Notes under the pieces: model-generated
Seen by the model: the letters and a program-made list of their open reading frames with translations, nothing else
The model's database searches: none
Told to the model about the DNA's origin: nothing
Shown here: one piece after another, positions 1-55,899 of the stretch
How positions within the stretch are numbered: the first letter of the stretch is position 1
How the letters are laid out: the number at the start of each line of letters is the position of its first letter
Origin: a virus
Virus record (IMG/VR): IMGVR_UViG_3300032053_000095
Span: 1 to 55,899 of that record
DNA: 55,899 nt
Reading direction: 5' to 3' (one strand)
Translations under genes and position numbers: made by a program

Positions 1-503
1 TAAAATTCTATTTCCCACAATCCGCTCGGAATTGTCGTTATCCCGCTCATATTAATAGACCAGGAAGATAAAATCACATTAAGGCCCGATAGTGCCTTGG
101 AAAAAGTAACCGCCGTTCCCTGGGCGGTAAGAGAACTGCCATAATAACCGGCGGAGATAGAACTCACATTACTATTCAAGAAACGCCTTTGCGTGGAGCC
201 AACTAACGAATTAATTTTACTGTTCGTATAATTCGCCGCGTCGGTTCCGGTAGCCACCCGGACTTCATTCATAACGGTATTGGACGAATCCACTATTTGA
301 GTTTTCAGGGAAGTAGTGGAAACTCTAATATTTTCAAAATATCCATTTGTTCCACCAACATTTGTCGCGCCAATGATATCTTTGGCGTTCATGTTCAAGT
401 TTTTCTTCGCTTTATGGTTTCCTAAACCATCACCATGAATCCCTGCAAATACAGAACCAGAACATAAGATCAATAAAAGAAAAATAGAAAATACTTTTTT
501 CAT
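1..503 (-). CDS. Tail-fibre-like protein, N-terminal part, runs off the left edge
   Basis: The gene starts at ATG 503 and is still open at position 1. The first ~21 residues (MKKVFSIFLLLILCSGSVFA) form a clear Sec signal peptide with a V-F-A cleavage site. Next comes GDGLGNHKAKKNLNMNAKDI, a pattern common at the start of phage fibre and S74-type surface proteins, then Ser/Thr/Asn-rich sequence. Its continuation may be the fibre C-terminus at 55412-55899. A direct end-to-end join is out of frame, so bases would have to be missing between the ends. Function in adsorption is inferred. Confidence 0.75.
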   Translation of the reverse strand, partial: MKKVFSIFLLLILCSGSVFAGIHGDGLGNHKAKKNLNMNAKDIIGATNVGGTNGYFENIRVSTTSLKTQIVDSSNTVMNEVRVATGTDAANYTNSKINSLVGSTQRRFLNSNVSSISAGYYGSSLTAQGTAVTFSKALSGLNVILSSWSINMSGITTIPSGLWEIEF

Positions 504-516
504 CTTTAAAACTCCT

Positions 517-2205
517 TTATGGAATCTGAACTTCATCAATATAATAATATAAAGAGGTTCCAGCAGGTAAAATCGCTGAATAAATAGGAGTAGATAATGG
601 AATAGGATATTCAAAATCAACAGGAATACCCTCTAAACAAGTAGTCGTTCCACTTCTATTTGATGCATTAATTTTTATATCACCACCTATTGCGTAAAAA
701 GAAGCCCTAACAACTTCTCCGGCAGGTGAAATAGTTCCAGAAGCATCTATTCCACCGGCTACTCCTGTTGAAACTCTATTAGAATAAAACTTATTTACAA
801 TCGTCCAACTTGACCTTGATTGATTAAGAATATCCTCAAGGGTTCCTTGAGCAGTTGAATCTGGATAATCAGTTGGAAAATTTTTAATCATCCCCGTAGA
901 TTCTAAGATTGAATTTACCACTTTAATCTGATCTATACTTCCACCACGAGGACAAATCGTTCCTTCTATTAAAGAATAAAGTTTATCTAAGTATCCACCA
1001 TAAATATAATTTGTAGTATTTTTCATTAAATCATTAAATTGTGAAATATTCAAAAACCAAGTTGAATGTTGAGTAAGTTCTGTAAATTGAGATATGGTTA
1101 TATAATTAGTTGCGAATTTAGCAAGTTCTTCAAATTGAGTAATAGTCATATAAATAGTAACAGGATTTATAATTCTATCTAAATAACCTCCTCTAATTGT
1201 TACCGTTCCTTCATCAATTTTTACCCAAGAATCTGTTGATGTTTTAACTTTTAATTGACCTTCTGAATCTACTATCGCTTTGTAACTATTATAATAAATA
1301 CTTGAAGTTGAATCCGTTGAAGTTTCTACTCTCAATTCTTTATCTGCCTGAACCTCTGCAATATTGCCATTATAATAAATACCTACTTTAGAATCAGTTG
1401 ATGCTTCTACTTCAAGTTCTCCATCACTCTGGATTTGTGCTTCTTTACCATTATAATTTAAAGTAACTCTTGAACCCGTAGAAGTTTCCACTCTTAATTC
1501 ATTATCCGCTTGAACTTGTGCTAAAAATCCATCATAATAAATTCCAACTTTTGACATAGTATCAGTTTCAACTTGCAGATTTCCTTCATTATCAATTACC
1601 GCATTATATCCATCATAATAAAGTTTCATATCTGAAGTCGTAGAAGTATGCACGAAAAGAAAATCCTCTAAATCACTTCTCAACCTATCCCAATCTGTTC
1701 CGTTAAATCCTAAATTATAAGCAGTAACCGCAAGAGTTTGAGATGAACCTGAAATTCCATTTTGATTAGGAGTAAAAATTTGCGCGGTTCTACCATCATA
1801 ATATAATCCTATAAGAGAATTTGTAGAAGTTCTTGTCCATAAATAATGGTCTTGATCGCTTTTTAATCTATCCCATCCAGTTCCATTATAACCATAAATT
1901 AAATTCTTAACTGTTTCTGCTCTTGTATTAACTGAAACATCATCTAAATTTGCGGAAGATACAGCAAGTTCTATCCAATTATTAAAATTTGAATCCCAAA
2001 CCCAAACCCTATTATGATATGCTCCTGTTGAAATATTATAAGTTTCAAAAGCATTATGAACTCTGTCCCATCCATCATTAATAATATCTGCTATAAGTAA
2101 ATCAGCGGTAGTAGGAGTATCAGTGCTTCCAGAAGGAGTTATCCAAGCAAAAGAAAGAATAGGCATAATAAATAAAAGTCCTAATGCTAAAATTAATTTC
2201 TTCAT
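517..2205 (-). CDS. Secreted repeat protein, fibre/adhesin-like
   Basis: A 562-residue protein. I chose ATG 2205 because GGAGG lies 7 nt upstream; an in-frame ATG at 2241 lacks a ribosome site. The N-terminus (MKKLILALGLLFIMPILSFA) is a Sec signal peptide. Residues ~120-330 hold degenerate ~33-residue repeats with the core V-x-T-S-T-x-S-x-x-x-(I/L)-Y-Y-(N/D)-G-x-x-A-x-(V/I). A second set of three shorter repeats (T/S-Q-F-x-E/D-L) follows. The repeats suggest a beta-structured fibre or adhesin. Its position after the head genes and before another fibre gene supports a virion surface role, but the family is not recognised. Confidence 0.75.
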   Translation of the reverse strand: MKKLILALGLLFIMPILSFAWITPSGSTDTPTTADLLIADIINDGWDRVHNAFETYNISTGAYHNRVWVWDSNFNNWIELAVSSANLDDVSVNTRAETVKNLIYGYNGTGWDRLKSDQDHYLWTRTSTNSLIGLYYDGRTAQIFTPNQNGISGSSQTLAVTAYNLGFNGTDWDRLRSDLEDFLFVHTSTTSDMKLYYDGYNAVIDNEGNLQVETDTMSKVGIYYDGFLAQVQADNELRVETSTGSRVTLNYNGKEAQIQSDGELEVEASTDSKVGIYYNGNIAEVQADKELRVETSTDSTSSIYYNSYKAIVDSEGQLKVKTSTDSWVKIDEGTVTIRGGYLDRIINPVTIYMTITQFEELAKFATNYITISQFTELTQHSTWFLNISQFNDLMKNTTNYIYGGYLDKLYSLIEGTICPRGGSIDQIKVVNSILESTGMIKNFPTDYPDSTAQGTLEDILNQSRSSWTIVNKFYSNRVSTGVAGGIDASGTISPAGEVVRASFYAIGGDIKINASNRSGTTTCLEGIPVDFEYPIPLSTPIYSAILPAGTSLYYYIDEVQIP

Positions 2206-2240
2206 TTTAAATCCTCCGTTATTTAATTCGATATTTTTCA

Positions 2241-2615
2241 TTATTTTAATTCCAGATTAATTGAAAAAGTTAATTTCGGCGTTCCTGTTCCGCCTACCGT
2301 ATATGCTACTTTCAAATATCCTGTCCAATCTTCACAAACATGACCACCGAAAATCCAGGGCGCTCCACCAGTAAAAGCTGAGCTTTTAATTTGAGATTCC
2401 TGATAGACCGTTCTCCATTTAGTATCATCAATAGCAGGATCAACCGGAGATGATAAAAGAGTAATATCTAATGTTTGAGTCGTTCCACTTTGAGCAGTAA
2501 TATAAACCACTGCTAAAGCAAAACGGGAAGAACGCCCGTTTATATAATTTGTATATCCTGAACTTGCAGCTCTTTGTGCGGAAGTAAGAATCGTATGATT
2601 GGAAGGGGAAACCAT
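2241..2615 (-). CDS. Small virion-like protein of unknown function
   Basis: 124 residues, beginning MVSPSNHTILTSAQRAASSG after an AGGAGG site. The composition is Thr/Ser/Gly-rich with alternating hydrophobics (LAVVYITAQSGTTQTLDITL), suggesting a beta-sandwich. No signal peptide, unlike the next gene downstream. It sits between the capsid block and the fibre genes, so a minor structural role is inferred. No family recognised. Confidence 0.7.
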   Translation of the reverse strand: MVSPSNHTILTSAQRAASSGYTNYINGRSSRFALAVVYITAQSGTTQTLDITLLSSPVDPAIDDTKWRTVYQESQIKSSAFTGGAPWIFGGHVCEDWTGYLKVAYTVGGTGTPKLTFSINLELK

Positions 2616-2648
2616 TTTATATCCTCCTATCTTGATTTTATTGCAATG

Positions 2649-2715
2649 TTAGGAACTATATTTATATAATTCCTAATATTACCTCTATTTTAAAATATCA
2701 CTTTCTAAAATAGAG
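2649..2715 (-). repeat. Two inverted repeats in the gene gap
   Basis: TTAGGAA at 2649-2655 pairs with TTCCTAA at 2670-2676. CTCTATTTTA at 2683-2692 pairs exactly with TAAAATAGAG at 2706-2715. Neither hairpin is followed by a convincing U-run, so they look more like RNA processing or stability elements than terminators. Confidence 0.5.
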
Positions 2716-2729
2716 TAATAAGAGGGTAT

Positions 2730-2981
2730 TTATTTTTTCTTCTTCGATTTTTCCTTTTTTATTTTTTTATCCTTTATCACACCATTCGGAGTAACTTCTT
2801 GAGTAGATTTAGATAAGATTTTTTTTTCTTTTACTTCTTGTTTTATTTCTTCAAAATTTGGAACTATAATATCCTCTTCAACTTCAAAAATACTAAAATC
2901 TAAATCAGTTCCTTTTATGATATGTCTTTCTTTTAAGAGCCATTCAATTTCTTTTACATTTGAAGTTTTAATTATTTTCAT
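2730..2981 (-). CDS. Lys-rich small protein, unknown
   Basis: 83 residues. The N-terminal half is acidic and helical; the C-terminus is a basic run of Lys (IKKEKSKKKK). It lies between the beta-helix gene and the fibre block, behind the terminator at 3003-3040. No family recognised. The basic tail would suit binding to DNA or an acidic partner, which is inference only. Confidence 0.65.
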   Translation of the reverse strand: MKIIKTSNVKEIEWLLKERHIIKGTDLDFSIFEVEEDIIVPNFEEIKQEVKEKKILSKSTQEVTPNGVIKDKKIKKEKSKKKK

Positions 2982-3002
2982 TTTATCTCCCTTTTAAAAC
3001 TT

Positions 3003-3040
3003 TAATAAAAAGGAAAGGAAGGAGATTTTACTCTCCTTCC
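3003..3040 (-). terminator. Rho-independent terminator after the beta-helix gene
   Basis: On the minus strand GGAAGGAGA (3040-3032) pairs with TCTCCTTCC (3025-3017), followed by a T-rich run (TTTCCTTTTTATT). It begins 12 bases past the beta-helix gene's stop codon. Confidence 0.7.
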
Positions 3041-3052
3041 ATGTTCTTCTTA

Positions 3053-4024
3053 CTAAATATCTGTCGCTAAACCACCACCAGCACTCGCAGTTGAAGTTGC
3101 CATATCAGCATGAATTATGCCCACCGCATCTGACCATGCAATAGTCGTTCCATTTCCTGAATAAACAGCACAATTTTTCAAGGCGATTTTAGTTATACCA
3201 TCTGTCGGAGTTACAAGCCCAAAAGCATAAGTTCCGTGATAACCTCCACTAACAGAAGTATAAATAAACATACAGTCTTTAAACCAAGTCAAACCCGACA
3301 AACCGCCCGCATCATTCATCTTGACAAGAGGATGGTTTGTGTTATGTTCTATCCTGCGATAAATAACGCAATTGTCAAAATTATTTTTGGAAGCACCAGC
3401 ATCAAAAAGAATTTCACTATTTGCGGTAGTTCCCGCAGAAATCGTATCGCCACCAATCAAACAATTTACGAACCTATTCTCATCAGCATCATTCAAACAA
3501 AGAGAATAAGCATCTGCCGCATCCTGTAAATCATTTCCGCCTATTCCGTAAATGTGGCAATTTTCAAAACAATTTTTCGTTCCTGTAACCTGAACACAAC
3601 CCTTAGAAGTCGCATCTGCTACACCTTGATAAAAATAAAGATTTCTAAAGGTATTCCCTGTACCAGTAACATCAACCATAGGAGTAAGTCCAGTCGTTGT
3701 AGAAGTCTGAAAAATCCTTGCCCTTCCGCCAAGAATACAATTAGAAGAAATACCTATAAAATGACAATATGATTTCTCCCATGTAAGTTTTGCCGAAAGG
3801 TTTATCGCAGAAGCACCACTCAAATAATAAAGCACATCATTTTTTCCGGTTGTTAAAGCAGCATAAGCAACAGTTAGAGTTTTAAATGCTCTATCCGGCT
3901 TCTTACCATTATGTCCATCACTTCCATTCACCGGGTCAAGAAAAAAAGAAGTTCCACCTGTAAGAAAACCTTGATTCCCTATCGGAACTCCTGCGCTTAA
4001 AATCCCATCCTTAAAATTAATCAT
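3053..4024 (-). CDS. Right-handed beta-helix (pectate-lyase-fold) virion protein
   Basis: 323 residues. The N-terminal FFLDPVNGSDGHNGKKPDRA is the usual opening of right-handed beta-helix repeat proteins. It is followed by repeated short rungs (NTFRNLYFYQ, NCFENCHIYG, NRFVNCLIGG, NNFDNCVIYR) with regularly spaced Asn and Cys, as in stacked coils. Proteins of this fold are often spikes or head decorations. The gene directly follows the capsid gene, from which it is separated by a terminator and a 5' hairpin, pointing to a decoration or spike. No catalytic residues could be assigned. Confidence 0.85.
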   Translation of the reverse strand: MINFKDGILSAGVPIGNQGFLTGGTSFFLDPVNGSDGHNGKKPDRAFKTLTVAYAALTTGKNDVLYYLSGASAINLSAKLTWEKSYCHFIGISSNCILGGRARIFQTSTTTGLTPMVDVTGTGNTFRNLYFYQGVADATSKGCVQVTGTKNCFENCHIYGIGGNDLQDAADAYSLCLNDADENRFVNCLIGGDTISAGTTANSEILFDAGASKNNFDNCVIYRRIEHNTNHPLVKMNDAGGLSGLTWFKDCMFIYTSVSGGYHGTYAFGLVTPTDGITKIALKNCAVYSGNGTTIAWSDAVGIIHADMATSTASAGGGLATDI

Positions 4025-4047
4025 ACTATTACCCTCCTTAAAGGTAA

Positions 4048-4070
4048 TGCTTCAAGTTTTCCTTGAAGCA
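4048..4070 (-). promoter_or_regulatory. 5' hairpin ahead of the beta-helix gene
   Basis: TGCTTCAAG (4048-4056) and CTTGAAGCA (4062-4070) form a perfect 9-bp stem with a 5-nt loop. It lies between the capsid terminator and the ribosome site of the beta-helix gene, where it could protect the 5' end of a processed or read-through mRNA. Role inferred. Confidence 0.5.
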
Positions 4071-4080
4071 GTATTAAATT

Positions 4081-4113
4081 AAAAGAGAGAGGGTTTCAAA
4101 ACACCCTCTCTCT
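4081..4113 (-). terminator. Rho-independent terminator after the capsid gene
   Basis: The minus strand carries GAGAGAGGGT (4112-4103) pairing with ACCCTCTCTC (4094-4085), then TTTT and AT-rich sequence. It is 14 bases beyond the capsid stop codon and would limit expression of downstream genes relative to capsid. Confidence 0.8.
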
Positions 4114-4126
4114 CTAATTCCTATCG

Positions 4127-6652
4127 TTATACTCCCGTCCCTGCTCCCAGATACAGCCCGGCATTATCAACCATTGTATAGCCATATTCATGCCGAACTT
4201 TGTAAACTATATCATCTGCTGTCAGGTTGCTCCCAATCTTCGGGTCATCTGCAACCAATACTTCCGGCTCTTCCTTCCCATCAACAAAACCAACTTCAAA
4301 CATATCACATTGAGTTTTATCAGCCACCGCAACCCAATAATACTGATATGTAGAACCCCTAAGATAAGGACAATAAATCTTTCCTAAGCCCTTATGCTCA
4401 TTAGGTTCTGTTGAAGCCGCATCTTCGGGATTATAATCAGCACCAGTAAGACTGTTAACCTTCGCCCTCAATGCTTTTCCATAAATTACTGATTTCATCG
4501 TAAGTCCGATTTCCTCATCATCAACCTGTGCCGCTGAAATTTCATACTTTGAACTTGAAGTAAGAGTCGCCGTCCAAGCCGCAGTAGTGAAAGTTGTTCC
4601 ATCATTTGCCGAAATAACCCTTGTTTCACCAGCACCTGGTCCGTAAACTATTCTTGCATAATAACCAACCAGAGCTGAACCAGTAAAACCAGCATCCGCA
4701 TCGGTTACAACTGTACCCGCTCCATTAACACTATCCACCGTTCCTACTGCTGAAGCCGTTCCTCTCTCCATCCTTCCCGCAATCGCCACGCTCGCATCGG
4801 TAAGATGGTCATAGGAAATGTTATTCGTTACATAATTTCCATGAGAGGTTGTCGCCCAAGCCCTATTCGTCGGTGTATAGGTGGAATTCGCCATCAAGAA
4901 ATAAGCAATATCATAAGCCAACGTATCCCTACCAGCCCGTGCAACCTTGCCGGGAATAGTTTGAATATATCTAAGGTCATCATTTTTAATCGTTTCCCTA
5001 GATACATAAATCAACCCACCCTTTTTCGCAGGCGTGTAGGTGGCTTCTTCATCATGAGGTTCATACAGGTCGCCATATGTACCGCGCTGTGCAACAGTAG
5101 GTAGTCTAGAAAAACCTCCCCACCTTACAACTTCCTGCTGTTTGAAATTTGACACAGGAACTTTACTCACGATAGAATCAAATATAAAAGGAATTTTCGC
5201 ATATTCCTTGCCAACCTTCCTCGTCATTGAAGTTCCAAGAGCATAAGAGAAATCAGTAGTAATAATATTTTCTGTCAACCGCTGATTTTTCCTTGAAGCA
5301 CTTTTCCCCATCGTAACATTAGGGTCATTAGGGTTATAAGCCCTATATGCTTCTTTCAAGCCCTTAAATCCTTCCTTAACTGATTCTTTCAGCTTTCCAT
5401 CAAGAACCGCTTCGGGATCAACAAGTAAATCAAGCCGTGCCTGCAATTTATCTTCTTCGGCTTCGGTAATTTCCACTTTCGTATCTCCCAAACCCTTGAT
5501 GCCAAGAGATTCAGCAAGTTTATCAAGAGTTTTTCTTTCGGAAGCAAGAATCTTATCAAGTTCTGCTTTCTCAAAAACCTTTCCATCAAACTGCTCTTTC
5601 ACTTTCTCCTTAATCGCTTCAGGCAGTTTAGATTCAGCAAGAACCTTTATAAGAGTAGCTTCGCAATTCGCCTTCTTCGTTTCCTGAATCATCTTATTGG
5701 CAGTTGCGATCGCTTCGTCAAGTTCTTTCTTTTTCCCTTCAAGACTTTCATCAACTTTCTTTTCTTCCACTTTCTTTTCTTCTACCTTTTTTTCTTCAAC
5801 TTTCTTAACCGGAACGCTTGCTTTAATTTTCGTTTTCAACTGCTTCAAATAACTCACCGCTTCCTTAACCTTTCCGGCTTCTATCATCTCAATAATCTTG
5901 TTCTCCAAATCGGAAATAAAAGTAGTAACATCTTCTTTCAATTCCTTCGGAGGAAAACTTTCACTTTCAAGAATCCCCTTAATAAGAGCAACTTCCTGCT
6001 CCGGGGTAATTTTTTCTACGTCAATTCCTTCAATAAGACTTTCCTTTATTCCTTTAGCAAACGCATACAACTTTTTCAACCACTCCATTTGTTCCTCCTC
6101 AATTATTTCCAGCCCTGCAAGTAATCTGCATAATTGACCACCTGCTGCCGGATTAGATACTATCGTAACTTCTTCTATACTCCTTATCTCTTTTACCACT
6201 CCGTCTTTATCAACCTCTCCATCACCATCAATAGAAAAACCCAATAAGGATTTCTTGCCATGTTCCCAAGCATCTTTCAAAAATTTTTGTAACCATTCTG
6301 CGTTTTCTGAAATATGTAATTTAGCAAGAATACCTTCTTGAGATTTTCCCTGTTCATCCTCAAAACTTGCATAACGCGGATTATCATACCAACCCACGAT
6401 ATTCTTTATGCAACCTTCTGGGATAATCTTACGAATTGTTTCAGGTAAATGATTCCATACTTTACCTTTAAACTCGTAAGCATAAGCACGGGCATTTTCA
6501 AAAAGGTTAGTGGCTTTCTTTAGAACTTCCGGAGGGTAAGTTTTGTTATTAAGAGATTTACCTGCTTGAATAAGGACTACTTCCCATTCCTTACCTTGAG
6601 CATCCTTAGATTCAATCAGTCTTGCTTGATAGTTTGTTTTGAATTTCACCAA
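4127..6652 (-). CDS. Prohead protease-scaffold-major capsid fusion protein
   Basis: 841 residues with three regions. Residues ~1-180 resemble phage prohead maturation proteases, including GFSIDGDGEVDKDG and VTIVSNPAAGG near the end of that domain. Residues ~190-430 are charged and coiled-coil-like (three VEEKK repeats, long helices), as in a scaffold or delta domain. From ~440 the sequence is an HK97-fold major capsid protein. A Gly/Thr-rich module at ~634-706 looks inserted. Most phages use two or three genes for these roles. An in-frame ATG at 6088 behind GAGGAGG could give a separate scaffold-capsid product. A dedicated promoter lies upstream and a terminator downstream. Confidence 0.9.
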   Translation of the reverse strand: MVKFKTNYQARLIESKDAQGKEWEVVLIQAGKSLNNKTYPPEVLKKATNLFENARAYAYEFKGKVWNHLPETIRKIIPEGCIKNIVGWYDNPRYASFEDEQGKSQEGILAKLHISENAEWLQKFLKDAWEHGKKSLLGFSIDGDGEVDKDGVVKEIRSIEEVTIVSNPAAGGQLCRLLAGLEIIEEEQMEWLKKLYAFAKGIKESLIEGIDVEKITPEQEVALIKGILESESFPPKELKEDVTTFISDLENKIIEMIEAGKVKEAVSYLKQLKTKIKASVPVKKVEEKKVEEKKVEEKKVDESLEGKKKELDEAIATANKMIQETKKANCEATLIKVLAESKLPEAIKEKVKEQFDGKVFEKAELDKILASERKTLDKLAESLGIKGLGDTKVEITEAEEDKLQARLDLLVDPEAVLDGKLKESVKEGFKGLKEAYRAYNPNDPNVTMGKSASRKNQRLTENIITTDFSYALGTSMTRKVGKEYAKIPFIFDSIVSKVPVSNFKQQEVVRWGGFSRLPTVAQRGTYGDLYEPHDEEATYTPAKKGGLIYVSRETIKNDDLRYIQTIPGKVARAGRDTLAYDIAYFLMANSTYTPTNRAWATTSHGNYVTNNISYDHLTDASVAIAGRMERGTASAVGTVDSVNGAGTVVTDADAGFTGSALVGYYARIVYGPGAGETRVISANDGTTFTTAAWTATLTSSSKYEISAAQVDDEEIGLTMKSVIYGKALRAKVNSLTGADYNPEDAASTEPNEHKGLGKIYCPYLRGSTYQYYWVAVADKTQCDMFEVGFVDGKEEPEVLVADDPKIGSNLTADDIVYKVRHEYGYTMVDNAGLYLGAGTGV
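6086..6100 (-). promoter_or_regulatory. Internal ribosome site and start codon within the protease-capsid gene
   Basis: GAGGAGG (6100-6094) precedes an in-frame ATG at 6088 by 5 nt, inside codons for E-E-E-Q-M-E-W. The start would remove the protease domain and leave the scaffold plus capsid from residue 189, analogous to lambda Nu3 within C. Use of the start is inferred from sequence only. Confidence 0.55.
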
Positions 6653-6748
6653 AGCTCCGAAAATAAAAAATTTTTTATTCTCGTTCGGCTTTGGCTACTT
6701 TTCCTTCAGAAAGGAATTTGGCTATATGCGGAACTACTAATTGATAAG

Positions 6749-6777
6749 GTTATAACTTATTTAAATGCATTTGTCAA
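6749..6777 (-). promoter_or_regulatory. Sigma70-type promoter for the capsid gene
   Basis: Minus-strand TTGACA (6777-6772), a 17-bp spacer, and TATAAC (6754-6749). Transcription would start about 90 bases before the capsid ATG at 6652. The stretch 6653-6803 holds no gene. Confidence 0.8.
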
Positions 6778-6803
6778 GGGTTTTTTAAAACAATTTCCTT
6801 TTC

Positions 6804-8423
6804 TTAATCTTTCGTTAAAAGCAATCCACCGTTTCCGGTTGAAGAAATTTTATAAATTTTCCCATTATAACTTACGGAAGTAGAAGTAAATCCCCTCCCA
6901 AATTCAACTATATCCCCTGTAATTGATATATTATTTTGCATAGATTCTTTCACCTTATTTGTTCCTTTCAAAAGAACCCATCCTGATTCAACTAGATTCA
7001 TAAGCCAGTAACCTTTTAAAAGTTTTCCGTTAAACTCAATTGAACGAAAATCATCTGTGCTCTCTATTATATTAAACGTTCCTGAATCCTTAATTTCAAC
7101 AGTCATGATAGATTCAGTTAAATTTCCATAAATAGATCCACCCGCTTTTTTCGTAGGAAGTTCCCCTTGCCAGTTCATCCATTCTTTGTAATCTTTTCCA
7201 TCAGGAGTATTAACATTTATTAATGTAAAATTTAAAGGTATTTCAGATTCTTTCAAAATATCCTTTTTAAGATTAAACTTTTCAATATATTCTTTCCCGG
7301 TATCAATAAGCAATTCATATATAGGAGATAATATTGATTCTTTAATATCTTTATTATATTTAATTCTTAAAGTAAATCTATTTTCATTAATATCAGTTTT
7401 TTCAAATTCATCAATCGGGGTATATTCAATATTCCTTTTTTCAAGTTCATCAGTTAAAACTTCATAAGCACTTAATATTTCCTTATCATCTTTTTTTGCT
7501 CCCCTTATAGTCCAAAGTTCATAAATATATTTTAATCTACCTTCAAGTTCTTCTTCTGTTTCTTTGGATATTAATTCAGGAGTCCAATCAATTTTATCAT
7601 ACTTAGGTTCATTAACTGCTTCTTTAAATTTATTTTGTGCTTCTTCCCATAAATTCGGATTCGTATTATCTGAAAATTTATCACTCGCTTTCCCATCTTT
7701 TATTTCTTTAACATAAACTATATCACCCTTACCATCTCCATTCATAGCCCATTCTTTAAAATCACTTTCACAAAACCAAGCATGTCCCATTCCCTCTGCC
7801 CATAATGCTTCATATAAAGGTTTTTTCTCACATCCTTCTTTCATACACTTATCTCTTTTATGTTTCGCTTCTTCTATCGGTAAACATTTATCAACATTTT
7901 CAGGAATAGTAATACCATCTTTTTTAATTTTTTTAAACATATTCTGATATAATTCTATTGATTTATTTTTCCAGTTTTCAGGATTAAATTTTTGCCTTCC
8001 TCTTATAAGCATTTCTTTAAGTATCAACTCCGTATCATCTAAAATTTCTGATTCTGATAAAATAACTTCTTTATCTTCTTTCAAGTTAGTATATTGCTTT
8101 GAACAATATCTCAAATCTTCAATAAGTTTTCCATCCTCTGATTCTTTAATATCTTTCGCTGGTTCAAAACTAATATACTTAATATTATTATCCTCTATCC
8201 ATTTCTTCGCTTGTTCTTCCGTATATTTATCTTTCGGAAATCTTATCGCTTGCGGAATTACAGGATCATTCTCTTTTGCTATTCCTTTCATCTTAGCCCA
8301 AATAACTTCTACTCCTGCTGGTAAAGTCTTTCCGTAAATCGGTGAATCATTTCTCCTAAAAGAAGTCGGCTCAAACTTATCTGGATTTAAAAGACGAAAA
8401 CTGTGCTGGTTAAGAAATGGCAT
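6804..8423 (-). CDS. Head-associated protein of unknown role
   Basis: 539 residues. The N-terminus (HSFRLLNPDKFEPTSFRRND, followed by the motifs QAIRFPKDKYTEEQAKKW and FEPA) matches a pattern I know from phage head-region proteins encoded near the portal and capsid. The middle is highly charged, with a Cys/His patch (KCMKEGCEKKPLYEALW, then H and C nearby). The last ~120 residues look beta-rich. It lies between the minor head genes and the capsid promoter. A head assembly role is inferred; catalytic activity cannot be assigned. Confidence 0.65.
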   Translation of the reverse strand: MPFLNQHSFRLLNPDKFEPTSFRRNDSPIYGKTLPAGVEVIWAKMKGIAKENDPVIPQAIRFPKDKYTEEQAKKWIEDNNIKYISFEPAKDIKESEDGKLIEDLRYCSKQYTNLKEDKEVILSESEILDDTELILKEMLIRGRQKFNPENWKNKSIELYQNMFKKIKKDGITIPENVDKCLPIEEAKHKRDKCMKEGCEKKPLYEALWAEGMGHAWFCESDFKEWAMNGDGKGDIVYVKEIKDGKASDKFSDNTNPNLWEEAQNKFKEAVNEPKYDKIDWTPELISKETEEELEGRLKYIYELWTIRGAKKDDKEILSAYEVLTDELEKRNIEYTPIDEFEKTDINENRFTLRIKYNKDIKESILSPIYELLIDTGKEYIEKFNLKKDILKESEIPLNFTLINVNTPDGKDYKEWMNWQGELPTKKAGGSIYGNLTESIMTVEIKDSGTFNIIESTDDFRSIEFNGKLLKGYWLMNLVESGWVLLKGTNKVKESMQNNISITGDIVEFGRGFTSTSVSYNGKIYKISSTGNGGLLLTKD

Positions 8424-8427
8424 AATA

Positions 8428-8796
8428 CTACCTCCCTGTTAATTCTTTATTTTTCCTTAAATCTCTTTTAAAATTGTTCCATTGAAATTTTAACTTCTTT
8501 TTATAATATCCTAAACTTAAATTTTCCTTAAAAGGATTTTCTATTTCTACGCATACTGGTGGCTGGCTTTGTCCATACCAAACCCAAAGCCAAATCTTTC
8601 CGGTAAATAAAAATTTAATTCTTTCAAACATATTCGCTTTCCATAAACTTATACATCTTTGTTTGTCTTCATTCCAAACAGGAAGTTCAGAACATTCATC
8701 ATCTTTTACTCCTTCAGGTTTCTTTAAAATCTTTGTCTGTTCTTTAAAGGAAATTGGCTTCACTTTACCTCCAACCTGGCATATAATTTTCTTCAT
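8428..8796 (-). CDS. Conserved phage head-region protein, unknown
   Basis: 122 residues. The core FERIKFLFTGKIWLWVWYGQ followed by QPPV matches a widespread small phage protein encoded beside MuF-type head proteins, usually written ER-x-x-x-x-L-x-G-x-(V/I)-W-L-x-V-x-x-G-x-x-Q-P-P-V. The N-terminal third contains two Cys. It overlaps the end of the MuF gene by 32 bases, so translation is probably coupled. Function unknown. Confidence 0.7.
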   Translation of the reverse strand: MKKIICQVGGKVKPISFKEQTKILKKPEGVKDDECSELPVWNEDKQRCISLWKANMFERIKFLFTGKIWLWVWYGQSQPPVCVEIENPFKENLSLGYYKKKLKFQWNNFKRDLRKNKELTGR

Positions 8797-9592
8797 GGCA
8801 ATTACAATTTATCCGGTTTTCCGGACTGGCATTCATATCTCCTGGATACATCAACTTTTCTCCACCTACATCAAAAGGTTCATCTATATCTCTTATTTGT
8901 CCATCCGCTTCTAAATGAGATATAAAACCTCTACCACCACCCATATCTTTATCCCTAGGATTAAATCCCGTTACCCAAATTCTTTTCATATCTGGTAAAA
9001 TCTCTAACGTTTCCTCATCTCTTAAATGTTTTGATAAAGAGTAAGCACTATTAATTTCAGTTCTCGCAATCTTATCGGCTCTATTCATATATCCAAAATC
9101 TTTATTAACTCCAATTATCTCATCAATCTTTCTTGCGGTATCAAAAGTATTATCTCCTTTTAAAAGTGATTTTCTTATTTCTCTCGCAACATCATCCTTC
9201 ATTTCACTTCCCATATTCTTAATAACATCTATTGCATAATTCTTTGAAACTGCTATCAATTCATCTGATAACTTCCCGAAGGTATAACTATATCCTATAT
9301 CTTTTAGAATTGAAGGCATCAAACTTGAACCCTGATTAAAAGCATAATCCCTACTTGATAAAATATTTCCATTCATTTTTCTTGTATATTCATCTATCTT
9401 TTCATCTATACCTCTTAATATATTTCTATAATATCCCATCTCAAATCTTTTTACATCTTTCAACTTCATGGTAATTTCTTGCTTGACTTTTTCAAGGTCA
9501 GAAAGCAAACCTTTAATCGTTGACTTCTGATTAAATCGTAAATTCTTTAATGTTTCTTTCGTATTTCTTTCAAGTATTTGCTTTCTTGTCAT
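8765..9592 (-). CDS. MuF-like minor head protein
   Basis: 275 residues, the usual length of the SPP1 gp7 / Mu gpF head morphogenesis family. Diagnostic elements are RADKIARTEINSAYS (~residue 170), SHLEADGQ, and the C-terminal MYPGDMNASPENRINCNCHE. The N-terminal half is helical. Such proteins bind the portal, reside in the procapsid and may enter the cell with DNA. It follows the portal gene, separated by one small gene, as expected. Confidence 0.9.
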   Translation of the reverse strand: MTRKQILERNTKETLKNLRFNQKSTIKGLLSDLEKVKQEITMKLKDVKRFEMGYYRNILRGIDEKIDEYTRKMNGNILSSRDYAFNQGSSLMPSILKDIGYSYTFGKLSDELIAVSKNYAIDVIKNMGSEMKDDVAREIRKSLLKGDNTFDTARKIDEIIGVNKDFGYMNRADKIARTEINSAYSLSKHLRDEETLEILPDMKRIWVTGFNPRDKDMGGGRGFISHLEADGQIRDIDEPFDVGGEKLMYPGDMNASPENRINCNCHEENYMPGWR

Positions 9593-9848
9593 TTTCTATC
9601 CCTATAATTTTATTTAATTCTTCACCATTCAATCCAAAATATAATAATTTTCTATCACTATTCAAAAATTCTTTTATTTCATCTGGTAATTTCTTTTTAA
9701 ATTCATCTCTTGATTCAAGTATTTCTCCACAAATTCTTTTTTCTTCTGCTAACTTAGATGAATGATATTTACAAATTTCATCCATAATTTCCCTTGGATT
9801 ATTAGTTCCTTCATTTTTAACTAAAACTAATACTACTGAATATCCCAT
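9570..9848 (-). CDS. Small protein between portal and MuF genes, unknown
   Basis: 92 residues, beginning MGYSVVLVLVKNEG. Mixed alpha/beta pattern, mostly charged. Its start overlaps the portal stop and its end overlaps the MuF start by 23 bases, so the three are translationally coupled. No family recognised. Confidence 0.65.
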   Translation of the reverse strand: MGYSVVLVLVKNEGTNNPREIMDEICKYHSSKLAEEKRICGEILESRDEFKKKLPDEIKEFLNSDRKLLYFGLNGEELNKIIGIENDKKANT

Positions 9849-11284
9849 TAAATTTCCTCCTCAGTTTTATTTTCAACTTTCTTTGGTCTATTTTTATTCA
9901 CATATAAATCTCTTAATTTTTCATCAACCTGTTCCGTAACAACGGCAGTTAAATCTTCCTCTTTCATTTCCATCCCTATATTTGAAAGAACATATCTATA
10001 AACTTCTGTCGCTAAACTTAAACTTATCCATTTTTCTTCTACTGCTGTCATTAAAGAAGTAGTCAAATTCACAAGAGAACCCGTTACTATTTCAAGTTCT
10101 TTTTCTTCTATCTTAGGCAAATTAATATTTACCTTAGTATTTTTTTTATCTAAAGTTAATATGCCTTTCGCTATCGCAGAATGAATTGAAAACCTAAACA
10201 TATAAGCAAGCATCCATTTAAAATATTTTTGCCTTGTCTTTAATTGCTTTTTTGTAGGTAAATCCATCGATACCGCCGTCGCTCTTGTTAAACCTTCCCC
10301 ACCTGCAAACCAATGCGGAGGAAATCCACCACCTGCAAGAATATGATTAAGTAAAACTTTTGCTCCAACTGTTACATCTGCCGAACCTAAATCAGGAACA
10401 GTAAAAGATAGTTTAGTCATTTGATTATGTCCGAATACTTCCATAGCATTAGGAACGTTAAATTTTTTCACTATCTCTTTTATTTCCTTTTCATCTTTTC
10501 CTTCAATTAGTAAATCAATAATTACCCTAGTAAGTAAATCAGATCTCTCTCCTACGTTATAAAGAAAATTCTCATAACTATCTATCTGGTCTGCAAGAGT
10601 AAATAAATCACTTCTTCCTCTTGGCTGATTGCAAACATTATTCACTGAAAAATAAAAACATCCTCCTTCAAGCATTTCATTGTCTTCATTAAGATTTATG
10701 ATTTTTATTTCTTTCCCAGAAGGATATTTACTTGAAGTAAATTTTACTGCTGTTTTCTTTTTAACATTATCTGGGTCTGTTAAAACATCATTAATCAAAG
10801 TCGGATCAAGGTAAAGCAATCTAACTCTCCCTGTCCCCTCTCCTATTTTTACCGGATAACATTGTTCTCCGTAAATAGATAATTCTCTGATTTCTTGATA
10901 TTGTGCTAACTCCATTTGGTTTACTTCATCAAGCCAAAAATCATCTATAATATCTTTAACTTTCGGATCACTACAACTATATGTAATCCCATCTCCCACA
11001 ACAAAATCAGTATATCTTTCAACTATCCTATGTGCAAGTCCATTCTTATCATAAAGCCAAAAACAAATCCTTAGCATCTTAGATTGGTCTAAAGGTTTTA
11101 AATCTTTTATATCTCTACCTGTCAAACCTCTATAACCATAATCCTCATTACTCCCACCTTCATTTGCTTGATAAGAAATTGCTCCCTCTTTTAATTTTGC
11201 AGAAAACTGCTTTTTTATTCCATCTGAAATCTCGCTACCTAAAACTAAATCCATGAACATATTTCTTAAACGGTTTTCTCCCAT
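9848..11284 (-). CDS. Portal protein
   Basis: 478 residues, typical for siphovirus portals. The order terminase-portal-MuF-capsid is canonical. Visible family features include the wing-region sequence FWLYDKNGLAHRIVERYTDF, GEQCYPVKIGEGTGRVRLLYLDP, and the stem/crown region around HILAGGGFPPHWFAGGEG with downstream long helices (KKQLKTRQKYFKWMLAYMFR). The protein forms the dodecameric DNA-entry vertex. It overlaps the terminase gene by 19 bases. Confidence 0.93.
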   Translation of the reverse strand: MGENRLRNMFMDLVLGSEISDGIKKQFSAKLKEGAISYQANEGGSNEDYGYRGLTGRDIKDLKPLDQSKMLRICFWLYDKNGLAHRIVERYTDFVVGDGITYSCSDPKVKDIIDDFWLDEVNQMELAQYQEIRELSIYGEQCYPVKIGEGTGRVRLLYLDPTLINDVLTDPDNVKKKTAVKFTSSKYPSGKEIKIINLNEDNEMLEGGCFYFSVNNVCNQPRGRSDLFTLADQIDSYENFLYNVGERSDLLTRVIIDLLIEGKDEKEIKEIVKKFNVPNAMEVFGHNQMTKLSFTVPDLGSADVTVGAKVLLNHILAGGGFPPHWFAGGEGLTRATAVSMDLPTKKQLKTRQKYFKWMLAYMFRFSIHSAIAKGILTLDKKNTKVNINLPKIEEKELEIVTGSLVNLTTSLMTAVEEKWISLSLATEVYRYVLSNIGMEMKEEDLTAVVTEQVDEKLRDLYVNKNRPKKVENKTEEEI

Positions 11285-13098
11285 ATTCTTCTCCTTTTTT
11301 GTAAAATATTTCTTCCATCTCTTTTCTCTGAATCTCCTCCGCTAGTTCCAAACCCTGCTGAAATTCCTGTATCTTTATTTTGGCAATTCCATAAAATCCC
11401 TGCAACTACATCTAAGCAATCCTTACTTCCTCCTTGTGGGTGATCAATTTTATCCCCCACCATTTCAAGTTCCTTAGATTCTTTCTCTAATATATTTATA
11501 CCTTTTTTGTCAAGAACAATCGGGCATCTTAATTTATCCTGATATATATTATCTTTATATAAATCATATTGTTCTTTCCTTACATAAAGAATATCAACCT
11601 TTCTACCAGTTTTTTTTATCGCTTGAGTTAAATCAGCAATAGCCCAAATATCATAAGTAAAACATTCAATATCAAATCCTAAATCATAAATTGATAAAAC
11701 AAATTTCTTCACTTCTTCAACATCAACCTCTCCGAGTTGTTGAGTCGGCAACATTCTATAAATAAAATCTATTATCTTTTTCTCTCCTTCCCTGTGCCCC
11801 ATTCCAATCCAATATGCATCATGATTCAAAGACGGATCACCATGCATAAAATATTTTTTACTAGGAATAGGTTTAAAGGTTTCAGTAAATCTTCCAAATT
11901 CATCTATCGGATTCTTATAACCATCATTATTTGATTTCTCAAACATCTCATCTATCTTGTGTGGCATCCTAAAAAATCTACCTTTAGTAAATCCTAATAC
12001 GCAAGCTTTATCCCTTAAAAATCCTTCCGGATCTTTATCAAATTCATTCTTATGTTCAATAGGTATTTTTAAATTATTAAATAAGAAAAAATCAGATTCT
12101 AATGAACCTTCCTGATACATTTTATATCGCTCCTGTTGCATCTCCCATTCAGGAAGCCAAAATCCAAGCATGGTTGGAATGTCTTTACTTTTCATATATA
12201 AATCAACCATGTTTCCTTTCTCATTCACTAAACTTGAAATTGATGCTATATGCCCATCCTCTCTGAACGGATCCGTTGAACGGTTAAGAACTTTATAAAC
12301 TTCATCACCAGAATATTTTCCACCCCTTGTTTTAAATCTATCAAGTTCATCAAGCCCTACAAATTTTATAAGTTTTCCTGCGAGGGAAGATGAATTTGAA
12401 TGCCCTGATTTTATAATCGTATTAGTATCATTAAATCTAAAACTACTTCCTACCTCATAAGGATTTCTTCTCTTAAAATAAGATGAACGCATTATTGATG
12501 CTTTTATTTCAGCGAAAATAGTATCCCTTGCCTGCTCTTTATCTGTCGCTACATTCATAATATACATTTCTTTCCCTGGCGTAAAATTATATTTCTCCCA
12601 AGCCCTACCCATACTATATAATAAATACTCCTCTATTTGAGCGAAGATTGCAATAAGGGTTGTTTTTCCACCTTTCATCCCAACTATCAAAACAAGTTCC
12701 CTATATTTCCTCCCTTCCTGCCAAGTAGTTTTCCCTTCCGTCTGCCATTTCCAGATAATATTATGTTCTTCTACATTAAATGGTAATCCATAAAATGCTT
12801 TGAGTATCAACCTTTGAACCTTATTAGGTTTAACTTGTAAATATCTATCAACAAATTCTATCGGATTTAAAGTTTTATCTATTCGGCTTTCTTTCTCTAA
12901 ATTCAAGGAAGGGTCATCATTTTGTTTCTGCTTTATCTCTTTATCTTTTATAGTTCCTTTTATCCTTACTATCTGCCGTTCTGACATATTAAACTTTTCC
13001 GCCATATCAGCAATTCCATAACCGGCTTCCGCCATCTCTTTAATCTTTCCTCTTATTCTATTTATCTGTTTAGTGGTATGCCTAATTCGTTTTCTCAT
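11266..13098 (-). CDS. terL: Terminase large subunit with N-terminal helix-turn-helix
   Basis: 610 residues. The packaging ATPase motifs are clear: Walker A GMKGGKTT (140-147) and Walker B FVGLDE (D250, E251). The C-terminal RNase-H-like nuclease begins at MHGDPSLNHDAYW (Asp421) and ends near GSKDCLDVVAGILW. Unusually, residues ~20-50 (AEAGYGIADMAEKFNMSERQ) form a helix-turn-helix like those of small terminase subunits. The DNA-recognition function may therefore be fused here, with no separate small subunit obvious upstream. Confidence 0.94.
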   Translation of the reverse strand: MRKRIRHTTKQINRIRGKIKEMAEAGYGIADMAEKFNMSERQIVRIKGTIKDKEIKQKQNDDPSLNLEKESRIDKTLNPIEFVDRYLQVKPNKVQRLILKAFYGLPFNVEEHNIIWKWQTEGKTTWQEGRKYRELVLIVGMKGGKTTLIAIFAQIEEYLLYSMGRAWEKYNFTPGKEMYIMNVATDKEQARDTIFAEIKASIMRSSYFKRRNPYEVGSSFRFNDTNTIIKSGHSNSSSLAGKLIKFVGLDELDRFKTRGGKYSGDEVYKVLNRSTDPFREDGHIASISSLVNEKGNMVDLYMKSKDIPTMLGFWLPEWEMQQERYKMYQEGSLESDFFLFNNLKIPIEHKNEFDKDPEGFLRDKACVLGFTKGRFFRMPHKIDEMFEKSNNDGYKNPIDEFGRFTETFKPIPSKKYFMHGDPSLNHDAYWIGMGHREGEKKIIDFIYRMLPTQQLGEVDVEEVKKFVLSIYDLGFDIECFTYDIWAIADLTQAIKKTGRKVDILYVRKEQYDLYKDNIYQDKLRCPIVLDKKGINILEKESKELEMVGDKIDHPQGGSKDCLDVVAGILWNCQNKDTGISAGFGTSGGDSEKRDGRNILQKRRRIWEKTV

Positions 13099-13367
13099 AG
13101 TTTTTTAAGTTTAATAAATTTTCCATTCTTAAATATATGAGCATAAAATTTATCTTTATTATCTACGACAATCTCTATGTCCTCCCTACTATTTTTCAAA
13201 CTTCCATTTCTCTCCAAAATTAATTCTCGTTCCTTACCCTCCATTATGCTTTTAGCAATCCGCAATCCGTTTACTACCCCACACGCATAACCCCTTTTTA
13301 TAAGTTTTAGCTTTTTAAAATTCCCTAGTAAGTTGTTAATCTTTTCTACCTTATCATTTAATTCCAT
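13095..13367 (-). CDS. Small protein upstream of the terminase, unknown
   Basis: 90 residues, basic N-terminus and a beta-rich C-terminus (KDKFYAHIFKNGKFIKLKKL). It overlaps the terminase start by 4 bases and has GGGAGAGGG before ATG 13367. The position is that of a small terminase, but I see no clear helix-turn-helix, and the large subunit already carries one. Identity unknown. Confidence 0.65.
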   Translation of the reverse strand: MELNDKVEKINNLLGNFKKLKLIKRGYACGVVNGLRIAKSIMEGKERELILERNGSLKNSREDIEIVVDNKDKFYAHIFKNGKFIKLKKL

Positions 13368-13885
13368 TTTCCCTCTCCCTAACTTTTATGTCTACCCCCT
13401 CCCACTCTCCACTAAACTTATATGACCTCCCGGGGGAAGAAAAGCAACTTTACTGTTTTCCAAAAATGATTCTTAACTTTGTTAACCTCTGGTTCCGATA
13501 AGAAATATTAAGTTAATCTAATTATGGATTGTAATGCATCTAAATCACTATTGTTACCTACGATTAATCTAAACAGAAATGTAACAGAAATATATATGGA
13601 AAGGATCAGTTTAAACGCATCCGTTGGAGAGAAAAAATAAATGCATTTAAAGTCATTTAAATTTATTGCTTTCTTGCTTTTCTTTCGGCTTCGCCGTGGG
13701 AAGGAAACGGAGGAAGGTATATATATATTATTATAAGGGGGTGGGATTGGGTTGAGTGATAGGTGAGAAGATGGCATAGGGTATATGTCCTTAATAGGTT
13801 CTAGCCCTATTTGCTAAGTGATTGAGAGTATCGTAATAACGTTTGGCATCTATTGTTCTTAGGGTAGAGTTAAGATTATATGACA
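13368..13885. other. 518-base gap without a convincing gene, upstream of packaging genes
   Basis: AT-rich gap containing a purine/pyrimidine-skewed patch (13680-13760), a short GC hairpin (CGGC-TTC-GCCG near 13688), a doubled TTTCTGTT on the minus strand near 13580, and an ATAGGGCT motif near 13800 that recurs at two other sites. A packaging site or late promoter would be expected here, but I cannot point to either. Confidence 0.5.
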
Positions 13886-14161
13886 TCATACTAAAGCACC
13901 TTGGTTATTCCTTCTTACTACCTCGCAATACTCTTGGATACTTAGTGCTCTGGCTCCTTTTCTTAGCGCCAGGATTCTCTTAGTTTTAGTAAGGTCATAA
14001 TGGTCATGGGAACAGCGATTTCCTTTCTGTTGGAACCATACCTTTTTCAGTCTTAGTTTATCAGCAAACTCGTGAAGTTCGGTAAGAGTATCAGCGGTGC
14101 AATGACACCAGTAGTTATATCCAAAAGCAGGGGAATAAAAGAGATCATCTACATATATCAT
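13886..14161 (-). CDS. DUF4031 family protein
   Basis: 91 residues, full length for DUF4031. The family pattern is clear: opening YVDDL, a Cys-His pair (WCHCTADTLTELHEFADKL), KKVWFQ, the HDHYDLTKTKR segment, and the terminal A-x-x-x-GA-x-x-L-S-I-x-E. These proteins are common in phages and have no established activity; the conserved Asp and His residues could bind metal. It overlaps the preceding gene by 17 bases. Confidence 0.85.
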   Translation of the reverse strand: MIYVDDLFYSPAFGYNYWCHCTADTLTELHEFADKLRLKKVWFQQKGNRCSHDHYDLTKTKRILALRKGARALSIQEYCEVVRRNNQGALV

Positions 14162-14402
14162 TAGCCAAATTCCTTTTCATTTCCTTTAAGCAATTCCTTA
14201 AAGCATCAAACCTACAACAACCTCTGAATGACCCTCTATATCCTTCAGGGTCAATATATATGTAATAATCCTCATCTATCTTTCCTACCCGTTTCATAGA
14301 TATTTGATTCCATTTAATTTTCAATTCCATTTTTAATCTTCTTACTTCATGTTTACAAAGAGTATGATTCTGTTGAAAAGCATAAGCATTTTCTTTACTC
14401 AT
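14145..14402 (-). CDS. Small protein downstream of the tmRNA, unknown
   Basis: 85 residues from ATG 14402, with GAGG 5 bases upstream. A second ATG at 14331 (MELKIKWNQISMKR) is a possible start. The C-terminal part (DEDYYIYIDPEGYRGSFRGC) looks like a small beta fold ending in two helices. It begins 31 bases after the tmRNA 3' end. Not recognised. Confidence 0.55.
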   Translation of the reverse strand: MSKENAYAFQQNHTLCKHEVRRLKMELKIKWNQISMKRVGKIDEDYYIYIDPEGYRGSFRGCCRFDALRNCLKEMKRNLANDICR

Positions 14403-14432
14403 AGAACCTCAAATTGTTATAATTATTTAAAA

Positions 14433-14820
14433 TGGAGCTGTGGGGAATCGAACCCCAGTCCGAAAGAATTAAACCGTAACATCTACCAAGATAACCCGCT
14501 TAATGACCGGGTAGTCAAACCCTCTTACGAGGGTGAGGGTGAAAGGGTTATTAAAGGTATCCCTTTCATTTCCACCATCCTGTTCGCTCTAACGTATAAG
14601 CCCAGGAACAGGCAACGATGTTACTTATACGCTTTAAAGCAAACTACCTTGTTAGGCAGCCACCGGAACTTCTATCGGTGAAACTGCGTTTACAATCTCG
14701 TTTGCCCTGTCAAGTATATTCTTGGCAGTTACGTTGTGGTCGGATTTTTAGGTAGCCATCTGACCAACTACCCTTGGCAGTTACGAGTTCGCGTTCAATC
14801 GTCGAACCCTGTTCAGCCCC
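14433..14820 (-). ncRNA. ssrA: Transfer-messenger RNA (tmRNA)
   Basis: 388 nt with both diagnostic ends: 5' GGGGCUGAACAGGGUUCGACG and 3' GACUGGGGUUCGAUUCCCCA then CAGCUCCA, which pair as a 7-bp acceptor stem (one G-U). CCA is not encoded. Pseudoknot 1 pairs GGTAG/CTACC and TGGTC/GACCA. After a 10-nt linker ending GTAACT comes the probable resume codon GCC (14726). The tag ORF runs to TAA at 14652 and encodes 24 residues, starting AKNILDRANE and ending VPVAA, a normal protease-recognition end. A later pseudoknot pairs CGTATAAG/CTTATACG and CCTGTTC/GAACAGG. The RNA rescues stalled ribosomes with host SmpB. It sits inside a phage operon with 26 bases to the upstream gene. Confidence 0.95.
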
Positions 14821-14846
14821 ATTTATCAAAGAACAATAATTCCTAT

Positions 14847-15152
14847 TCAGATAACATTTAAAACCACGTCTATCGCTTTCACGAAGTCCTCTACCGTTTT
14901 AATCTTCACTATGTTCTTATCCATCAGAGCTTTCATTATCGCTATCGCTTGCTTGCCCTTATCTGGATTAAAAGTAGCGAATTGAATCGGCTGATAAACC
15001 GGCATATAGTATTGATACCACCAATCCCAACAATAACGGTAATTATCTAAATGGTAAGGTCCATCTCCAACTTGCATATTAGTATTATCTGACATCATAA
15101 TACTTCCATCAATTTGAACAAATGCATTTAAAGATTGTTGTAAATCATTCAT
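14847..15152 (-). CDS. Aromatic-rich protein upstream of the tmRNA, unknown
   Basis: 101 residues, AGGGAGGAAAAG ribosome site. The middle is strikingly aromatic (YHLDNYRYCWDWWYQYYMPV); the C-terminus has two helices (KGKQAIAIMKALMDKNIVK). No signal peptide. It ends 26 bases before the tmRNA, so both probably share a transcript. Family not recognised. Confidence 0.65.
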   Translation of the reverse strand: MNDLQQSLNAFVQIDGSIMMSDNTNMQVGDGPYHLDNYRYCWDWWYQYYMPVYQPIQFATFNPDKGKQAIAIMKALMDKNIVKIKTVEDFVKAIDVVLNVI

Positions 15153-15164
15153 CTCTTTTCCTCC

Positions 15165-15404
15165 CTAAGAAAGTTTAATGTTTTCCCATGGACTTAATCG
15201 TATAATATTTAAATTCGCATAACCATTTGAAATTTTAGGATCAACTAAATTATGGCAGAATTGAAGCGCGGGGTTAGAAAAACAACTATGCTCAACATAT
15301 TTATTCTTATTACAATCCCAATCTTGCCTACCCCATCCCATCTGGCAAGGAACTATTTGATGCATTGAAGTTTCACAATAACGTATCATCTTTTTATCTT
15401 CCAT
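15165..15404 (-). CDS. Cys/His-containing small protein, unknown
   Basis: 79 residues from ATG 15404. The promoter at 15412-15440 would start transcription about one base before this ATG, so the mRNA would be leaderless. Alternatively translation begins at Met6 (15389), which has GGAAGA upstream. Five Cys and three His residues suggest metal binding or disulfides. Not recognised. Confidence 0.6.
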   Translation of the reverse strand: MEDKKMIRYCETSMHQIVPCQMGWGRQDWDCNKNKYVEHSCFSNPALQFCHNLVDPKISNGYANLNIIRLSPWENIKLS

Positions 15405-15411
15405 TGGTATA

Positions 15412-15440
15412 GTTATATATCAAATACTCTTAAAAGTCAA
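15412..15440 (-). promoter_or_regulatory. Sigma70-type promoter for the tmRNA-containing operon
   Basis: TTGACT (15440-15435), 17-bp spacer, TATAAC (15417-15412) on the minus strand. It overlaps the stop codon of the upstream gene and reads toward 15404 and the tmRNA. Confidence 0.75.
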
Positions 15441-15652
15441 GAGATTTTTATTTTTCTCGCTTCATAACATTCTCTACAAGGTAATACTTTCCACTTTCCG
15501 CAAACATCTGATTCCCTTAAACTCTTTTTAAATAAACTACAATATGGACGCAATAAATCTTTCGCTAAACTAAAAAATTTACATCCCTCCACATCATTTT
15601 CGCAACAATTCATAGGAACTTCTGTTTTAATTTCTATCTTACAAGCATTCAT
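15437..15652 (-). CDS. Cys-rich small protein
   Basis: 71 residues starting at ATG 15652, chosen for AAGGAGG 5 bases upstream; a longer reading from 15679 lacks a site. Eight Cys (MNCCENDVEGCKFF, then a C-x6 pair and VLPCRECYEA) suggest one or two zinc sites. It follows the neighbouring Cys gene by 10 bases. Function unknown. Confidence 0.65.
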   Translation of the reverse strand: MNACKIEIKTEVPMNCCENDVEGCKFFSLAKDLLRPYCSLFKKSLRESDVCGKWKVLPCRECYEARKIKIS

Positions 15653-15662
15653 TGAATCCTCC

Positions 15663-15839
15663 TTATTCTTCAAACTCAAAATATATCGCTACCAACCTGC
15701 ATATCGGAAGTTTTTCATGAATATCTTCCACTTTTTTTCCATAATATCTACATGTATTTATATCAGGAGTGCATAAAGGACAATCCCTGCACATTTTTAT
15801 TAATTTACCTTCTTTTCTTTTTATAAGATAATCTCTCAT
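15663..15839 (-). CDS. Short zinc-ribbon-like protein (58 aa)
   Basis: Starts at ATG 15839, overlapping the upstream stop as ATGA, and ends 10 bases before the next start. It contains MCRDCPLCTPDINTCRYYG, a C-x2-C-x2-C-x6-C zinc-binding pattern, and a final Cys. Coupling on both sides supports a real gene. Function unknown. Confidence 0.65.
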   Translation of the reverse strand: MRDYLIKRKEGKLIKMCRDCPLCTPDINTCRYYGKKVEDIHEKLPICRLVAIYFEFEE

Positions 15840-16045
15840 TTTTCCCTACCTTCATATATATCCTCATTTTTCGTTTTATTCTTTTTAATTATACTAAATT
15901 TCATTTTTTTATATATCCATACATCACAAGCAGGTTTATTAGAATAAACATATAATATTTTATTAAGCATCGAAAAACATAATCTCTTGCTTGGTGAAAC
16001 TTCAAGGCAATTCCCACAAATTCTTTTGATTTCTTTTCTCATCAT
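15836..16045 (-). CDS. Cys-containing small protein, unknown
   Basis: 69 residues, starting at one of two adjacent ATGs (16045 or 16042) behind AAGGG. N-terminal ICGNCLEVSPSKRLC is a C-x2-C-x9-C arrangement; the C-terminus is basic. It overlaps both neighbours, in a run of small metal-binding-like proteins. Confidence 0.6.
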   Translation of the reverse strand: MMRKEIKRICGNCLEVSPSKRLCFSMLNKILYVYSNKPACDVWIYKKMKFSIIKKNKTKNEDIYEGREK

Positions 16046-16227
16046 AATCCCTTTTTAATATCAACCCTTTTTTCTTCCAAATATTTAAATATCATTTCCC
16101 TAGTAAATCTTATCTGCCTTCCTATCTTTATATAAGGGATTTTATTTTCACTTACCATTTTATATATCTTACTTTCACTAATTCCTATAAGTTCTGAAAG
16201 TTCTTTTATAATCATTACTTCTTTCAT
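16042..16227 (-). CDS. Excisionase-family (MerR-like) helix-turn-helix protein
   Basis: 61 residues, exactly the size of the HTH_17/excisionase DNA-binding family. The pattern IKELSELIGISESKIYKMVS, then IPYIKIGRQIRFTREMIFKYLE, shows the winged HTH with the typical I-G-R-x-I-R-F wing. Such proteins act as excisionases or small regulators. With no integrase in the window, regulation is the better guess. Confidence 0.85.
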   Translation of the reverse strand: MKEVMIIKELSELIGISESKIYKMVSENKIPYIKIGRQIRFTREMIFKYLEEKRVDIKKGL

Positions 16228-16238
16228 CTTTTCCTCTA

Positions 16239-16448
16239 TTATTTTACCTTTGGATTATAATTCTTAAATTCTTTGGGTGCTTGAATATTAACTTCAATTC
16301 CATATAAAGGAAGTTGCATATTCCATATAGTCATACATTTTTTACAAATACATTTTAATTTAATTTTATTAGCAATTAATACTATCTCTCCCCCGCATTT
16401 CTTGTGTACTTGTTGATAATAACCATCACAATTAACTTTTTTTTTCAT
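16239..16448 (-). CDS. Zinc-ribbon small protein
   Basis: 69 residues with HKKCGGEIVL and LKCICKKCMTIW, giving C-x(n)-C-x-C-x2-C spacing typical of a zinc ribbon. The N-terminus is Lys-rich. Overlaps the following gene by 4 bases. Role unknown. Confidence 0.65.
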   Translation of the reverse strand: MKKKVNCDGYYQQVHKKCGGEIVLIANKIKLKCICKKCMTIWNMQLPLYGIEVNIQAPKEFKNYNPKVK

Positions 16449-16654
16449 TTTACCTCCACTAATTTAACTTTTTTTTGTTCTCCAGGATTAAGATGAAAAT
16501 TCGCAATAGTAAAAAAATTATTATCATTTAAGCAAATCCATCCATGATTCGTAGACCAATATTCCCCGGTTCTATCTAATTTTAATTTTTTACTATCAAT
16601 ACAATAATAATTTGCTTTTAAACATCTTGCAATCCAAAATATTTTATTTTTCAT
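16445..16654 (-). CDS. Small protein, unknown
   Basis: 69 residues from ATG 16654, chosen because AAGGGAG lies just upstream and the preceding gene stops at 16656. Composition is aromatic with several Cys (ARCLKANYYC, NHGWICLNDN). Beta-rich; no family recognised. Confidence 0.6.
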   Translation of the reverse strand: MKNKIFWIARCLKANYYCIDSKKLKLDRTGEYWSTNHGWICLNDNNFFTIANFHLNPGEQKKVKLVEVK

Positions 16655-16655
16655 T

Positions 16656-16961
16656 TTATCTCCCTTTTCTAAGTAATTGATATTCTCCACCATTATGACA
16701 ACTTGTTTTCCCTTTTCCTAAATCAAATTCATGAAACCCATTAGGCAATATCCCTTTATAAATTCCTGATTTTATTCCAAAAGAAAAACATTTCCTTCCG
16801 TCATATTTTCTATACCTTCTTCCGATAATCATTCCTATTCCATCCATTTTCTTTTTTTCATATCTTTTCATCCTACACCTTGATATATCCCCTTGCATAT
16901 CAATAAAATATAAATATCCTTTATCTTTCTTAATCCCACATCTTAAAATTTTTTCATTCAT
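16656..16961 (-). CDS. Basic small protein, unknown
   Basis: 101 residues, rich in Lys, Arg and Gly (IGMIIGRRYRKYDGRKCFSF), with four Cys and several short beta-like segments. The stop is immediately followed by the next gene's start. The composition would suit nucleic-acid binding, but nothing is diagnostic. Confidence 0.6.
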   Translation of the reverse strand: MNEKILRCGIKKDKGYLYFIDMQGDISRCRMKRYEKKKMDGIGMIIGRRYRKYDGRKCFSFGIKSGIYKGILPNGFHEFDLGKGKTSCHNGGEYQLLRKGR

Positions 16962-16976
16962 CTTTTTTTCTCCTTT

Positions 16977-17150
16977 TTATACTATTTCTACTTCAGGAAC
17001 GAAACACATAGTATCTCCGTTAACTCCTGATTTCAAATAAATATATCCACCAGATACCTTGATAACCCACATCTTACTATTACCAACATCCAATTCAACT
17101 CCTTCGTGAAAACTAAGATTCTGTAATTTAATATGGTCTTTCCTTTCCAT
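16977..17150 (-). CDS. Small beta-rich protein, unknown
   Basis: 57 residues from ATG 17150, behind GGAGGG with 4-nt spacing; a longer in-frame reading to 17204 has no site. The sequence (MWVIKVSGGYIYLKSGVNGD) looks like a small beta barrel. Not recognised. Confidence 0.55.
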   Translation of the reverse strand: MERKDHIKLQNLSFHEGVELDVGNSKMWVIKVSGGYIYLKSGVNGDTMCFVPEVEIV

Positions 17151-17158
17151 TTTCCCTC

Positions 17159-17356
17159 CTATTCTGCTTCCTTTATACGACGAATAAAAGTTGCACCTCC
17201 GCAAAGATAACCAAAACGATTATCCGCGAACCCACTCCCTATTTGGTCAATAACAGCACACATTTCATTGTCTGTTATAAGAATTAAACAATTCCCTCTT
17301 TCATTAGAAAAGATACTTTCTACTTCCCATACTTCTCCTACTTTTGGTTGTTTCAT
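17159..17356 (-). CDS. Small beta-barrel-like protein, unknown
   Basis: 65 residues beginning MKQPKVGEVWEVES, with AAGGAGG upstream. The opening P-x-V-G-E-V-W resembles small SH3-like barrel proteins common in phages. It overlaps the RecT-like gene's stop by 4 bases. Function unknown. Confidence 0.6.
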   Translation of the reverse strand: MKQPKVGEVWEVESIFSNERGNCLILITDNEMCAVIDQIGSGFADNRFGYLCGGATFIRRIKEAE

Positions 17357-18648
17357 TTTTCCTCCTTATTCTTTTCAACTTCTTTTACGAATTTTAAAAA
17401 CTTCTTTTCTGATAAATCCGCGAGTTTCCCCTCATAATCAAGTTCCTCTTTAACTTCTTTCAATAGTTTCGTTCCAAATTTTTCTTTCAGTTCCTCTAAT
17501 TTCGCAAGTTTTTCTTCCCTTGTGAGTTCTTTCTTTTCTTTATCTTTTTCTTTGTCTTTTTCTTTTTCCTTCTCTTTATCTATTTTTTCCTTATCTTCTG
17601 CTACCGTATCTTTTTCAACTTTTTCTTCTTTCGGATTTTCTATTACTTGTAATTTTTTAATGAATTCAGCCCATTGAGAATCATCAATTCCAAGAAGTTT
17701 AGATTCAATTTTAAGTTTAGTTTTCACTTCTTTTATTTTATCATTCCCGAATTTTTTTACCAATTCTTGTAATATATCTTTCCTTGATTTTTCCGCAGAA
17801 GGTTGTGGAGTATCTTTTACTTGTTTATTTTCAACCTTAAAAGCGGAAATATCAGATTCAACTTGCCCCTCCCCTGCAGGAGATTCATCAACTTCTTCGT
17901 AATAATAAACTCCTGATATAGCATCAGGTGCATATCTCCTCGCACACCTTGACATAGCACGCCACCAAAGCATATCAGAAGTATAATCCTTCCAAACCTT
18001 TTTACTCGTGAGAGGTTTATTACTTTCTCCGAATGTTATCGCATTCGCTTCTTGAATCGTAAAACTTGCTGTCCCTAATTTTTCTCCCTTCTTTCCGAAA
18101 ATAGTAATCGTCGCTATTTGATTGTTTGATTCTCCCCTAAAATCATATCCCCTATTCCTAATCAAAGCTGCCATCGCCTGCCCGTCTGTTGAAGGCGGTT
18201 TACCGGGAGTCATATATAAATGTATGAGCGAGTAGTATGGAGGAAAACCAAGTTCTTGCCCATATTGCGCCTTTGCCATCGCCTGTGCTATTGATTGTAG
18301 ATCTTTGAAATAACCGGAAGCGTAAAGGTACTTAACTGTTTTCTCCAATTCATCCAAATTAAATTCTTTCCTTACCATTACCGATTTATTCGTTTCAGGT
18401 AAAGCCAAAGCTCTCCCTGTCGCTACCTCTCCTACGATCACTTCCTCTTTCTTGATTTCCTCTTTAATAATTTTCTCTGCCATTACACCCTCCTTTTCCT
18501 TCTTATCAAAATTTAACATCTCATTCACTAATTCATTCCCAACACAATCTTGACATAATTCAGAATCTTCTTTCGCGTAAGCATTTAAAACTTGAATCCT
18601 TACTGCCGGAGATAATTGTAAATATTTCTCTTCAAATTCTTTTATCAT
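17353..18648 (-). CDS. RecT-like single-strand DNA annealing protein
   Basis: 431 residues. Core residues ~95-255 match RecT/Redbeta-type annealing proteins: AQAMAKAQYGQELGFPPYYS, STDGQAMAALIRNRGYDFRG, then SDMLWWRAMSRCARRYAPDA and GVYYYEE. The C-terminal ~170 residues are Lys/Glu-rich, with an uninterrupted KEK/DKEK run, and probably flexible. An internal ATG at 18483 (Met56, MAEKIIKEEI) has the stronger AAGGAGGG site, so a shorter form may be the main product. A PD-(D/E)XK nuclease lies just upstream, as in exonuclease-annealase pairs. Confidence 0.85.
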   Translation of the reverse strand: MIKEFEEKYLQLSPAVRIQVLNAYAKEDSELCQDCVGNELVNEMLNFDKKEKEGVMAEKIIKEEIKKEEVIVGEVATGRALALPETNKSVMVRKEFNLDELEKTVKYLYASGYFKDLQSIAQAMAKAQYGQELGFPPYYSLIHLYMTPGKPPSTDGQAMAALIRNRGYDFRGESNNQIATITIFGKKGEKLGTASFTIQEANAITFGESNKPLTSKKVWKDYTSDMLWWRAMSRCARRYAPDAISGVYYYEEVDESPAGEGQVESDISAFKVENKQVKDTPQPSAEKSRKDILQELVKKFGNDKIKEVKTKLKIESKLLGIDDSQWAEFIKKLQVIENPKEEKVEKDTVAEDKEKIDKEKEKEKDKEKDKEKKELTREEKLAKLEELKEKFGTKLLKEVKEELDYEGKLADLSEKKFLKFVKEVEKNKEEK

Positions 18649-18797
18649 TTATTTTCTCCAATTGACATAAAAATTAATACATTAAAAATAAGAGAAAAAC
18701 CAAACTTTAAAACTTCCGTAATTTCAGTTGATTTAAACATCATCACTAAACAAAAAATACAAGATAAGAATAAAAGAGTTCCATTAAAAATTTTCAT
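18645..18797 (-). CDS. Small two-helix membrane protein (50 aa)
   Basis: Starts at ATG 18797 overlapping the upstream stop (ATGA), behind AGAGG, and its own stop overlaps the RecT-like start in the same way. It has two hydrophobic stretches (LLFLSCIFCLVMMF and FGFSLIFNVLIFMSIG) and probably spans the membrane twice. Function unknown. Confidence 0.6.
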   Translation of the reverse strand: MKIFNGTLLFLSCIFCLVMMFKSTEITEVLKFGFSLIFNVLIFMSIGENK

Positions 18798-19492
18798 TTT
18801 AAAATCCTCTGCAAATTAGATTTCTGCTTAATCACTATTTTATTTTCAGTTAAAATCTTTATAAGTTCCAATATCTTTTCTTTTGAAGGTTCAGGCAAAT
18901 GACAACCCTTACTATCTGCTCCTATGTTTACGAAATCTGGATGAGCATCTACAATCCATACGGATAATACATCTATATTAAATTCCATTATCGGCTCAAT
19001 AGTAACAAAAGTTTTTACCCCTATACTTTTAAATTTCCTTATTCCTAAATATCTTTCACCAGGAGCGGGAGCAGAAGAAATTTCCGGGTAATAAATATCA
19101 GATTCTATCGTGGTTCCCATAATGAAATCTTTGGGAAAATAACTGCCTATCTCCCATAAATTAAAAGCCTTATTAGGATTCTTAGTTTGAAACACATAAG
19201 TATTATTCGGATATTCCTTACAATGAGATAAAATTTTCTGTATCCAAGAATATTTAATACTTTCAGCAAATAAATCATTCATATGTTCTATAAATATAGA
19301 TTTTCCGCTTCCATAATTTACGTTTAATTCATCTTCTTTTAATCTTGGCTCTCCCTTATATCTCGGACTAACTCCGAACCTATTTTTCTGAACGTAACAG
19401 TATTTACATTTATGTGAACATTCTCCTGCTAAATGGCTGTGAGTAGATGTTACCCAATCATACATATTCCCTGCTGATTTGTTTAACGGCAT
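18794..19492 (-). CDS. DUF5131 / phage Gp37-Gp68 family, radical-SAM-like protein
   Basis: 232 residues. HLAGECSHKCKYCYVQKNRF contains C-x3-C-x2-C, the 4Fe-4S and SAM cysteine motif. Later KSIFIEHMNDLF, YVFQTKNPNKAF and IEPIMEF are characteristic of the phage Gp37/Gp68 family (DUF5131). The opening MPLNKSAGNMYDWV is also typical. Its substrate is not established. It is embedded in the recombination and DNA-modification region. Confidence 0.85.
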   Translation of the reverse strand: MPLNKSAGNMYDWVTSTHSHLAGECSHKCKYCYVQKNRFGVSPRYKGEPRLKEDELNVNYGSGKSIFIEHMNDLFAESIKYSWIQKILSHCKEYPNNTYVFQTKNPNKAFNLWEIGSYFPKDFIMGTTIESDIYYPEISSAPAPGERYLGIRKFKSIGVKTFVTIEPIMEFNIDVLSVWIVDAHPDFVNIGADSKGCHLPEPSKEKILELIKILTENKIVIKQKSNLQRILK

Positions 19493-19797
19493 TTTATTTC
19501 CTCCTTTCTATAATATCCTTTCTTAGTATGAATTCTGGGATTCTGGAATATTTTTTCAAGATTTTTTAAATCTATATTCCTTCTATATAATTGAGTTTTA
19601 CCTTTGATTGGATGATTTATAGCAGTTGAAATTGTCATCGTAGTAGTATAAATATTTATTCTTTGATTTTCCTTTTTAAAAGATAACATATATAAGTTAG
19701 GTGTATATAATTTATTCCAACCATTATCTAATCCTATTTTAATAATTTCATTAATTACTTTAATTTGATTATCTGATAATTTTTCAAGCATTTTCAT
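19483..19797 (-). CDS. Conserved phage protein, unknown
   Basis: 104 residues. The motif INIYTTTMTISTAINHPIKG, followed by TQLYRRNIDLKNLEKIFQNP and RIHTKKGYY, is a pattern I associate with a widespread small phage protein of unknown function. It overlaps both neighbours and lies between the PD-(D/E)XK nuclease and the DUF5131 gene. Confidence 0.7.
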   Translation of the reverse strand: MKMLEKLSDNQIKVINEIIKIGLDNGWNKLYTPNLYMLSFKKENQRINIYTTTMTISTAINHPIKGKTQLYRRNIDLKNLEKIFQNPRIHTKKGYYRKEEIKCR

Positions 19798-20617
19798 TCA
19801 CCTTAAATAAACTTTCTGAACATATTTTGTTCCAATCACAATACTTGCATACTCTTTCACTCTTTGACCTTAGTTGAGTTCCTTCTTCAATTCTTTGCTT
19901 GACATCAAACGCAAACGTAAGCCACTCTTTTACCTTCGCTTGATTATAAACAATAGAAAACGGAGTAACAACTACCGCATGGCAAACATTAAACTTGAAC
20001 CCTAAAATATTATAACCTTCATTTTTCATACAATAAGGATATATAATCGCTTGTGCTTCTTTTTCAGCTTCTTCCTGTGTCCAATCAGAGCTTGAAGTTT
20101 TGTGATCTATTATCCACATAGAACGATCAATAACATCGACCTTCCCTGTTATCCCTAATTTCCTTTCTCCATAAGTAATATGAACACAGAAAAACTTTTC
20201 TATAAATTCTTGCCCCAAAGGATAAATCATAGGAAGTGCTTTTTGAAAATATATTCTTATATAATTCTCACACTTCAAATGCGCCTTATTTTCAGCTAAT
20301 CTTGAAAAATCCGTATTCTGCTTTTCCCTTCCCCATATAGCGTTAAACATTTTTTCTATATCATTCCATCCGTAATGAATACCTCTCTTTACGAAAAATC
20401 TTAAATCCTGTTCTATAACTTCATGGAAGCAACTCCCAATCATGAGATAAACTGATTTAGTAGTTATTTTTGGTTGCGTATATTTCCATACTAATTTCCA
20501 TTCGCATTCCTTCGCCATCATTATGTCTGTCGCGCTCATTTGTAAAATATTATCACTATAAACATGAACCCGTTTATTGAAATCCCAAAATTTAAACCTT
20601 CCTTGTTGATTTTCCAT
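19784..20617 (-). CDS. PD-(D/E)XK nuclease with iron-sulfur-type cysteines (Cas4/RecB-like)
   Basis: 277 residues. The catalytic core is visible: an N-terminal SATDIMMAKECEWKLVW, the motif GKVDVIDRSMWIIDHKTSS (Asp...Asp-x-Lys), and a conserved Tyr helix (AQAIIYPYCMKN). The C-terminal VCKYCDWNKIC together with the N-terminal Cys gives the four-Cys arrangement of Cas4/AddB-type 4Fe-4S nucleases. Likely the 5'-3' exonuclease partner of the RecT-like protein encoded downstream. Confidence 0.85.
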   Translation of the reverse strand: MENQQGRFKFWDFNKRVHVYSDNILQMSATDIMMAKECEWKLVWKYTQPKITTKSVYLMIGSCFHEVIEQDLRFFVKRGIHYGWNDIEKMFNAIWGREKQNTDFSRLAENKAHLKCENYIRIYFQKALPMIYPLGQEFIEKFFCVHITYGERKLGITGKVDVIDRSMWIIDHKTSSSDWTQEEAEKEAQAIIYPYCMKNEGYNILGFKFNVCHAVVVTPFSIVYNQAKVKEWLTFAFDVKQRIEEGTQLRSKSERVCKYCDWNKICSESLFKVNENA

Positions 20618-20637
20618 TTTTTCTCCTAAATAATAAC

Positions 20638-20823
20638 CTAGATTATTTTATTTTTTTCTTCCCTATCTATTTCAATAGAATATCCACAATTCAAACAAGT
20701 TTTAATATTTATATACATATCTTCTGATTCACAATGATCAATTCTCCATTCATTTTTCTTACATTTATGACAATATTCTTTTATATTTTTCTTAAATTTT
20801 AATTTTTCACAAATCTTCGACAT
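20638..20823 (-). CDS. Zinc-ribbon small protein
   Basis: 61 residues with YCHKCKKNEW, then ID-HCE and TCLNCGYSIEI: two C-x2-C knuckles about 22 residues apart, a standard zinc ribbon. It overlaps the end of the cytosine methyltransferase gene by 17 bases. Possibly an accessory DNA-binding factor; function not known. Confidence 0.7.
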   Translation of the reverse strand: MSKICEKLKFKKNIKEYCHKCKKNEWRIDHCESEDMYINIKTCLNCGYSIEIDREEKNKII

Positions 20824-21973
20824 TTATATCCTCCTCAACTATAATTCCTTCTTTCTCCCTTATCTTTTTAATTATATTTTCATAAACATTATTCGCGATA
20901 GCTCTCATAAACAAAGGAGGAACAGCCCTTCCGCATCTTTCCCATTGTTGATTGAAATCTCCTGTTAAAATAAAATCATCAGGGAAAGAACAAACCCTTT
21001 TTATTTCCTTAATAGTTAATCTCCTATTTTCATCTGGGTAAATGCAAGCACATCCTCCAGTATGCCCATGGCTTTGTAAAACAGTATTACATTCTTTATC
21101 CCATTCCAATCTAGTAAGAGAAAAATATGAACCCTTCGGATGATATTTACTACCTGATTCACCAGGTTTTAATTGAATAACATATTTATAAGTTTCATAT
21201 CCTTCCGTTAAACCTTTCTTAGATTCTTCAATATCTTTTTCTGAATTTTCAACTCCTTCTAATGCTTCTCTCACTGTTACTCTTTTAGTAATCCAAGGCA
21301 AAGGAAATGACGGAGCTATTTCTAAATCTTGCCTTACTCCTATAATAATTAGTCTTGATCTCCTTTGAGGAACTCCGAAATCCCTAGCATTTAAAATATG
21401 ATATTGAACCCTATATCCACATTGTTCAAAATGATATAAAAATGTTTTCTCATGTTCTCCGAATAAATCATTCTGTTTAGTTCCTAATAAGTTTAATGCT
21501 CCCCCTAAAGTTAAACCTTCTACATTTTCAGCCACGAATACTTTCGGTTGTATCTCATTTAAAATCCTTATGAACTCAAAAAATAAATCATCAGTTCTCT
21601 GTTCCGTATCAGAATATTTTTTAACCTTTCCCCATCCTTTTTCTCTTTTACCAGAAATAGAAAAACTCGCGCAAGGTGGCGAACCGTCAAGCAAATCAAG
21701 TTCTCCTTTCTTTAATCCTACTTTATCTAAAATAATTTGACCGGTTAATTCTCTAATATCTTCAGGAAATATAATAGTATTAGGATAATTCACTTTATAA
21801 GTTTCAATAGCAGCAGGAATAAATTCATTTATAGCTAATATATTTGCTCCTGCTAATCTATAACCAGTAGAACTCCCTCCGCATCCTGCGAAAGTAGATA
21901 CTACCGTAAATAATTTCCTTTTCTCACTTTCATAAACATCTTTCATTTTAGGTAAGGTTTCAAAATATTTCAT
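20807..21973 (-). CDS. C5-cytosine DNA methyltransferase family, with Arg in motif X
   Basis: 388 residues. Motif I TFAGCGGSSTGYR (27-39), motif IV GSPPCASFS with catalytic Cys101, motif VI ENVEG (149-153), motif VIII QRRSRLIIIG (203-212) and motif X near 347. Motif X reads CGRAVPP: Arg349 (codon AGG, 20927-20929) replaces the nearly invariant Asn of GN(A/S)VPP. In M.MpeI, change of the corresponding Asn374 to Lys or Arg is reported to permit use of carboxy-SAM. With a CmoA-like gene two genes upstream, this enzyme may transfer a carboxymethyl rather than a methyl group. The fold assignment is firm; the altered chemistry is inference. Confidence 0.93.
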   Translation of the reverse strand: MKYFETLPKMKDVYESEKRKLFTVVSTFAGCGGSSTGYRLAGANILAINEFIPAAIETYKVNYPNTIIFPEDIRELTGQIILDKVGLKKGELDLLDGSPPCASFSISGKREKGWGKVKKYSDTEQRTDDLFFEFIRILNEIQPKVFVAENVEGLTLGGALNLLGTKQNDLFGEHEKTFLYHFEQCGYRVQYHILNARDFGVPQRRSRLIIIGVRQDLEIAPSFPLPWITKRVTVREALEGVENSEKDIEESKKGLTEGYETYKYVIQLKPGESGSKYHPKGSYFSLTRLEWDKECNTVLQSHGHTGGCACIYPDENRRLTIKEIKRVCSFPDDFILTGDFNQQWERCGRAVPPLFMRAIANNVYENIIKKIREKEGIIVEEDINVEDL

Positions 21974-21974
21974 T

Positions 21975-22415
21975 TTAATTTTCCTTTAAAAATTCCGTAA
22001 CTTTTCTTTTTATTTCAACATCTTTTCCGTTTATACTTATATTTATTCCTGAAGGATGAGGGATGCTTAATTTTTCAATCTTCCATGGTAAATATCTCAA
22101 ATATTTTCCTATTAGATTTTGAGAAAATTTCCCAACCATAATAACTTTTTCATACTTACCTTGAATTATTCTTTTTATTACATAATCTCTTAATCCAAAA
22201 ATGGTTTCTTTTTTAACAGGAACTATATCACCTTTTCCATTTCTTCCCATATAATAAGGAATGGCATGAATAGTATCAACTAATTCCGCAAGTTCTTCTT
22301 GGCTGTTTACTCTGAACCATTTCCAAAGTCTTTTAGATGAATTCCCTCCATTCCAAGGAATCCTTGTTACTGAACTTTTCGCTGGTGCTTGCCCTATCAC
22401 TAAAATACTATTCAT
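21975..22415 (-). CDS. Uracil-DNA glycosylase superfamily protein
   Basis: 146 residues, short for the family. The N-terminal ILVIGQAPAKSS matches motif 1 of UDG-fold proteins (usually G-Q-x-P), and IPHPSGIN matches the HPS motif that grips the base. It overlaps the PP-loop gene by 8 bases and ends one base before the methyltransferase start. In this cassette it may recognise or process a modified base rather than remove uracil; that is inference. Confidence 0.75.
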   Translation of the reverse strand: MNSILVIGQAPAKSSVTRIPWNGGNSSKRLWKWFRVNSQEELAELVDTIHAIPYYMGRNGKGDIVPVKKETIFGLRDYVIKRIIQGKYEKVIMVGKFSQNLIGKYLRYLPWKIEKLSIPHPSGINISINGKDVEIKRKVTEFLKEN

Positions 22416-23274
22416 TTGGTTCTTCCCCTCCTCCTATTAATAATTGAACTGGTTTATTAACTTTCCAATATATATCCCTATATAAATCAATTACTCTCTG
22501 CCTTCCTTTTTTATTTATTTCAGGATTTTTTAATAAAGGTTCAAATATTTCCCTTATTCCTGAATCCCCACCTTGTAAATTCATCCTTTTAAAAAGATTA
22601 ATCTTAGAAAAATATTCAGGAAACATATCAAGTAGTGCTTGTTTTTGAATAGGTTTATTTATTTCTTCCCAAGTTTTATTAAAAAACCATTTTATTACCT
22701 CTTTACCAACAAATGGATCATAAGTTTTATTATCAGAATTATTAGAAAGTTTCTTAAATATTCCATTATGTATTCTCAAACTATCATAACTCAATATCGT
22801 TTCCTCTTTTCTATATTCTTGTAAATCTTTTAAATTCTTTGCATGATGAATTAATCCATGCTTAGTCAAACAAAAATGGTCATCGGAAGCAAGCCCGATT
22901 AACAAAAGATTTTCTTTCACTTTTGGATAAAGGAAATAATAAGGATAAAAACATTCAACCCTTGTCTTTCTCCAAGTCTTAAATTCCTTTATGAAACTAC
23001 GAACGATATTTATATCCACTATTTTAGGAATGATACATTCAATAAATTCAATTTTAAAAATATCACAATTCCTTTTAGCATTAATATAATCCTGGCTTTC
23101 AATACCTTCCACATGGAAATTATAAGCCCTAACCTTTTTCTTTAATTCCAATAAAGCAAATAATATAGAATTACTATCCTTGCCAGATGATAATGCTATC
23201 GCAATATTATCATATCCTTTAGTAATATTAGATACTTCTTTTAAAAATATTTCTCTTAGTTTTATTTGATGCAT
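22408..23274 (-). CDS. PP-loop ATP pyrophosphatase (asparagine-synthase-like)
   Basis: 288 residues. Residues 25-41 (AIALSSGKDSNSILFAL) form a PP-loop, the S-x-G-x-D-S signature of N-type ATP pyrophosphatases such as asparagine synthase, QueC and TilS. LLLIGLASDDHF is like the second nucleotide-site region of asparagine synthases. These enzymes activate a carboxyl or carbonyl group with ATP so that an amine can be attached. It overlaps the CmoA-like gene by 13 bases and the UDG-like gene by 8. I infer a role in the same modification pathway; the substrate is unknown. Confidence 0.8.
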   Translation of the reverse strand: MHQIKLREIFLKEVSNITKGYDNIAIALSSGKDSNSILFALLELKKKVRAYNFHVEGIESQDYINAKRNCDIFKIEFIECIIPKIVDINIVRSFIKEFKTWRKTRVECFYPYYFLYPKVKENLLLIGLASDDHFCLTKHGLIHHAKNLKDLQEYRKEETILSYDSLRIHNGIFKKLSNNSDNKTYDPFVGKEVIKWFFNKTWEEINKPIQKQALLDMFPEYFSKINLFKRMNLQGGDSGIREIFEPLLKNPEINKKGRQRVIDLYRDIYWKVNKPVQLLIGGGEEPNE

Positions 23275-23900
23275 AAAAACGCCTCAAAATTAAAGTATTT
23301 AAAAAACCTCTCTATTTTTTTAAATCCCACTTTCATTAAAAGCTCTTCATTTTCCTTGCTAGTATTAGGTTTCAAAATTTCCCTTAATGAATCCTCCTTA
23401 TCCAAAATTTCAGTTCCGGTAAATGAATTCCTTTTATAATCATAATAAGAAAAAGTAAAGATTTCCTGAAACTGTCCGAATTCGGAATAAGTCTTTTCAG
23501 CGATAATTAAAGCCCCACCAGGATTAAGCCCATTATAAATATCAGTCAAAAGTTGATACCTGCTTTTTTTCTTTAAAAATTGGAGAATAAATATTGAATA
23601 GATAATAGAAGCATTTTTAAACTCAAAACTATCATTTAAATCTGTACAAATCCATTCAATCCCATTCTTACTTTCTGGCAATAAATTCCTACTATTATCA
23701 ATCCCAACTTTCTTGCAATCAAATTTTATTGATTTTAAGAGCTTCCCGGTAGAACACCCTATATCATAAATGGTCATATTCTTATCATAAAAATACTTTG
23801 AAATACAAAGGATACTATTGAATAAAATATCATAGTTAGGAATGGAAGCCAAAATATGCTTATCAAAATCCTGAATCGTATTAAAACTAAACCTTTTCAT
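23262..23900 (-). CDS. CmoA-like SAM-dependent enzyme (carboxy-SAM synthase family)
   Basis: 212 residues. SAM motif I is YDIGCSTG (45-52). The similarity to E. coli CmoA is extensive: FD-x-H/V opening, GLNPGGALIIAEK, the YDYKR segment (CmoA HDFKR) and a C-terminus KVGFKKIERFFKYFNFEAF like CmoA KAGFEHSELWFQCFNFGSL. CmoA makes carboxy-S-adenosylmethionine from SAM and prephenate for tRNA wobble uridine. By hand alignment the CmoA carboxylate-binding Arg199 corresponds to Glu here, with an Arg four residues later, so the exact product is uncertain. First gene of the proposed modification cassette. Confidence 0.8.
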   Translation of the reverse strand: MKRFSFNTIQDFDKHILASIPNYDILFNSILCISKYFYDKNMTIYDIGCSTGKLLKSIKFDCKKVGIDNSRNLLPESKNGIEWICTDLNDSFEFKNASIIYSIFILQFLKKKSRYQLLTDIYNGLNPGGALIIAEKTYSEFGQFQEIFTFSYYDYKRNSFTGTEILDKEDSLREILKPNTSKENEELLMKVGFKKIERFFKYFNFEAFLCIK

Positions 23901-23922
23901 GAACCCTCCTATCCTTATTTAA

Positions 23923-23958
23923 AGCCCTATCTAGTGCTCCCTAGTGGTCATTCTAGCC
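23923..23958. repeat. Dispersed 36-bp element, copy 1
   Basis: Begins AGCCCTAT and ends TGGTCATTCTAGCC, upstream of the CmoA-like gene. The same ends with a variable centre recur at 39928-39963 (23 of 36 positions identical without gaps). Confidence 0.4.
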
Positions 23959-24042
23959 CTTAAACCCTATATAAAGGAAATCTCTTATTATATATAATTC
24001 TATTCTTTTTTATAAGTAAATTCTTATGTCCCATTTTTGGTT

Positions 24043-24369
24043 GTAAAGTGGTTTTTACTCTCAAAAACCTTCATTTTAAGCTTTTCTACTTTACATACTT
24101 TACAGAAATTGTTTAAAATTTTTAACCTATTCAAAAATAGATTCATTTAAACCTATTATATATATATATGTAAAGTGTAAAGTATAAAATATATAAGGTC
24201 GTACGAGGAAACTTTGATTTTTAAATTTCTCACTTTCTCTCCCTCTCTCTATATATATACATTCCTAGCCACTTTACAACTTTACACCCTACTTGTAAAC
24301 AACTTTTTTGATAATTTATATACAAATTGTATGTCAATGTAAACAAAAAGCTGTAAAAACCAGTAAAGT
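24043..24369. repeat. Iteron-like cluster, candidate replication origin or operator region
   Basis: Eight copies of GTAAAGT or its complement ACTTTAC: 24043, 24088, 24097, 24170, 24177, 24271, 24279 and 24363. Six occur as close pairs 7-9 bp apart, and the pairs are about 80-100 bp apart. The region 23901-24387 is very AT-rich, has no convincing gene, and is flanked by the CmoA-like gene and the primase-helicase module. Iterons next to a primase suggest an origin; a multi-site operator is the alternative. Confidence 0.6.
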
Positions 24370-24387
24370 ATAAAATCAAAATCTTCA

Positions 24388-24558
24388 TTATTTTGTATCC
24401 TTTCTTGTTAATTTCAATCCTTGCTTTACATAAAATCTTTGAAATAAACCCTTTTTTGTATCATAGGTTTCTTTAAGATATTCCAAAAATGCTTCCCTGT
24501 CCTCTTTTAAATGAAAAACTGCAATCAAGTCAACCCCGTTTTTAATCCCATATTTCAT
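24388..24558 (-). CDS. Small protein downstream of the primase-helicase, unknown
   Basis: 56 residues from ATG 24558 with AAGGAGG 4 bases upstream and only 10 bases after the primase stop. Sequence MKYGIKNGVDLIAVFHLKED is followed by a basic helix (KKGLFQRFYVKQGLKL). It looks like a compact alpha/beta protein. Not recognised. Confidence 0.65.
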   Translation of the reverse strand: MKYGIKNGVDLIAVFHLKEDREAFLEYLKETYDTKKGLFQRFYVKQGLKLTRKDTK

Positions 24559-24568
24559 AAATCCTCCT

Positions 24569-27325
24569 TTATAAATCCCCTAAATCCTGCCCATCATCTT
24601 CCTTTTTTGTCTTTTCTACCTCAAAAACGTTCTTTAGGATTTCCGGGGTAAGCTCATTATTGAGGTCAAAAAGCCATCTACCTGCAACCGTACCCTTAAC
24701 CCTCGTGGTGTCCCAACCCAAGCAATAGGGTTCTTGCTTCAGGATTTTGGCAACCTCTCTACTACTTGGAAGTTCATATTTACGGGTTACTGATTCCCCA
24801 TTTATCTTTCCTAAGAGCATCGGAAGGTGAATTTCAAGTTGATGTATTTCCTTAAAATCCCTATCGGCAGTCCTATGAAAAGCTACTTGTTCATCAAGTT
24901 TCCCTGATTTATGGAGAATATCCAAACCCTCCCAAAGTAACCCTATAATTTCCTCTTGTTTTTGCTGTTCAATTTCATAGTTAGCAAGTTTTATAGCAAA
25001 CCCACATATCTTATCTTTTTGGCTTTCAAAATATGGTTCAGTAAGTGCTCCGGCTACCGCTACCGCCCAAACTTGTGCTTGCCTTGGAGATGCTATTTCT
25101 TGCTTAAATTTAGCAGCTATCTCCTTATATTTAGCCATGAATTCAGGAAATAGGGGTATTCTATTCTTTACCCAATTAAACCCTATTTTGGCTAGTTCCG
25201 GCTCTAATCTAAGTATATCCTCATAATACTTGTCATTCCGTTCTTGTTGAGTTATTTCAAAGGTTACGAGTCTTGAATTAAGCCCTGAATCATTCGTAGC
25301 AGTTTCACCATCAACTATCAAACAACCCCTTACCGCAACCTGTCTTATTTTTAAAGCATCATTCTTAATACCTTTTGAAGCAGAAGAACGGTCAAAAATA
25401 TTCCTAAAAAATCCATGGAATTTCTGCCCCTCTCCTTCCCTATTTCTATAATCATCCGCCCAAACAGGCAAACTTGAATAATAAGCTAATCTCCTTTCAA
25501 TCCCAACTCCAGTGGTTCCACCTTCCCTTAAAGAGATCGCTTTTACTCCTTCAAGTCCAATCATATTCATAAGCCAGCCACACATTATGGATTTCCCACT
25601 TTCTTTTTTACCATGAATCATAAGAATAGGAAAAAACTTATTTTTCTCAAAAAACATCTTGCTCCATAAACAAGATTTTAACCATCCTATCGCTATCGCC
25701 ATTTTAAGATTTCTATTTTTTATAAGCAATTTAAAAATATCTTCCTTGAAATTTTCAATACCTCCTACTGATTCAGTAAGCGGAAAATAAGGAATTTCTG
25801 ACCTTACTCCTGCTTGAGTAGTAAGTGCTGGAATTTTAATTGAATCCTTTTCATTCAAAGTAAGATACCCATCTTTAAGCGGAACAATTTCACCAGTATT
25901 AGCAACGAATATATTATCAGCGATAAATCCTTCATCAATTTCCCCTACACATTCAACCTCTCTTACGATTTTAGGTTTATAAGCAACTCCCCAGAATTGA
26001 ACCAGAGAATTTAAATCATTATCATTCCCTTGAAAAAGACAAGTTTCATTGCAGTTATTTAATAAAAACTCTTTTAATTTTCCAGAATTACTTAAAACCG
26101 TTCCATCCATAAATACTGTATTCTCAAGTTGCCCGTGTTTTATTTTTACTTTCCTTACCCTTAGTTCCTCATTTTGAATAATAATCGCTTCAACTTTCCC
26201 TATCCAATTTGTAAGTTTAATTTCCATTTCTTTATCATGTACGAATTTTGAAATATAATAACCATCCGGTTTCTCCCTAATCAAACTTTGCATTTCAGGA
26301 GAAGGTCTATCAGCTTTAATCTGTAATCCTTCAAAAATTTCCTTTCCGTTTTCTTCATCCCTTATGGTTTCATCTATATCTATTTTATCAGGAGGGAATT
26401 TCATAACAAAAATATCACAATTACTAAAATTTTTCGCTAATCTTTCTGTATCTCTTTTCCCTTCAAAATCAGCATCAAAACAACTATATAATGTAATGAG
26501 TTCAAAGGTTTTTAGATAATCAATCTGCTCTTTAGTCAAAGTTCCTACTGAACCTGCCGCATTAACTCCGATATCCCAAAGTGAAACTACATCATCTTCA
26601 CCTTCAACTGTTACTAAATCAACTCCGTTTTTAATAATATCTTGATTATACCAAACTGAATCCTGTATTCTAACATTCTTAGGCATTTGTTGTTTTTTTA
26701 ATTTATTCGGATCTTTATTTCTAAAATAACTTATCTGACCATTTACTACAAAAGGATATGTAAAAGAACCTTCGGGAACAAGAGTTAATCCGCTCGCTTT
26801 CACTAAATCTTTATCATATAAAGCATTAATTCTTTCTATTAAAGTTCCATCATTAAATCCGATTTTAAAATGAGTAATGGCTTCATAGGAATGCTTGCGA
26901 TATTCAAGTAGATAATTCAAAGGATTTATTTTTAGTCCACGCCATTGATATATAGTCTGGCAAGTAAATAATATATCTTGTGCTATTTCACAATAATCTT
27001 GTCGCATTGAATAATAATCAACTTCTGATTTCTCAAATTTCTTGATTTTTAAATCTTCCGCAAATTTACTAATTGATGCTCTATAAGAAGAAAGTTTATC
27101 ATATTGTTTTCTAAACTGGATTAAATCTCCGATGAAGGTTTGACATTGGAAACAGAAATATTTATCATCTTGGCTTAATCTCGCACATTCATGCCCTCCG
27201 CAAAAACAACATTCAGGTAGATTTTTCCATAACCCTATCGCTTTAAATTGTTGCTCCGTTCTTTGTTCAATATAACTTTCAAGTGTTTGCGAAGATTTTA
27301 TTTTTTCTATAATAGATTGTTGCAT
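24569..27325 (-). CDS. Primase-helicase (zinc finger, TOPRIM, P-loop ATPase)
   Basis: 918 residues. A DnaG-type zinc finger lies at 39-61 (CCFCGGHEC ... CFQC). A TOPRIM domain shows Glu241 in VTVEGEDDVVSLW and the acidic pair in SCFDADFEGKRD (284, 286). A C-terminal P-loop ATPase has Walker A HGKKESGKS (571-579) and Walker B LPVWADD (624-625), close to DUF927-type phage helicases. It should unwind DNA and prime replication. The iteron-like cluster lies just downstream. No DNA polymerase gene was found, so host polymerase is probably recruited. Confidence 0.88.
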   Translation of the reverse strand: MQQSIIEKIKSSQTLESYIEQRTEQQFKAIGLWKNLPECCFCGGHECARLSQDDKYFCFQCQTFIGDLIQFRKQYDKLSSYRASISKFAEDLKIKKFEKSEVDYYSMRQDYCEIAQDILFTCQTIYQWRGLKINPLNYLLEYRKHSYEAITHFKIGFNDGTLIERINALYDKDLVKASGLTLVPEGSFTYPFVVNGQISYFRNKDPNKLKKQQMPKNVRIQDSVWYNQDIIKNGVDLVTVEGEDDVVSLWDIGVNAAGSVGTLTKEQIDYLKTFELITLYSCFDADFEGKRDTERLAKNFSNCDIFVMKFPPDKIDIDETIRDEENGKEIFEGLQIKADRPSPEMQSLIREKPDGYYISKFVHDKEMEIKLTNWIGKVEAIIIQNEELRVRKVKIKHGQLENTVFMDGTVLSNSGKLKEFLLNNCNETCLFQGNDNDLNSLVQFWGVAYKPKIVREVECVGEIDEGFIADNIFVANTGEIVPLKDGYLTLNEKDSIKIPALTTQAGVRSEIPYFPLTESVGGIENFKEDIFKLLIKNRNLKMAIAIGWLKSCLWSKMFFEKNKFFPILMIHGKKESGKSIMCGWLMNMIGLEGVKAISLREGGTTGVGIERRLAYYSSLPVWADDYRNREGEGQKFHGFFRNIFDRSSASKGIKNDALKIRQVAVRGCLIVDGETATNDSGLNSRLVTFEITQQERNDKYYEDILRLEPELAKIGFNWVKNRIPLFPEFMAKYKEIAAKFKQEIASPRQAQVWAVAVAGALTEPYFESQKDKICGFAIKLANYEIEQQKQEEIIGLLWEGLDILHKSGKLDEQVAFHRTADRDFKEIHQLEIHLPMLLGKINGESVTRKYELPSSREVAKILKQEPYCLGWDTTRVKGTVAGRWLFDLNNELTPEILKNVFEVEKTKKEDDGQDLGDL

Positions 27326-27328
27326 TTT

Positions 27329-27511
27329 TTATCCCTTCTTTTCTAGGTTAATTTTAACTAAACATTTCTTTTCATTATAATTCTTACAGTTATATCCGAA
27401 TAAGCATACACGGGTAGTAATTTTCTTCTGCCCCATAAATCCTAATTTATCATAAAAAAAATCAGGACAATCTGGGAAATTACAAATCTTCGCTATTGGT
27501 TCGTATCTCAT
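27329..27511 (-). CDS. Cys-rich small protein
   Basis: 60 residues with ICNFPDCPDFF, RVCLFGYNCKNYNEKKC: five Cys in C-x4-C and C-x5-C-x6-C spacing, probably metal binding. It ends 4 bases before the primase-helicase start. Function unknown. Confidence 0.6.
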   Translation of the reverse strand: MRYEPIAKICNFPDCPDFFYDKLGFMGQKKITTRVCLFGYNCKNYNEKKCLVKINLEKKG

Positions 27512-27512
27512 T

Positions 27513-27773
27513 TTATACTCCCAGTGAAAGTTGATTTATGTGCCTTGAATTTTGCTTGAAATACTGATACTTTTCCCAGTATCCTAAACCTTGATAAAAA
27601 CATAACTTAAATTGAGCATAAAAAATTTTCAAGGTAAATTTCTTAATCTGCATAACCTTAATGTAATTGTCTAAATGAGAATCAAATTCATATAAACTTA
27701 ATCTGCTTTCAAGATTTTCAAACACCTTCTTTTTCTCTAACATTTTCATCGGTTGCTCTTTCCAGTTAGTCAT
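27513..27773 (-). CDS. Small helical protein, unknown
   Basis: 86 residues from ATG 27773, chosen for AAAGGAGG upstream (a reading from 27797 is possible). Helical and aromatic (FYAQFKLCFYQGLGYWEKYQ). One base separates its stop from the next start. Not recognised. Confidence 0.6.
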   Translation of the reverse strand: MTNWKEQPMKMLEKKKVFENLESRLSLYEFDSHLDNYIKVMQIKKFTLKIFYAQFKLCFYQGLGYWEKYQYFKQNSRHINQLSLGV

Positions 27774-27783
27774 TTTTCCTCCT

Positions 27784-27984
27784 TTATTTTTCTTCATAAA
27801 AGCACCTAAAAGCCAAAACTAATCCATGTATTTTTCCACAAACTTTTTTAGGAGAACATATATCATATTCAATACAATCTTTGCAAATAATATCCTTTAT
27901 ATCAGTTATCAAGAAATCCATTTTTACTATTTTAGGTGTTTTTTTCATAAAGATATTTAATAAATTCTTAAATGGATTTTTCAT
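27784..27984 (-). CDS. Cys-containing small protein
   Basis: 66 residues. IICKDCIEYDICSPKKVCG gives C-x2-C-x6-C-x5-C, a probable zinc or iron-sulfur site, followed by a hydrophobic C-terminus. It overlaps the preceding gene by 17 bases. Confidence 0.6.
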   Translation of the reverse strand: MKNPFKNLLNIFMKKTPKIVKMDFLITDIKDIICKDCIEYDICSPKKVCGKIHGLVLAFRCFYEEK

Positions 27985-28216
27985 ATTTTTTTCCTTCCAG
28001 AAAACTTAAAGCAAATTCCTTAGTTTTCTCACATTGTTCTATCGTAAAAAATCTAATATGACATTTTTCGGAAGGAATTTTTAGATACTTAGATAAGGAT
28101 TTATAACAATCAATTCTACTTCTTTTATAATTATTTCTACCTTTCCATATAGAATCAAATAATCTATGTGCTTCCAATCTCGCCTTACAAAGTTTAGGAT
28201 TATCAGAATAATACAT
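27968..28216 (-). CDS. DUF3268-like protein lacking the zinc finger
   Basis: 82 residues. KARLEAHRLFDSIW, then YKSLSKYLKIPSEKCHIRFF and a terminal Cys, match the C-terminal half of DUF3268 phage proteins, which normally start with a zinc finger. That N-terminal part is absent here. Function of the family is not established. Confidence 0.7.
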   Translation of the reverse strand: MYYSDNPKLCKARLEAHRLFDSIWKGRNNYKRSRIDCYKSLSKYLKIPSEKCHIRFFTIEQCEKTKEFALSFLEGKKYEKSI

Positions 28217-28217
28217 A

Positions 28218-28580
28218 TCAAATTCCTATTTTATTTCTACAATTAAAACAATTACAGGAAATATGATGCTTTTTGAAAATAGGTAATTTAATATTAAATT
28301 CATTTAATAATTCCTTTAATTGGTTATCTGTATGGTCATACCATTTATCTGAAATTTCAAATATATCGCCATTTTTAAATACATTCATTTTACAAGAACG
28401 TCCCTTGACATAATCCATCATTACAATACAACTATTATCTTTTTTAAATATATATTTTTCTGCTTCTTCATCTGTTAATGGTTGTGGATTATAATGTAAA
28501 AATCCTAATCCTTGTGGATTACTTAATTCATAAACCTTTTTAACAAATTTAACTAAATCTATTCCTGTAATATTTATCAT
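28218..28580 (-). CDS. Conserved phage protein with GLGFLHY and MDYVKGRSCKM motifs, unknown
   Basis: 120 residues. GLGFLHYNPQPLTDEEAEKY, MDYVKGRSCKMNVF and KWYDHTDNQLKELL correspond to a small protein seen in many phages, of unknown function. A C-terminal C-x-C-x2-C tail (CNCFNCRN) is an addition that could bind metal. Confidence 0.75.
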   Translation of the reverse strand: MINITGIDLVKFVKKVYELSNPQGLGFLHYNPQPLTDEEAEKYIFKKDNSCIVMMDYVKGRSCKMNVFKNGDIFEISDKWYDHTDNQLKELLNEFNIKLPIFKKHHISCNCFNCRNKIGI

Positions 28581-28588
28581 AAATCCTC

Positions 28589-29068
28589 CTAAATATTAAT
28601 TTTTAGTATCTCATATTTTACATAAAATTGTAGGATTTTATAAAGAGCATTACGCCCATTCTGATAACTATTAAAAAAAAGAGGAGTAATCCCGTATTTA
28701 ATCATAAAAGAAAATATTGTAGCATAAACATTTCCGGCAGGCAATATGCCTGGCGGTTGGTCATTTACAATTGAAAGATAATCTCCCTCAATAAGAATAT
28801 ACTTAAATTTCACATCTCTCATCTTTTCAAGTTCTCTACAAAATCTATCTCGTGATGAACCAGAAAAAGCAAAAAGCTCCGCGATTGCACCCTTACGTTC
28901 AATAATAATCTGGTCATAAAAATCCTTCCCATCATACCTCACACTATAATCCCCATAAGGAAGGCAAACTGAAATACTATTTGGAAACTTATAAGGTTGC
29001 TGTTCACGGGTATCCGTCAAAATCTGAAATCGGTTAATTAATTCATCCTGTTTTTCTTTTTGGTTCAT
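28589..29068 (-). CDS. ERCC4-type (XPF-like) nuclease
   Basis: 159 residues from ATG 29068, the start with AAGGGA upstream; 29086 is an alternative. LTDTREQQPYKF, LPYGDYSV, and IIIERKGAIAELFAFSG with RDRFCREL give the nuclease signature D-x-R-E...E-R-K of the ERCC4 domain. It would cut branched or flap DNA during replication or recombination. It overlaps the end of the upstream gene. Confidence 0.88.
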   Translation of the reverse strand: MNQKEKQDELINRFQILTDTREQQPYKFPNSISVCLPYGDYSVRYDGKDFYDQIIIERKGAIAELFAFSGSSRDRFCRELEKMRDVKFKYILIEGDYLSIVNDQPPGILPAGNVYATIFSFMIKYGITPLFFNSYQNGRNALYKILQFYVKYEILKINI

Positions 29069-29237
29069 AAATGAACATCCCTTCATTTATATATTGTAAA
29101 ACCCTTCCGGCTTGCATATTAATTACAACTGCCGCAGGTAATCTCCTATTTCCCATATTACCAAAACATTCACAATAAACTGACCTTCGTGCCCATGCAA
29201 GTTTTTGGATTTCCTCTACTGTATTTACTCTTTCCAT
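29043..29237 (-). CDS. Small conserved phage protein, unknown
   Basis: 64 residues. RRLPAAVVINMQAGRVLQYI with a final GMFIYEPK resembles a common short phage protein (x-R-P-A-A-x-V-x-N-M-Q) found near replication genes. Overlaps the ERCC4 nuclease gene. Role unknown. Confidence 0.65.
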   Translation of the reverse strand: MERVNTVEEIQKLAWARRSVYCECFGNMGNRRLPAAVVINMQAGRVLQYINEGMFIYEPKRKTG

Positions 29238-29780
29238 TTATAAATCCTCCACACTATCCACATCTTTCTTCGGTTCTTCTTTCGCTTTTTCTGATTTAGG
29301 TTTCTTTTCTTCTACTGATTTTTCAGGAGTAGTTTCGGCGGGAACATCTGAAATCGGCGCAGTAGGTTGTTCAAGTGGTGAAAAATTCAAAATCTTATTC
29401 TGGTCTTGGCTTGAATCTTGATTATTTTTTTCTAATCCTAAATCAATCAATCCTTCAGCTCCTATTATCTTTTCTTTAGGAATATTAATCGCTCCCTTAC
29501 TCCTAATTCCTATTGAAAACAAAAAATTGTGCCAAAGAAATGACATCCTTTGTTCCTTATCAGTCATTAATGACCGTTTGATATTTCCCATTCTTTGAGT
29601 TTTATTTACATCCCAAATTTCAAAAGTAATAATCACTAAGTTATTCCCTGCGTCGGACATCTTTTTATAAATATCCTTCGCTATAAATCTATACCTCCCC
29701 TTTTCAATCACATTACTTTTGATACCTTCAATTTCTCCATTATAACCAAATACTTCACTATCATTTTCTTGCTCGCCCAT
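29238..29780 (-). CDS. Putative ssDNA-binding protein (DUF669-like)
   Basis: 180 residues. The first ~110 fit the phage DUF669/SSB-like pattern: GRYRFIAKDIYKKMSDAGNN, LVIITFEIWD, then a helix and IIGAEGLIDL. The rest is a Pro/Glu/Lys-rich linker ending in the acidic tip DVDSVEDL, like the partner-binding tails of SSB proteins. Its position beside the nuclease and primase supports a role in covering single strands. Identity is by pattern only. Confidence 0.65.
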   Translation of the reverse strand: MGEQENDSEVFGYNGEIEGIKSNVIEKGRYRFIAKDIYKKMSDAGNNLVIITFEIWDVNKTQRMGNIKRSLMTDKEQRMSFLWHNFLFSIGIRSKGAINIPKEKIIGAEGLIDLGLEKNNQDSSQDQNKILNFSPLEQPTAPISDVPAETTPEKSVEEKKPKSEKAKEEPKKDVDSVEDL

Positions 29781-29807
29781 TGTAATGTTCCTCCGTTTTT
29801 ATTTTTT

Positions 29808-30194
29808 TTACTTTAAAATTACTTTTTCAATAACTGTTCTATTATCAATTTTTATAGGTGGAATTAAGTATTGCCTATAAATTAATTCCACTCTTTTTCC
29901 TGTAACTAATGCTTTTTGAACATCAGAAACTACTTTTGAATCTACATTAAAACAAAATTTTTCTGGTTCAACTGTTCCTGCAACTTCAATAGGTAAAGCC
30001 ATCAATAATTCTCCTTCCCAACTTTTAAAAATTAACCCCTTTTCACTTAATTTTGTTACTAATCCCATTCTTGAACCAGAAGAATATTTAGGAAAACAAC
30101 CAAAGGTTGCACAAGAAAACATTCCCCCTAACATAAGCATTAATAAAACTAAAATAAGTAAAACAAAACTAAAAGATTGTCCTTTATTATTCAT
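29808..30194 (-). CDS. Membrane-anchored or lipoprotein-like phage protein
   Basis: 128 residues. The first ~33 are strongly hydrophobic (FVLLILVLLMLMLGG) and run into FSCATFGC, possibly a poor lipobox. After the anchor comes GSRMGLVTKLSEKGLIFKSW with EGEL, a pattern shared by a widespread phage protein family. Probably displayed at the cell envelope; an exclusion role is a guess. Confidence 0.7.
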   Translation of the reverse strand: MNNKGQSFSFVLLILVLLMLMLGGMFSCATFGCFPKYSSGSRMGLVTKLSEKGLIFKSWEGELLMALPIEVAGTVEPEKFCFNVDSKVVSDVQKALVTGKRVELIYRQYLIPPIKIDNRTVIEKVILK

Positions 30195-30203
30195 AAATCC
30201 TCC

Positions 30204-30887
30204 TTATAAATCCTCAATTTTTTCACTCCGAATTATCGGAACTCTCTTAAAAGTAATAGGTATCCCGGGAATTTCCCTCGTTCCCGCGTCAATAAGTTTC
30301 TGTACTGTTTTCTTATCTAAAATCTTCAACCTTACTCCATTGAAAATCTCTGGAACTTTATCAATCTGAACTCCGTTCTCATCAAAAGAATAATCATCTC
30401 TGTAAGATACTCCTTCTTCTTTTGATTCTTTAACTTCTACGGGAGGTGGAGGTGGAGGTGGGATTGCTCCTTTCTTTTCTGCTTTTTTTACTTCCTTATT
30501 ATAAGCATCCTGCTGTTCTTTTCTTATTTTTTCTTCCTCTATCCTTCTTGCTTCTGATTGTTTAGTTTCATAATCTGATAATTGTCCTCTTAAACCTTCG
30601 TAAGAATCTTTTCCTGCAAGTTCAATAAGACTTTTTGAAAAAGGTTTAATCAGATTTTCCCAAAACTTAGTATGATCTTTTAAGGGTTTAACTATTTCTT
30701 TAAGTTTTTTATCAAAAATATCCGCAAGCCCTTCTAGTTCTCTTACTAAATCAATACCTTTTTTCTTCGTTTCCTCATCTATGATTTTTAATCCTTTAGC
30801 TTCAAGAATTAACGTTTCATAACGAGGTTTAAGTTGTGCTATTTCATGTTCGTGATTTAATTCTACTGAAATTTTAGTTTTCTGCAT
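30204..30887 (-). CDS. Coiled-coil recombination-region protein with poly-proline stretch
   Basis: 227 residues. Residues ~20-130 are helical coiled coil (EETKKKGIDLVRELEGLADI, and KQSEARRIEEEKIRKEQQ), recalling coiled-coil proteins encoded near RecT in many phages. A run of seven prolines lies near residue 147. The acidic end (EKIEDL) resembles that of the putative SSB. Function unknown. Confidence 0.65.
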   Translation of the reverse strand: MQKTKISVELNHEHEIAQLKPRYETLILEAKGLKIIDEETKKKGIDLVRELEGLADIFDKKLKEIVKPLKDHTKFWENLIKPFSKSLIELAGKDSYEGLRGQLSDYETKQSEARRIEEEKIRKEQQDAYNKEVKKAEKKGAIPPPPPPPVEVKESKEEGVSYRDDYSFDENGVQIDKVPEIFNGVRLKILDKKTVQKLIDAGTREIPGIPITFKRVPIIRSEKIEDL

Positions 30888-31036
30888 TAATCCTCCTTTA
30901 TCTTATTTTTTTTCTTCCAAGAAAAAAGTACCATTCCGCTTAGTGCTTTTATTTCAAGTTCTACACAAACACCATCTATAAAATTTTCCTTAATAGTAAA
31001 TTCTGAATAAGCAGTTAATTTTTCACTTTTTTCCAT
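30887..31036 (-). CDS. Small protein (49 aa), unknown
   Basis: ATG 31036 begins 4 bases after the upstream stop, with GAGGAGG somewhat far upstream (about 12 nt). Its stop overlaps the next start (TAATG), suggesting coupling. Beta-like N-terminus and a Lys-rich end. Not recognised. Confidence 0.5.
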   Translation of the reverse strand: MEKSEKLTAYSEFTIKENFIDGVCVELEIKALSGMVLFSWKKKNKIKED

Positions 31037-31040
31037 AAGT

Positions 31041-31325
31041 TTAAAGTTCCTCCTCTTTCTCTTTCTTTATACTTAATTTTTCATTACCAGTTTTAATTTC
31101 TATAAATAATTTCCTACCTTTTGAATCTTTCAAATGCAACTCTCTCTTACTATTTGCTTTTAAAAGTGGTAAGAGTTTCACTTTTTCATCCTCAAGTTTT
31201 TCCCTCTCATCCCAACAGGATTCCCATAATTCAATAACAATTTCTGCCTGTTTTTCAAGTTCCGTTTTCGGTGGCATCCCGCTTAGTTCCTCTTGTTTCT
31301 TACCATTCTTTGCTTTACTTGCCAT
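31041..31325 (-). CDS. Coiled-coil small protein, unknown
   Basis: 94 residues. Basic N-terminus (MASKAKNGKKQEEL), a long helix (EKQAEIVIELWESCWDEREK) and a beta-like C-terminus. It overlaps the preceding coiled-coil gene by 11 bases. Not recognised. Confidence 0.65.
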   Translation of the reverse strand: MASKAKNGKKQEELSGMPPKTELEKQAEIVIELWESCWDEREKLEDEKVKLLPLLKANSKRELHLKDSKGRKLFIEIKTGNEKLSIKKEKEEEL

Positions 31326-31572
31326 GCTTTATTACCTCCCATACCTTCCTAAAAAATCCCTGTTTACCAAACGCCTGTTCCTTACTCTTATATATAAAAA
31401 CTTCTTTCTTTAAAGATTTATTTTCTTCACTTAATCTCTCCATCTCATCTTTAAAAGTTTTAATATTTTCAAGATAAGTTTTAATCATAGTAGGACTACA
31501 CATTTTAAGCAGATTCACCATCCTTCTTTTTTGAGATTTTAATTTCATAATAAGCGTTTTTCTTCTGTTCAT
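31315..31572 (-). CDS. Coiled-coil basic protein, unknown
   Basis: 85 residues, helical throughout, with heptad-like spacing in FKDEMERLSEENKSLKKEVF and a basic N-terminus (MNRRKTLIMKLKSQKRRM). Possible DNA- or protein-binding adapter; nothing diagnostic. Confidence 0.6.
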   Translation of the reverse strand: MNRRKTLIMKLKSQKRRMVNLLKMCSPTMIKTYLENIKTFKDEMERLSEENKSLKKEVFIYKSKEQAFGKQGFFRKVWEVIKHGK

Positions 31573-31588
31573 TCTTTCGTATCTCCTT

Positions 31589-31879
31589 TTATTTAGTTAA
31601 TTCATTAAAAAGTAATTCTCTTTTCTCAATAGATTTTCTTAAATTAATAATACTTGCTGCTAATGAAAGTCTTAATGCTTTGATAGTATCTTCTTTTATA
31701 AACCAATAATTTTTATTCAACCCTTCCTTTGATAAACGTTTTCTCCAACCTACTCCAACTATATAATTATTTTTAGTTTCACCTACTATTTCACGTTCTA
31801 TAATAAGTTCAACTGGATTGCTGATTTCTTTCCAATCTATTTCATTAAGACTAAAACTATATATATATTTCTTATTCAT
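31589..31879 (-). CDS. Small protein, unknown
   Basis: 96 residues, with alternating beta segments (PVELIIEREIVGETKNNYIV) and a C-terminal helix. Overlaps the upstream gene by 4 bases. No family recognised. Confidence 0.6.
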   Translation of the reverse strand: MNKKYIYSFSLNEIDWKEISNPVELIIEREIVGETKNNYIVGVGWRKRLSKEGLNKNYWFIKEDTIKALRLSLAASIINLRKSIEKRELLFNELTK

Positions 31880-32082
31880 TTTTTCTCCTTGTTTTCTTTA
31901 ATATGTAATACTTTTATACCTTTAACTTGATTTTCTTTACCGAAAATAATCATAAATCTTTTACTTGGAAATGCTTTTACTAATTGTCTATCAAGAAACA
32001 TAACAGATTGATAATTCATATCGGGCAAACAAATAATATCTCCGTCCTGAATATTGAATTTCTTAATCTCTTTAATTTCCAT
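31876..32082 (-). CDS. Small protein, unknown
   Basis: 68 residues, MEIKEIKKFNIQDGDIICLP with a beta-helix-beta pattern and a Lys-rich end. It has a GGAG-type site. Function unknown. Confidence 0.6.
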   Translation of the reverse strand: MEIKEIKKFNIQDGDIICLPDMNYQSVMFLDRQLVKAFPSKRFMIIFGKENQVKGIKVLHIKENKEKK

Positions 32083-32094
32083 TTTTCTCTCCTT

Positions 32095-32232
32095 TCACCA
32101 TTTCAACATCATCTTACATTTTCTTCTGCAATACCATAAACTTCTACCTAAAACACAAAACGGCTTCATAGTTCCCAAAGAAATCTGATAATAATGACAT
32201 TCCACAATTTTCTTTTTCTTACTTTTTCGCAT
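32095..32232 (-). CDS. Possible small Cys-containing basic protein
   Basis: 45 residues from ATG 32232 (MRKSKKKKIVECHYYQISLG), overlapping the end of the upstream gene. Four Cys and many Lys/Arg. No ribosome site is visible, so this may not be expressed. Confidence 0.35.
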   Translation of the reverse strand: MRKSKKKKIVECHYYQISLGTMKPFCVLGRSLWYCRRKCKMMLKW

Positions 32233-32461
32233 AGTTATAAATAATCTGCTTAGCTTCACGAATCGCGGTAACGAAATCAAAAGGGGATACTAAATTTTCC
32301 TTTCTATAATAAGCAGAAAGAATCTCTTGACAATCTAGTGAATTCTCAAAGTAAAATACTACTTTATCATCAGATTTATTCCTATCAATTTTAGTAAAGG
32401 ATTTTTTAACCGCGAGAAGCAATGCTATTTCATAAAGATTTGCTGTTTGGAAGGAACTCAT
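32219..32461 (-). CDS. DUF5659-like protein
   Basis: 80 residues. TANLYEIALLLAVKKSFTKI, VVFYFENSLDCQEILSAYYR and VTAIREAKQIIYNY fit the DUF5659 pattern (small alpha/beta phage protein, often with a final helix). First gene after the promoter at 32527-32555; TGAGG precedes the ATG. Activity unknown. Confidence 0.7.
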   Translation of the reverse strand: MSSFQTANLYEIALLLAVKKSFTKIDRNKSDDKVVFYFENSLDCQEILSAYYRKENLVSPFDFVTAIREAKQIIYNYAKK

Positions 32462-32526
32462 GCAACCTCATTTAATATCAATATTTAATATAAAATATAT
32501 AATATAATTATTTCCTATCTTTCATA

Positions 32527-32555
32527 ATACTACTAAACTAAAATATACTTGTCAA
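32527..32555 (-). promoter_or_regulatory. Sigma70-type promoter
   Basis: TTGACA (32555-32550), 17-bp spacer, TAGTAT (32532-32527) on the minus strand. It lies in the AT-rich 110-base gap 32462-32571 and reads into the gene starting at 32461. Confidence 0.7.
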
Positions 32556-32571
32556 GGGGTTTAAATAAACA

Positions 32572-32943
32572 TTAAATCTCCTCTTTTATCGTCAGTAAAT
32601 CAGGATTTTCTCTAATATTTCCTATAACTAACATCTGTTTTATAATCAAATTTCCAAGTCCATAATTAATAGATTTTCCTTCTTTCTTTTCATCGGATTT
32701 TTGAATATAAAAACTCCCTTGATTCTGTTCCCATACTATTATTCCTTTACCAAAATGAAACTCAACAACATCACCTTCATAAATCTCTTTAGTTTTTCTA
32801 TCATGGAATTCCGTGAACCATTCAACCTCATAATTCATAAAACAGAATTCAATTTTCCATTTTCTCCAATCCGCTTTATTCTTTAAATCTACATAAATAA
32901 ACCTTGACTTCTTTGAATCCCAAAACCTGCATTTTAATCTCAT
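32572..32943 (-). CDS. YopX-family protein
   Basis: 123 residues from ATG 32943, chosen for GGAGGGAATT upstream. The YopX pattern is clear: opening LKCRFWDSKK, FTEFHDRKTKEIYEGDVVEF, and the terminal MLVIGNIRENPDLL. YopX proteins are beta-rich hexamers common in phages, without a settled function. Confidence 0.88.
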   Translation of the reverse strand: MRLKCRFWDSKKSRFIYVDLKNKADWRKWKIEFCFMNYEVEWFTEFHDRKTKEIYEGDVVEFHFGKGIIVWEQNQGSFYIQKSDEKKEGKSINYGLGNLIIKQMLVIGNIRENPDLLTIKEEI

Positions 32944-33098
32944 AATTCCCTCCATACTATTATTGTAGTATTAAAATCATTTTCACTTTTTCCCCTATAT
33001 ACTTTTTCAATTTTAAATTTATTAAAATGTGGTCTCATTCTTTTAATTTCTTTTTTAGTTAATTTCCAACCATAAACTACCGCATAAACATTCTTCAT
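32940..33098 (-). CDS. Small basic protein (52 aa), unknown
   Basis: ATG 33098 follows AGGAGGG; the stop overlaps the YopX start (ATGA). Basic helix TKKEIKRMRPHFNKFKIEKV after a short beta strand. Clearly coupled on both sides. Not recognised. Confidence 0.6.
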   Translation of the reverse strand: MKNVYAVVYGWKLTKKEIKRMRPHFNKFKIEKVYRGKSENDFNTTIIVWREL

Positions 33099-33099
33099 T

Positions 33100-33216
33100 T
33101 TACCCTCCTAGTTTAGTTCCACAATAAATACAAAATTTATAAATATCCACATTCATATTACCACATTTATTACATTTTATATGTTTTATTATTATTTCCT
33201 TTTTCTTAGCTCTCAT
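33100..33216 (-). CDS. Mini zinc ribbon (38 aa)
   Basis: ATG 33216 behind AAAGGAG. KCNKCGNMNVDIYKFCIYCG is a minimal C-x2-C-x11-C-x2-C ribbon, the size of zinc-ribbon domains found alone in some phages. Ends one base before the next start. Confidence 0.65.
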   Translation of the reverse strand: MRAKKKEIIIKHIKCNKCGNMNVDIYKFCIYCGTKLGG

Positions 33217-33226
33217 TTAAACTCCT

Positions 33227-33508
33227 TTAATATCTATATGCCTTAAATGCTTCATCATTACAGGGAACTAATTTTTTAATGTTATTCTTACTAAAAACCT
33301 TATCTCCCATATCTTTTACTGTTTCCCAATCACAAGTAGCAAAATGACAATAAATACACCAATCAGGAATATCGCCACGTGAAGCAACCCATTTTAATAT
33401 TCTACCTGAATCAGAAATATTAATTCCTTCAGAACTATCAATAATTTCTCCTCTCGCAAAAATCCCTGGTTTCATTTCTTCTAAATCTTGTAAAGTTAAT
33501 TCTTTCAT
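33227..33508 (-). CDS. Conserved phage protein, unknown
   Basis: 93 residues. GIFARGEIIDSSEGINISDS, RILKWVASRGDIPDWCIY, and the end KLVPCNDEAFKAYRY match a common short phage protein with a W-V-A-x-R/K-G core and a terminal Y-R-Y. No function is established. Confidence 0.7.
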   Translation of the reverse strand: MKELTLQDLEEMKPGIFARGEIIDSSEGINISDSGRILKWVASRGDIPDWCIYCHFATCDWETVKDMGDKVFSKNNIKKLVPCNDEAFKAYRY

Positions 33509-33516
33509 TTTCCCTC

Positions 33517-33768
33517 CTAATAAAATCCGAAAATTAATTTCCTACTTTTTGTAGGTAAATTCCTATAAGAAAACGGAGATTTAATACTTGATTCTAGAGT
33601 AACATATATTAATTCTCCATTTACTCTTTTTTCTTTCAGCCATTCCCCTGCGACAAATGAAAAATTCTCTTCGCAATTATCACAATGAAATAAAGTATAT
33701 TCTACGTGTACAAACTTTCTATTTTTACAAATCGGACAAACTAATTTACTTAAATTTATTTCTTTCAT
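33517..33768 (-). CDS. Zinc-ribbon small protein
   Basis: 83 residues from ATG 33768 behind GGAGGTGG. LVCPICKNRKFVHVEYTLFH then CDNCEENF is a C-x2-C...C-x2-C ribbon. A beta-rich tail follows. Overlaps the stop of the upstream membrane peptide gene. Confidence 0.65.
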   Translation of the reverse strand: MKEINLSKLVCPICKNRKFVHVEYTLFHCDNCEENFSFVAGEWLKEKRVNGELIYVTLESSIKSPFSYRNLPTKSRKLIFGFY

Positions 33769-33890
33769 TTTTTCCACCTCCCATACCTCTCTTTCTTCCA
33801 GTAAAGCCACAGCGCCGATCCAATAGCAATTACTCCTAACCCTCCAAGGAAACAGATAATAAAAATTACGAGTTTATTTAGGATTTCCAT
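33765..33890 (-). CDS. Single-span membrane peptide (41 aa)
   Basis: ATG 33890 directly follows the stop of the Arg-Gly repeat gene (TAAATG), and the GGAGG site lies in that gene's last codons. KLVIFIICFLGGLGVIAIGS is one membrane helix with a basic C-terminal end (WKKERYGRWKK). Function unknown. Confidence 0.6.
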   Translation of the reverse strand: MEILNKLVIFIICFLGGLGVIAIGSALWLYWKKERYGRWKK

Positions 33891-34211
33891 TTAACCTCCG
33901 CTCCTCCCTTTGCCGGTTTCCACCTTATTGCATTTCTCACTCTCCCACGGACAATAATCCGCATGGGAAATACCGGCACATTTACCCTTGACATACTTTT
34001 TATAGTAATTGCACCAGCGCTTTCTTTTCATTTCTTCCCCTTGCCGGACAACTGTTTTAATTCGACCGCGACCGCGACCCCGACCACGACCTCGACCGCG
34101 ACCCCGACCACGACCCCGACCGCGACCCCGACCGCGACCTCGACCACGACCACGACCCCGACCCCGACCGCGACCTCGACCACGACCGCGACCTCGACCA
34201 CGACCACGCAT
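33891..34211 (-). CDS. Protein starting with 24 Arg-Gly repeats, plus Cys/His domain
   Basis: 106 residues from ATG 34211, which has GGAG 6 bases upstream. Directly after Met come 24 Arg-Gly dipeptides (~48 residues), encoded by the hexamer array at 34063-34206. The remainder (RIKTVVRQGEE, then KRKRWCNYYKKYVKGKCAG, SHADYCPWESEKC) has four Cys and a His, a likely zinc site. A second ATG in GEEMKRKRW also has AAGGGG upstream, so the Cys/His domain could be made alone. RG-rich tracts bind RNA and drive condensation in eukaryotic proteins; any such role here is inference. Confidence 0.7.
   Translation of the reverse strand: MRGRGRGRGRGRGRGRGRGRGRGRGRGRGRGRGRGRGRGRGRGRGRGRGRIKTVVRQGEEMKRKRWCNYYKKYVKGKCAGISHADYCPWESEKCNKVETGKGRSGG
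34063..34206. repeat. 24-copy hexanucleotide array (CGACCN on +, GGTCG-type on -)
   Basis: 144 bases of perfect CGACC followed by one variable base. Only the sixth base varies (all four occur). In the minus-strand Arg-Gly frame it is always the third position of CGN, so every change is silent. It is also silent in the plus-strand Arg-Pro frame, so silence alone does not prove which strand is coding. Confidence 0.95.
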
Positions 34212-34249
34212 TTTGTTCTCCGGTTTCCAATACCGCAATGTTTATCATT

Positions 34250-34591
34250 TTATTTTTGCTCCTTGGGGAGTTCGAATTTCCATGCGAAGAAATCCACCAC
34301 GGTATTCATATTGAGATACATCTCCCCTACCGGCTCCACTTCATTCAGCGTTCCTTTCTTGATGGCATCCATAAACCTACCGGAATCTGCTACCCACGAT
34401 GCCCCTTCAAGCCGTATTGTCTGCCCGATAACCTTCGTTACCTTTCCCACGCAATGATAAGTTACCGACCTGAAAAACCACTTCTTCCCAACCAAATCCT
34501 GAAAAGAGTTAATTTCTGTCTTTTCATCTTCGGTCAACTGCGCCTTAATCCGCTCGAAAGTTTCATCACTTACCTCAATTGTCTTAACCAT
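34250..34591 (-). CDS. Conserved phage protein, unknown
   Basis: 113 residues from ATG 34591 behind GGGAGGGAG. LVGKKWFFRSVTYHCVGKVT, then IRLEGASWVADSGRFMDAI and LNEVEPVGEMYLN match a pattern I know from several phage genomes; function unknown. It ends 38 bases before the Arg-Gly repeat gene. Confidence 0.7.
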   Translation of the reverse strand: MVKTIEVSDETFERIKAQLTEDEKTEINSFQDLVGKKWFFRSVTYHCVGKVTKVIGQTIRLEGASWVADSGRFMDAIKKGTLNEVEPVGEMYLNMNTVVDFFAWKFELPKEQK

Positions 34592-34697
34592 TTTTACTCC
34601 CTCCCTTTTTGTGCTTCCACCTCTCAACCTTGTCCATCACCACGAATAGAACTGATACGACTAAAAGTAATAGGAATATTGTAAAGCAGATGTCCAT
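34584..34697 (-). CDS. Single-span membrane peptide (37 aa)
   Basis: ATG 34697 follows the upstream stop immediately (TGAATG), behind CCGGAGG. CFTIFLLLLVVSVLFVVMDK is a membrane helix, followed by a basic tail. Overlaps the next gene by 8 bases. Function unknown. Confidence 0.55.
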   Translation of the reverse strand: MDICFTIFLLLLVVSVLFVVMDKVERWKHKKGGSKNG

Positions 34698-35090
34698 TCA
34701 GTCCTCCGGTTGGTTATTCTGTTCTACAATTGGATATGCCGGTTTTCCCCTGTCGGATATATCTGTGGACTTCATTCCTTCTTCTCTGCAAAACGTTAAT
34801 GTGCCATTAGTCCTACAAGGGCAGTCAAACATCATTCCATTCTTTGCTTTTTCCCAACTCCCCTTTGCTTCGTTTCTTCCAAAAGCAAAATCGCACTCTG
34901 AATTACCAGCAACACACCCCGGACAATTCCTTGCGTAGAAACGATAAATATTTACATAATTTTCCAACTTATATATGGCTTTTTCGACTATTAAATCGTT
35001 TAATTCACTTCCATCATTCCCAAACACACCCTTGAGTGCTTCTTCCAATGCTTGCTCAAAATCATTCCTACAATACACATATTTACCCAT
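34698..35090 (-). CDS. Cys-containing protein, unknown
   Basis: 130 residues. N-terminal helices (FEQALEEALKGVFG) then CPGCVAGNSECDFAFGRNEA and FDCPCR: five Cys likely to bind metal. GC-rich relative to most early genes. Not recognised. Confidence 0.6.
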   Translation of the reverse strand: MGKYVYCRNDFEQALEEALKGVFGNDGSELNDLIVEKAIYKLENYVNIYRFYARNCPGCVAGNSECDFAFGRNEAKGSWEKAKNGMMFDCPCRTNGTLTFCREEGMKSTDISDRGKPAYPIVEQNNQPED

Positions 35091-35104
35091 TAACTACCTC
35101 CTTT

Positions 35105-35212
35105 TTACTCCTCCCAGAATCTGTTCCACAGATACACTATCGCCTTAACCCCATCCCATACAAACACGATCACTACTGAAACGTAGATGATGGTGAGGAT
35201 GAGGGGGATCAC
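35105..35212 (-). CDS. Single-span membrane peptide (35 aa), GTG start
   Basis: GTG 35212 overlaps the upstream stop (GTGA); GGGGAG is upstream. PLILTIIYVSVVIVFVWD is one membrane helix, followed by an amphipathic end. Function unknown. Confidence 0.5.
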   Translation of the reverse strand: MIPLILTIIYVSVVIVFVWDGVKAIVYLWNRFWEE

Positions 35213-35385
35213 TTCTTAACACTCCCCTTACCCGTTATGGGCTGGATGGTGAGTTTGACCTCTCTGTCGCTTTTGAAATACTTGGATTTACCAATCACAA
35301 TGGAATGTTCCCTTCTGCGTTTATATCGCTTAATGTCCTCATCGCTCATCCATCCTCTCAACTTGATTACTTTCCCTTTGACCAT
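35209..35385 (-). CDS. Basic small protein (58 aa), unknown
   Basis: ATG 35385 behind AAGGGGG. Rich in Lys/Arg (KLRGWMSDEDIKRYKRRREH), with a beta-like C-terminal half. Coupled by GTGA overlap to the next membrane peptide. Possible nucleic-acid binding. Confidence 0.55.
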   Translation of the reverse strand: MVKGKVIKLRGWMSDEDIKRYKRRREHSIVIGKSKYFKSDREVKLTIQPITGKGSVKK

Positions 35386-35428
35386 AGAACCCCCTTGTTT
35401 TATGCGTATAATATTTCACTTCCCCTCC

Positions 35429-35638
35429 CTATGAACCCTTGATTATCTTAATGCACTCTTCATAAATATCTGAATATGTTACACTATGAGCGAATTGTTT
35501 TTCTTGTATCTTCCCTATCAACAGGGATTTGATGCGGTCTGCGTAATAAGAGTAGTGTATGTTGTCAACTTGCCTTCCCTTTATATACACATCCCGTAAT
35601 ATCCCCTCAATCGTCTCCCTCTCCCTTTTAGCGGTCAT
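35429..35638 (-). CDS. Small helical protein, unknown
   Basis: 69 residues, helical, mixed charge (KRERETIEGILRDVYIKGRQ), ending in IYEECIKIIKGS. GGGAGGG precedes the ATG. Not recognised. Confidence 0.6.
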   Translation of the reverse strand: MTAKRERETIEGILRDVYIKGRQVDNIHYSYYADRIKSLLIGKIQEKQFAHSVTYSDIYEECIKIIKGS

Positions 35639-35673
35639 ACTCCCTCCCTTTTGTTAGACCGACCCCTATGGTG

Positions 35674-36063
35674 CTATTTGCCGGATAAAAGCCATTTGTC
35701 ATATATTTCTTTTACTTCACTATAATTTCCCCATTTAATATTTTGTAGGTCAGCAAAATTTATCCCTTCCATTTCAAGGAATTGTTTTCCCATACCAGTA
35801 ATATAAACAATTAAAGTATTGGGATGTTCTTCGGCATATTTATTAACATATTTAGCATAACTTTCAGATAAACTGTTTCCTATTCCAATAGAAATTCCGC
35901 CATAATCAAGAACGATTAAATCATATCCGTCTTGCTCAATAAATGACATTGGAATTTTAGAATCAACCCATTGCTTATTTTTAATTCCAACAAATTGTCT
36001 TTTAATGTGACTAACAGGAATTCGTCGCAACTCATCGTCATCTATCATTAATCCTATTTTCAT
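35674..36063 (-). CDS. CheY-like receiver-fold protein
   Basis: 129 residues, the size of a stand-alone receiver domain. MKIGLMIDDDELRRIP gives the N-terminal acidic cluster, YDLIVLDYGG places an Asp at the usual phosphorylation strand, and LIVYITGMG carries the switch Thr. Similar short proteins occur in large phages. Whether it is phosphorylated or merely keeps the fold is unknown. More AT-rich than its neighbours. Confidence 0.6.
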   Translation of the reverse strand: MKIGLMIDDDELRRIPVSHIKRQFVGIKNKQWVDSKIPMSFIEQDGYDLIVLDYGGISIGIGNSLSESYAKYVNKYAEEHPNTLIVYITGMGKQFLEMEGINFADLQNIKWGNYSEVKEIYDKWLLSGK

Positions 36064-36075
36064 CCCTACCCCCTG

Positions 36076-36498
36076 TTACTTCGGTGCGTCCAGTAAACCC
36101 TGTTCGATCATATATATGAGAAGTTTTGCTCGTGCGTCGGCTTCGGTATTTCCAAATTGAACATCTTTTAACATAAAGTGTAAATCATCGTCAGTAACTT
36201 GCCTTGCACACCCCCATTGTTCTGATTCTCCCTGCTTTCGGATATTGCACATATAACTCGTTGTGCAAAACCCTTTCAAAAGTTCCCCCAACTCCCCAAC
36301 GTGGTAAGCGGGGATAAACCTTAATGCCTTATCTTTCTCGCAACACTCTTTCAAGTGTCTTGTGGTAAGCGTCGCCTCTCCTCTTTGTTCTTGGTCGCCA
36401 CCTATCGTCTGCTCCCAATAGAAATCACTCTCTTGTTTGCAACCCAACTCTTTCAACCTCTTCGCCAGTTCAAGCGATACGACGTATTTAGTCTGCAT
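36076..36498 (-). CDS. Conserved phage protein, unknown
   Basis: 140 residues. VSLELAKRLKELGCKQESDF-YW, PAYHVGELGELLKG and the ending EADARAKLLIYMIEQGLLD match a short protein found in many phage genomes. Four Cys in the middle. Function unknown. Confidence 0.7.
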   Translation of the reverse strand: MQTKYVVSLELAKRLKELGCKQESDFYWEQTIGGDQEQRGEATLTTRHLKECCEKDKALRFIPAYHVGELGELLKGFCTTSYMCNIRKQGESEQWGCARQVTDDDLHFMLKDVQFGNTEADARAKLLIYMIEQGLLDAPK

Positions 36499-36527
36499 AC
36501 TTACCCCCTGTCAGCCCTTGCGGACCA

Positions 36528-36620
36528 CTATGTAACTGCCATAATAAAAACAATGCCCGTAAGAAACGCTAACTGCAGGCTTATTAAACGCAACATAAAT
36601 ACTATGTCTTTGCTATCCAT
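36528..36620 (-). CDS. Single-span membrane peptide (30 aa)
   Basis: ATG 36620 overlaps the end of the upstream gene and has GGGAGGG in front. VFMLRLISLQLAFLTGIVFI is a membrane helix. One of at least four such peptides in this region. Confidence 0.45.
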   Translation of the reverse strand: MDSKDIVFMLRLISLQLAFLTGIVFIMAVT

Positions 36621-36813
36621 TCTTCTTCCCTCCCTTTGACGGCTTGACCTCGACCAGTTTGTACACCTTTTTATCGGATTGTTCAGCATTAACCCACACA
36701 TCGCCTCTATATTCTTTCCATGATAATTTCTTCAATCCCCGTTTAACTCTTGTTGGATTCACCCCATATTTCAAATAGTGTTTCAACCTTATTTCTATTG
36801 ATAGTCCGTGCAT
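36613..36813 (-). CDS. Basic small protein, unknown
   Basis: 66 residues, Lys/Arg-rich (RLKHYLKYGVNPTRVKRGLK), ending PSKGGKKNG. Overlaps the upstream stop by one base. Could bind nucleic acid; not recognised. Confidence 0.6.
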   Translation of the reverse strand: MHGLSIEIRLKHYLKYGVNPTRVKRGLKKLSWKEYRGDVWVNAEQSDKKVYKLVEVKPSKGGKKNG

Positions 36814-37055
36814 TATTCCCCCTTTTCCTGTTTTCTCACCTCGACCGCTATTCCTTTTGAGATTAATTTTACAGCAATCCGGCGGGTAAAATAAAACTCT
36901 ACCCCGGCTTTCACCATTTTTCGCCCGCTTTCACCAAATATTCCCGTTAAAAATATTGTGTCCGGGTCTATTATCCGTATGCGGACAGCGTTGGGAACGT
37001 AACATTTATCCAGTTCATCTTGGCAAACAAGAAAATCTAACTTAACCTTTCTCAT
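36813..37055 (-). CDS. Small beta-rich protein, unknown
   Basis: 80 residues, MRKVKLDFLVCQDELDKCYV then alternating strands (RIRIIDPDTIFLTGIFGESG). Overlaps the upstream gene by 14 bases. Not recognised. Confidence 0.6.
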   Translation of the reverse strand: MRKVKLDFLVCQDELDKCYVPNAVRIRIIDPDTIFLTGIFGESGRKMVKAGVEFYFTRRIAVKLISKGIAVEVRKQEKGE

Positions 37056-37353
37056 TAATCCTCTCCTGTTCCCTGTCGGTGTGGCAGATGCGACGGACTA
37101 TTGCCGATTCTACTACCATATCATCGCAATCCTGCCATCCTCCCGACCGTTCGAGTTTCAGTAGTTCCTCTCCAATTTTTCTACGTTCTTCTCTCTTGGC
37201 TTCGGAGATGAGGGATTTGTATATACCAATAGCACGTTTATGTATTTCACAACTATCACAATGTCTTGAACCCTTGCTATTGATACACTCTAAATCGCAA
37301 CCCTCAATCAAATATTCAAACACATCTTCAATTTCAATCAGTTGCTTACTCAT
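37042..37353 (-). CDS. Cys-containing helical protein, unknown
   Basis: 103 residues. CDLECINSKGSRHCDSCEIH gives C-x3-C-x8-H-C-x2-C, a likely zinc site, followed by long charged helices (SEAKREERRKIGEELLKLER). Coupled to both neighbours by overlap. Confidence 0.6.
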   Translation of the reverse strand: MSKQLIEIEDVFEYLIEGCDLECINSKGSRHCDSCEIHKRAIGIYKSLISEAKREERRKIGEELLKLERSGGWQDCDDMVVESAIVRRICHTDREQERINEKG

Positions 37354-38162
37354 AATTTCCCCTCCTGTTCCCTGTTCAGTTCTCGGCGGATAATATCTAT
37401 GGCTTCTTCAATTCCAGCATTAAAATGCACCAGTTTTTTCTCTTTTATCTTTGCTATTATCCGTTCCCACTCCCCTCTCCGTATCTCGGCTATCTGGGCG
37501 AGGGCGGTCTGCTTGGATTTTTCTATCCGTTCACGCGGATATACCGGCTCTATTAACTCATCCAACACAGATAAAATAGTTCCTGACGGATGAGGGGCGG
37601 GGGTGTCGTATTCAGAAGCGTTATTATCTCGGGCCATACATATGAAATCAGCCAACCCACAAACCTTGCAATTATCTACATCTTCTACCATACATATCCC
37701 GCCGTCTTTATCCTTTGCACTACATTTCTGCGATGAATAACATACCCTTGCATGACAAGCCCCATGTTTATCAAATTCACATATCTCGGTGGGGGCGGGG
37801 GAAAGGGATGAGATTTTTGAAAGTAATTCTTCATCGGATGTCACCGATAAATACTCCTTGGCCATTTCAAGTAATTTCTCTTTTGATATACTCCCCACCT
37901 TCGGCTCGGGGAGGGGCTTCTTGCCGGTTCCAAGACAGACGGGGCAAGGATAATGCGCACCACCATCAAGCGGAGTGTGATGTTTTTCTTCGGGGTCAAT
38001 TTTACTGCCCTTACAACTCTCGCATACCTCTACCGGCTCAACGGGGAGGGGGAGTAACATATTTATGACAGTATAACACCTTGGACATTCTGATGGATTT
38101 TCTGTCATATCTACCAAAAATCCACATCCACCACAAACATACTCACATTTACCTATCGCCAT
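37350..38162 (-). CDS. Multi-zinc-ribbon protein
   Basis: 270 residues with several cysteine knuckles. CEYVCGGCGFLVDMTENPSE followed by CPRC is rubredoxin-like; VCESCKGSK and CPVCLGTGKKP resemble DnaJ C-x2-C-x-G repeats; a further Cys-rich segment spans ~130-175. The C-terminal ~70 residues are helical and basic. GC-rich. The combination suggests a nucleic-acid or protein scaffold. Function unknown. Confidence 0.65.
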   Translation of the reverse strand: MAIGKCEYVCGGCGFLVDMTENPSECPRCYTVINMLLPLPVEPVEVCESCKGSKIDPEEKHHTPLDGGAHYPCPVCLGTGKKPLPEPKVGSISKEKLLEMAKEYLSVTSDEELLSKISSLSPAPTEICEFDKHGACHARVCYSSQKCSAKDKDGGICMVEDVDNCKVCGLADFICMARDNNASEYDTPAPHPSGTILSVLDELIEPVYPRERIEKSKQTALAQIAEIRRGEWERIIAKIKEKKLVHFNAGIEEAIDIIRRELNREQEGKL

Positions 38163-38194
38163 TTCAATCCTCCTTGCAGAGTAATCGCTACATT

Positions 38195-38263
38195 TTATGC
38201 CAATGAATTGACAACCGATATATCCTCATTCCCACAAAATGAACATTTTGCTTTTATAATCAT
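38195..38263 (-). CDS. Possible 22-residue zinc knuckle peptide
   Basis: ATG 38263 behind AAGGAG encodes MIIKAKCSFCGNEDISVVNS plus two residues, with one C-x2-C. It fills the gap 38163-38277 between two larger genes. Too short for confidence. Confidence 0.3.
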   Translation of the reverse strand: MIIKAKCSFCGNEDISVVNSLA

Positions 38264-38277
38264 ATTATCTCCTTATT

Positions 38278-39237
38278 CTATTTAGATATTTCAGTCGCAT
38301 AATCCCACGCTTTCTGTTTTAGTAATGCTCCTGAACCATAGAGTATTGTTTTGGCTCTCTTTTCAGGATTAGAAGTCCTTCCATAATCAACATACTCAAT
38401 AACACTATTTACTGCTCCCCATAAAGTTCCTCTAACTCCTATGAGGTCATTTCCTCTCCCATGTTCATAGAGTTGGGTAACTTCCTGTATTACATGTTCA
38501 GCTCTTGTTGATAACTTATTTTCTTCATCCTTTGTTATAAGCCCTATCTTTTCAAGGAATTCATCAAAGTTTTTCTTATTCATCTGAATCGTAGTCATTT
38601 TCTTTGAGAGTTCCTCAAACATATCATACTGATACTTTATAATCCCAAGTTGTTTTCTTACTTCGTCAATTTTACTCATCACCAAAACCATATGTCGCAT
38701 ATTTATCTTTTTCTCTGATGTTGAAATCGCCAGATTCAAAGTATTTTGACATACAACCCTTATAGGAGTAAACAACATTTCAACCGCCGAAGTTCCATCA
38801 TGGCTATTAGTAAGCAAAAGATATTTTTCAATTATATCATCTTTTACTACCTTAATATAACCCGGCAACTTCGCTAATATCCAAACTTTTTCCCCTTTCC
38901 CTAAACTTCCAGCCGTATGATACATAGCTTCTTTCACTCCAACTATCCCGTCAAAGAAAGAAAAAGCATCTTTGTTCTGTAAAGGTTGATAAACTTTCCC
39001 AACTATACCAAGTGGGATCTCTTTATCTTCCCTTACAGTAGAAAATTTTCCTTCAACTTTCTGATATAATCCTACTTGTTTTTTTGATGAAATAAAAATA
39101 TCTCTTTTCTCTACTCCCCACCCAAGTCCTGCTGCTTCCATTGCTTCCTTGCTTGTCGCAATCTTATCTAACTTTATTCCCTGTTCGTGCCACGGCTTTT
39201 CTCCAACATACATCATCTTATCAATATTAGCAACCAT
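38278..39237 (-). CDS. DUF932 (phage/plasmid-like) protein
   Basis: 319 residues, normal for DUF932. Typical elements are the opening KMMYVGEKPWHEQGIKL, AMEAAGLGWGVEKRDIF, the central LLLTNSHDGTSAVEMLFTPI and RVVCQNTLNLAIS, and the C-terminal GTLWGAVNSVIEYVDYGR. The family is common on phages and plasmids; its activity is not established. Confidence 0.92.
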   Translation of the reverse strand: MVANIDKMMYVGEKPWHEQGIKLDKIATSKEAMEAAGLGWGVEKRDIFISSKKQVGLYQKVEGKFSTVREDKEIPLGIVGKVYQPLQNKDAFSFFDGIVGVKEAMYHTAGSLGKGEKVWILAKLPGYIKVVKDDIIEKYLLLTNSHDGTSAVEMLFTPIRVVCQNTLNLAISTSEKKINMRHMVLVMSKIDEVRKQLGIIKYQYDMFEELSKKMTTIQMNKKNFDEFLEKIGLITKDEENKLSTRAEHVIQEVTQLYEHGRGNDLIGVRGTLWGAVNSVIEYVDYGRTSNPEKRAKTILYGSGALLKQKAWDYATEISK

Positions 39238-39271
39238 TTTAATTCTCCTTTTATTTTTTTGATTCCTATAC

Positions 39272-39514
39272 TTAGATTTCTTTCCCTAATTCATCAGCAA
39301 ATACTTTCTCCGCTCTTGCTAAAGCGGAAGTTTTACCATCAAAACTTTTCATCCATTTTGAAAGTAAATCACCTGCTTTTTGTTTCCCAAAACTAAATTC
39401 TTCTTCAACATAAGGTCTTGCTCCGAACATATTCGTAACTCCTGATTCTCTTAACCCATCCAGGTATTCAAAAACTTCTTCTATTTCTTCAACTTCTTTA
39501 TTTTTAGTTACCAT
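39272..39514 (-). CDS. Small conserved phage protein, unknown
   Basis: 80 residues. VFEYLDGLRESGVTNMFGAR and LLSKWMKSF are a recurrent pattern (Y-L-x-x-L-R-x-S-G-x-T-N-M-x-G-A) in phage and plasmid genomes. Function unknown. It directly precedes DUF932. Confidence 0.7.
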   Translation of the reverse strand: MVTKNKEVEEIEEVFEYLDGLRESGVTNMFGARPYVEEEFSFGKQKAGDLLSKWMKSFDGKTSALARAEKVFADELGKEI

Positions 39515-39529
39515 TTTAGTTTCTCCTTT

Positions 39530-39754
39530 TTACCTATTATTAAGTCCATAACTCAAACTCATTGAAGTACATCTTAGTTTTTCTAAAAACCTAAACCATT
39601 CATCCAGAGTAATATGTTCTGATGATATTTCAATTCTTGTTCCATGAATATCATCATAAACCCGATGGCATACTATTTCTGGAAACTTCTTTTTGATATC
39701 TGATTCCGCATTTTCTGCAACTTCATCATTTTCAACATAAAGTAAATCAGTCAT
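39530..39754 (-). CDS. Small protein, unknown
   Basis: 74 residues, acidic N-terminal helix (VENDEVAENAESDIKKKFPE), then beta-like GTRIEISSEHITLDEW. AGGAGG precedes the start. Not recognised. Confidence 0.6.
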   Translation of the reverse strand: MTDLLYVENDEVAENAESDIKKKFPEIVCHRVYDDIHGTRIEISSEHITLDEWFRFLEKLRCTSMSLSYGLNNR

Positions 39755-39756
39755 TT

Positions 39757-39990
39757 TTATTCACCTCCTCTTTCATAGATTTTATATCTTTTCCCTACTT
39801 TATTTTCAAGGACAGGGTTAACCTTGCCGGAGGTAAGCTCTGGAGAGCTTGGTGTGAACCCCTGTCCCCTTAGACTTCCTGAACTCTCTTTATATATAAG
39901 GAAAGAACTTCTAAATACCCCATTAGAAGCCCTATTTGTGCCCTCTCGCTGGTCATTTGAGCCATTCAATATGGATAATAGGGTATTCAT
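39757..39990 (-). CDS. Small Ser/Gly-rich protein, unknown
   Basis: 77 residues from ATG 39990, chosen because GCCGGAGG lies 8 bases upstream. Low complexity and no clear fold (SSGSLRGQGFTPSSPELTSG). The ribosome site matches those of the next genes. It also contains copy 2 of the 36-bp element, so the reading frame may be incidental. Confidence 0.45.
   Translation of the reverse strand: MNTLLSILNGSNDQREGTNRASNGVFRSSFLIYKESSGSLRGQGFTPSSPELTSGKVNPVLENKVGKRYKIYERGGE
39928..39963. repeat. Dispersed 36-bp element, copy 2
   Basis: Starts AGCCCTAT and ends TGGTCATTTGAGCC, matching copy 1 at 23923-23958 at both ends but not the centre. Confidence 0.4.
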
Positions 39991-40021
39991 ACTCTTTTCC
40001 TCCGGCAATACACTTCTACTC

Positions 40022-40525
40022 TTATTTCTTTACAAGCTGAAAAGTCGCTTTTCCGAGGTCTTTCACAAGCCCTTCTTTCGCGTATTTCCGAAGAGCCGCG
40101 TAAACCCTGATGTAAGGAGAACATTTCGTGGCTTCCACTTTCACCTTTTCCAGAATCTCCTTCACCTTGACAGGATTCCCTGAACTGAAAGCAGGAGCGA
40201 GTAATTCAAACTCAATAAAGGGTGTTCTCTCTCTCCCCTTTTTCCCTTCCTCCACCTTCCCGTTTCCATTTGCTTTCACTTTCTTCACTTTCTCTTTCCC
40301 TTTCTTCTTTTCCATGTCCTTTACTACCTCCTCTTGGTTTACTTCCCTTAATAGATATCCGCCAGCAACCTCCACTTCATTATCGGTTGCTAAACTTTCA
40401 AGAATAATGAACCCCTTTTTCTTTGAAGCCCTCAAAACCTTCACTACGATTTTCGACCTTTCTGTAATGTAATAATTTCCTAATTGCGCACTTTCCGCAT
40501 AAATTACGCTTCCTTTACTTTCCAT
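40022..40525 (-). CDS. Two-part protein with basic linker, unknown
   Basis: 167 residues. Beta-rich N-terminus (YYITERSKIVVKVLRASKKK), a Lys-rich linker (residues ~70-100), and a helical C-terminal ~55 residues (PVKVKEILEKVKVEATKCSP, RVYAALRKYAKEGLVKDLGK) that resemble a winged helix. A DNA-binding role is plausible. GCCGGAGG site. Confidence 0.6.
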   Translation of the reverse strand: MESKGSVIYAESAQLGNYYITERSKIVVKVLRASKKKGFIILESLATDNEVEVAGGYLLREVNQEEVVKDMEKKKGKEKVKKVKANGNGKVEEGKKGRERTPFIEFELLAPAFSSGNPVKVKEILEKVKVEATKCSPYIRVYAALRKYAKEGLVKDLGKATFQLVKK

Positions 40526-40569
40526 AATTTTTCATCCTCCGGCGTTTTGTGTTTCCCTTTCCTTATATA

Positions 40570-40908
40570 TTATACTTTCCTTATTTTATAACTATCTATT
40601 CCCCTATCCTTTATTATTTCTTGCAACTTAAATGTTACCCACCATGTCCATTTTTTCATTCCTGTTTTATAATTAATTTCCCTAACTTCAAAATCAGGAA
40701 AATCAGGAAATGATTTTCTTACTCTTTCATCTTTTAAAGTTAATTGAATATGCGCTTTTATTTCTTCCCTTATTTTTTCAAATTCCGGAGGTCTTGTTGT
40801 CATTGACTTCGGATAAGAAACAGCAGAAACCCAAACACCAAACTTACGTCCTGTTTGGTATTCATCAAACATTGATTTCAAAATTCGTGTTATTTCCTTT
40901 ATTAACAT
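40570..40908 (-). CDS. Small protein, unknown
   Basis: 112 residues with an alpha/beta pattern and a basic, aromatic C-terminus (TGMKKWTWWVTFKLQEIIKD). The ATG follows GCCGGAGGACAG. Not recognised. Confidence 0.6.
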   Translation of the reverse strand: MLIKEITRILKSMFDEYQTGRKFGVWVSAVSYPKSMTTRPPEFEKIREEIKAHIQLTLKDERVRKSFPDFPDFEVREINYKTGMKKWTWWVTFKLQEIIKDRGIDSYKIRKV

Positions 40909-40934
40909 CTGTCCTCCGGCGTTTTTGTGCTTCC

Positions 40935-41156
40935 TTATATTTTGCGTTCAATAAACATGCCGGAAAATCTTATTTTCTCACCTGTCTTTATGTTTTTACC
41001 ATCTATCATGGTTCCTATATGATAAACGTCCATGCCATCACCATTCAATACATTAAACATTCGACTTGTTTCTTTATGATGTTTGTTATCTTTAAAATAC
41101 CCTTCTTCCAAAATAACCACATCGCCTTTTTTAAAATTTACATTGATGCTGTTCAT
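40935..41156 (-). CDS. Small beta-rich protein, unknown
   Basis: 73 residues from ATG 41156, 8 bases after GCCGGAGG; a GTG at 41165 would overlap the ribosome site. NVNFKKGDVVILEEGYFKDN resembles SH3-like barrels. Not recognised. Confidence 0.6.
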   Translation of the reverse strand: MNSINVNFKKGDVVILEEGYFKDNKHHKETSRMFNVLNGDGMDVYHIGTMIDGKNIKTGEKIRFSGMFIERKI

Positions 41157-41196
41157 TTGTAACACCTCCGGCGTTTGGTGAGTCCTTGCTTTCTGC

Positions 41197-41379
41197 TTAT
41201 ATTAATTTCCTAACTTCAAAAACAGCGAAATCAGAAGGATAAGCAGAACCCTTATTTACTTCCTCTGCAAAATCAATCGCTGCTTCTTTCGTGGAAAACC
41301 TTTTAGGAGAGCTAAAACTTACTTCTTTCCCACAAATCCATGTAACCTTGTAACTCATCTTTCTGTTAGCTCTTTTCAT
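41197..41379 (-). CDS. Small early protein, unknown
   Basis: 60 residues (MKRANRKMSYKVTWICGKEV). SYKVTWICGKEV, RFSTKEAAIDFAEEV and a final strand suggest a beta-beta-alpha-beta fold. First gene after the promoter at 41425-41453, with GCCGGAGG upstream. Not recognised. Confidence 0.6.
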   Translation of the reverse strand: MKRANRKMSYKVTWICGKEVSFSSPKRFSTKEAAIDFAEEVNKGSAYPSDFAVFEVRKLI

Positions 41380-41424
41380 CTTCGCGCCTCCGGCAAGTCT
41401 TTTATTTACTATCTACTATACTAT

Positions 41425-41453
41425 ATTATAACCTGTAATTACATAAAAGTCAA
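41425..41453 (-). promoter_or_regulatory. Consensus sigma70 promoter for the early operon
   Basis: TTGACT (41453-41448), 17-bp spacer, TATAAT (41430-41425). The spacer contains the palindrome GTAATTAC (41435-41442), a likely operator. Confidence 0.85.
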
Positions 41454-41710
41454 GGGTTTTTAAAAAATATCCACATTTGGGTAATTACAAGATAGTTAAT
41501 ACTATATATCATCATTTTTTCCTCTTTTTATCCTCTCTAATAAGGATAGCAATATGTTGAATTAGCAATTCTGACATTGTGATGTTTTTACTCTCCGAAA
41601 ACCTCTGGAATTTAAGAAGCAAATCCGGCTCTATCCTTATCTGCAAAACTTTTGATTTTTCCATTTTTTAGCCCTCCTTTATATAAGGATTATATTAAGT
41701 CTGTAATTAC
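41435..41710. promoter_or_regulatory. Three copies of the palindrome GTAATTAC, candidate operators
   Basis: Copies at 41435-41442, 41481-41488 and 41703-41710. The first and third lie in the spacers of the two promoters flanking the ribbon-helix-helix gene; the second lies between the promoter and that gene's stop codon. Confidence 0.6.
41512..41664 (-). CDS. Ribbon-helix-helix (CopG/Arc-like) regulator, 50 aa
   Basis: ATG 41664 behind GGAGGG. VLQIRIEPDLLLKFQRFSES is a beta strand and helix, and NITMSELLIQHIAILIRED the turn and second helix of a minimal ribbon-helix-helix protein. Strand residues Q-x-R would contact DNA. It has its own consensus promoter and sits between two promoters containing GTAATTAC, so autoregulation and early-gene repression are likely. 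Confidence 0.75.
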   Translation of the reverse strand: MEKSKVLQIRIEPDLLLKFQRFSESKNITMSELLIQHIAILIREDKKRKK

Positions 41711-41717
41711 TTGTCAA
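41689..41717 (-). promoter_or_regulatory. Perfect-consensus sigma70 promoter for the regulator gene
   Basis: TTGACA (41717-41712), 17-bp spacer containing GTAATTAC (41703-41710), TATAAT (41694-41689). The ATG at 41664 is about 18 bases beyond the predicted start of transcription. Confidence 0.88.
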
Positions 41718-41724
41718 GAGGACA

Positions 41725-41788
41725 TAAAAAAAAAGAGAGTTCCCTTGAAAGGGATGCATCAGGAAGGATGATGCTTGGCTCTCTCTTT
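41725..41788 (-). terminator. Terminator at the end of the late operon
   Basis: An outer stem AAAGAGAG/CTCTCTTT (41732-41739 with 41781-41788) encloses two smaller hairpins (CCC-TTGAAA-GGG and GCATC/GATGC). The minus strand continues with a run of T. It separates late transcription from the early promoters at 41.4-41.7 kb. Confidence 0.8.
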
Positions 41789-41800
41789 TTTAATTTCTAA

Positions 41801-42124
41801 TTAGGAAAAGATTTTACGAAGATCGGATAACCAGTCCACCCCAAAAAACTTAATTAACATAGGTTTAATAGTTCTATCCACCGCTTGTCTAATAAACTTA
41901 TTATCAAACGGATCTAACACGCCAGTATTCGTGTTCAAGTCAATTATGTCTGTAATTGTCTGTAAGAATTTTTCTTCACTTTCAAACAATTCAGATAAAA
42001 TAATCTTCCCTTCTTTAACCTCATTTTTCATCACATCCAAGGTTCCCTTAATAAGATTCTGAACCATTGATGGATACTGCACGATTTCATCTGAAATCTT
42101 TTTTGCAAGTTCCTTACTTTCCAT
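41801..42124 (-). CDS. Small helical protein of the lysis region, unknown
   Basis: 107 residues, amphipathic helices (KELAKKISDEIVQYPSMVQN and KNEVKEGKIILSELFESEEK). No membrane span. Last gene of the late operon, overlapping the holin-like gene by 11 bases. Not recognised. Confidence 0.6.
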   Translation of the reverse strand: MESKELAKKISDEIVQYPSMVQNLIKGTLDVMKNEVKEGKIILSELFESEEKFLQTITDIIDLNTNTGVLDPFDNKFIRQAVDRTIKPMLIKFFGVDWLSDLRKIFS

Positions 42125-42452
42125 TTGAACCTCCTATTTTATCAAGCACTTTCTCAAAATATCCATAAAGAATTGTTAATGCAATCCCTGAAAAAACCCC
42201 TTCAAGAATCCCTACTGAAAGAGGTTTTATAAATGATAATCCGAAACCAAGTAGAATAGAAATAATAGGGTAACAATCATTTGGAATATTCACCTTGAAT
42301 TTAAAAAGATTAGATAAAATAGAAATAACCTTTTTCACAAATTCAAGCAGAATAAAAATTGAAAGCATAATCTGAACATTGATAAATTTCCCCATAACCC
42401 CAAAATACTGTGAAATCAACTCCGAAACTTGTTTAGCAAAATCTCCATCCAT
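42114..42452 (-). CDS. Holin-like membrane protein
   Basis: 112 residues with hydrophobic segments at roughly 27-48 (MLSIFILLEFVKKVISIL), 62-76 (ISILLGFGLSFI) and 80-98 (VGILEGVFSGIALTILYGYF), and a charged C-terminus. Its size, membrane spans and position just after the endolysin gene suit a holin or pore-forming lysis protein. Sequence family not recognised. Confidence 0.65.
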   Translation of the reverse strand: MDGDFAKQVSELISQYFGVMGKFINVQIMLSIFILLEFVKKVISILSNLFKFKVNIPNDCYPIISILLGFGLSFIKPLSVGILEGVFSGIALTILYGYFEKVLDKIGGSNGK

Positions 42453-42464
42453 AATTTCCTCCTT

Positions 42465-43136
42465 TTAAATTAGCTTTGAATCAGGAATTTTCTGCACTAA
42501 ATTCCTAAACTTATCAAGATCAAATTTCTTTCCTGGGCAACTCTTATATGGTAAATCTACCAATAAATTTGCTTCCCTATGCCCTAAAACATTTTCAATA
42601 GGTATATTAAAAACCTTCATATATTTTTTCGTAGTAATTGCTAAAACTTCATACTTTTCAGATGATGGCTCCATAATATCAAAACATCCACATAAACAAA
42701 TTCCTATCGCTTTATCATTCCACTTTTTAGTGTGCGCTCCGTTCATAGTTAAAGGTCTGCCCGAATAAACCATCAATTTATTATTTACTTCTTCTATTAA
42801 AGCATTATATCCTATCGTTAAATCTGGTAATTCAAAAACTTTCCCTTTTCCTTCTTTCTGCATTTTAAAATATTCAGCTTTTGAAACTATCTCATAATCT
42901 ACCCTATAAGAAGTATGATATTTCCAAATCGCATCCATATCTTTTATTTGCTCATCTTTCGTAAAACTATGATGTTCGATAATATAAGTGAAATTTTTCC
43001 ACCTTAACATATCATCATTAAATAAACCTTTATTCGCTTCTATAACATCCATAGCTTTAATTTCTTTTATATAGGTTTGAATTATACGAGGTCTAAATTT
43101 CCTGTTTAAAAAATAACCTTTAATTAAAGAAAACAT
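42465..43136 (-). CDS. N-acetylmuramoyl-L-alanine amidase (endolysin)
   Basis: 223 residues, amidase_2/PGRP fold. Zinc ligands are visible: His55/56 in YIIEHHSFTKDE, His186 in VLGHREAN and Cys200 in YKSCPGKKFDLDKF; GAHTKKWNDKAIGICL is also typical. It cleaves the peptide stem of murein at the end of infection. The N-terminal ~20 residues are hydrophobic/basic rather than a clear signal peptide, so a holin is needed. Confidence 0.92.
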   Translation of the reverse strand: MFSLIKGYFLNRKFRPRIIQTYIKEIKAMDVIEANKGLFNDDMLRWKNFTYIIEHHSFTKDEQIKDMDAIWKYHTSYRVDYEIVSKAEYFKMQKEGKGKVFELPDLTIGYNALIEEVNNKLMVYSGRPLTMNGAHTKKWNDKAIGICLCGCFDIMEPSSEKYEVLAITTKKYMKVFNIPIENVLGHREANLLVDLPYKSCPGKKFDLDKFRNLVQKIPDSKLI

Positions 43137-43147
43137 AAAACCTCTTA

Positions 43148-43372
43148 TTATTTTCCATATAACTGATTAATTCCATTTATCATATATATTGAAACAATAA
43201 TAATTAATATTTTATCAGTCTTTGTCATTTTATAATTTTTCTGTTCTAAAAATTGCATATTTATTCCAATATTATTATTAAAACTATGTATTACATTTTG
43301 ATTTACTGCTAAATTTCTAAAAGGAATAATAGTAAATCCCATAAATAAAATAATAAATATTATTTTTTTCAC
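43148..43372 (-). CDS. Two-span membrane protein of the lysis region
   Basis: 74 residues. N-terminal KIIFIILFMGFTIIPF (signal or anchor) and C-terminal ILIIIVSIYMINGI helices with a hydrophilic middle. Possibly a second holin, antiholin or spanin-like factor. No family recognised. Confidence 0.55.
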   Translation of the reverse strand: MKKIIFIILFMGFTIIPFRNLAVNQNVIHSFNNNIGINMQFLEQKNYKMTKTDKILIIIVSIYMINGINQLYGK

Positions 43373-43408
43373 CTAAAACCTCACTAATCCATGAACCCGG
43401 CAAATATC

Positions 43409-43516
43409 CTAAGATTCATAATTATAATATCTATATGTAATATTTCTTTTAATCATAAAATAATAACCCTGTTTATACTTCATATTCTCAAAATAATCTT
43501 TGAAAATTTTAAACAT
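43409..43516 (-). CDS. Small aromatic basic protein (35 aa)
   Basis: ATG 43516 behind GAGG (MFKIFKDYFENMKYKQGYYF), rich in Tyr and Lys. It lies between the tail-tip paralog and the lysis genes. Function unknown. Confidence 0.45.
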   Translation of the reverse strand: MFKIFKDYFENMKYKQGYYFMIKRNITYRYYNYES

Positions 43517-43526
43517 TTTTTTTACC

Positions 43527-44090
43527 TCACGGATGCGGGGATGTAATTGTATATGTAATCTCACTCCCGCGATAATAAATATCAACAGAATAAATATATG
43601 TGAGAATAAGGTATGAATAAGTCGTATTACTAATAGTTGCGTAATCAATTGTTGTAGTTTCAACTGAATAGTTCCCTGTCATTCCGGCTAGTGAACTTGT
43701 GTTGGACATTGAGTTAATAGTTCCGTCAGTAAGTAGAACCCTCTGACATAATGTCGTTACAGCATTAACTGCAGTAGGAGATGAATTATAATAAAAAGAT
43801 TTGATCTTTGTTATTATTGCACCATGGGGTAAGTGAACTGGATAGCCAGCTGAAGCAGTATCGGCTGGATGAGCTCCGGCATATTGTCCGGCATAAACAT
43901 AATATGAAACATCCTGATCATGTAATTGGTATCCATAAATATTTAATGTTGTATATCTTATTTTAGCCGGAGAAAATGCAAAGTTTCCACTTATATACAT
44001 CTCCTTATCATTTTCAGCAAGGGCATCCATCATTGAATATTTCAATAATGTTTTGTACTTAAATGTCGTCGATAAATCAGAGTAACTCAT
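43527..44090 (-). CDS. Tail-tip/receptor-binding candidate, paralog A
   Basis: 187 residues. The first ~50 are nearly shared with the next gene: DLSTTFKYKTLL, DALAENDKEMYISGNF-x-FSPAK. The rest is Ser/Thr/Tyr-rich, beta-like and diverged, ending TITSPHP. Two tandem copies at the distal end of the tail operon suggest receptor-binding proteins. Family not recognised. Confidence 0.65.
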   Translation of the reverse strand: MSYSDLSTTFKYKTLLKYSMMDALAENDKEMYISGNFAFSPAKIRYTTLNIYGYQLHDQDVSYYVYAGQYAGAHPADTASAGYPVHLPHGAIITKIKSFYYNSSPTAVNAVTTLCQRVLLTDGTINSMSNTSSLAGMTGNYSVETTTIDYATISNTTYSYLILTYIYSVDIYYRGSEITYTITSPHP

Positions 44091-44096
44091 AAAACC

Positions 44097-44666
44097 TCAT
44101 GGCATCGGAGTTGTTATTGTAAAAGTAATAACCGCCGCTCGAAAGGCAACCTCTGCTGCAGAATCATTTGGATCAATACCTATATCCAATTGGTATGAAT
44201 ATAAAGTATTGTCAATTGTTGCTGAAGCAATAGTAGTATCTTCGACTGAATGGTTTCCTGCCGATGAATCTGAATCAGCGTTTGCCATTGTTGTAATCGT
44301 TCCGTCTGTCAGTGTAACTCTTTCAAGAGCGCAAGTTCCGGACGATACGGCATCTGTCCGGTACCAATAAACCTTAAGGCTCGTAACAACGGTACCATCG
44401 GGAAATTGAATCGGACATCCACAGTAAGCAGCAACAGTATTTGAAACGCTTTGAGCATATTGCCCTGCATGAATACTAAAATTTACATTCTGATCATGAG
44501 GAGCAAGATCATAAGGATTAATAGCATAATATCTAGCTTTTGCCGGAGAGAATAAAAAATTTCCACTAACATACATTTCTTTATCATTCTCAGCAAGGGC
44601 ATCTAAATTTTGATAAGTCAGTAATGCCTTGTAAATAAAAGTTGAACTTAAATCAGTATATGCCAT
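44097..44666 (-). CDS. Tail-tip/receptor-binding candidate, paralog B
   Basis: 189 residues, aligning along its whole length with the following gene: DLSSTFIYKALL, DALAENDKEMYVSGNF, LTDGTITTMAN and the end TFTITTPMP. The central part differs strongly. Separated by only 6 bases, the pair is a tandem duplication. Function inferred from position. Confidence 0.65.
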   Translation of the reverse strand: MAYTDLSSTFIYKALLTYQNLDALAENDKEMYVSGNFLFSPAKARYYAINPYDLAPHDQNVNFSIHAGQYAQSVSNTVAAYCGCPIQFPDGTVVTSLKVYWYRTDAVSSGTCALERVTLTDGTITTMANADSDSSAGNHSVEDTTIASATIDNTLYSYQLDIGIDPNDSAAEVAFRAAVITFTITTPMP

Positions 44667-44900
44667 TTATTTTCCCCTAAAAAGAATTTTAAATAATTCC
44701 TTTTTCCAACCCTTAAATATATATTGAGTTTCTTTTTCAGTTTTAATTTCAACTATTTTTTCGTTTTTTCTTACACATATATTACATTGAGTATCAATTT
44801 CAGTTTTTCCAAAAGGACATTCTTGATGTAAAGGTATTCCTGTACTTTCATAGCAAGAAATAATCTTTTTTACTTTTAATTCTAATAATAAAGTTCTCAT
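44667..44900 (-). CDS. Small Cys-containing protein, unknown
   Basis: 77 residues. HQECPFGKTEIDTQCNICVR suggests a zinc site (C-x10-C-x2-C); the C-terminus is basic. Adjacent to the tail-tip gene. Not recognised. Confidence 0.55.
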   Translation of the reverse strand: MRTLLLELKVKKIISCYESTGIPLHQECPFGKTEIDTQCNICVRKNEKIVEIKTEKETQYIFKGWKKELFKILFRGK

Positions 44901-44909
44901 TTTATCTCC

Positions 44910-46592
44910 TTACCATAAATAATAAAGTGGCTGTGTCGTACTTCCCGTAGTTGATAAATAACAAAAGTTTTTATCTGACAATGTCGCAGAATCATAATCT
45001 GCTGTTTGAGGAGATATACCATCCCCCTCATCTATACTTGAACCAAGGAAGCACCAACCAATCCCTGATGTATTTATATATGAACCTACTATATTTATAT
45101 TTTTAGGATTAGATTCAAAATCTTTTTTTATTCCTATAACTTCAAATAATTTTTTAGATAAATTTGCTCCTAAATCTGTTACAAATATTCTATTTGCTAA
45201 ATTCATTTTCATTCCATCAAGTCCTGTATCAAATTCAATTGATAAAGGAAGTTCAGGAAGTCCGCCAAATTTATCAATAATTCTATCCGCAAACCATTGT
45301 TGCGCAGCATGATTTACTGAATACCAAGTTTTATCATCATAAGTAAAAGGATTTCTTAATCCAAAGGTTGTTATTGAATTAGTATTTTGATTTACATATT
45401 TATCATCAAGAGTTTCTTCTACTTCACTCCAAGCCCAAGATACTGACCTTTTACAATTTACCGTAACTCTATTTATAATTTTAGATGAATCTCCTTCCAT
45501 ATTTAAAGAAAAAATCTTTTTAGTATCTGCAAATTCCCTATATAAAAGTGATTCTCCGAAACTCGGTTGATATGCTGATAAAGAAATTCTACCTTTATTA
45601 TCTGTATAAATTGAACCTAAAAAATGAACAATAATTTCTTCAATAGTTTCTGAAGCATTTTTATTAAAAGGAATATATCCAGTCAAATCATTATCAATAG
45701 CCGAAATAGCTTCTGTAAAAGATTTATAATTTATATCAACATTATCATCTGATTTTGTATGGTCAAAAGAAAAAACAGCAGTACTCCAAGTATCTATTGT
45801 CCCTGAATCATATCCATAACCTGTTAAAATACTCCAAATAATTTTTCCTGGATTAGTTGTAGTCCATTCAGGAAATTGCCTTGTTGTAAAAGTAAAAGTA
45901 TCTGCTATAACCCAAACTATTGCTCCAGCTTTAATAGTAAATTTTATTCCATGAGTAGTATCTGAATTTTCCGTTCCACTTATCCATGTTGTCCCTGAAA
46001 GCCCGGTTACTGAACCTGTTGCTGAAAAAGTAGCAACCCCATCTGCTCCACCAAGAGTACAAGCAATTGTCCATGTTTCTGATACAACTGCAAATGGTAA
46101 AATTGATATGCTTGAAATAGTTCCATTTCCTGTTCCCACATAAGAAGGAATTAAAGAAGTATTTGGTTCATTAAGTTCTTCATCAATAATTCTCTGTAAT
46201 CCCTCTTGACAAAAAAGATAACAAATTCTTTCATCCATATCTAGTTTTATATCTTTAATATACATAATTGATTCAGTATAATATCCCACGTTTTCAAAAC
46301 CTTCCGAAAATCTTATTTTCTTTCCAATATATACTACTCCATAAAAAATTGAAGTTGCTATTGTAGGAGTAAAAGTATCGGAAGAGTTATCAAAAGAATA
46401 TCTCGTATCACCAGCAGAAATTTTATCAGGAGCAAGTTCTTTTTGCTGGTCATAAGTTGCTCCACCTAAATATTGAACAGTTATATCAGTCCAAACATTA
46501 GTAGTAAGTTCAATCTCAACCTTATCAAGAGGTTTAGAACCTATCTGCTGGTCAATTAAATCATTCCAATAATCATTTGAAACCCTAATCAT
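44910..46592 (-). CDS. Tail tip / baseplate hub-like protein
   Basis: 560 residues. The N-terminal half, with YTESIMYIKDIKLDMDERIC and LFCQEGLQRIIDEE, follows the hub-domain pattern of siphovirus tail tips. A Gly/Thr/Ala-rich module at ~150-245 (YVGTGNGTISSISI to DTFTFTTRQFP) looks inserted. The C-terminal part (MNLANRIFVTDLGANLSKKL) again fits hub domains. Located after the tape measure in gene order. Confidence 0.65.
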   Translation of the reverse strand: MIRVSNDYWNDLIDQQIGSKPLDKVEIELTTNVWTDITVQYLGGATYDQQKELAPDKISAGDTRYSFDNSSDTFTPTIATSIFYGVVYIGKKIRFSEGFENVGYYTESIMYIKDIKLDMDERICYLFCQEGLQRIIDEELNEPNTSLIPSYVGTGNGTISSISILPFAVVSETWTIACTLGGADGVATFSATGSVTGLSGTTWISGTENSDTTHGIKFTIKAGAIVWVIADTFTFTTRQFPEWTTTNPGKIIWSILTGYGYDSGTIDTWSTAVFSFDHTKSDDNVDINYKSFTEAISAIDNDLTGYIPFNKNASETIEEIIVHFLGSIYTDNKGRISLSAYQPSFGESLLYREFADTKKIFSLNMEGDSSKIINRVTVNCKRSVSWAWSEVEETLDDKYVNQNTNSITTFGLRNPFTYDDKTWYSVNHAAQQWFADRIIDKFGGLPELPLSIEFDTGLDGMKMNLANRIFVTDLGANLSKKLFEVIGIKKDFESNPKNINIVGSYINTSGIGWCFLGSSIDEGDGISPQTADYDSATLSDKNFCYLSTTGSTTQPLYYLW

Positions 46593-46593
46593 T

Positions 46594-47124
46594 TTAATTC
46601 CTTACGGTAAATTCTAAAATAACATTCAAAAGTCTTGCATCTCCTGCCATATTATCCGTTCCACCTGTTCCATCCGCATCTCTTGAAATTTTTAGAATAA
46701 CTAAATCAGAAGGATTCAATCCTGTTGAAGCAATATCAATCGTGGCTTTCGATAAATATTCAGTAGTTCCTTGTACAGTATCTTGAATATATGAAGCACT
46801 TCCCAAAGCAGTATCCCAAATTTCAGTATCAACTCTACCTAAAAGATTTGCCTGCCAAACTACACTTCCGGTTGTCGCCGCAGCTTTCCAGAAAACATGA
46901 ATCTGTATCGCTCCACTATCATAAAATTCATCCATCTGAAAAATCCAATAACAAGATTCATCAGTAGTAGTATCAAAATCAAGTTCATTAAATGTATGAT
47001 TTGTTCCATTAGTCTTTACTAAAGCCGCAGGATTTGTTGTAGGTAAAACTGCTGAAGCCGGGTCAAAAATTAAACAAGGAATAGTACACCTCCAATTAAA
47101 TTTCTTCAAACTCCAATGTTCCAC
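46594..47124 (-). CDS. Beta-sandwich tail protein
   Basis: 176 residues as drawn from GTG 47124, which has no ribosome site. GGAGG lies at 6-nt spacing before an ATT codon at 47082 (I-P-C-L-I-F-D), so a rare ATT start is possible and would remove 14 residues. YWIFQMDEFYDSGAIQIHVF with W-K-A-A is a pattern of jelly-roll phage tail proteins. It overlaps the upstream gene's end by 29 bases in the longer form. Confidence 0.65.
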   Translation of the reverse strand: MEHWSLKKFNWRCTIPCLIFDPASAVLPTTNPAALVKTNGTNHTFNELDFDTTTDESCYWIFQMDEFYDSGAIQIHVFWKAAATTGSVVWQANLLGRVDTEIWDTALGSASYIQDTVQGTTEYLSKATIDIASTGLNPSDLVILKISRDADGTGGTDNMAGDARLLNVILEFTVRN

Positions 47125-47749
47125 CTACAACATCAAGCTGCGGAGGTGAAGAAAAAATTACTTCCCAAGCACGAAACACATAATCATTTACAAGTTGATT
47201 ATTATATCTCGTAACTAAATAAAAACTCGTATGTAAATTATGAAATCTCATTGTTTCCGCTTTCTGATTTGAACCTAAAAATGGTTTTCCTATTGATAAT
47301 GAAATTTTATCTTTCGTATTTTTAAATTCCGTAATTAAATTTCCAGCCCTATTCCTTCTTGAAGATTCAAAATAATGTTGATGAATATCTTGAGGTTGAT
47401 TTAATGGCTGTTCTTCAAACAAATAATAATCAGAATAATCTGCTTTATTTACAAAAGCCCATCCAGTCGAAACAACATCTCCAGCCAAAGAAGTATTTAT
47501 TATAAATGAATTTACTTCTCTCCATGGTTGCCAACTTGAAATATAAGGTTTTATTTTCCAATAATAAATTCCATTTCCTGTCGCTGTAAAAGATTTAGTT
47601 GAAACTGCTAACGCATTGTCATCTACAAGAAGCGTAGCCCTGAAATCGATATAAGATTTACTTACCTGAATATGATATGCCGTAGCACTTGTTATGTCCG
47701 CCCAATCACAAGTTATTGAATTATCGTTCTTCAAAATTTCATTACTCAT
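47096..47749 (-). CDS. Tail protein with fibronectin-III-like domain
   Basis: 217 residues. The N-terminal ~90 (CDWADITSATAYHIQVSKSY, then GIYYWKIKPYISSWQPWREV) show the FnIII pattern of W-x-x-V/I...Y-x-x-Q-V and Y-W-K/R. The C-terminal ~110 are beta-rich (YLVTRYNNQLVNDYVFRAWE). Position after the tape measure suggests a distal tail or tail-tip component. Confidence 0.65.
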   Translation of the reverse strand: MSNEILKNDNSITCDWADITSATAYHIQVSKSYIDFRATLLVDDNALAVSTKSFTATGNGIYYWKIKPYISSWQPWREVNSFIINTSLAGDVVSTGWAFVNKADYSDYYLFEEQPLNQPQDIHQHYFESSRRNRAGNLITEFKNTKDKISLSIGKPFLGSNQKAETMRFHNLHTSFYLVTRYNNQLVNDYVFRAWEVIFSSPPQLDVVGGTLEFEEI

Positions 47750-47758
47750 AATTTTCTC

Positions 47759-49468
47759 CTATCCTATAAATTGCTGACCTGTTTTTTTAAGTAATCTTTG
47801 AAGTGGTTGAAAAATATGCTCTCTCGTAACCTTATCCCACTTCGCTTCATCTCCCTCAATAAGAGTTCCATTTATATGTACCGTTAGGTAAACATTATTT
47901 CCTGAACTTTCTCTTTCTTGCTGTTGTGGAGTTGAAACTTTTTCTCCTCCGTGAGCCATAATCATTACCGGAGTTCCTTCTGCTCCAGGAATAGTTCCTC
48001 CTCCCTGGAATTGTTGCGCTTGAATTTTAGCAACTTCTACAAGTCCAGCAGCAGTAACTAATGCAGCAGTAATAAATCCTAAAACTCCACCCTCCGCAAA
48101 TGCTTTCGTCGCTCCAAGAGCCGTATTCGCGGTTGCTTCAGCTATCATAAGAGGTTTAAGTGCTTCCCTTCTTTTTTTTGTTTCATTATCAGCATTAGTT
48201 TTTATATTTTCAACTTCTGCCGCATAACTTTGCTCAAGAGATGCTAATAATTCTTTTTTTGCTTTTTCATCTGTAACAGTTTTTTCTATCCTATCTTTTT
48301 CCGCTTTATATTTACTTTCAGAAGAATTTAATGCAGCAGTTTTTTCATTCTCAATTCCCATCGTTTGAAGTTCAAAAAGAGATTCACCTAATGCTGCCGT
48401 TCTTTCTGATACATCCATAGCACTATCTAATGTATCAAGATAAAGCTGCTTTTTCTTTTCAGCAAGTTCCTCCACGTCTTTTATTTCTTTTTCTAATTTC
48501 TCTTTTTTATCTTTCGCTTCTTTATCTCTTATTTCTTTAAGTTTTTTTGATTCTTCTTTTGAAATTTCAACTTTTATTTTTGTTACAGCAATTTCCTTTT
48601 TAGTTCCTTCTATAAATTCAAGTGCGGATTCCCTTGAAGCATCTTGAACTAACATAGTAACGTGCTTCTTTTTCCATAACTCTACATTTTCATCTTTTAG
48701 AAATTGCGTAATTTTATCAGTATCTTTTAGTTGCTTTTCAGCTTCTTTATTAGAACCTGTCAATGCTTCTGTAACTTTATTTATCGTTCCTAATAAATCC
48801 GTTAAACTAGGAATAAGAGCTTCACCAACAGTTTCTTTTAATTCATCTAAATTATTTTGGAATTGTTTTAATTGCCCTGTCCCACTTTTTGCTAATAATT
48901 CCGCTGTTCCTGAAACATGCTTTTGTAAAGTTTCTAATACCGCATTAAATCCTTTCGTTTTTAATTCATTTTCATCTACTATAATTCCATAACGTTTCAA
49001 CATATCATTTTCGCCAAGAGCTGCTTTTCCTACTATCCTAAAAGCAGTTTCTAAATCCATCCCCATAGCAGATGCAAAATCTAAAACTAATGGAGTAATA
49101 GTTTTTATCGTATCTGCCTGAACTCCCATATTTAAAGCAAGTGCCTGCCCTTCGGTAATTGCTTCATGAGTATAGGTAGTTAAAGACATTAAATCTTCTG
49201 CCTGTTTTATAAATGCTTCTCCAGTTCCTTTTCCTGTAATTCCTTGATTTCTTAAAGCGGAATTTAATTTAACCGCTGCCTGTTCTGCTTTTCCAAATTC
49301 AGTAATACAATCCTTGATCCCTTTCGCTAAAACCCCAACTGATAACATAGAACCAAGAGCACCAAAAATCTTAGTAGCGGTATCAGCACCAGAGGTAACT
49401 TTTCCAAGTTCCCCTTTTACTGAATCTCCACCAGATGCGCGTAAAATTATTTCAAGTAAAGAAGCCAT
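47759..49468 (-). CDS. Tail tape measure protein
   Basis: 569 residues. Typical tape-measure start (SVGVLAKGIKDCITEFGKAE, AAVKLNSALRNQGIT) and MGMDLETAFRIVGKAALGEN with LKRYGIIVDENEL. The middle is coiled coil (residues ~290-420, Lys/Glu-rich). A hydrophobic Ala/Gly segment at ~455-485 (ATKAFAEGGVLGFITAALVT) is a usual feature. It is short, implying a short siphovirus-type tail. Its start overlaps the chaperone-like gene's stop. Confidence 0.88.
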   Translation of the reverse strand: MASLLEIILRASGGDSVKGELGKVTSGADTATKIFGALGSMLSVGVLAKGIKDCITEFGKAEQAAVKLNSALRNQGITGKGTGEAFIKQAEDLMSLTTYTHEAITEGQALALNMGVQADTIKTITPLVLDFASAMGMDLETAFRIVGKAALGENDMLKRYGIIVDENELKTKGFNAVLETLQKHVSGTAELLAKSGTGQLKQFQNNLDELKETVGEALIPSLTDLLGTINKVTEALTGSNKEAEKQLKDTDKITQFLKDENVELWKKKHVTMLVQDASRESALEFIEGTKKEIAVTKIKVEISKEESKKLKEIRDKEAKDKKEKLEKEIKDVEELAEKKKQLYLDTLDSAMDVSERTAALGESLFELQTMGIENEKTAALNSSESKYKAEKDRIEKTVTDEKAKKELLASLEQSYAAEVENIKTNADNETKKRREALKPLMIAEATANTALGATKAFAEGGVLGFITAALVTAAGLVEVAKIQAQQFQGGGTIPGAEGTPVMIMAHGGEKVSTPQQQERESSGNNVYLTVHINGTLIEGDEAKWDKVTREHIFQPLQRLLKKTGQQFIG

Positions 49469-49893
49469 TATGCCCTCTCAAAAATAGGAGATATTTTTAC
49501 GAGTTCTTTCATTAAAAAAACTTTAATATCCAAAGTAAGTAATTTAAAAGGAAGTTCATCATCTTTCAAATCATTTTCTTTTTCTACTAATTTAGGATAA
49601 ACAATACCTTTCTCAAAAAACATTTTACAGAACGAATCAGAATCAAGGGAAAGTAAATTTTTCTTAAAATTTTCAGCTACAACTCTACTCGCATTTTCAT
49701 AATTCTGCCCAACTGCCATTTCTTTATAAATTTCTTCTTTCATTTTATCTGTAAATAAATCAATAGCAAGAATAGGTTTAATTATAAATTTCAATTTCTC
49801 TTGCTTTTCAAAAATACTCTTTTTCGGGAATTTATAAAAAACTTTCTTCAATTGCTTATCAAATTTTTCAAGGTAATCATCTTTAATTCCCAT
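49468..49893 (-). CDS. Tail assembly chaperone-like protein
   Basis: 141 residues, helical and charged, directly before the tape measure, where tail assembly chaperones are encoded. I see no obvious slippery site or second overlapping product. Assignment rests on position. Confidence 0.5.
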   Translation of the reverse strand: MGIKDDYLEKFDKQLKKVFYKFPKKSIFEKQEKLKFIIKPILAIDLFTDKMKEEIYKEMAVGQNYENASRVVAENFKKNLLSLDSDSFCKMFFEKGIVYPKLVEKENDLKDDELPFKLLTLDIKVFLMKELVKISPIFERA

Positions 49894-49908
49894 TTAAAAA
49901 CTCCTTTT

Positions 49909-49966
49909 AAAAAAAATAGAGAGCGCTTTGTGGTTGAAAAATCTACCCAACCAAACAGCGCTCTCT
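49909..49966 (-). terminator. Rho-independent terminator after the tail-tube gene
   Basis: A perfect 10-bp stem AGAGAGCGCT/AGCGCTCTCT (49918-49927, 49957-49966) with an inner GGTTG/CAACC pairing; the minus strand continues A then eight T. It would keep tail-tube mRNA above that of the tape measure. Confidence 0.88.
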
Positions 49967-50022
49967 TTAATTTGCTTCTTAAAACCGCAACCTTAATAAA
50001 GAGAGAACATTTAAATCAAAAC

Positions 50023-51438
50023 TTAATAACTCGCCGTATTGTTTTGCAAGATAACTTTTGCGAAATATCCAAGCGTACTATCATATTTTATTTTCGCACC
50101 TGCCGCAACTGTTATCCTTCCGGCACCACCAACATTAATCGGGTAAGCGGTGAAAAGCACTTTCGGAAAATACATAACTAAATCATAATAATGTGCCCCG
50201 GTAATTGCAGCACCATGAAAATATAAACACCATTCCCTTGTAGTCCATCCTGCGTAATAAGTAGAAAAATCAACAACATCTTCAGGAATAATAGTTTTAG
50301 AAATCGTTCCCGTTCTATATCCATCATTCAAAATCGCTGAAATATAATTCGTATTATTTAAAGTCGGAACTCCTACTAAACCATTATTCCAACCAAAAGT
50401 AATTGTTTCAGCTAAATTACAAGCATAAAAAACTTTAAAAACAGTAGTATTATCTGGGGTAACTGAAAAATTTGGAGTTACAGTTAATATCTCGGCAGTA
50501 TTTGAAGCAATTTTTCTACATTGATTTGCTCCAGTTCCTGCCGTAGTTAAAACAAGATACCCAGTATAAGCATTTACCGTCCAACCTGCCCCGGTATGAG
50601 TAAGAGTAGAAGTAGAACCAGCAGTAGCGGTTTCAGAAGTTGCTAATCCAACCCCTAAAATCGCATTATCCCAAATAAAAGGAGCGGTCGTTGGAAGTGT
50701 TGGAGTAGTCGCGGCAATATTAGCATAATTTTGTCCTAGCCAAGAAGCTGTTGAAGTCATAATTTTTGAACCAACTCCAAGAGTAAAAGAAAGATTATTA
50801 ATCACCATTCCTTTATATTGAAACGCCGGAGTTGCTCCCACCATATCTCTATGAACTTCAATAGTATAAGGAGGTAAAGCACAATGAGCAGGTCCATCAA
50901 GGATTTCAAAAGTATCACCTGAAGCTGCCGCCGGAGAAGTTGTCGCTATTGTTAATGCCGAAGTAGAATTTGCGGTAATTGTAACCGTCTGCCCTGCCGC
51001 AGTTCCGGTAATAATATGACACCATCTACCAATATAATCATTTGCAACCCATGGAGTTCCTGTAACATTAATGGTAGTCGCTCCTGTTCCCGCAATAGCA
51101 GTTCCAGTAGTCCTATTCCTGGTTGCAAGAGGAGTAAAAACATGAGTATAACTCCCGGTATTATTAGTGGTTATCGGGGCACCCAAAGCAGAACGAAGCA
51201 AAATTCCAACTCCTGCTGGATGAACTTCATGAGTAGTATCTCCTGCTATACTATTTAATCCTTCATAAGAAGCACCTTCATCTCTAATAGCATTTAGTGA
51301 ACCTTCTACTAAATCTTCTATCGTTAATCCAATAGATTCTGAATTATATTTCAGATAAGAAGTTGCTCCTGCTGCTGTCCCAAAAGTTACTTCTGGTGCT
51401 ACTCCTAAATGTGTCAGTTTTCCAGTCGTCCCGCCCAT
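50023..51438 (-). CDS. Major tail (tube) protein with inserted beta modules
   Basis: 471 residues, long for a tube protein. The N-terminus (LGVAPEVTFGTAAGATSYLK, then EGASYEGLNSIAGD) and C-terminus (FTAYPINVGGAGRITVAAGA) fit phage tail tube proteins. Two Gly/Thr/Ala-rich modules near residues 108-183 and 265-340 have the pattern (G/W)-x-x-N-x-Y-x-G-x-x-x-x-x-x-x-G-T-x-A/G-x-x, also seen in the capsid insertion. A strong terminator follows, in keeping with a highly expressed structural gene. Confidence 0.82.
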   Translation of the reverse strand: MGGTTGKLTHLGVAPEVTFGTAAGATSYLKYNSESIGLTIEDLVEGSLNAIRDEGASYEGLNSIAGDTTHEVHPAGVGILLRSALGAPITTNNTGSYTHVFTPLATRNRTTGTAIAGTGATTINVTGTPWVANDYIGRWCHIITGTAAGQTVTITANSTSALTIATTSPAAASGDTFEILDGPAHCALPPYTIEVHRDMVGATPAFQYKGMVINNLSFTLGVGSKIMTSTASWLGQNYANIAATTPTLPTTAPFIWDNAILGVGLATSETATAGSTSTLTHTGAGWTVNAYTGYLVLTTAGTGANQCRKIASNTAEILTVTPNFSVTPDNTTVFKVFYACNLAETITFGWNNGLVGVPTLNNTNYISAILNDGYRTGTISKTIIPEDVVDFSTYYAGWTTREWCLYFHGAAITGAHYYDLVMYFPKVLFTAYPINVGGAGRITVAAGAKIKYDSTLGYFAKVILQNNTASY

Positions 51439-51447
51439 AATACCTCC

Positions 51448-51645
51448 CTATTTTACTTTCCCTTTAGATTTATTATCTTTCTCATCTATAATCTCACTAG
51501 AACCCTGTTTTTTGCTCTGTATTTGCCCCTTCCTTTGACTTTCAAGTTGTTTGGCTATACTTTCCCCTATCTCAAATACATCTCCCTTATTTCGTCTAAT
51601 TCCTAGTATTTCTTCACTTTCAGGATATATCCATTTTATAAGCAC
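51448..51645 (-). CDS. Small charged protein, unknown
   Basis: 65 residues. A short structured start (MLIKWIYPESEEILGIRRNK) followed by a Lys/Ser/Gln-rich tail. Lies between tail-terminator-like and tail-tube genes. Not recognised. Confidence 0.6.
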   Translation of the reverse strand: MLIKWIYPESEEILGIRRNKGDVFEIGESIAKQLESQRKGQIQSKKQGSSEIIDEKDNKSKGKVK

Positions 51646-51654
51646 TTTCCCTCC

Positions 51655-52113
51655 CTAATAATTTATCTGTTCTAAAGTATTCAAACTCATTTCCGCAAAA
51701 TGACAAAGAACATCTCCCCACATTCCAGCATCAAATTTATCAAGATTAAAATTTTCTACTGTTAAAACTTTCCCTCCCAAAGTAGGATCAGCAGAAAAAG
51801 CAGTTGAAATAGCATCAATAATTCCCTGAAAAGTTGCTTCTGTTGAACCTGCATCTCCTAATGAATAATAACCCCTAATAATCCATTTCGTAATTCTTGT
51901 ATTTGACCTACTTGCTTCCCTTTCTTCATTAAAACTTGCTCTCGTTATTATATAACCATGAATTACAGAATTTGTCGTATCTTTAAAAGCAGTAATATAA
52001 GATGCGTAATCTCTTGTAAGTTTTTGAAATTTAAAAACATTAGCATCTATAACTCCAGTTGCGGATTTTAAAGTAGTATCAATTGCTCCGATAACATCAG
52101 AATAATTACTCAT
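51655..52113 (-). CDS. Tail terminator-like protein
   Basis: 152 residues. Alpha/beta pattern of tail completion proteins, with long N-terminal helix (YSDVIGAIDTTLKSATGVID), central ITKWIIRGYYSLGD, FQGIIDAISTAFS and a C-terminal strand pair. Order neck protein, this gene, tail tube is that expected of a tail terminator. Assignment mainly by position and pattern. Confidence 0.6.
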   Translation of the reverse strand: MSNYSDVIGAIDTTLKSATGVIDANVFKFQKLTRDYASYITAFKDTTNSVIHGYIITRASFNEEREASRSNTRITKWIIRGYYSLGDAGSTEATFQGIIDAISTAFSADPTLGGKVLTVENFNLDKFDAGMWGDVLCHFAEMSLNTLEQINY

Positions 52114-52616
52114 TCTTTATCCCACCGCTCAATAATTCTTTTTTCTGCTTTTTCTACCATTTTAGGAATCTCAAGTTTTCCTGCTTCCCAACCTTTTTCA
52201 AACATGTGCTTTCCTAATATTCCTGAATTAGCAATATTTCTCGCAATAGTTCTTGTAACTAAATATAAATCCGTTCCCTCTAGTCCTAATTTTGACCTCA
52301 CCCAATCTGCGAGATTATAAAAATTTGGAAAAGCATGAGTAGGGAATCCAGATTCGATAAATTCTCCATAAACAACATTAGTAAAAACTGAACCGTAAAT
52401 TCCTAAACCTGAACCTCTTATTTGTCCTCTTGCTATATTATCAACTAAATGACCTTTCCAATTCGGAGTTCCTTGTTTTACTTTACTTTCTAAAAAAGCA
52501 AGTCCTTCCTCAAAAACTTTCCTAAGTTCTTCCTCAAAAATTCTCATAGTTTTATTGAAATCTTTTTTAAGCAATCCTGAAAAATTAGTTTTAATTTCTA
52601 TCTTAAAATCCGCCAT
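52110..52616 (-). CDS. HK97 gp10-like neck protein
   Basis: 168 residues. The gp10-type pattern is visible: LAFLESKVKQGTPNWKGHLV, GIYGSVFTNVVYGEFIESGF and PTHAF, then the long terminal helix. These proteins join head connector and tail. Overlaps both neighbours by 1-4 bases. Confidence 0.8.
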   Translation of the reverse strand: MADFKIEIKTNFSGLLKKDFNKTMRIFEEELRKVFEEGLAFLESKVKQGTPNWKGHLVDNIARGQIRGSGLGIYGSVFTNVVYGEFIESGFPTHAFPNFYNLADWVRSKLGLEGTDLYLVTRTIARNIANSGILGKHMFEKGWEAGKLEIPKMVEKAEKRIIERWDKE

Positions 52617-53341
52617 TATCTTGTCCCTGAATCATGAGTTAATCTTGATAAATTTAATTCCCCAAATTTTGTATCCATATCTTTTTGAATAAATGCAGCA
52701 GAAATATCTGGAAACATATACCTCATATAAGATTCAAAAAAATTCTTTGAAATACTTCTCCATACATCACTCTTATTCCTATATTCAACAGCATCTGCTC
52801 CAATAGTTGAATCTGTAAAATATCCATATTTAGAAGCAATGCACATAGCACAAATCGAAGTTGCTAAATCACAAAATACTCCGAAATCATTATCATAAAA
52901 AAGCGTATCAGTAGCAGATGCAGCAATAGAATGTTTTACCGTAAATGTAAATCTTATAGTCCCAGAAGAAGGAGTTTCATTAAGAAATCTAACATATTTA
53001 ATACTTGATTTTTCATAATACATCCAACCATCAAAACCAATTTCATTATCTCTTGGATCTTGACTTTCATCAGCAGGATATTCTATAAATTTTATATCTG
53101 AAAATCCTTCAAGCCAAGAAGGGAAATTCGTATTATTTATAGCAATACTATAAGAACTATTTGCGGTATAATCAGAAGTTTTTAAATATGGTTTATGTTT
53201 TGAATAAATATTTATAGCATCCGTTTGAATAATAGAATCTATTTGAGCAGTAGTAAGAGGATCAGTACTTGCACCATCTCCTGCCTGCTTTAATCTTATA
53301 TCAACTGAACTATCAAAATCGGAAAGTTTATAACTACTCAT
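52616..53341 (-). CDS. Head-tail connector/adaptor-like protein
   Basis: 241 residues. The N-terminal helices (TTAQIDSIIQTDAINIYSKH) and the C-terminal helical part (LATSICAMCIASKYGYF) flank a beta domain, the layout of head-completion adaptors. Position before the gp10-like gene supports this. Overlaps by 4 bases with the signal-peptide gene upstream. Confidence 0.6.
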   Translation of the reverse strand: MSSYKLSDFDSSVDIRLKQAGDGASTDPLTTAQIDSIIQTDAINIYSKHKPYLKTSDYTANSSYSIAINNTNFPSWLEGFSDIKFIEYPADESQDPRDNEIGFDGWMYYEKSSIKYVRFLNETPSSGTIRFTFTVKHSIAASATDTLFYDNDFGVFCDLATSICAMCIASKYGYFTDSTIGADAVEYRNKSDVWRSISKNFFESYMRYMFPDISAAFIQKDMDTKFGELNLSRLTHDSGTR

Positions 53342-53583
53342 TTTTGTAATACCATATTAACTCTTAAAGTTTCAGTTAATCCTAATTTAATATCAACTAT
53401 TTTTGAAGTTGAAGGATAAACAATAACCTTAGTACATTTCGTATCTAAAACCATAATTCTTTCGCCAGGATTCACTATACCATTCCAAGATTCATTAATA
53501 GTTTTCTTATAAGTAAAAGCCGCATAAGAAACTGCCGAACAAAATATGATTCCTAAAACAAATCCGATTAAAATTTTTTTCAT
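53338..53583 (-). CDS. Secreted small protein with signal peptide
   Basis: 81 residues. MKKILIGFVLGIIFCSAVSY-AA is a Sec signal peptide. The mature part (~60 residues) is beta-like (ERIMVLDTKCTKVIVYPSTS). One of five signal-peptide proteins around the fibre genes. Function unknown. Confidence 0.7.
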   Translation of the reverse strand: MKKILIGFVLGIIFCSAVSYAAFTYKKTINESWNGIVNPGERIMVLDTKCTKVIVYPSTSKIVDIKLGLTETLRVNMVLQK

Positions 53584-53994
53584 TTAATTCTCCTTTGTTT
53601 TTATTTCGACAATTTCCTTCCAAAGTTTTTGTATATCTCCTCTTACTTCTATTTGAAATCCTTCATTTTTACTATAATGATGAGTCATTCTTTCTCCTAT
53701 TCCATCAATTCTTTCTCTTATCTCAATTAATTCATCATGAGCATTATTAAATTTTCCATCTATTTTTTCAAATCTTTTATTACCATCTTCTAATCTCTTT
53801 TCTACTTGTGTCATCTTTTCAATAAATGCATCTACTCTTAAAGTTTTAAGCGCATCTTTAACTACTACCATTTCATTTTGTAAAGTATTAATGCAATTAC
53901 TTTTAATATTAGATAAATTTTTCAAGGTAAGTAGAAACCCTGTAATAGTGCAAATTGAAACTAAAATTGATATTATAAAAATAATATTTTCCAT
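53584..53994 (-). CDS. Membrane-anchored coiled-coil protein
   Basis: 136 residues. N-terminal helix IIFIISILVSICTITGFLLT followed by ~100 residues of coiled coil (IEKMTQVEKRLEDGNKRFEK). Topology resembles bitopic envelope proteins. Located in the structural region between neck and fibre genes, which is unusual. Function unknown. Confidence 0.7.
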   Translation of the reverse strand: MENIIFIISILVSICTITGFLLTLKNLSNIKSNCINTLQNEMVVVKDALKTLRVDAFIEKMTQVEKRLEDGNKRFEKIDGKFNNAHDELIEIRERIDGIGERMTHHYSKNEGFQIEVRGDIQKLWKEIVEIKTKEN

Positions 53995-54116
53995 TATTTT
54001 ATCTCCTCCGCCGCCTCAATCAGTTCCATTTCTTCCTCTGTCAGTTGATAGTTTTCAGTTATCTCTATCAGGCTGACTACATACCCACTATTGTAGAGCG
54101 TTACTCTCTGGAACAG
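53994..54116 (-). CDS. Possible small acidic protein with non-AUG start
   Basis: An open frame (LFQRVTLYNSGYVVSLIEIT, then NYQLTEEEMELIEAAEEIK) ends in TAATG overlapping the next start. The composition is protein-like, but the only upstream starts are CTG 54116 or ATA 54125 with no ribosome site. The frame may be a remnant or use an unusual start. Confidence 0.35.
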   Translation of the reverse strand: MFQRVTLYNSGYVVSLIEITENYQLTEEEMELIEAAEEIK

Positions 54117-54121
54117 TCCGT

Positions 54122-54289
54122 TTATCCGTGTTTATGATAATATTCATAAGTATTTCGCGCCTGTTTTTCGGACATACGGAACAATCCATTAAGCCATTGT
54201 TTTATTTCTACTTCATACGCCAGACAAATATGTATGCAAACCGCCGGGATAATCGCGCAAATAACAAGCAAATATATTCCAAAACCCAT
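54122..54289 (-). CDS. Single-span membrane protein (55 aa)
   Basis: ATG 54289 behind AGGGAGG. GIYLLVICAIIPAVCIHICL is a membrane helix, followed by a hydrophilic tail with SEKQARNTYEYYHKHG. Function unknown. Confidence 0.6.
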   Translation of the reverse strand: MGFGIYLLVICAIIPAVCIHICLAYEVEIKQWLNGLFRMSEKQARNTYEYYHKHG

Positions 54290-54298
54290 AGTACCTCC

Positions 54299-54694
54299 CT
54301 ACTTTATTTTATAATAATCCGTGGGATAATCACGATATATCGTTACTGATGATACTTTTGTCGGGAATGGTTTTGAATAATCCATGTAAACATTATAATC
54401 AGCCATTTTTATTACTTTTCCCTGTGAAATCCACCCGCTTAATGATACTCTTTCAGTTGCCGACGAAATAACAACTGTCGCCAAAAGCCATTTTGTCGTG
54501 GGAGTAGCAAGGATTGATGTTACGCGATACGGCTGTCCCTTGGCAGTAGATATATTTTTTATCCCCATTGAATACAAGGCGGTTATCTGCGCGGGAGTAA
54601 AACAAGATACATTTATAAGAAACTGCTCGGCTACCTGACAAAAAGATAACGAAGAAAAAAAGAATATTACTATACCTGTAATTAATTTATTCAT
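54299..54694 (-). CDS. Secreted protein with signal peptide, unknown
   Basis: 131 residues. MNKLITGIVIFFFSSLSFC-Q is a Sec signal peptide. The mature part has beta-like segments (KWLLATVVISSATERVSLSG). Overlaps the LamG-like gene's stop by 8 bases, so the two are co-translated. Confidence 0.7.
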   Translation of the reverse strand: MNKLITGIVIFFFSSLSFCQVAEQFLINVSCFTPAQITALYSMGIKNISTAKGQPYRVTSILATPTTKWLLATVVISSATERVSLSGWISQGKVIKMADYNVYMDYSKPFPTKVSSVTIYRDYPTDYYKIK

Positions 54695-55415
54695 ACTTGG
54701 CTTTCATACTTTTATATAAATTTACTATTTGCCCGGTTGACAAAACGGCATTATATATTCCTATATCATCTATTGATCCCTTGAAATATCCTGTAAATGA
54801 AGATGCAGAACCGTCCCCATAAGCGCCTATTCCAACAATAGCGTTTGCACCGGTCCAGGGGCTAATGGCAGTAGCACCCTTGCCGGAAACAAATACACCG
54901 TTAACATAACAAGCGGCGTTTCCAACGCCGGCCACCAGGGTAAGGAAGGACCATTTACCTACCGGCAAAGAAGCGAGCGGAATATTAACATTAAACGCGG
55001 CGGGCCAACTTGCCCCGTCCCCGCCTTGCCACGCCGCGCCCTCGGTGTTATGCCAAAAAGCCCCGAAACCTTTCCCGTTCGCAGACGAAAAACAGCCCAG
55101 AGCCAGTCCGGCATTAACATTTCCCGTCCCCATTTTTATCCATTCACATATACTTATATTAGAATAATTTGCGACACCGAACGGCACAAGTATATATGCG
55201 GAACCACCAAACGAACAGGCAGAACCATATTTTCCTGTTACCCACGCAACCGAAGTTGCCGTTCCTTTCCACACATTAAGTTTGGAATCACTAATTGCGG
55301 TTCCGGTATTTTCATTAAGATGCCACACCGCGACAGCACCCGGATAGTGATTATTTTGCTGTCCCGCCATTAATGGATATGACATCAATAAACACAAAAA
55401 GAATAAGTTCTTCAT
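54687..55415 (-). CDS. LamG/concanavalin-A-like lectin with signal peptide
   Basis: 242 residues. MKNLFFLCLLMSYPLMAG is a signal peptide. The rest is one LamG-type domain: AVAVWHLNENTGTAISDSKL, ISICEWIKMGTGNV, WSFLTLVAGVGNAACYVNGV and GSIDDIGIYNAVLSTGQIVN. Such domains bind glycans and are frequent in phage tail proteins. The Sec signal is unexpected for a virion part. GC content is higher than in most of the window. Confidence 0.85.
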   Translation of the reverse strand: MKNLFFLCLLMSYPLMAGQQNNHYPGAVAVWHLNENTGTAISDSKLNVWKGTATSVAWVTGKYGSACSFGGSAYILVPFGVANYSNISICEWIKMGTGNVNAGLALGCFSSANGKGFGAFWHNTEGAAWQGGDGASWPAAFNVNIPLASLPVGKWSFLTLVAGVGNAACYVNGVFVSGKGATAISPWTGANAIVGIGAYGDGSASSFTGYFKGSIDDIGIYNAVLSTGQIVNLYKSMKAKYE

Positions 55416-55899
55416 TTATTCCCCTGTAATATTAAACTGTAATCGCTTGCCAGTACGCCCGTTCCAATGGAATCTATTGCCAAATCAAGAATATCCCCCG
55501 CTGTCAATGCAATGTTTTCTATAACCACTCCGCTATCTTTCGTATTAGTGGATACTGAAACATTCGAAGGAAGAATATAAGTAAAATTATTAGGAAGTCC
55601 GTCGGTAGGCGAAAGTTTACACACATTGAATTTAGTATCCCCGGCAGTAGAAACATATTTATTTACCGCCCTTGCCGAAGTTACCGTGCAGTCGAATGGA
55701 ACTATAAATACGGAACCCACCCCCATTGTCGATACATATACATCACCTGCCCCGGAGAACGAGAAGGTAAAGGAATCGACAAATACAGTTGGAGTCCCTC
55801 CGGTAGCCGTTACGATAACATCACCCAGACCACCAGACGGAGCCAGGGAGATACCAGACCCCGCTATAATTTTTGTTACCGATACTTCTGATCGTAAGA
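55412..55899 (-). CDS. Tail-fibre-like protein, C-terminal part, open at the right edge
   Basis: At least 161 residues without a start inside the window edge (an internal ATG exists at 55726). SVTKIIAGSGISLAPSGGLG followed by V-I-V-T-A is a classic fibre/S74-type linker motif. The C-terminal domain is beta-rich. Overlaps the LamG-like start by 4 bases. It may be the C-terminal half of the gene that begins at 503 across the window ends. Confidence 0.75.
   Translation of the reverse strand, partial: LRSEVSVTKIIAGSGISLAPSGGLGDVIVTATGGTPTVFVDSFTFSFSGAGDVYVSTMGVGSVFIVPFDCTVTSARAVNKYVSTAGDTKFNVCKLSPTDGLPNNFTYILPSNVSVSTNTKDSGVVIENIALTAGDILDLAIDSIGTGVLASDYSLILQGNK

Follow-up and report, generated by a model that had tools for sequence, protein, structure and literature searches.

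A predicted DNA cytosine carboxymethyltransferase with arginine in motif X, and its UDG-superfamily neighbor, in an uncultivated phage

The window analyzed here, which is the whole 55,899-base stretch of the uncultivated virus record IMGVR_UViG_3300032053_000095 (GC content, 33%), carries a gene, cmoX, whose product is predicted to attach carboxymethyl rather than methyl groups to cytosines of DNA. This reading is supported by conserved residues and by the nearest structural match of the protein. Two genes present in the same window, cmoA and cmoY, had gone unremarked in the preliminary description of this DNA, and we consider it very likely (probability, roughly 0.9), by homology to assayed enzymes, that the window encodes a CmoA-CmoX-CmoY pathway for hypermodified cytosine. 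The window contributes a further natural operon predicted to make carboxymethylcytosine, this one from an uncultivated phage. Because natural carboxymethyltransferases were published in December 2025, the chemistry being already known from phage S-B43, the finding is less novel than the preliminary description had implied. It does provide an independent test of the link between residue and cofactor, with arginine occurring together with CmoA and asparagine without it, and what is new beyond the published system is an undescribed UDG-like accessory gene inside the operon. The features discussed are listed in Table 1.

Table 1. Features of the cmoX region, in window coordinates
Feature	Coordinates	Strand	Basis
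DUF5131 protein, possibly radical SAM, just downstream of the operon	18794-19492		
PD-(D/E)XK/Cas4-like nuclease, downstream of the Cys-rich ORF	19784-20617		
Cys-rich (zinc-ribbon-like) ORF, 61 aa, overlapping the cmoX 3' end by 17 bp	20638..20823	(-)	Sequence only
cmoX, predicted DNA cytosine C5-carboxymethyltransferase, 388 aa	20807..21973	(-)	PF00145, E 7e-58; PDB 8YF3, E 7e-83; conserved Cx-SAM contacts
AGG codon for Arg349, carboxylate-binding position (M.HhaI Asn304, SpCmoX Arg350)	20927..20929	(-)	Codon mapping, alignment
Protein of the UDG superfamily (phrog_12275 type), 146 aa, with the motifs GQAP and PHPSG	21975..22415	(-)	PF03167, E 3e-7; AF2; Foldseek; recurrence in cmoX operons
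cmoY-like gene for a 288-aa ATP-dependent amide ligase with the asparagine-synthetase fold	22408..23274	(-)	phrog_26038, E 3e-37; SpCmoY, 30%; AF2; Foldseek
cmoA, at the head of the cluster, putative carboxy-SAM (Cx-SAM) synthase of 212 aa	23262..23900	(-)	TIGR00740; PDB CmoA/YecO; SpCmoA

The motif X arginine and Cx-SAM binding

The cmoX open reading frame is complete, with no internal stops, and residues 22 to 363 of its product match PF00145. Motif X reads GRAVPP (residues 348 to 353; Arg349 lies within QQWERCGRAVPPL), confirming the report in the preliminary description that an AGG-encoded arginine stands in place of asparagine. AGG is an ordinary arginine codon for the window phage, being used for 10 of the 22 arginines of cmoX, with AGA used for the other 12. 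Arg349 is not a sequencing error, because the nearest relative (L038 in our numbering of loci, 59% identical) likewise has GRAVPP and more than 100 other homologues have arginine at this position. The same description had called the motif X asparagine invariant, which does not hold: in one large clade from phages arginine is the normal residue, and methionine (2 phage loci and 19 genome loci), leucine (1 locus) and glycine (2 loci) are also seen.

Motif X touches the cofactor, and the R350N change in the published enzyme SpCmoX shows that activity can be abolished at this site, so that Arg349 might be a loss-of-function change in a decaying or inactive methyltransferase. We find this hardly credible, given that the gene is full length, that the catalytic motifs are all intact (SPPC, residues 98 to 101; ENV, 149 to 151; QRR, 203 to 205), as had been pointed out in arguing against simple decay, and that the arginine is conserved in more than 100 diverse phage homologues.

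When the PDB was searched with CmoX, the best match was 8YF3, whose chain is named “Cytosine-specific methyltransferase.” This is SpCmoX of Synechococcus phage S-B43, a natural cytosine C5-carboxymethyltransferase described in Nat Commun in December 2025 (PMC12783734). In its crystal structure, Arg350 takes the place of Asn304 of M.HhaI and binds the carboxylate of Cx-SAM; the wild-type enzyme uses Cx-SAM as its sole cofactor and does not use SAM, the R350N protein is active with neither, modification by SpCmoX in vivo requires E. coli cmoA, and the authors remark on the resemblance to the engineered enzyme M.MpeI N374K (PMC12783734). In our alignment, CmoX Arg349 falls on SpCmoX Arg350 and M.HaeIII has asparagine at the equivalent position; no other asparagine of CmoX takes the site. 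All six of the named Cx-SAM or catalytic contacts are kept (SpCmoX/window, F25/F28, E47/E50, F48/F51, D69/D72, C98/C101 and R350/R349). Together with the presence of cmoA in the operon, these results support the carboxymethyltransferase reading that had first been put forward from the motif.

The window enzyme resembles M.MpeI N374K in having a basic residue for the motif X asparagine, a substitution that permits Cx-SAM use, but M.MpeI N374K is engineered and has a CpG target, whereas window CmoX is natural, has arginine and is accompanied by a putative Cx-SAM synthase gene of its own. The GC target of SpCmoX cannot be transferred to window CmoX because the DNA recognition regions are divergent, and depletion of GpC, looked for in the window sequence as a sign of target specificity, was not found (observed/expected, 1.06).

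Arginine and CmoA among related methyltransferases

Loci were gathered via the window protein, a CmoX alignment, non-Arg phage methyltransferases included for contrast and the UDG family; they form a non-random sample. In the main set of 176 non-redundant C5-methyltransferases, with CmoA scored in the fetched flanks, CmoA was nearby in 101 of the 106 loci with arginine, in both of those with glycine and in none of those with asparagine (0/65), methionine (0/2) or leucine (0/1). The link between arginine and CmoA-like neighbors, which the preliminary description had set beforehand as a check on its claim, was thus borne out, and it extends to the operon of the window itself. A separate collection of bacterial genome contigs gave CmoA nearby in 36 of 39 cases with arginine and in 0 of 19 with methionine; two of the three exceptions with arginine are truncated by contig ends. 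Among the five arginine loci of the main set without a nearby CmoA, Erwinia phage Yoloswag (L035) has CmoA elsewhere in its genome.

These counts bear on the idea that CmoX is an ordinary SAM-dependent 5-methylcytosine methyltransferase in which arginine is tolerated, with the nearby cmoA serving phage tRNA modification. The fold and the remaining motifs do match those of ordinary C5-methyltransferases, but wild-type SpCmoX is unable to use SAM (PMC12783734), all 65 asparagine relatives are without CmoA while nearly all arginine homologues have it, and the genes for CmoA, the CmoY-like protein and CmoX overlap or abut in one operon. S-B43, moreover, has no CmoB homologue, a point that comes from that phage and not from the window. 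We therefore regard the tRNA explanation as highly improbable and retain the assignment of CmoX as a predicted carboxymethyltransferase.

The arginine has essentially one origin, and its co-occurrence with CmoA is largely one evolutionary event. The tree gives only four independent contrasts, of which CmoA lies in the expected direction in 3.6 on average (sign test, median p of 0.125), and for this reason the Fisher p of 5e-40 is not counted as evidence of independence. Most informative are nested changes among the arginine relatives, some of them weakly supported, that lead to asparagine (L142, L154 and L242) and to leucine (L036, a complete 141-kb genome); no CmoA match was found anywhere in these four records, some of which are fragments.

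Several other arrangements were seen among these loci. In Staphylococcus phages vB-SscS-F1 (L120, 6819-7826) and PhiSepi-HH3 (L121, 6660-7667), CmoA adjoins a C5-methyltransferase with glycine at motif X, and the former phage also has CmoY; the two glycine enzymes may be carboxymethyltransferases that recognize the carboxylate in another way. The methionine clade (GMSVPP; L118, L119, L286-L302, L305 and L309) comes mostly from Bacteroidetes genomes and their phages, and CmoA is never nearby. In Verrucomicrobia, several cmoX-cmoA pairs can be present in one MAG (L252, L254, L258, L260, L276 and L285; L273, L279, L281, L282 and L284), a pattern that suggests numerous prophages or a mobile use by the cell. 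Nonomuraea and Streptomyces genomes (L247, L250, L251, L261, L263 and L270) have cmoX and cmoA, often with a larger CmoY of ~470 aa. Tandem duplicates also occur, with two adjacent CmoX genes in L085, L094 and L117 and two CmoY genes in L055.

The operon and the predicted pathway

The order of genes on the minus strand is cmoA, cmoY-like, UDG-like, cmoX, Cys-rich ORF, nuclease, a 104-aa ORF, DUF5131 and RecT. The intergenic distances are -13 bp (cmoA/cmoY), -8 bp (cmoY/UDG), +1 bp (UDG/cmoX) and -17 bp (cmoX/Cys-rich ORF), and the two overlaps and the 1-bp gap among the first four genes suggest that cmoA-cmoY-UDG-cmoX is one tight transcription unit, in which cmoA lies 1.3 kb upstream of cmoX. 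CmoA matches TIGR00740 with an E value of 9e-40 and a score of 136.8 bits, under the curated equivalog cut-off of 193.3, and finds YecO/CmoA in the PDB (1im8, E 4e-27; 4gek, E 2e-25). It is 40% identical to the assayed SpCmoA and has the C-terminal signature DYKR..SFT..EI.DKE..LR..LKPNT in common with it; on these sequence grounds, the two belong to one divergent subfamily. The CmoY-like protein has an SSGKDS loop, and its AF2 model (pLDDT, 91.5; the prediction was made with IMG/VR loci only) has asparagine and beta-lactam synthetases as its Foldseek matches (E 3e-10). PADLOC gave no match for the UDG, CmoY or CmoA proteins; its only matches were to generic methyltransferase, to Cas4/DruK-type nuclease and to the candidates PDC-M41B/M30B.

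The closest known system is that of S-B43 (PMC12783734; PDB 8YF3), in which the genes for CmoA, CmoY and CmoX are likewise adjacent and in that order, CmoX likewise has arginine at motif X and all the Cx-SAM contacts, and CmoY is likewise a single-domain protein without a glutaminase domain. Identity to the window proteins is 40 to 48% for CmoA and CmoX and 30% for CmoY. Unlike S-B43, the window has a UDG-superfamily gene between cmoY and cmoX and the Cys-rich ORF over the cmoX 3' end.

Gene content and order, homology, residue conservation and co-occurrence are observed here; the reactions and the benefit to the phage are drawn from the assayed homologues. By analogy with these, CmoA would convert SAM and prephenate to carboxy-SAM. 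CmoX would then flip a cytosine out of the DNA, with Cys101 attacking C6, and move the carboxymethyl group from Cx-SAM to C5 to give 5-carboxymethylcytosine; a salt bridge between Arg349 and the extra carboxylate would cause Cx-SAM to be chosen over SAM. CmoY would activate the carboxymethyl carboxylate with ATP and couple an amine, which is glycine in the one relative that has been assayed. The identity of the amine in the window is a matter of speculation, glycine and another amine being about equally probable, and it may differ from that of SpCmoY because the two proteins are only ~30% identical. The likely benefit to the phage would be resistance to host restriction. More speculatively, the modified or deaminated base may be a substrate of the UDG-superfamily protein or be recognized by it.

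The UDG-like gene

The match of the UDG-like protein to PF03167 is above the gathering score, and its AF2 model (pLDDT, 88.4) has as its top Foldseek matches 3ikb, SMUG1, family-4 UDG and UdgX, with TDG also found. The window copy has His50 where nearly all relatives have asparagine, a position that aligns with the base-binding asparagine of family-4 UDG (“TNVVK”). A close search with the window protein alone yielded no confirmed relatives, either in IMG/VR or from named phages; the relatives were found by a profile search with four UDG copies, all of them CmoX-adjacent.

Among 50 CmoX records, phrog_12275 had three matches, and all three lie inside the cmoX operon. The gene order is CmoA-UDG-CmoX in L038 and CmoX-UDG-CmoA in L076, and in L039 (8717-9970; also in L130 and L131) a 417-aa ORF between cmoX and cmoA has the UDG-like domain fused to the C terminus of CmoY. 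A UDG-anchored scan of 41 IMG/VR loci found 13 (~10 distinct lineages) that adjoin cmoX and cmoA, 2 that adjoin an Asn-type methyltransferase without CmoA (L142 and L154) and 9 (~8 distinct; L124, L132, L135, L139, L140, L141, L144, L145 and L147) that lie <4 kb from a TAGT (TET-associated glycosyltransferase) gene, several of them overlapping it, with PF20691 confirmed in all nine. The association with CmoX carries some seeding bias, whereas that with TAGT is unseeded.

One explanation is that CmoX acts as proposed and the UDG-like gene is a chance neighbor concerned with ordinary uracil repair. It draws on the presence of the gene in only 4 of ~110 CmoX-anchored loci, on the wide distribution of UDG-superfamily genes (seen in controls), on the histidine that the window copy has in place of a near-invariant asparagine and on the use of CmoX-adjacent copies as seeds for the scan. 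The placement of every phrog_12275 match within a cmoX operon, the two sets of UDG-anchored loci next to cmoX and cmoA or near TAGT, and the fusion of UDG to CmoY in one lineage speak against it, and we hold chance adjacency to be a real though doubtful possibility. Our own proposal, made tentatively, is that the UDG-like protein is a dedicated component of phage base-hypermodification operons, common to the CmoA/CmoX and TAGT systems, in which it might either excise, as a glycosylase, 5cxmC that is deaminated or incompletely modified or, as a base-flipping reader, hand the base to CmoY.

In its main text, the paper describing SpCmoX makes no mention of a glycosylase (PMC12783734). Brig1 and Brig3 (PMC13160076) share with the window protein a UDG fold and a context of modified phage cytosine, but they are host defense enzymes, whereas the window protein is phage encoded within a modification operon; its nearest matches by fold search are 3ikb, SMUG1 and family-4 UDG. 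A dedicated role would make a glycosylase-like protein a recurrent accessory of phage DNA hypermodification. Should it prove to repair or to read modified bases, the protein would help to explain the upkeep of unusual phage genomes and could offer tools to detect or remove such bases.

The CmoA/CmoX (carboxymethylcytosine) and TAGT (putative DNA-base glycosyltransferase) systems are chemically unrelated. The notion that both UDG-linked systems modify cytosine was dropped, because no C5-methyltransferase was found in the TAGT records and the TAGT-linked base therefore need not be cytosine. A Pfam search for TET dioxygenase in the UDG-bearing records returned 0 matches, as did its Pfam control, so that the result is no evidence of absence. 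One of the TAGT-linked loci (L144) encodes a fusion of the TAGT domain with a family A DNA polymerase domain.
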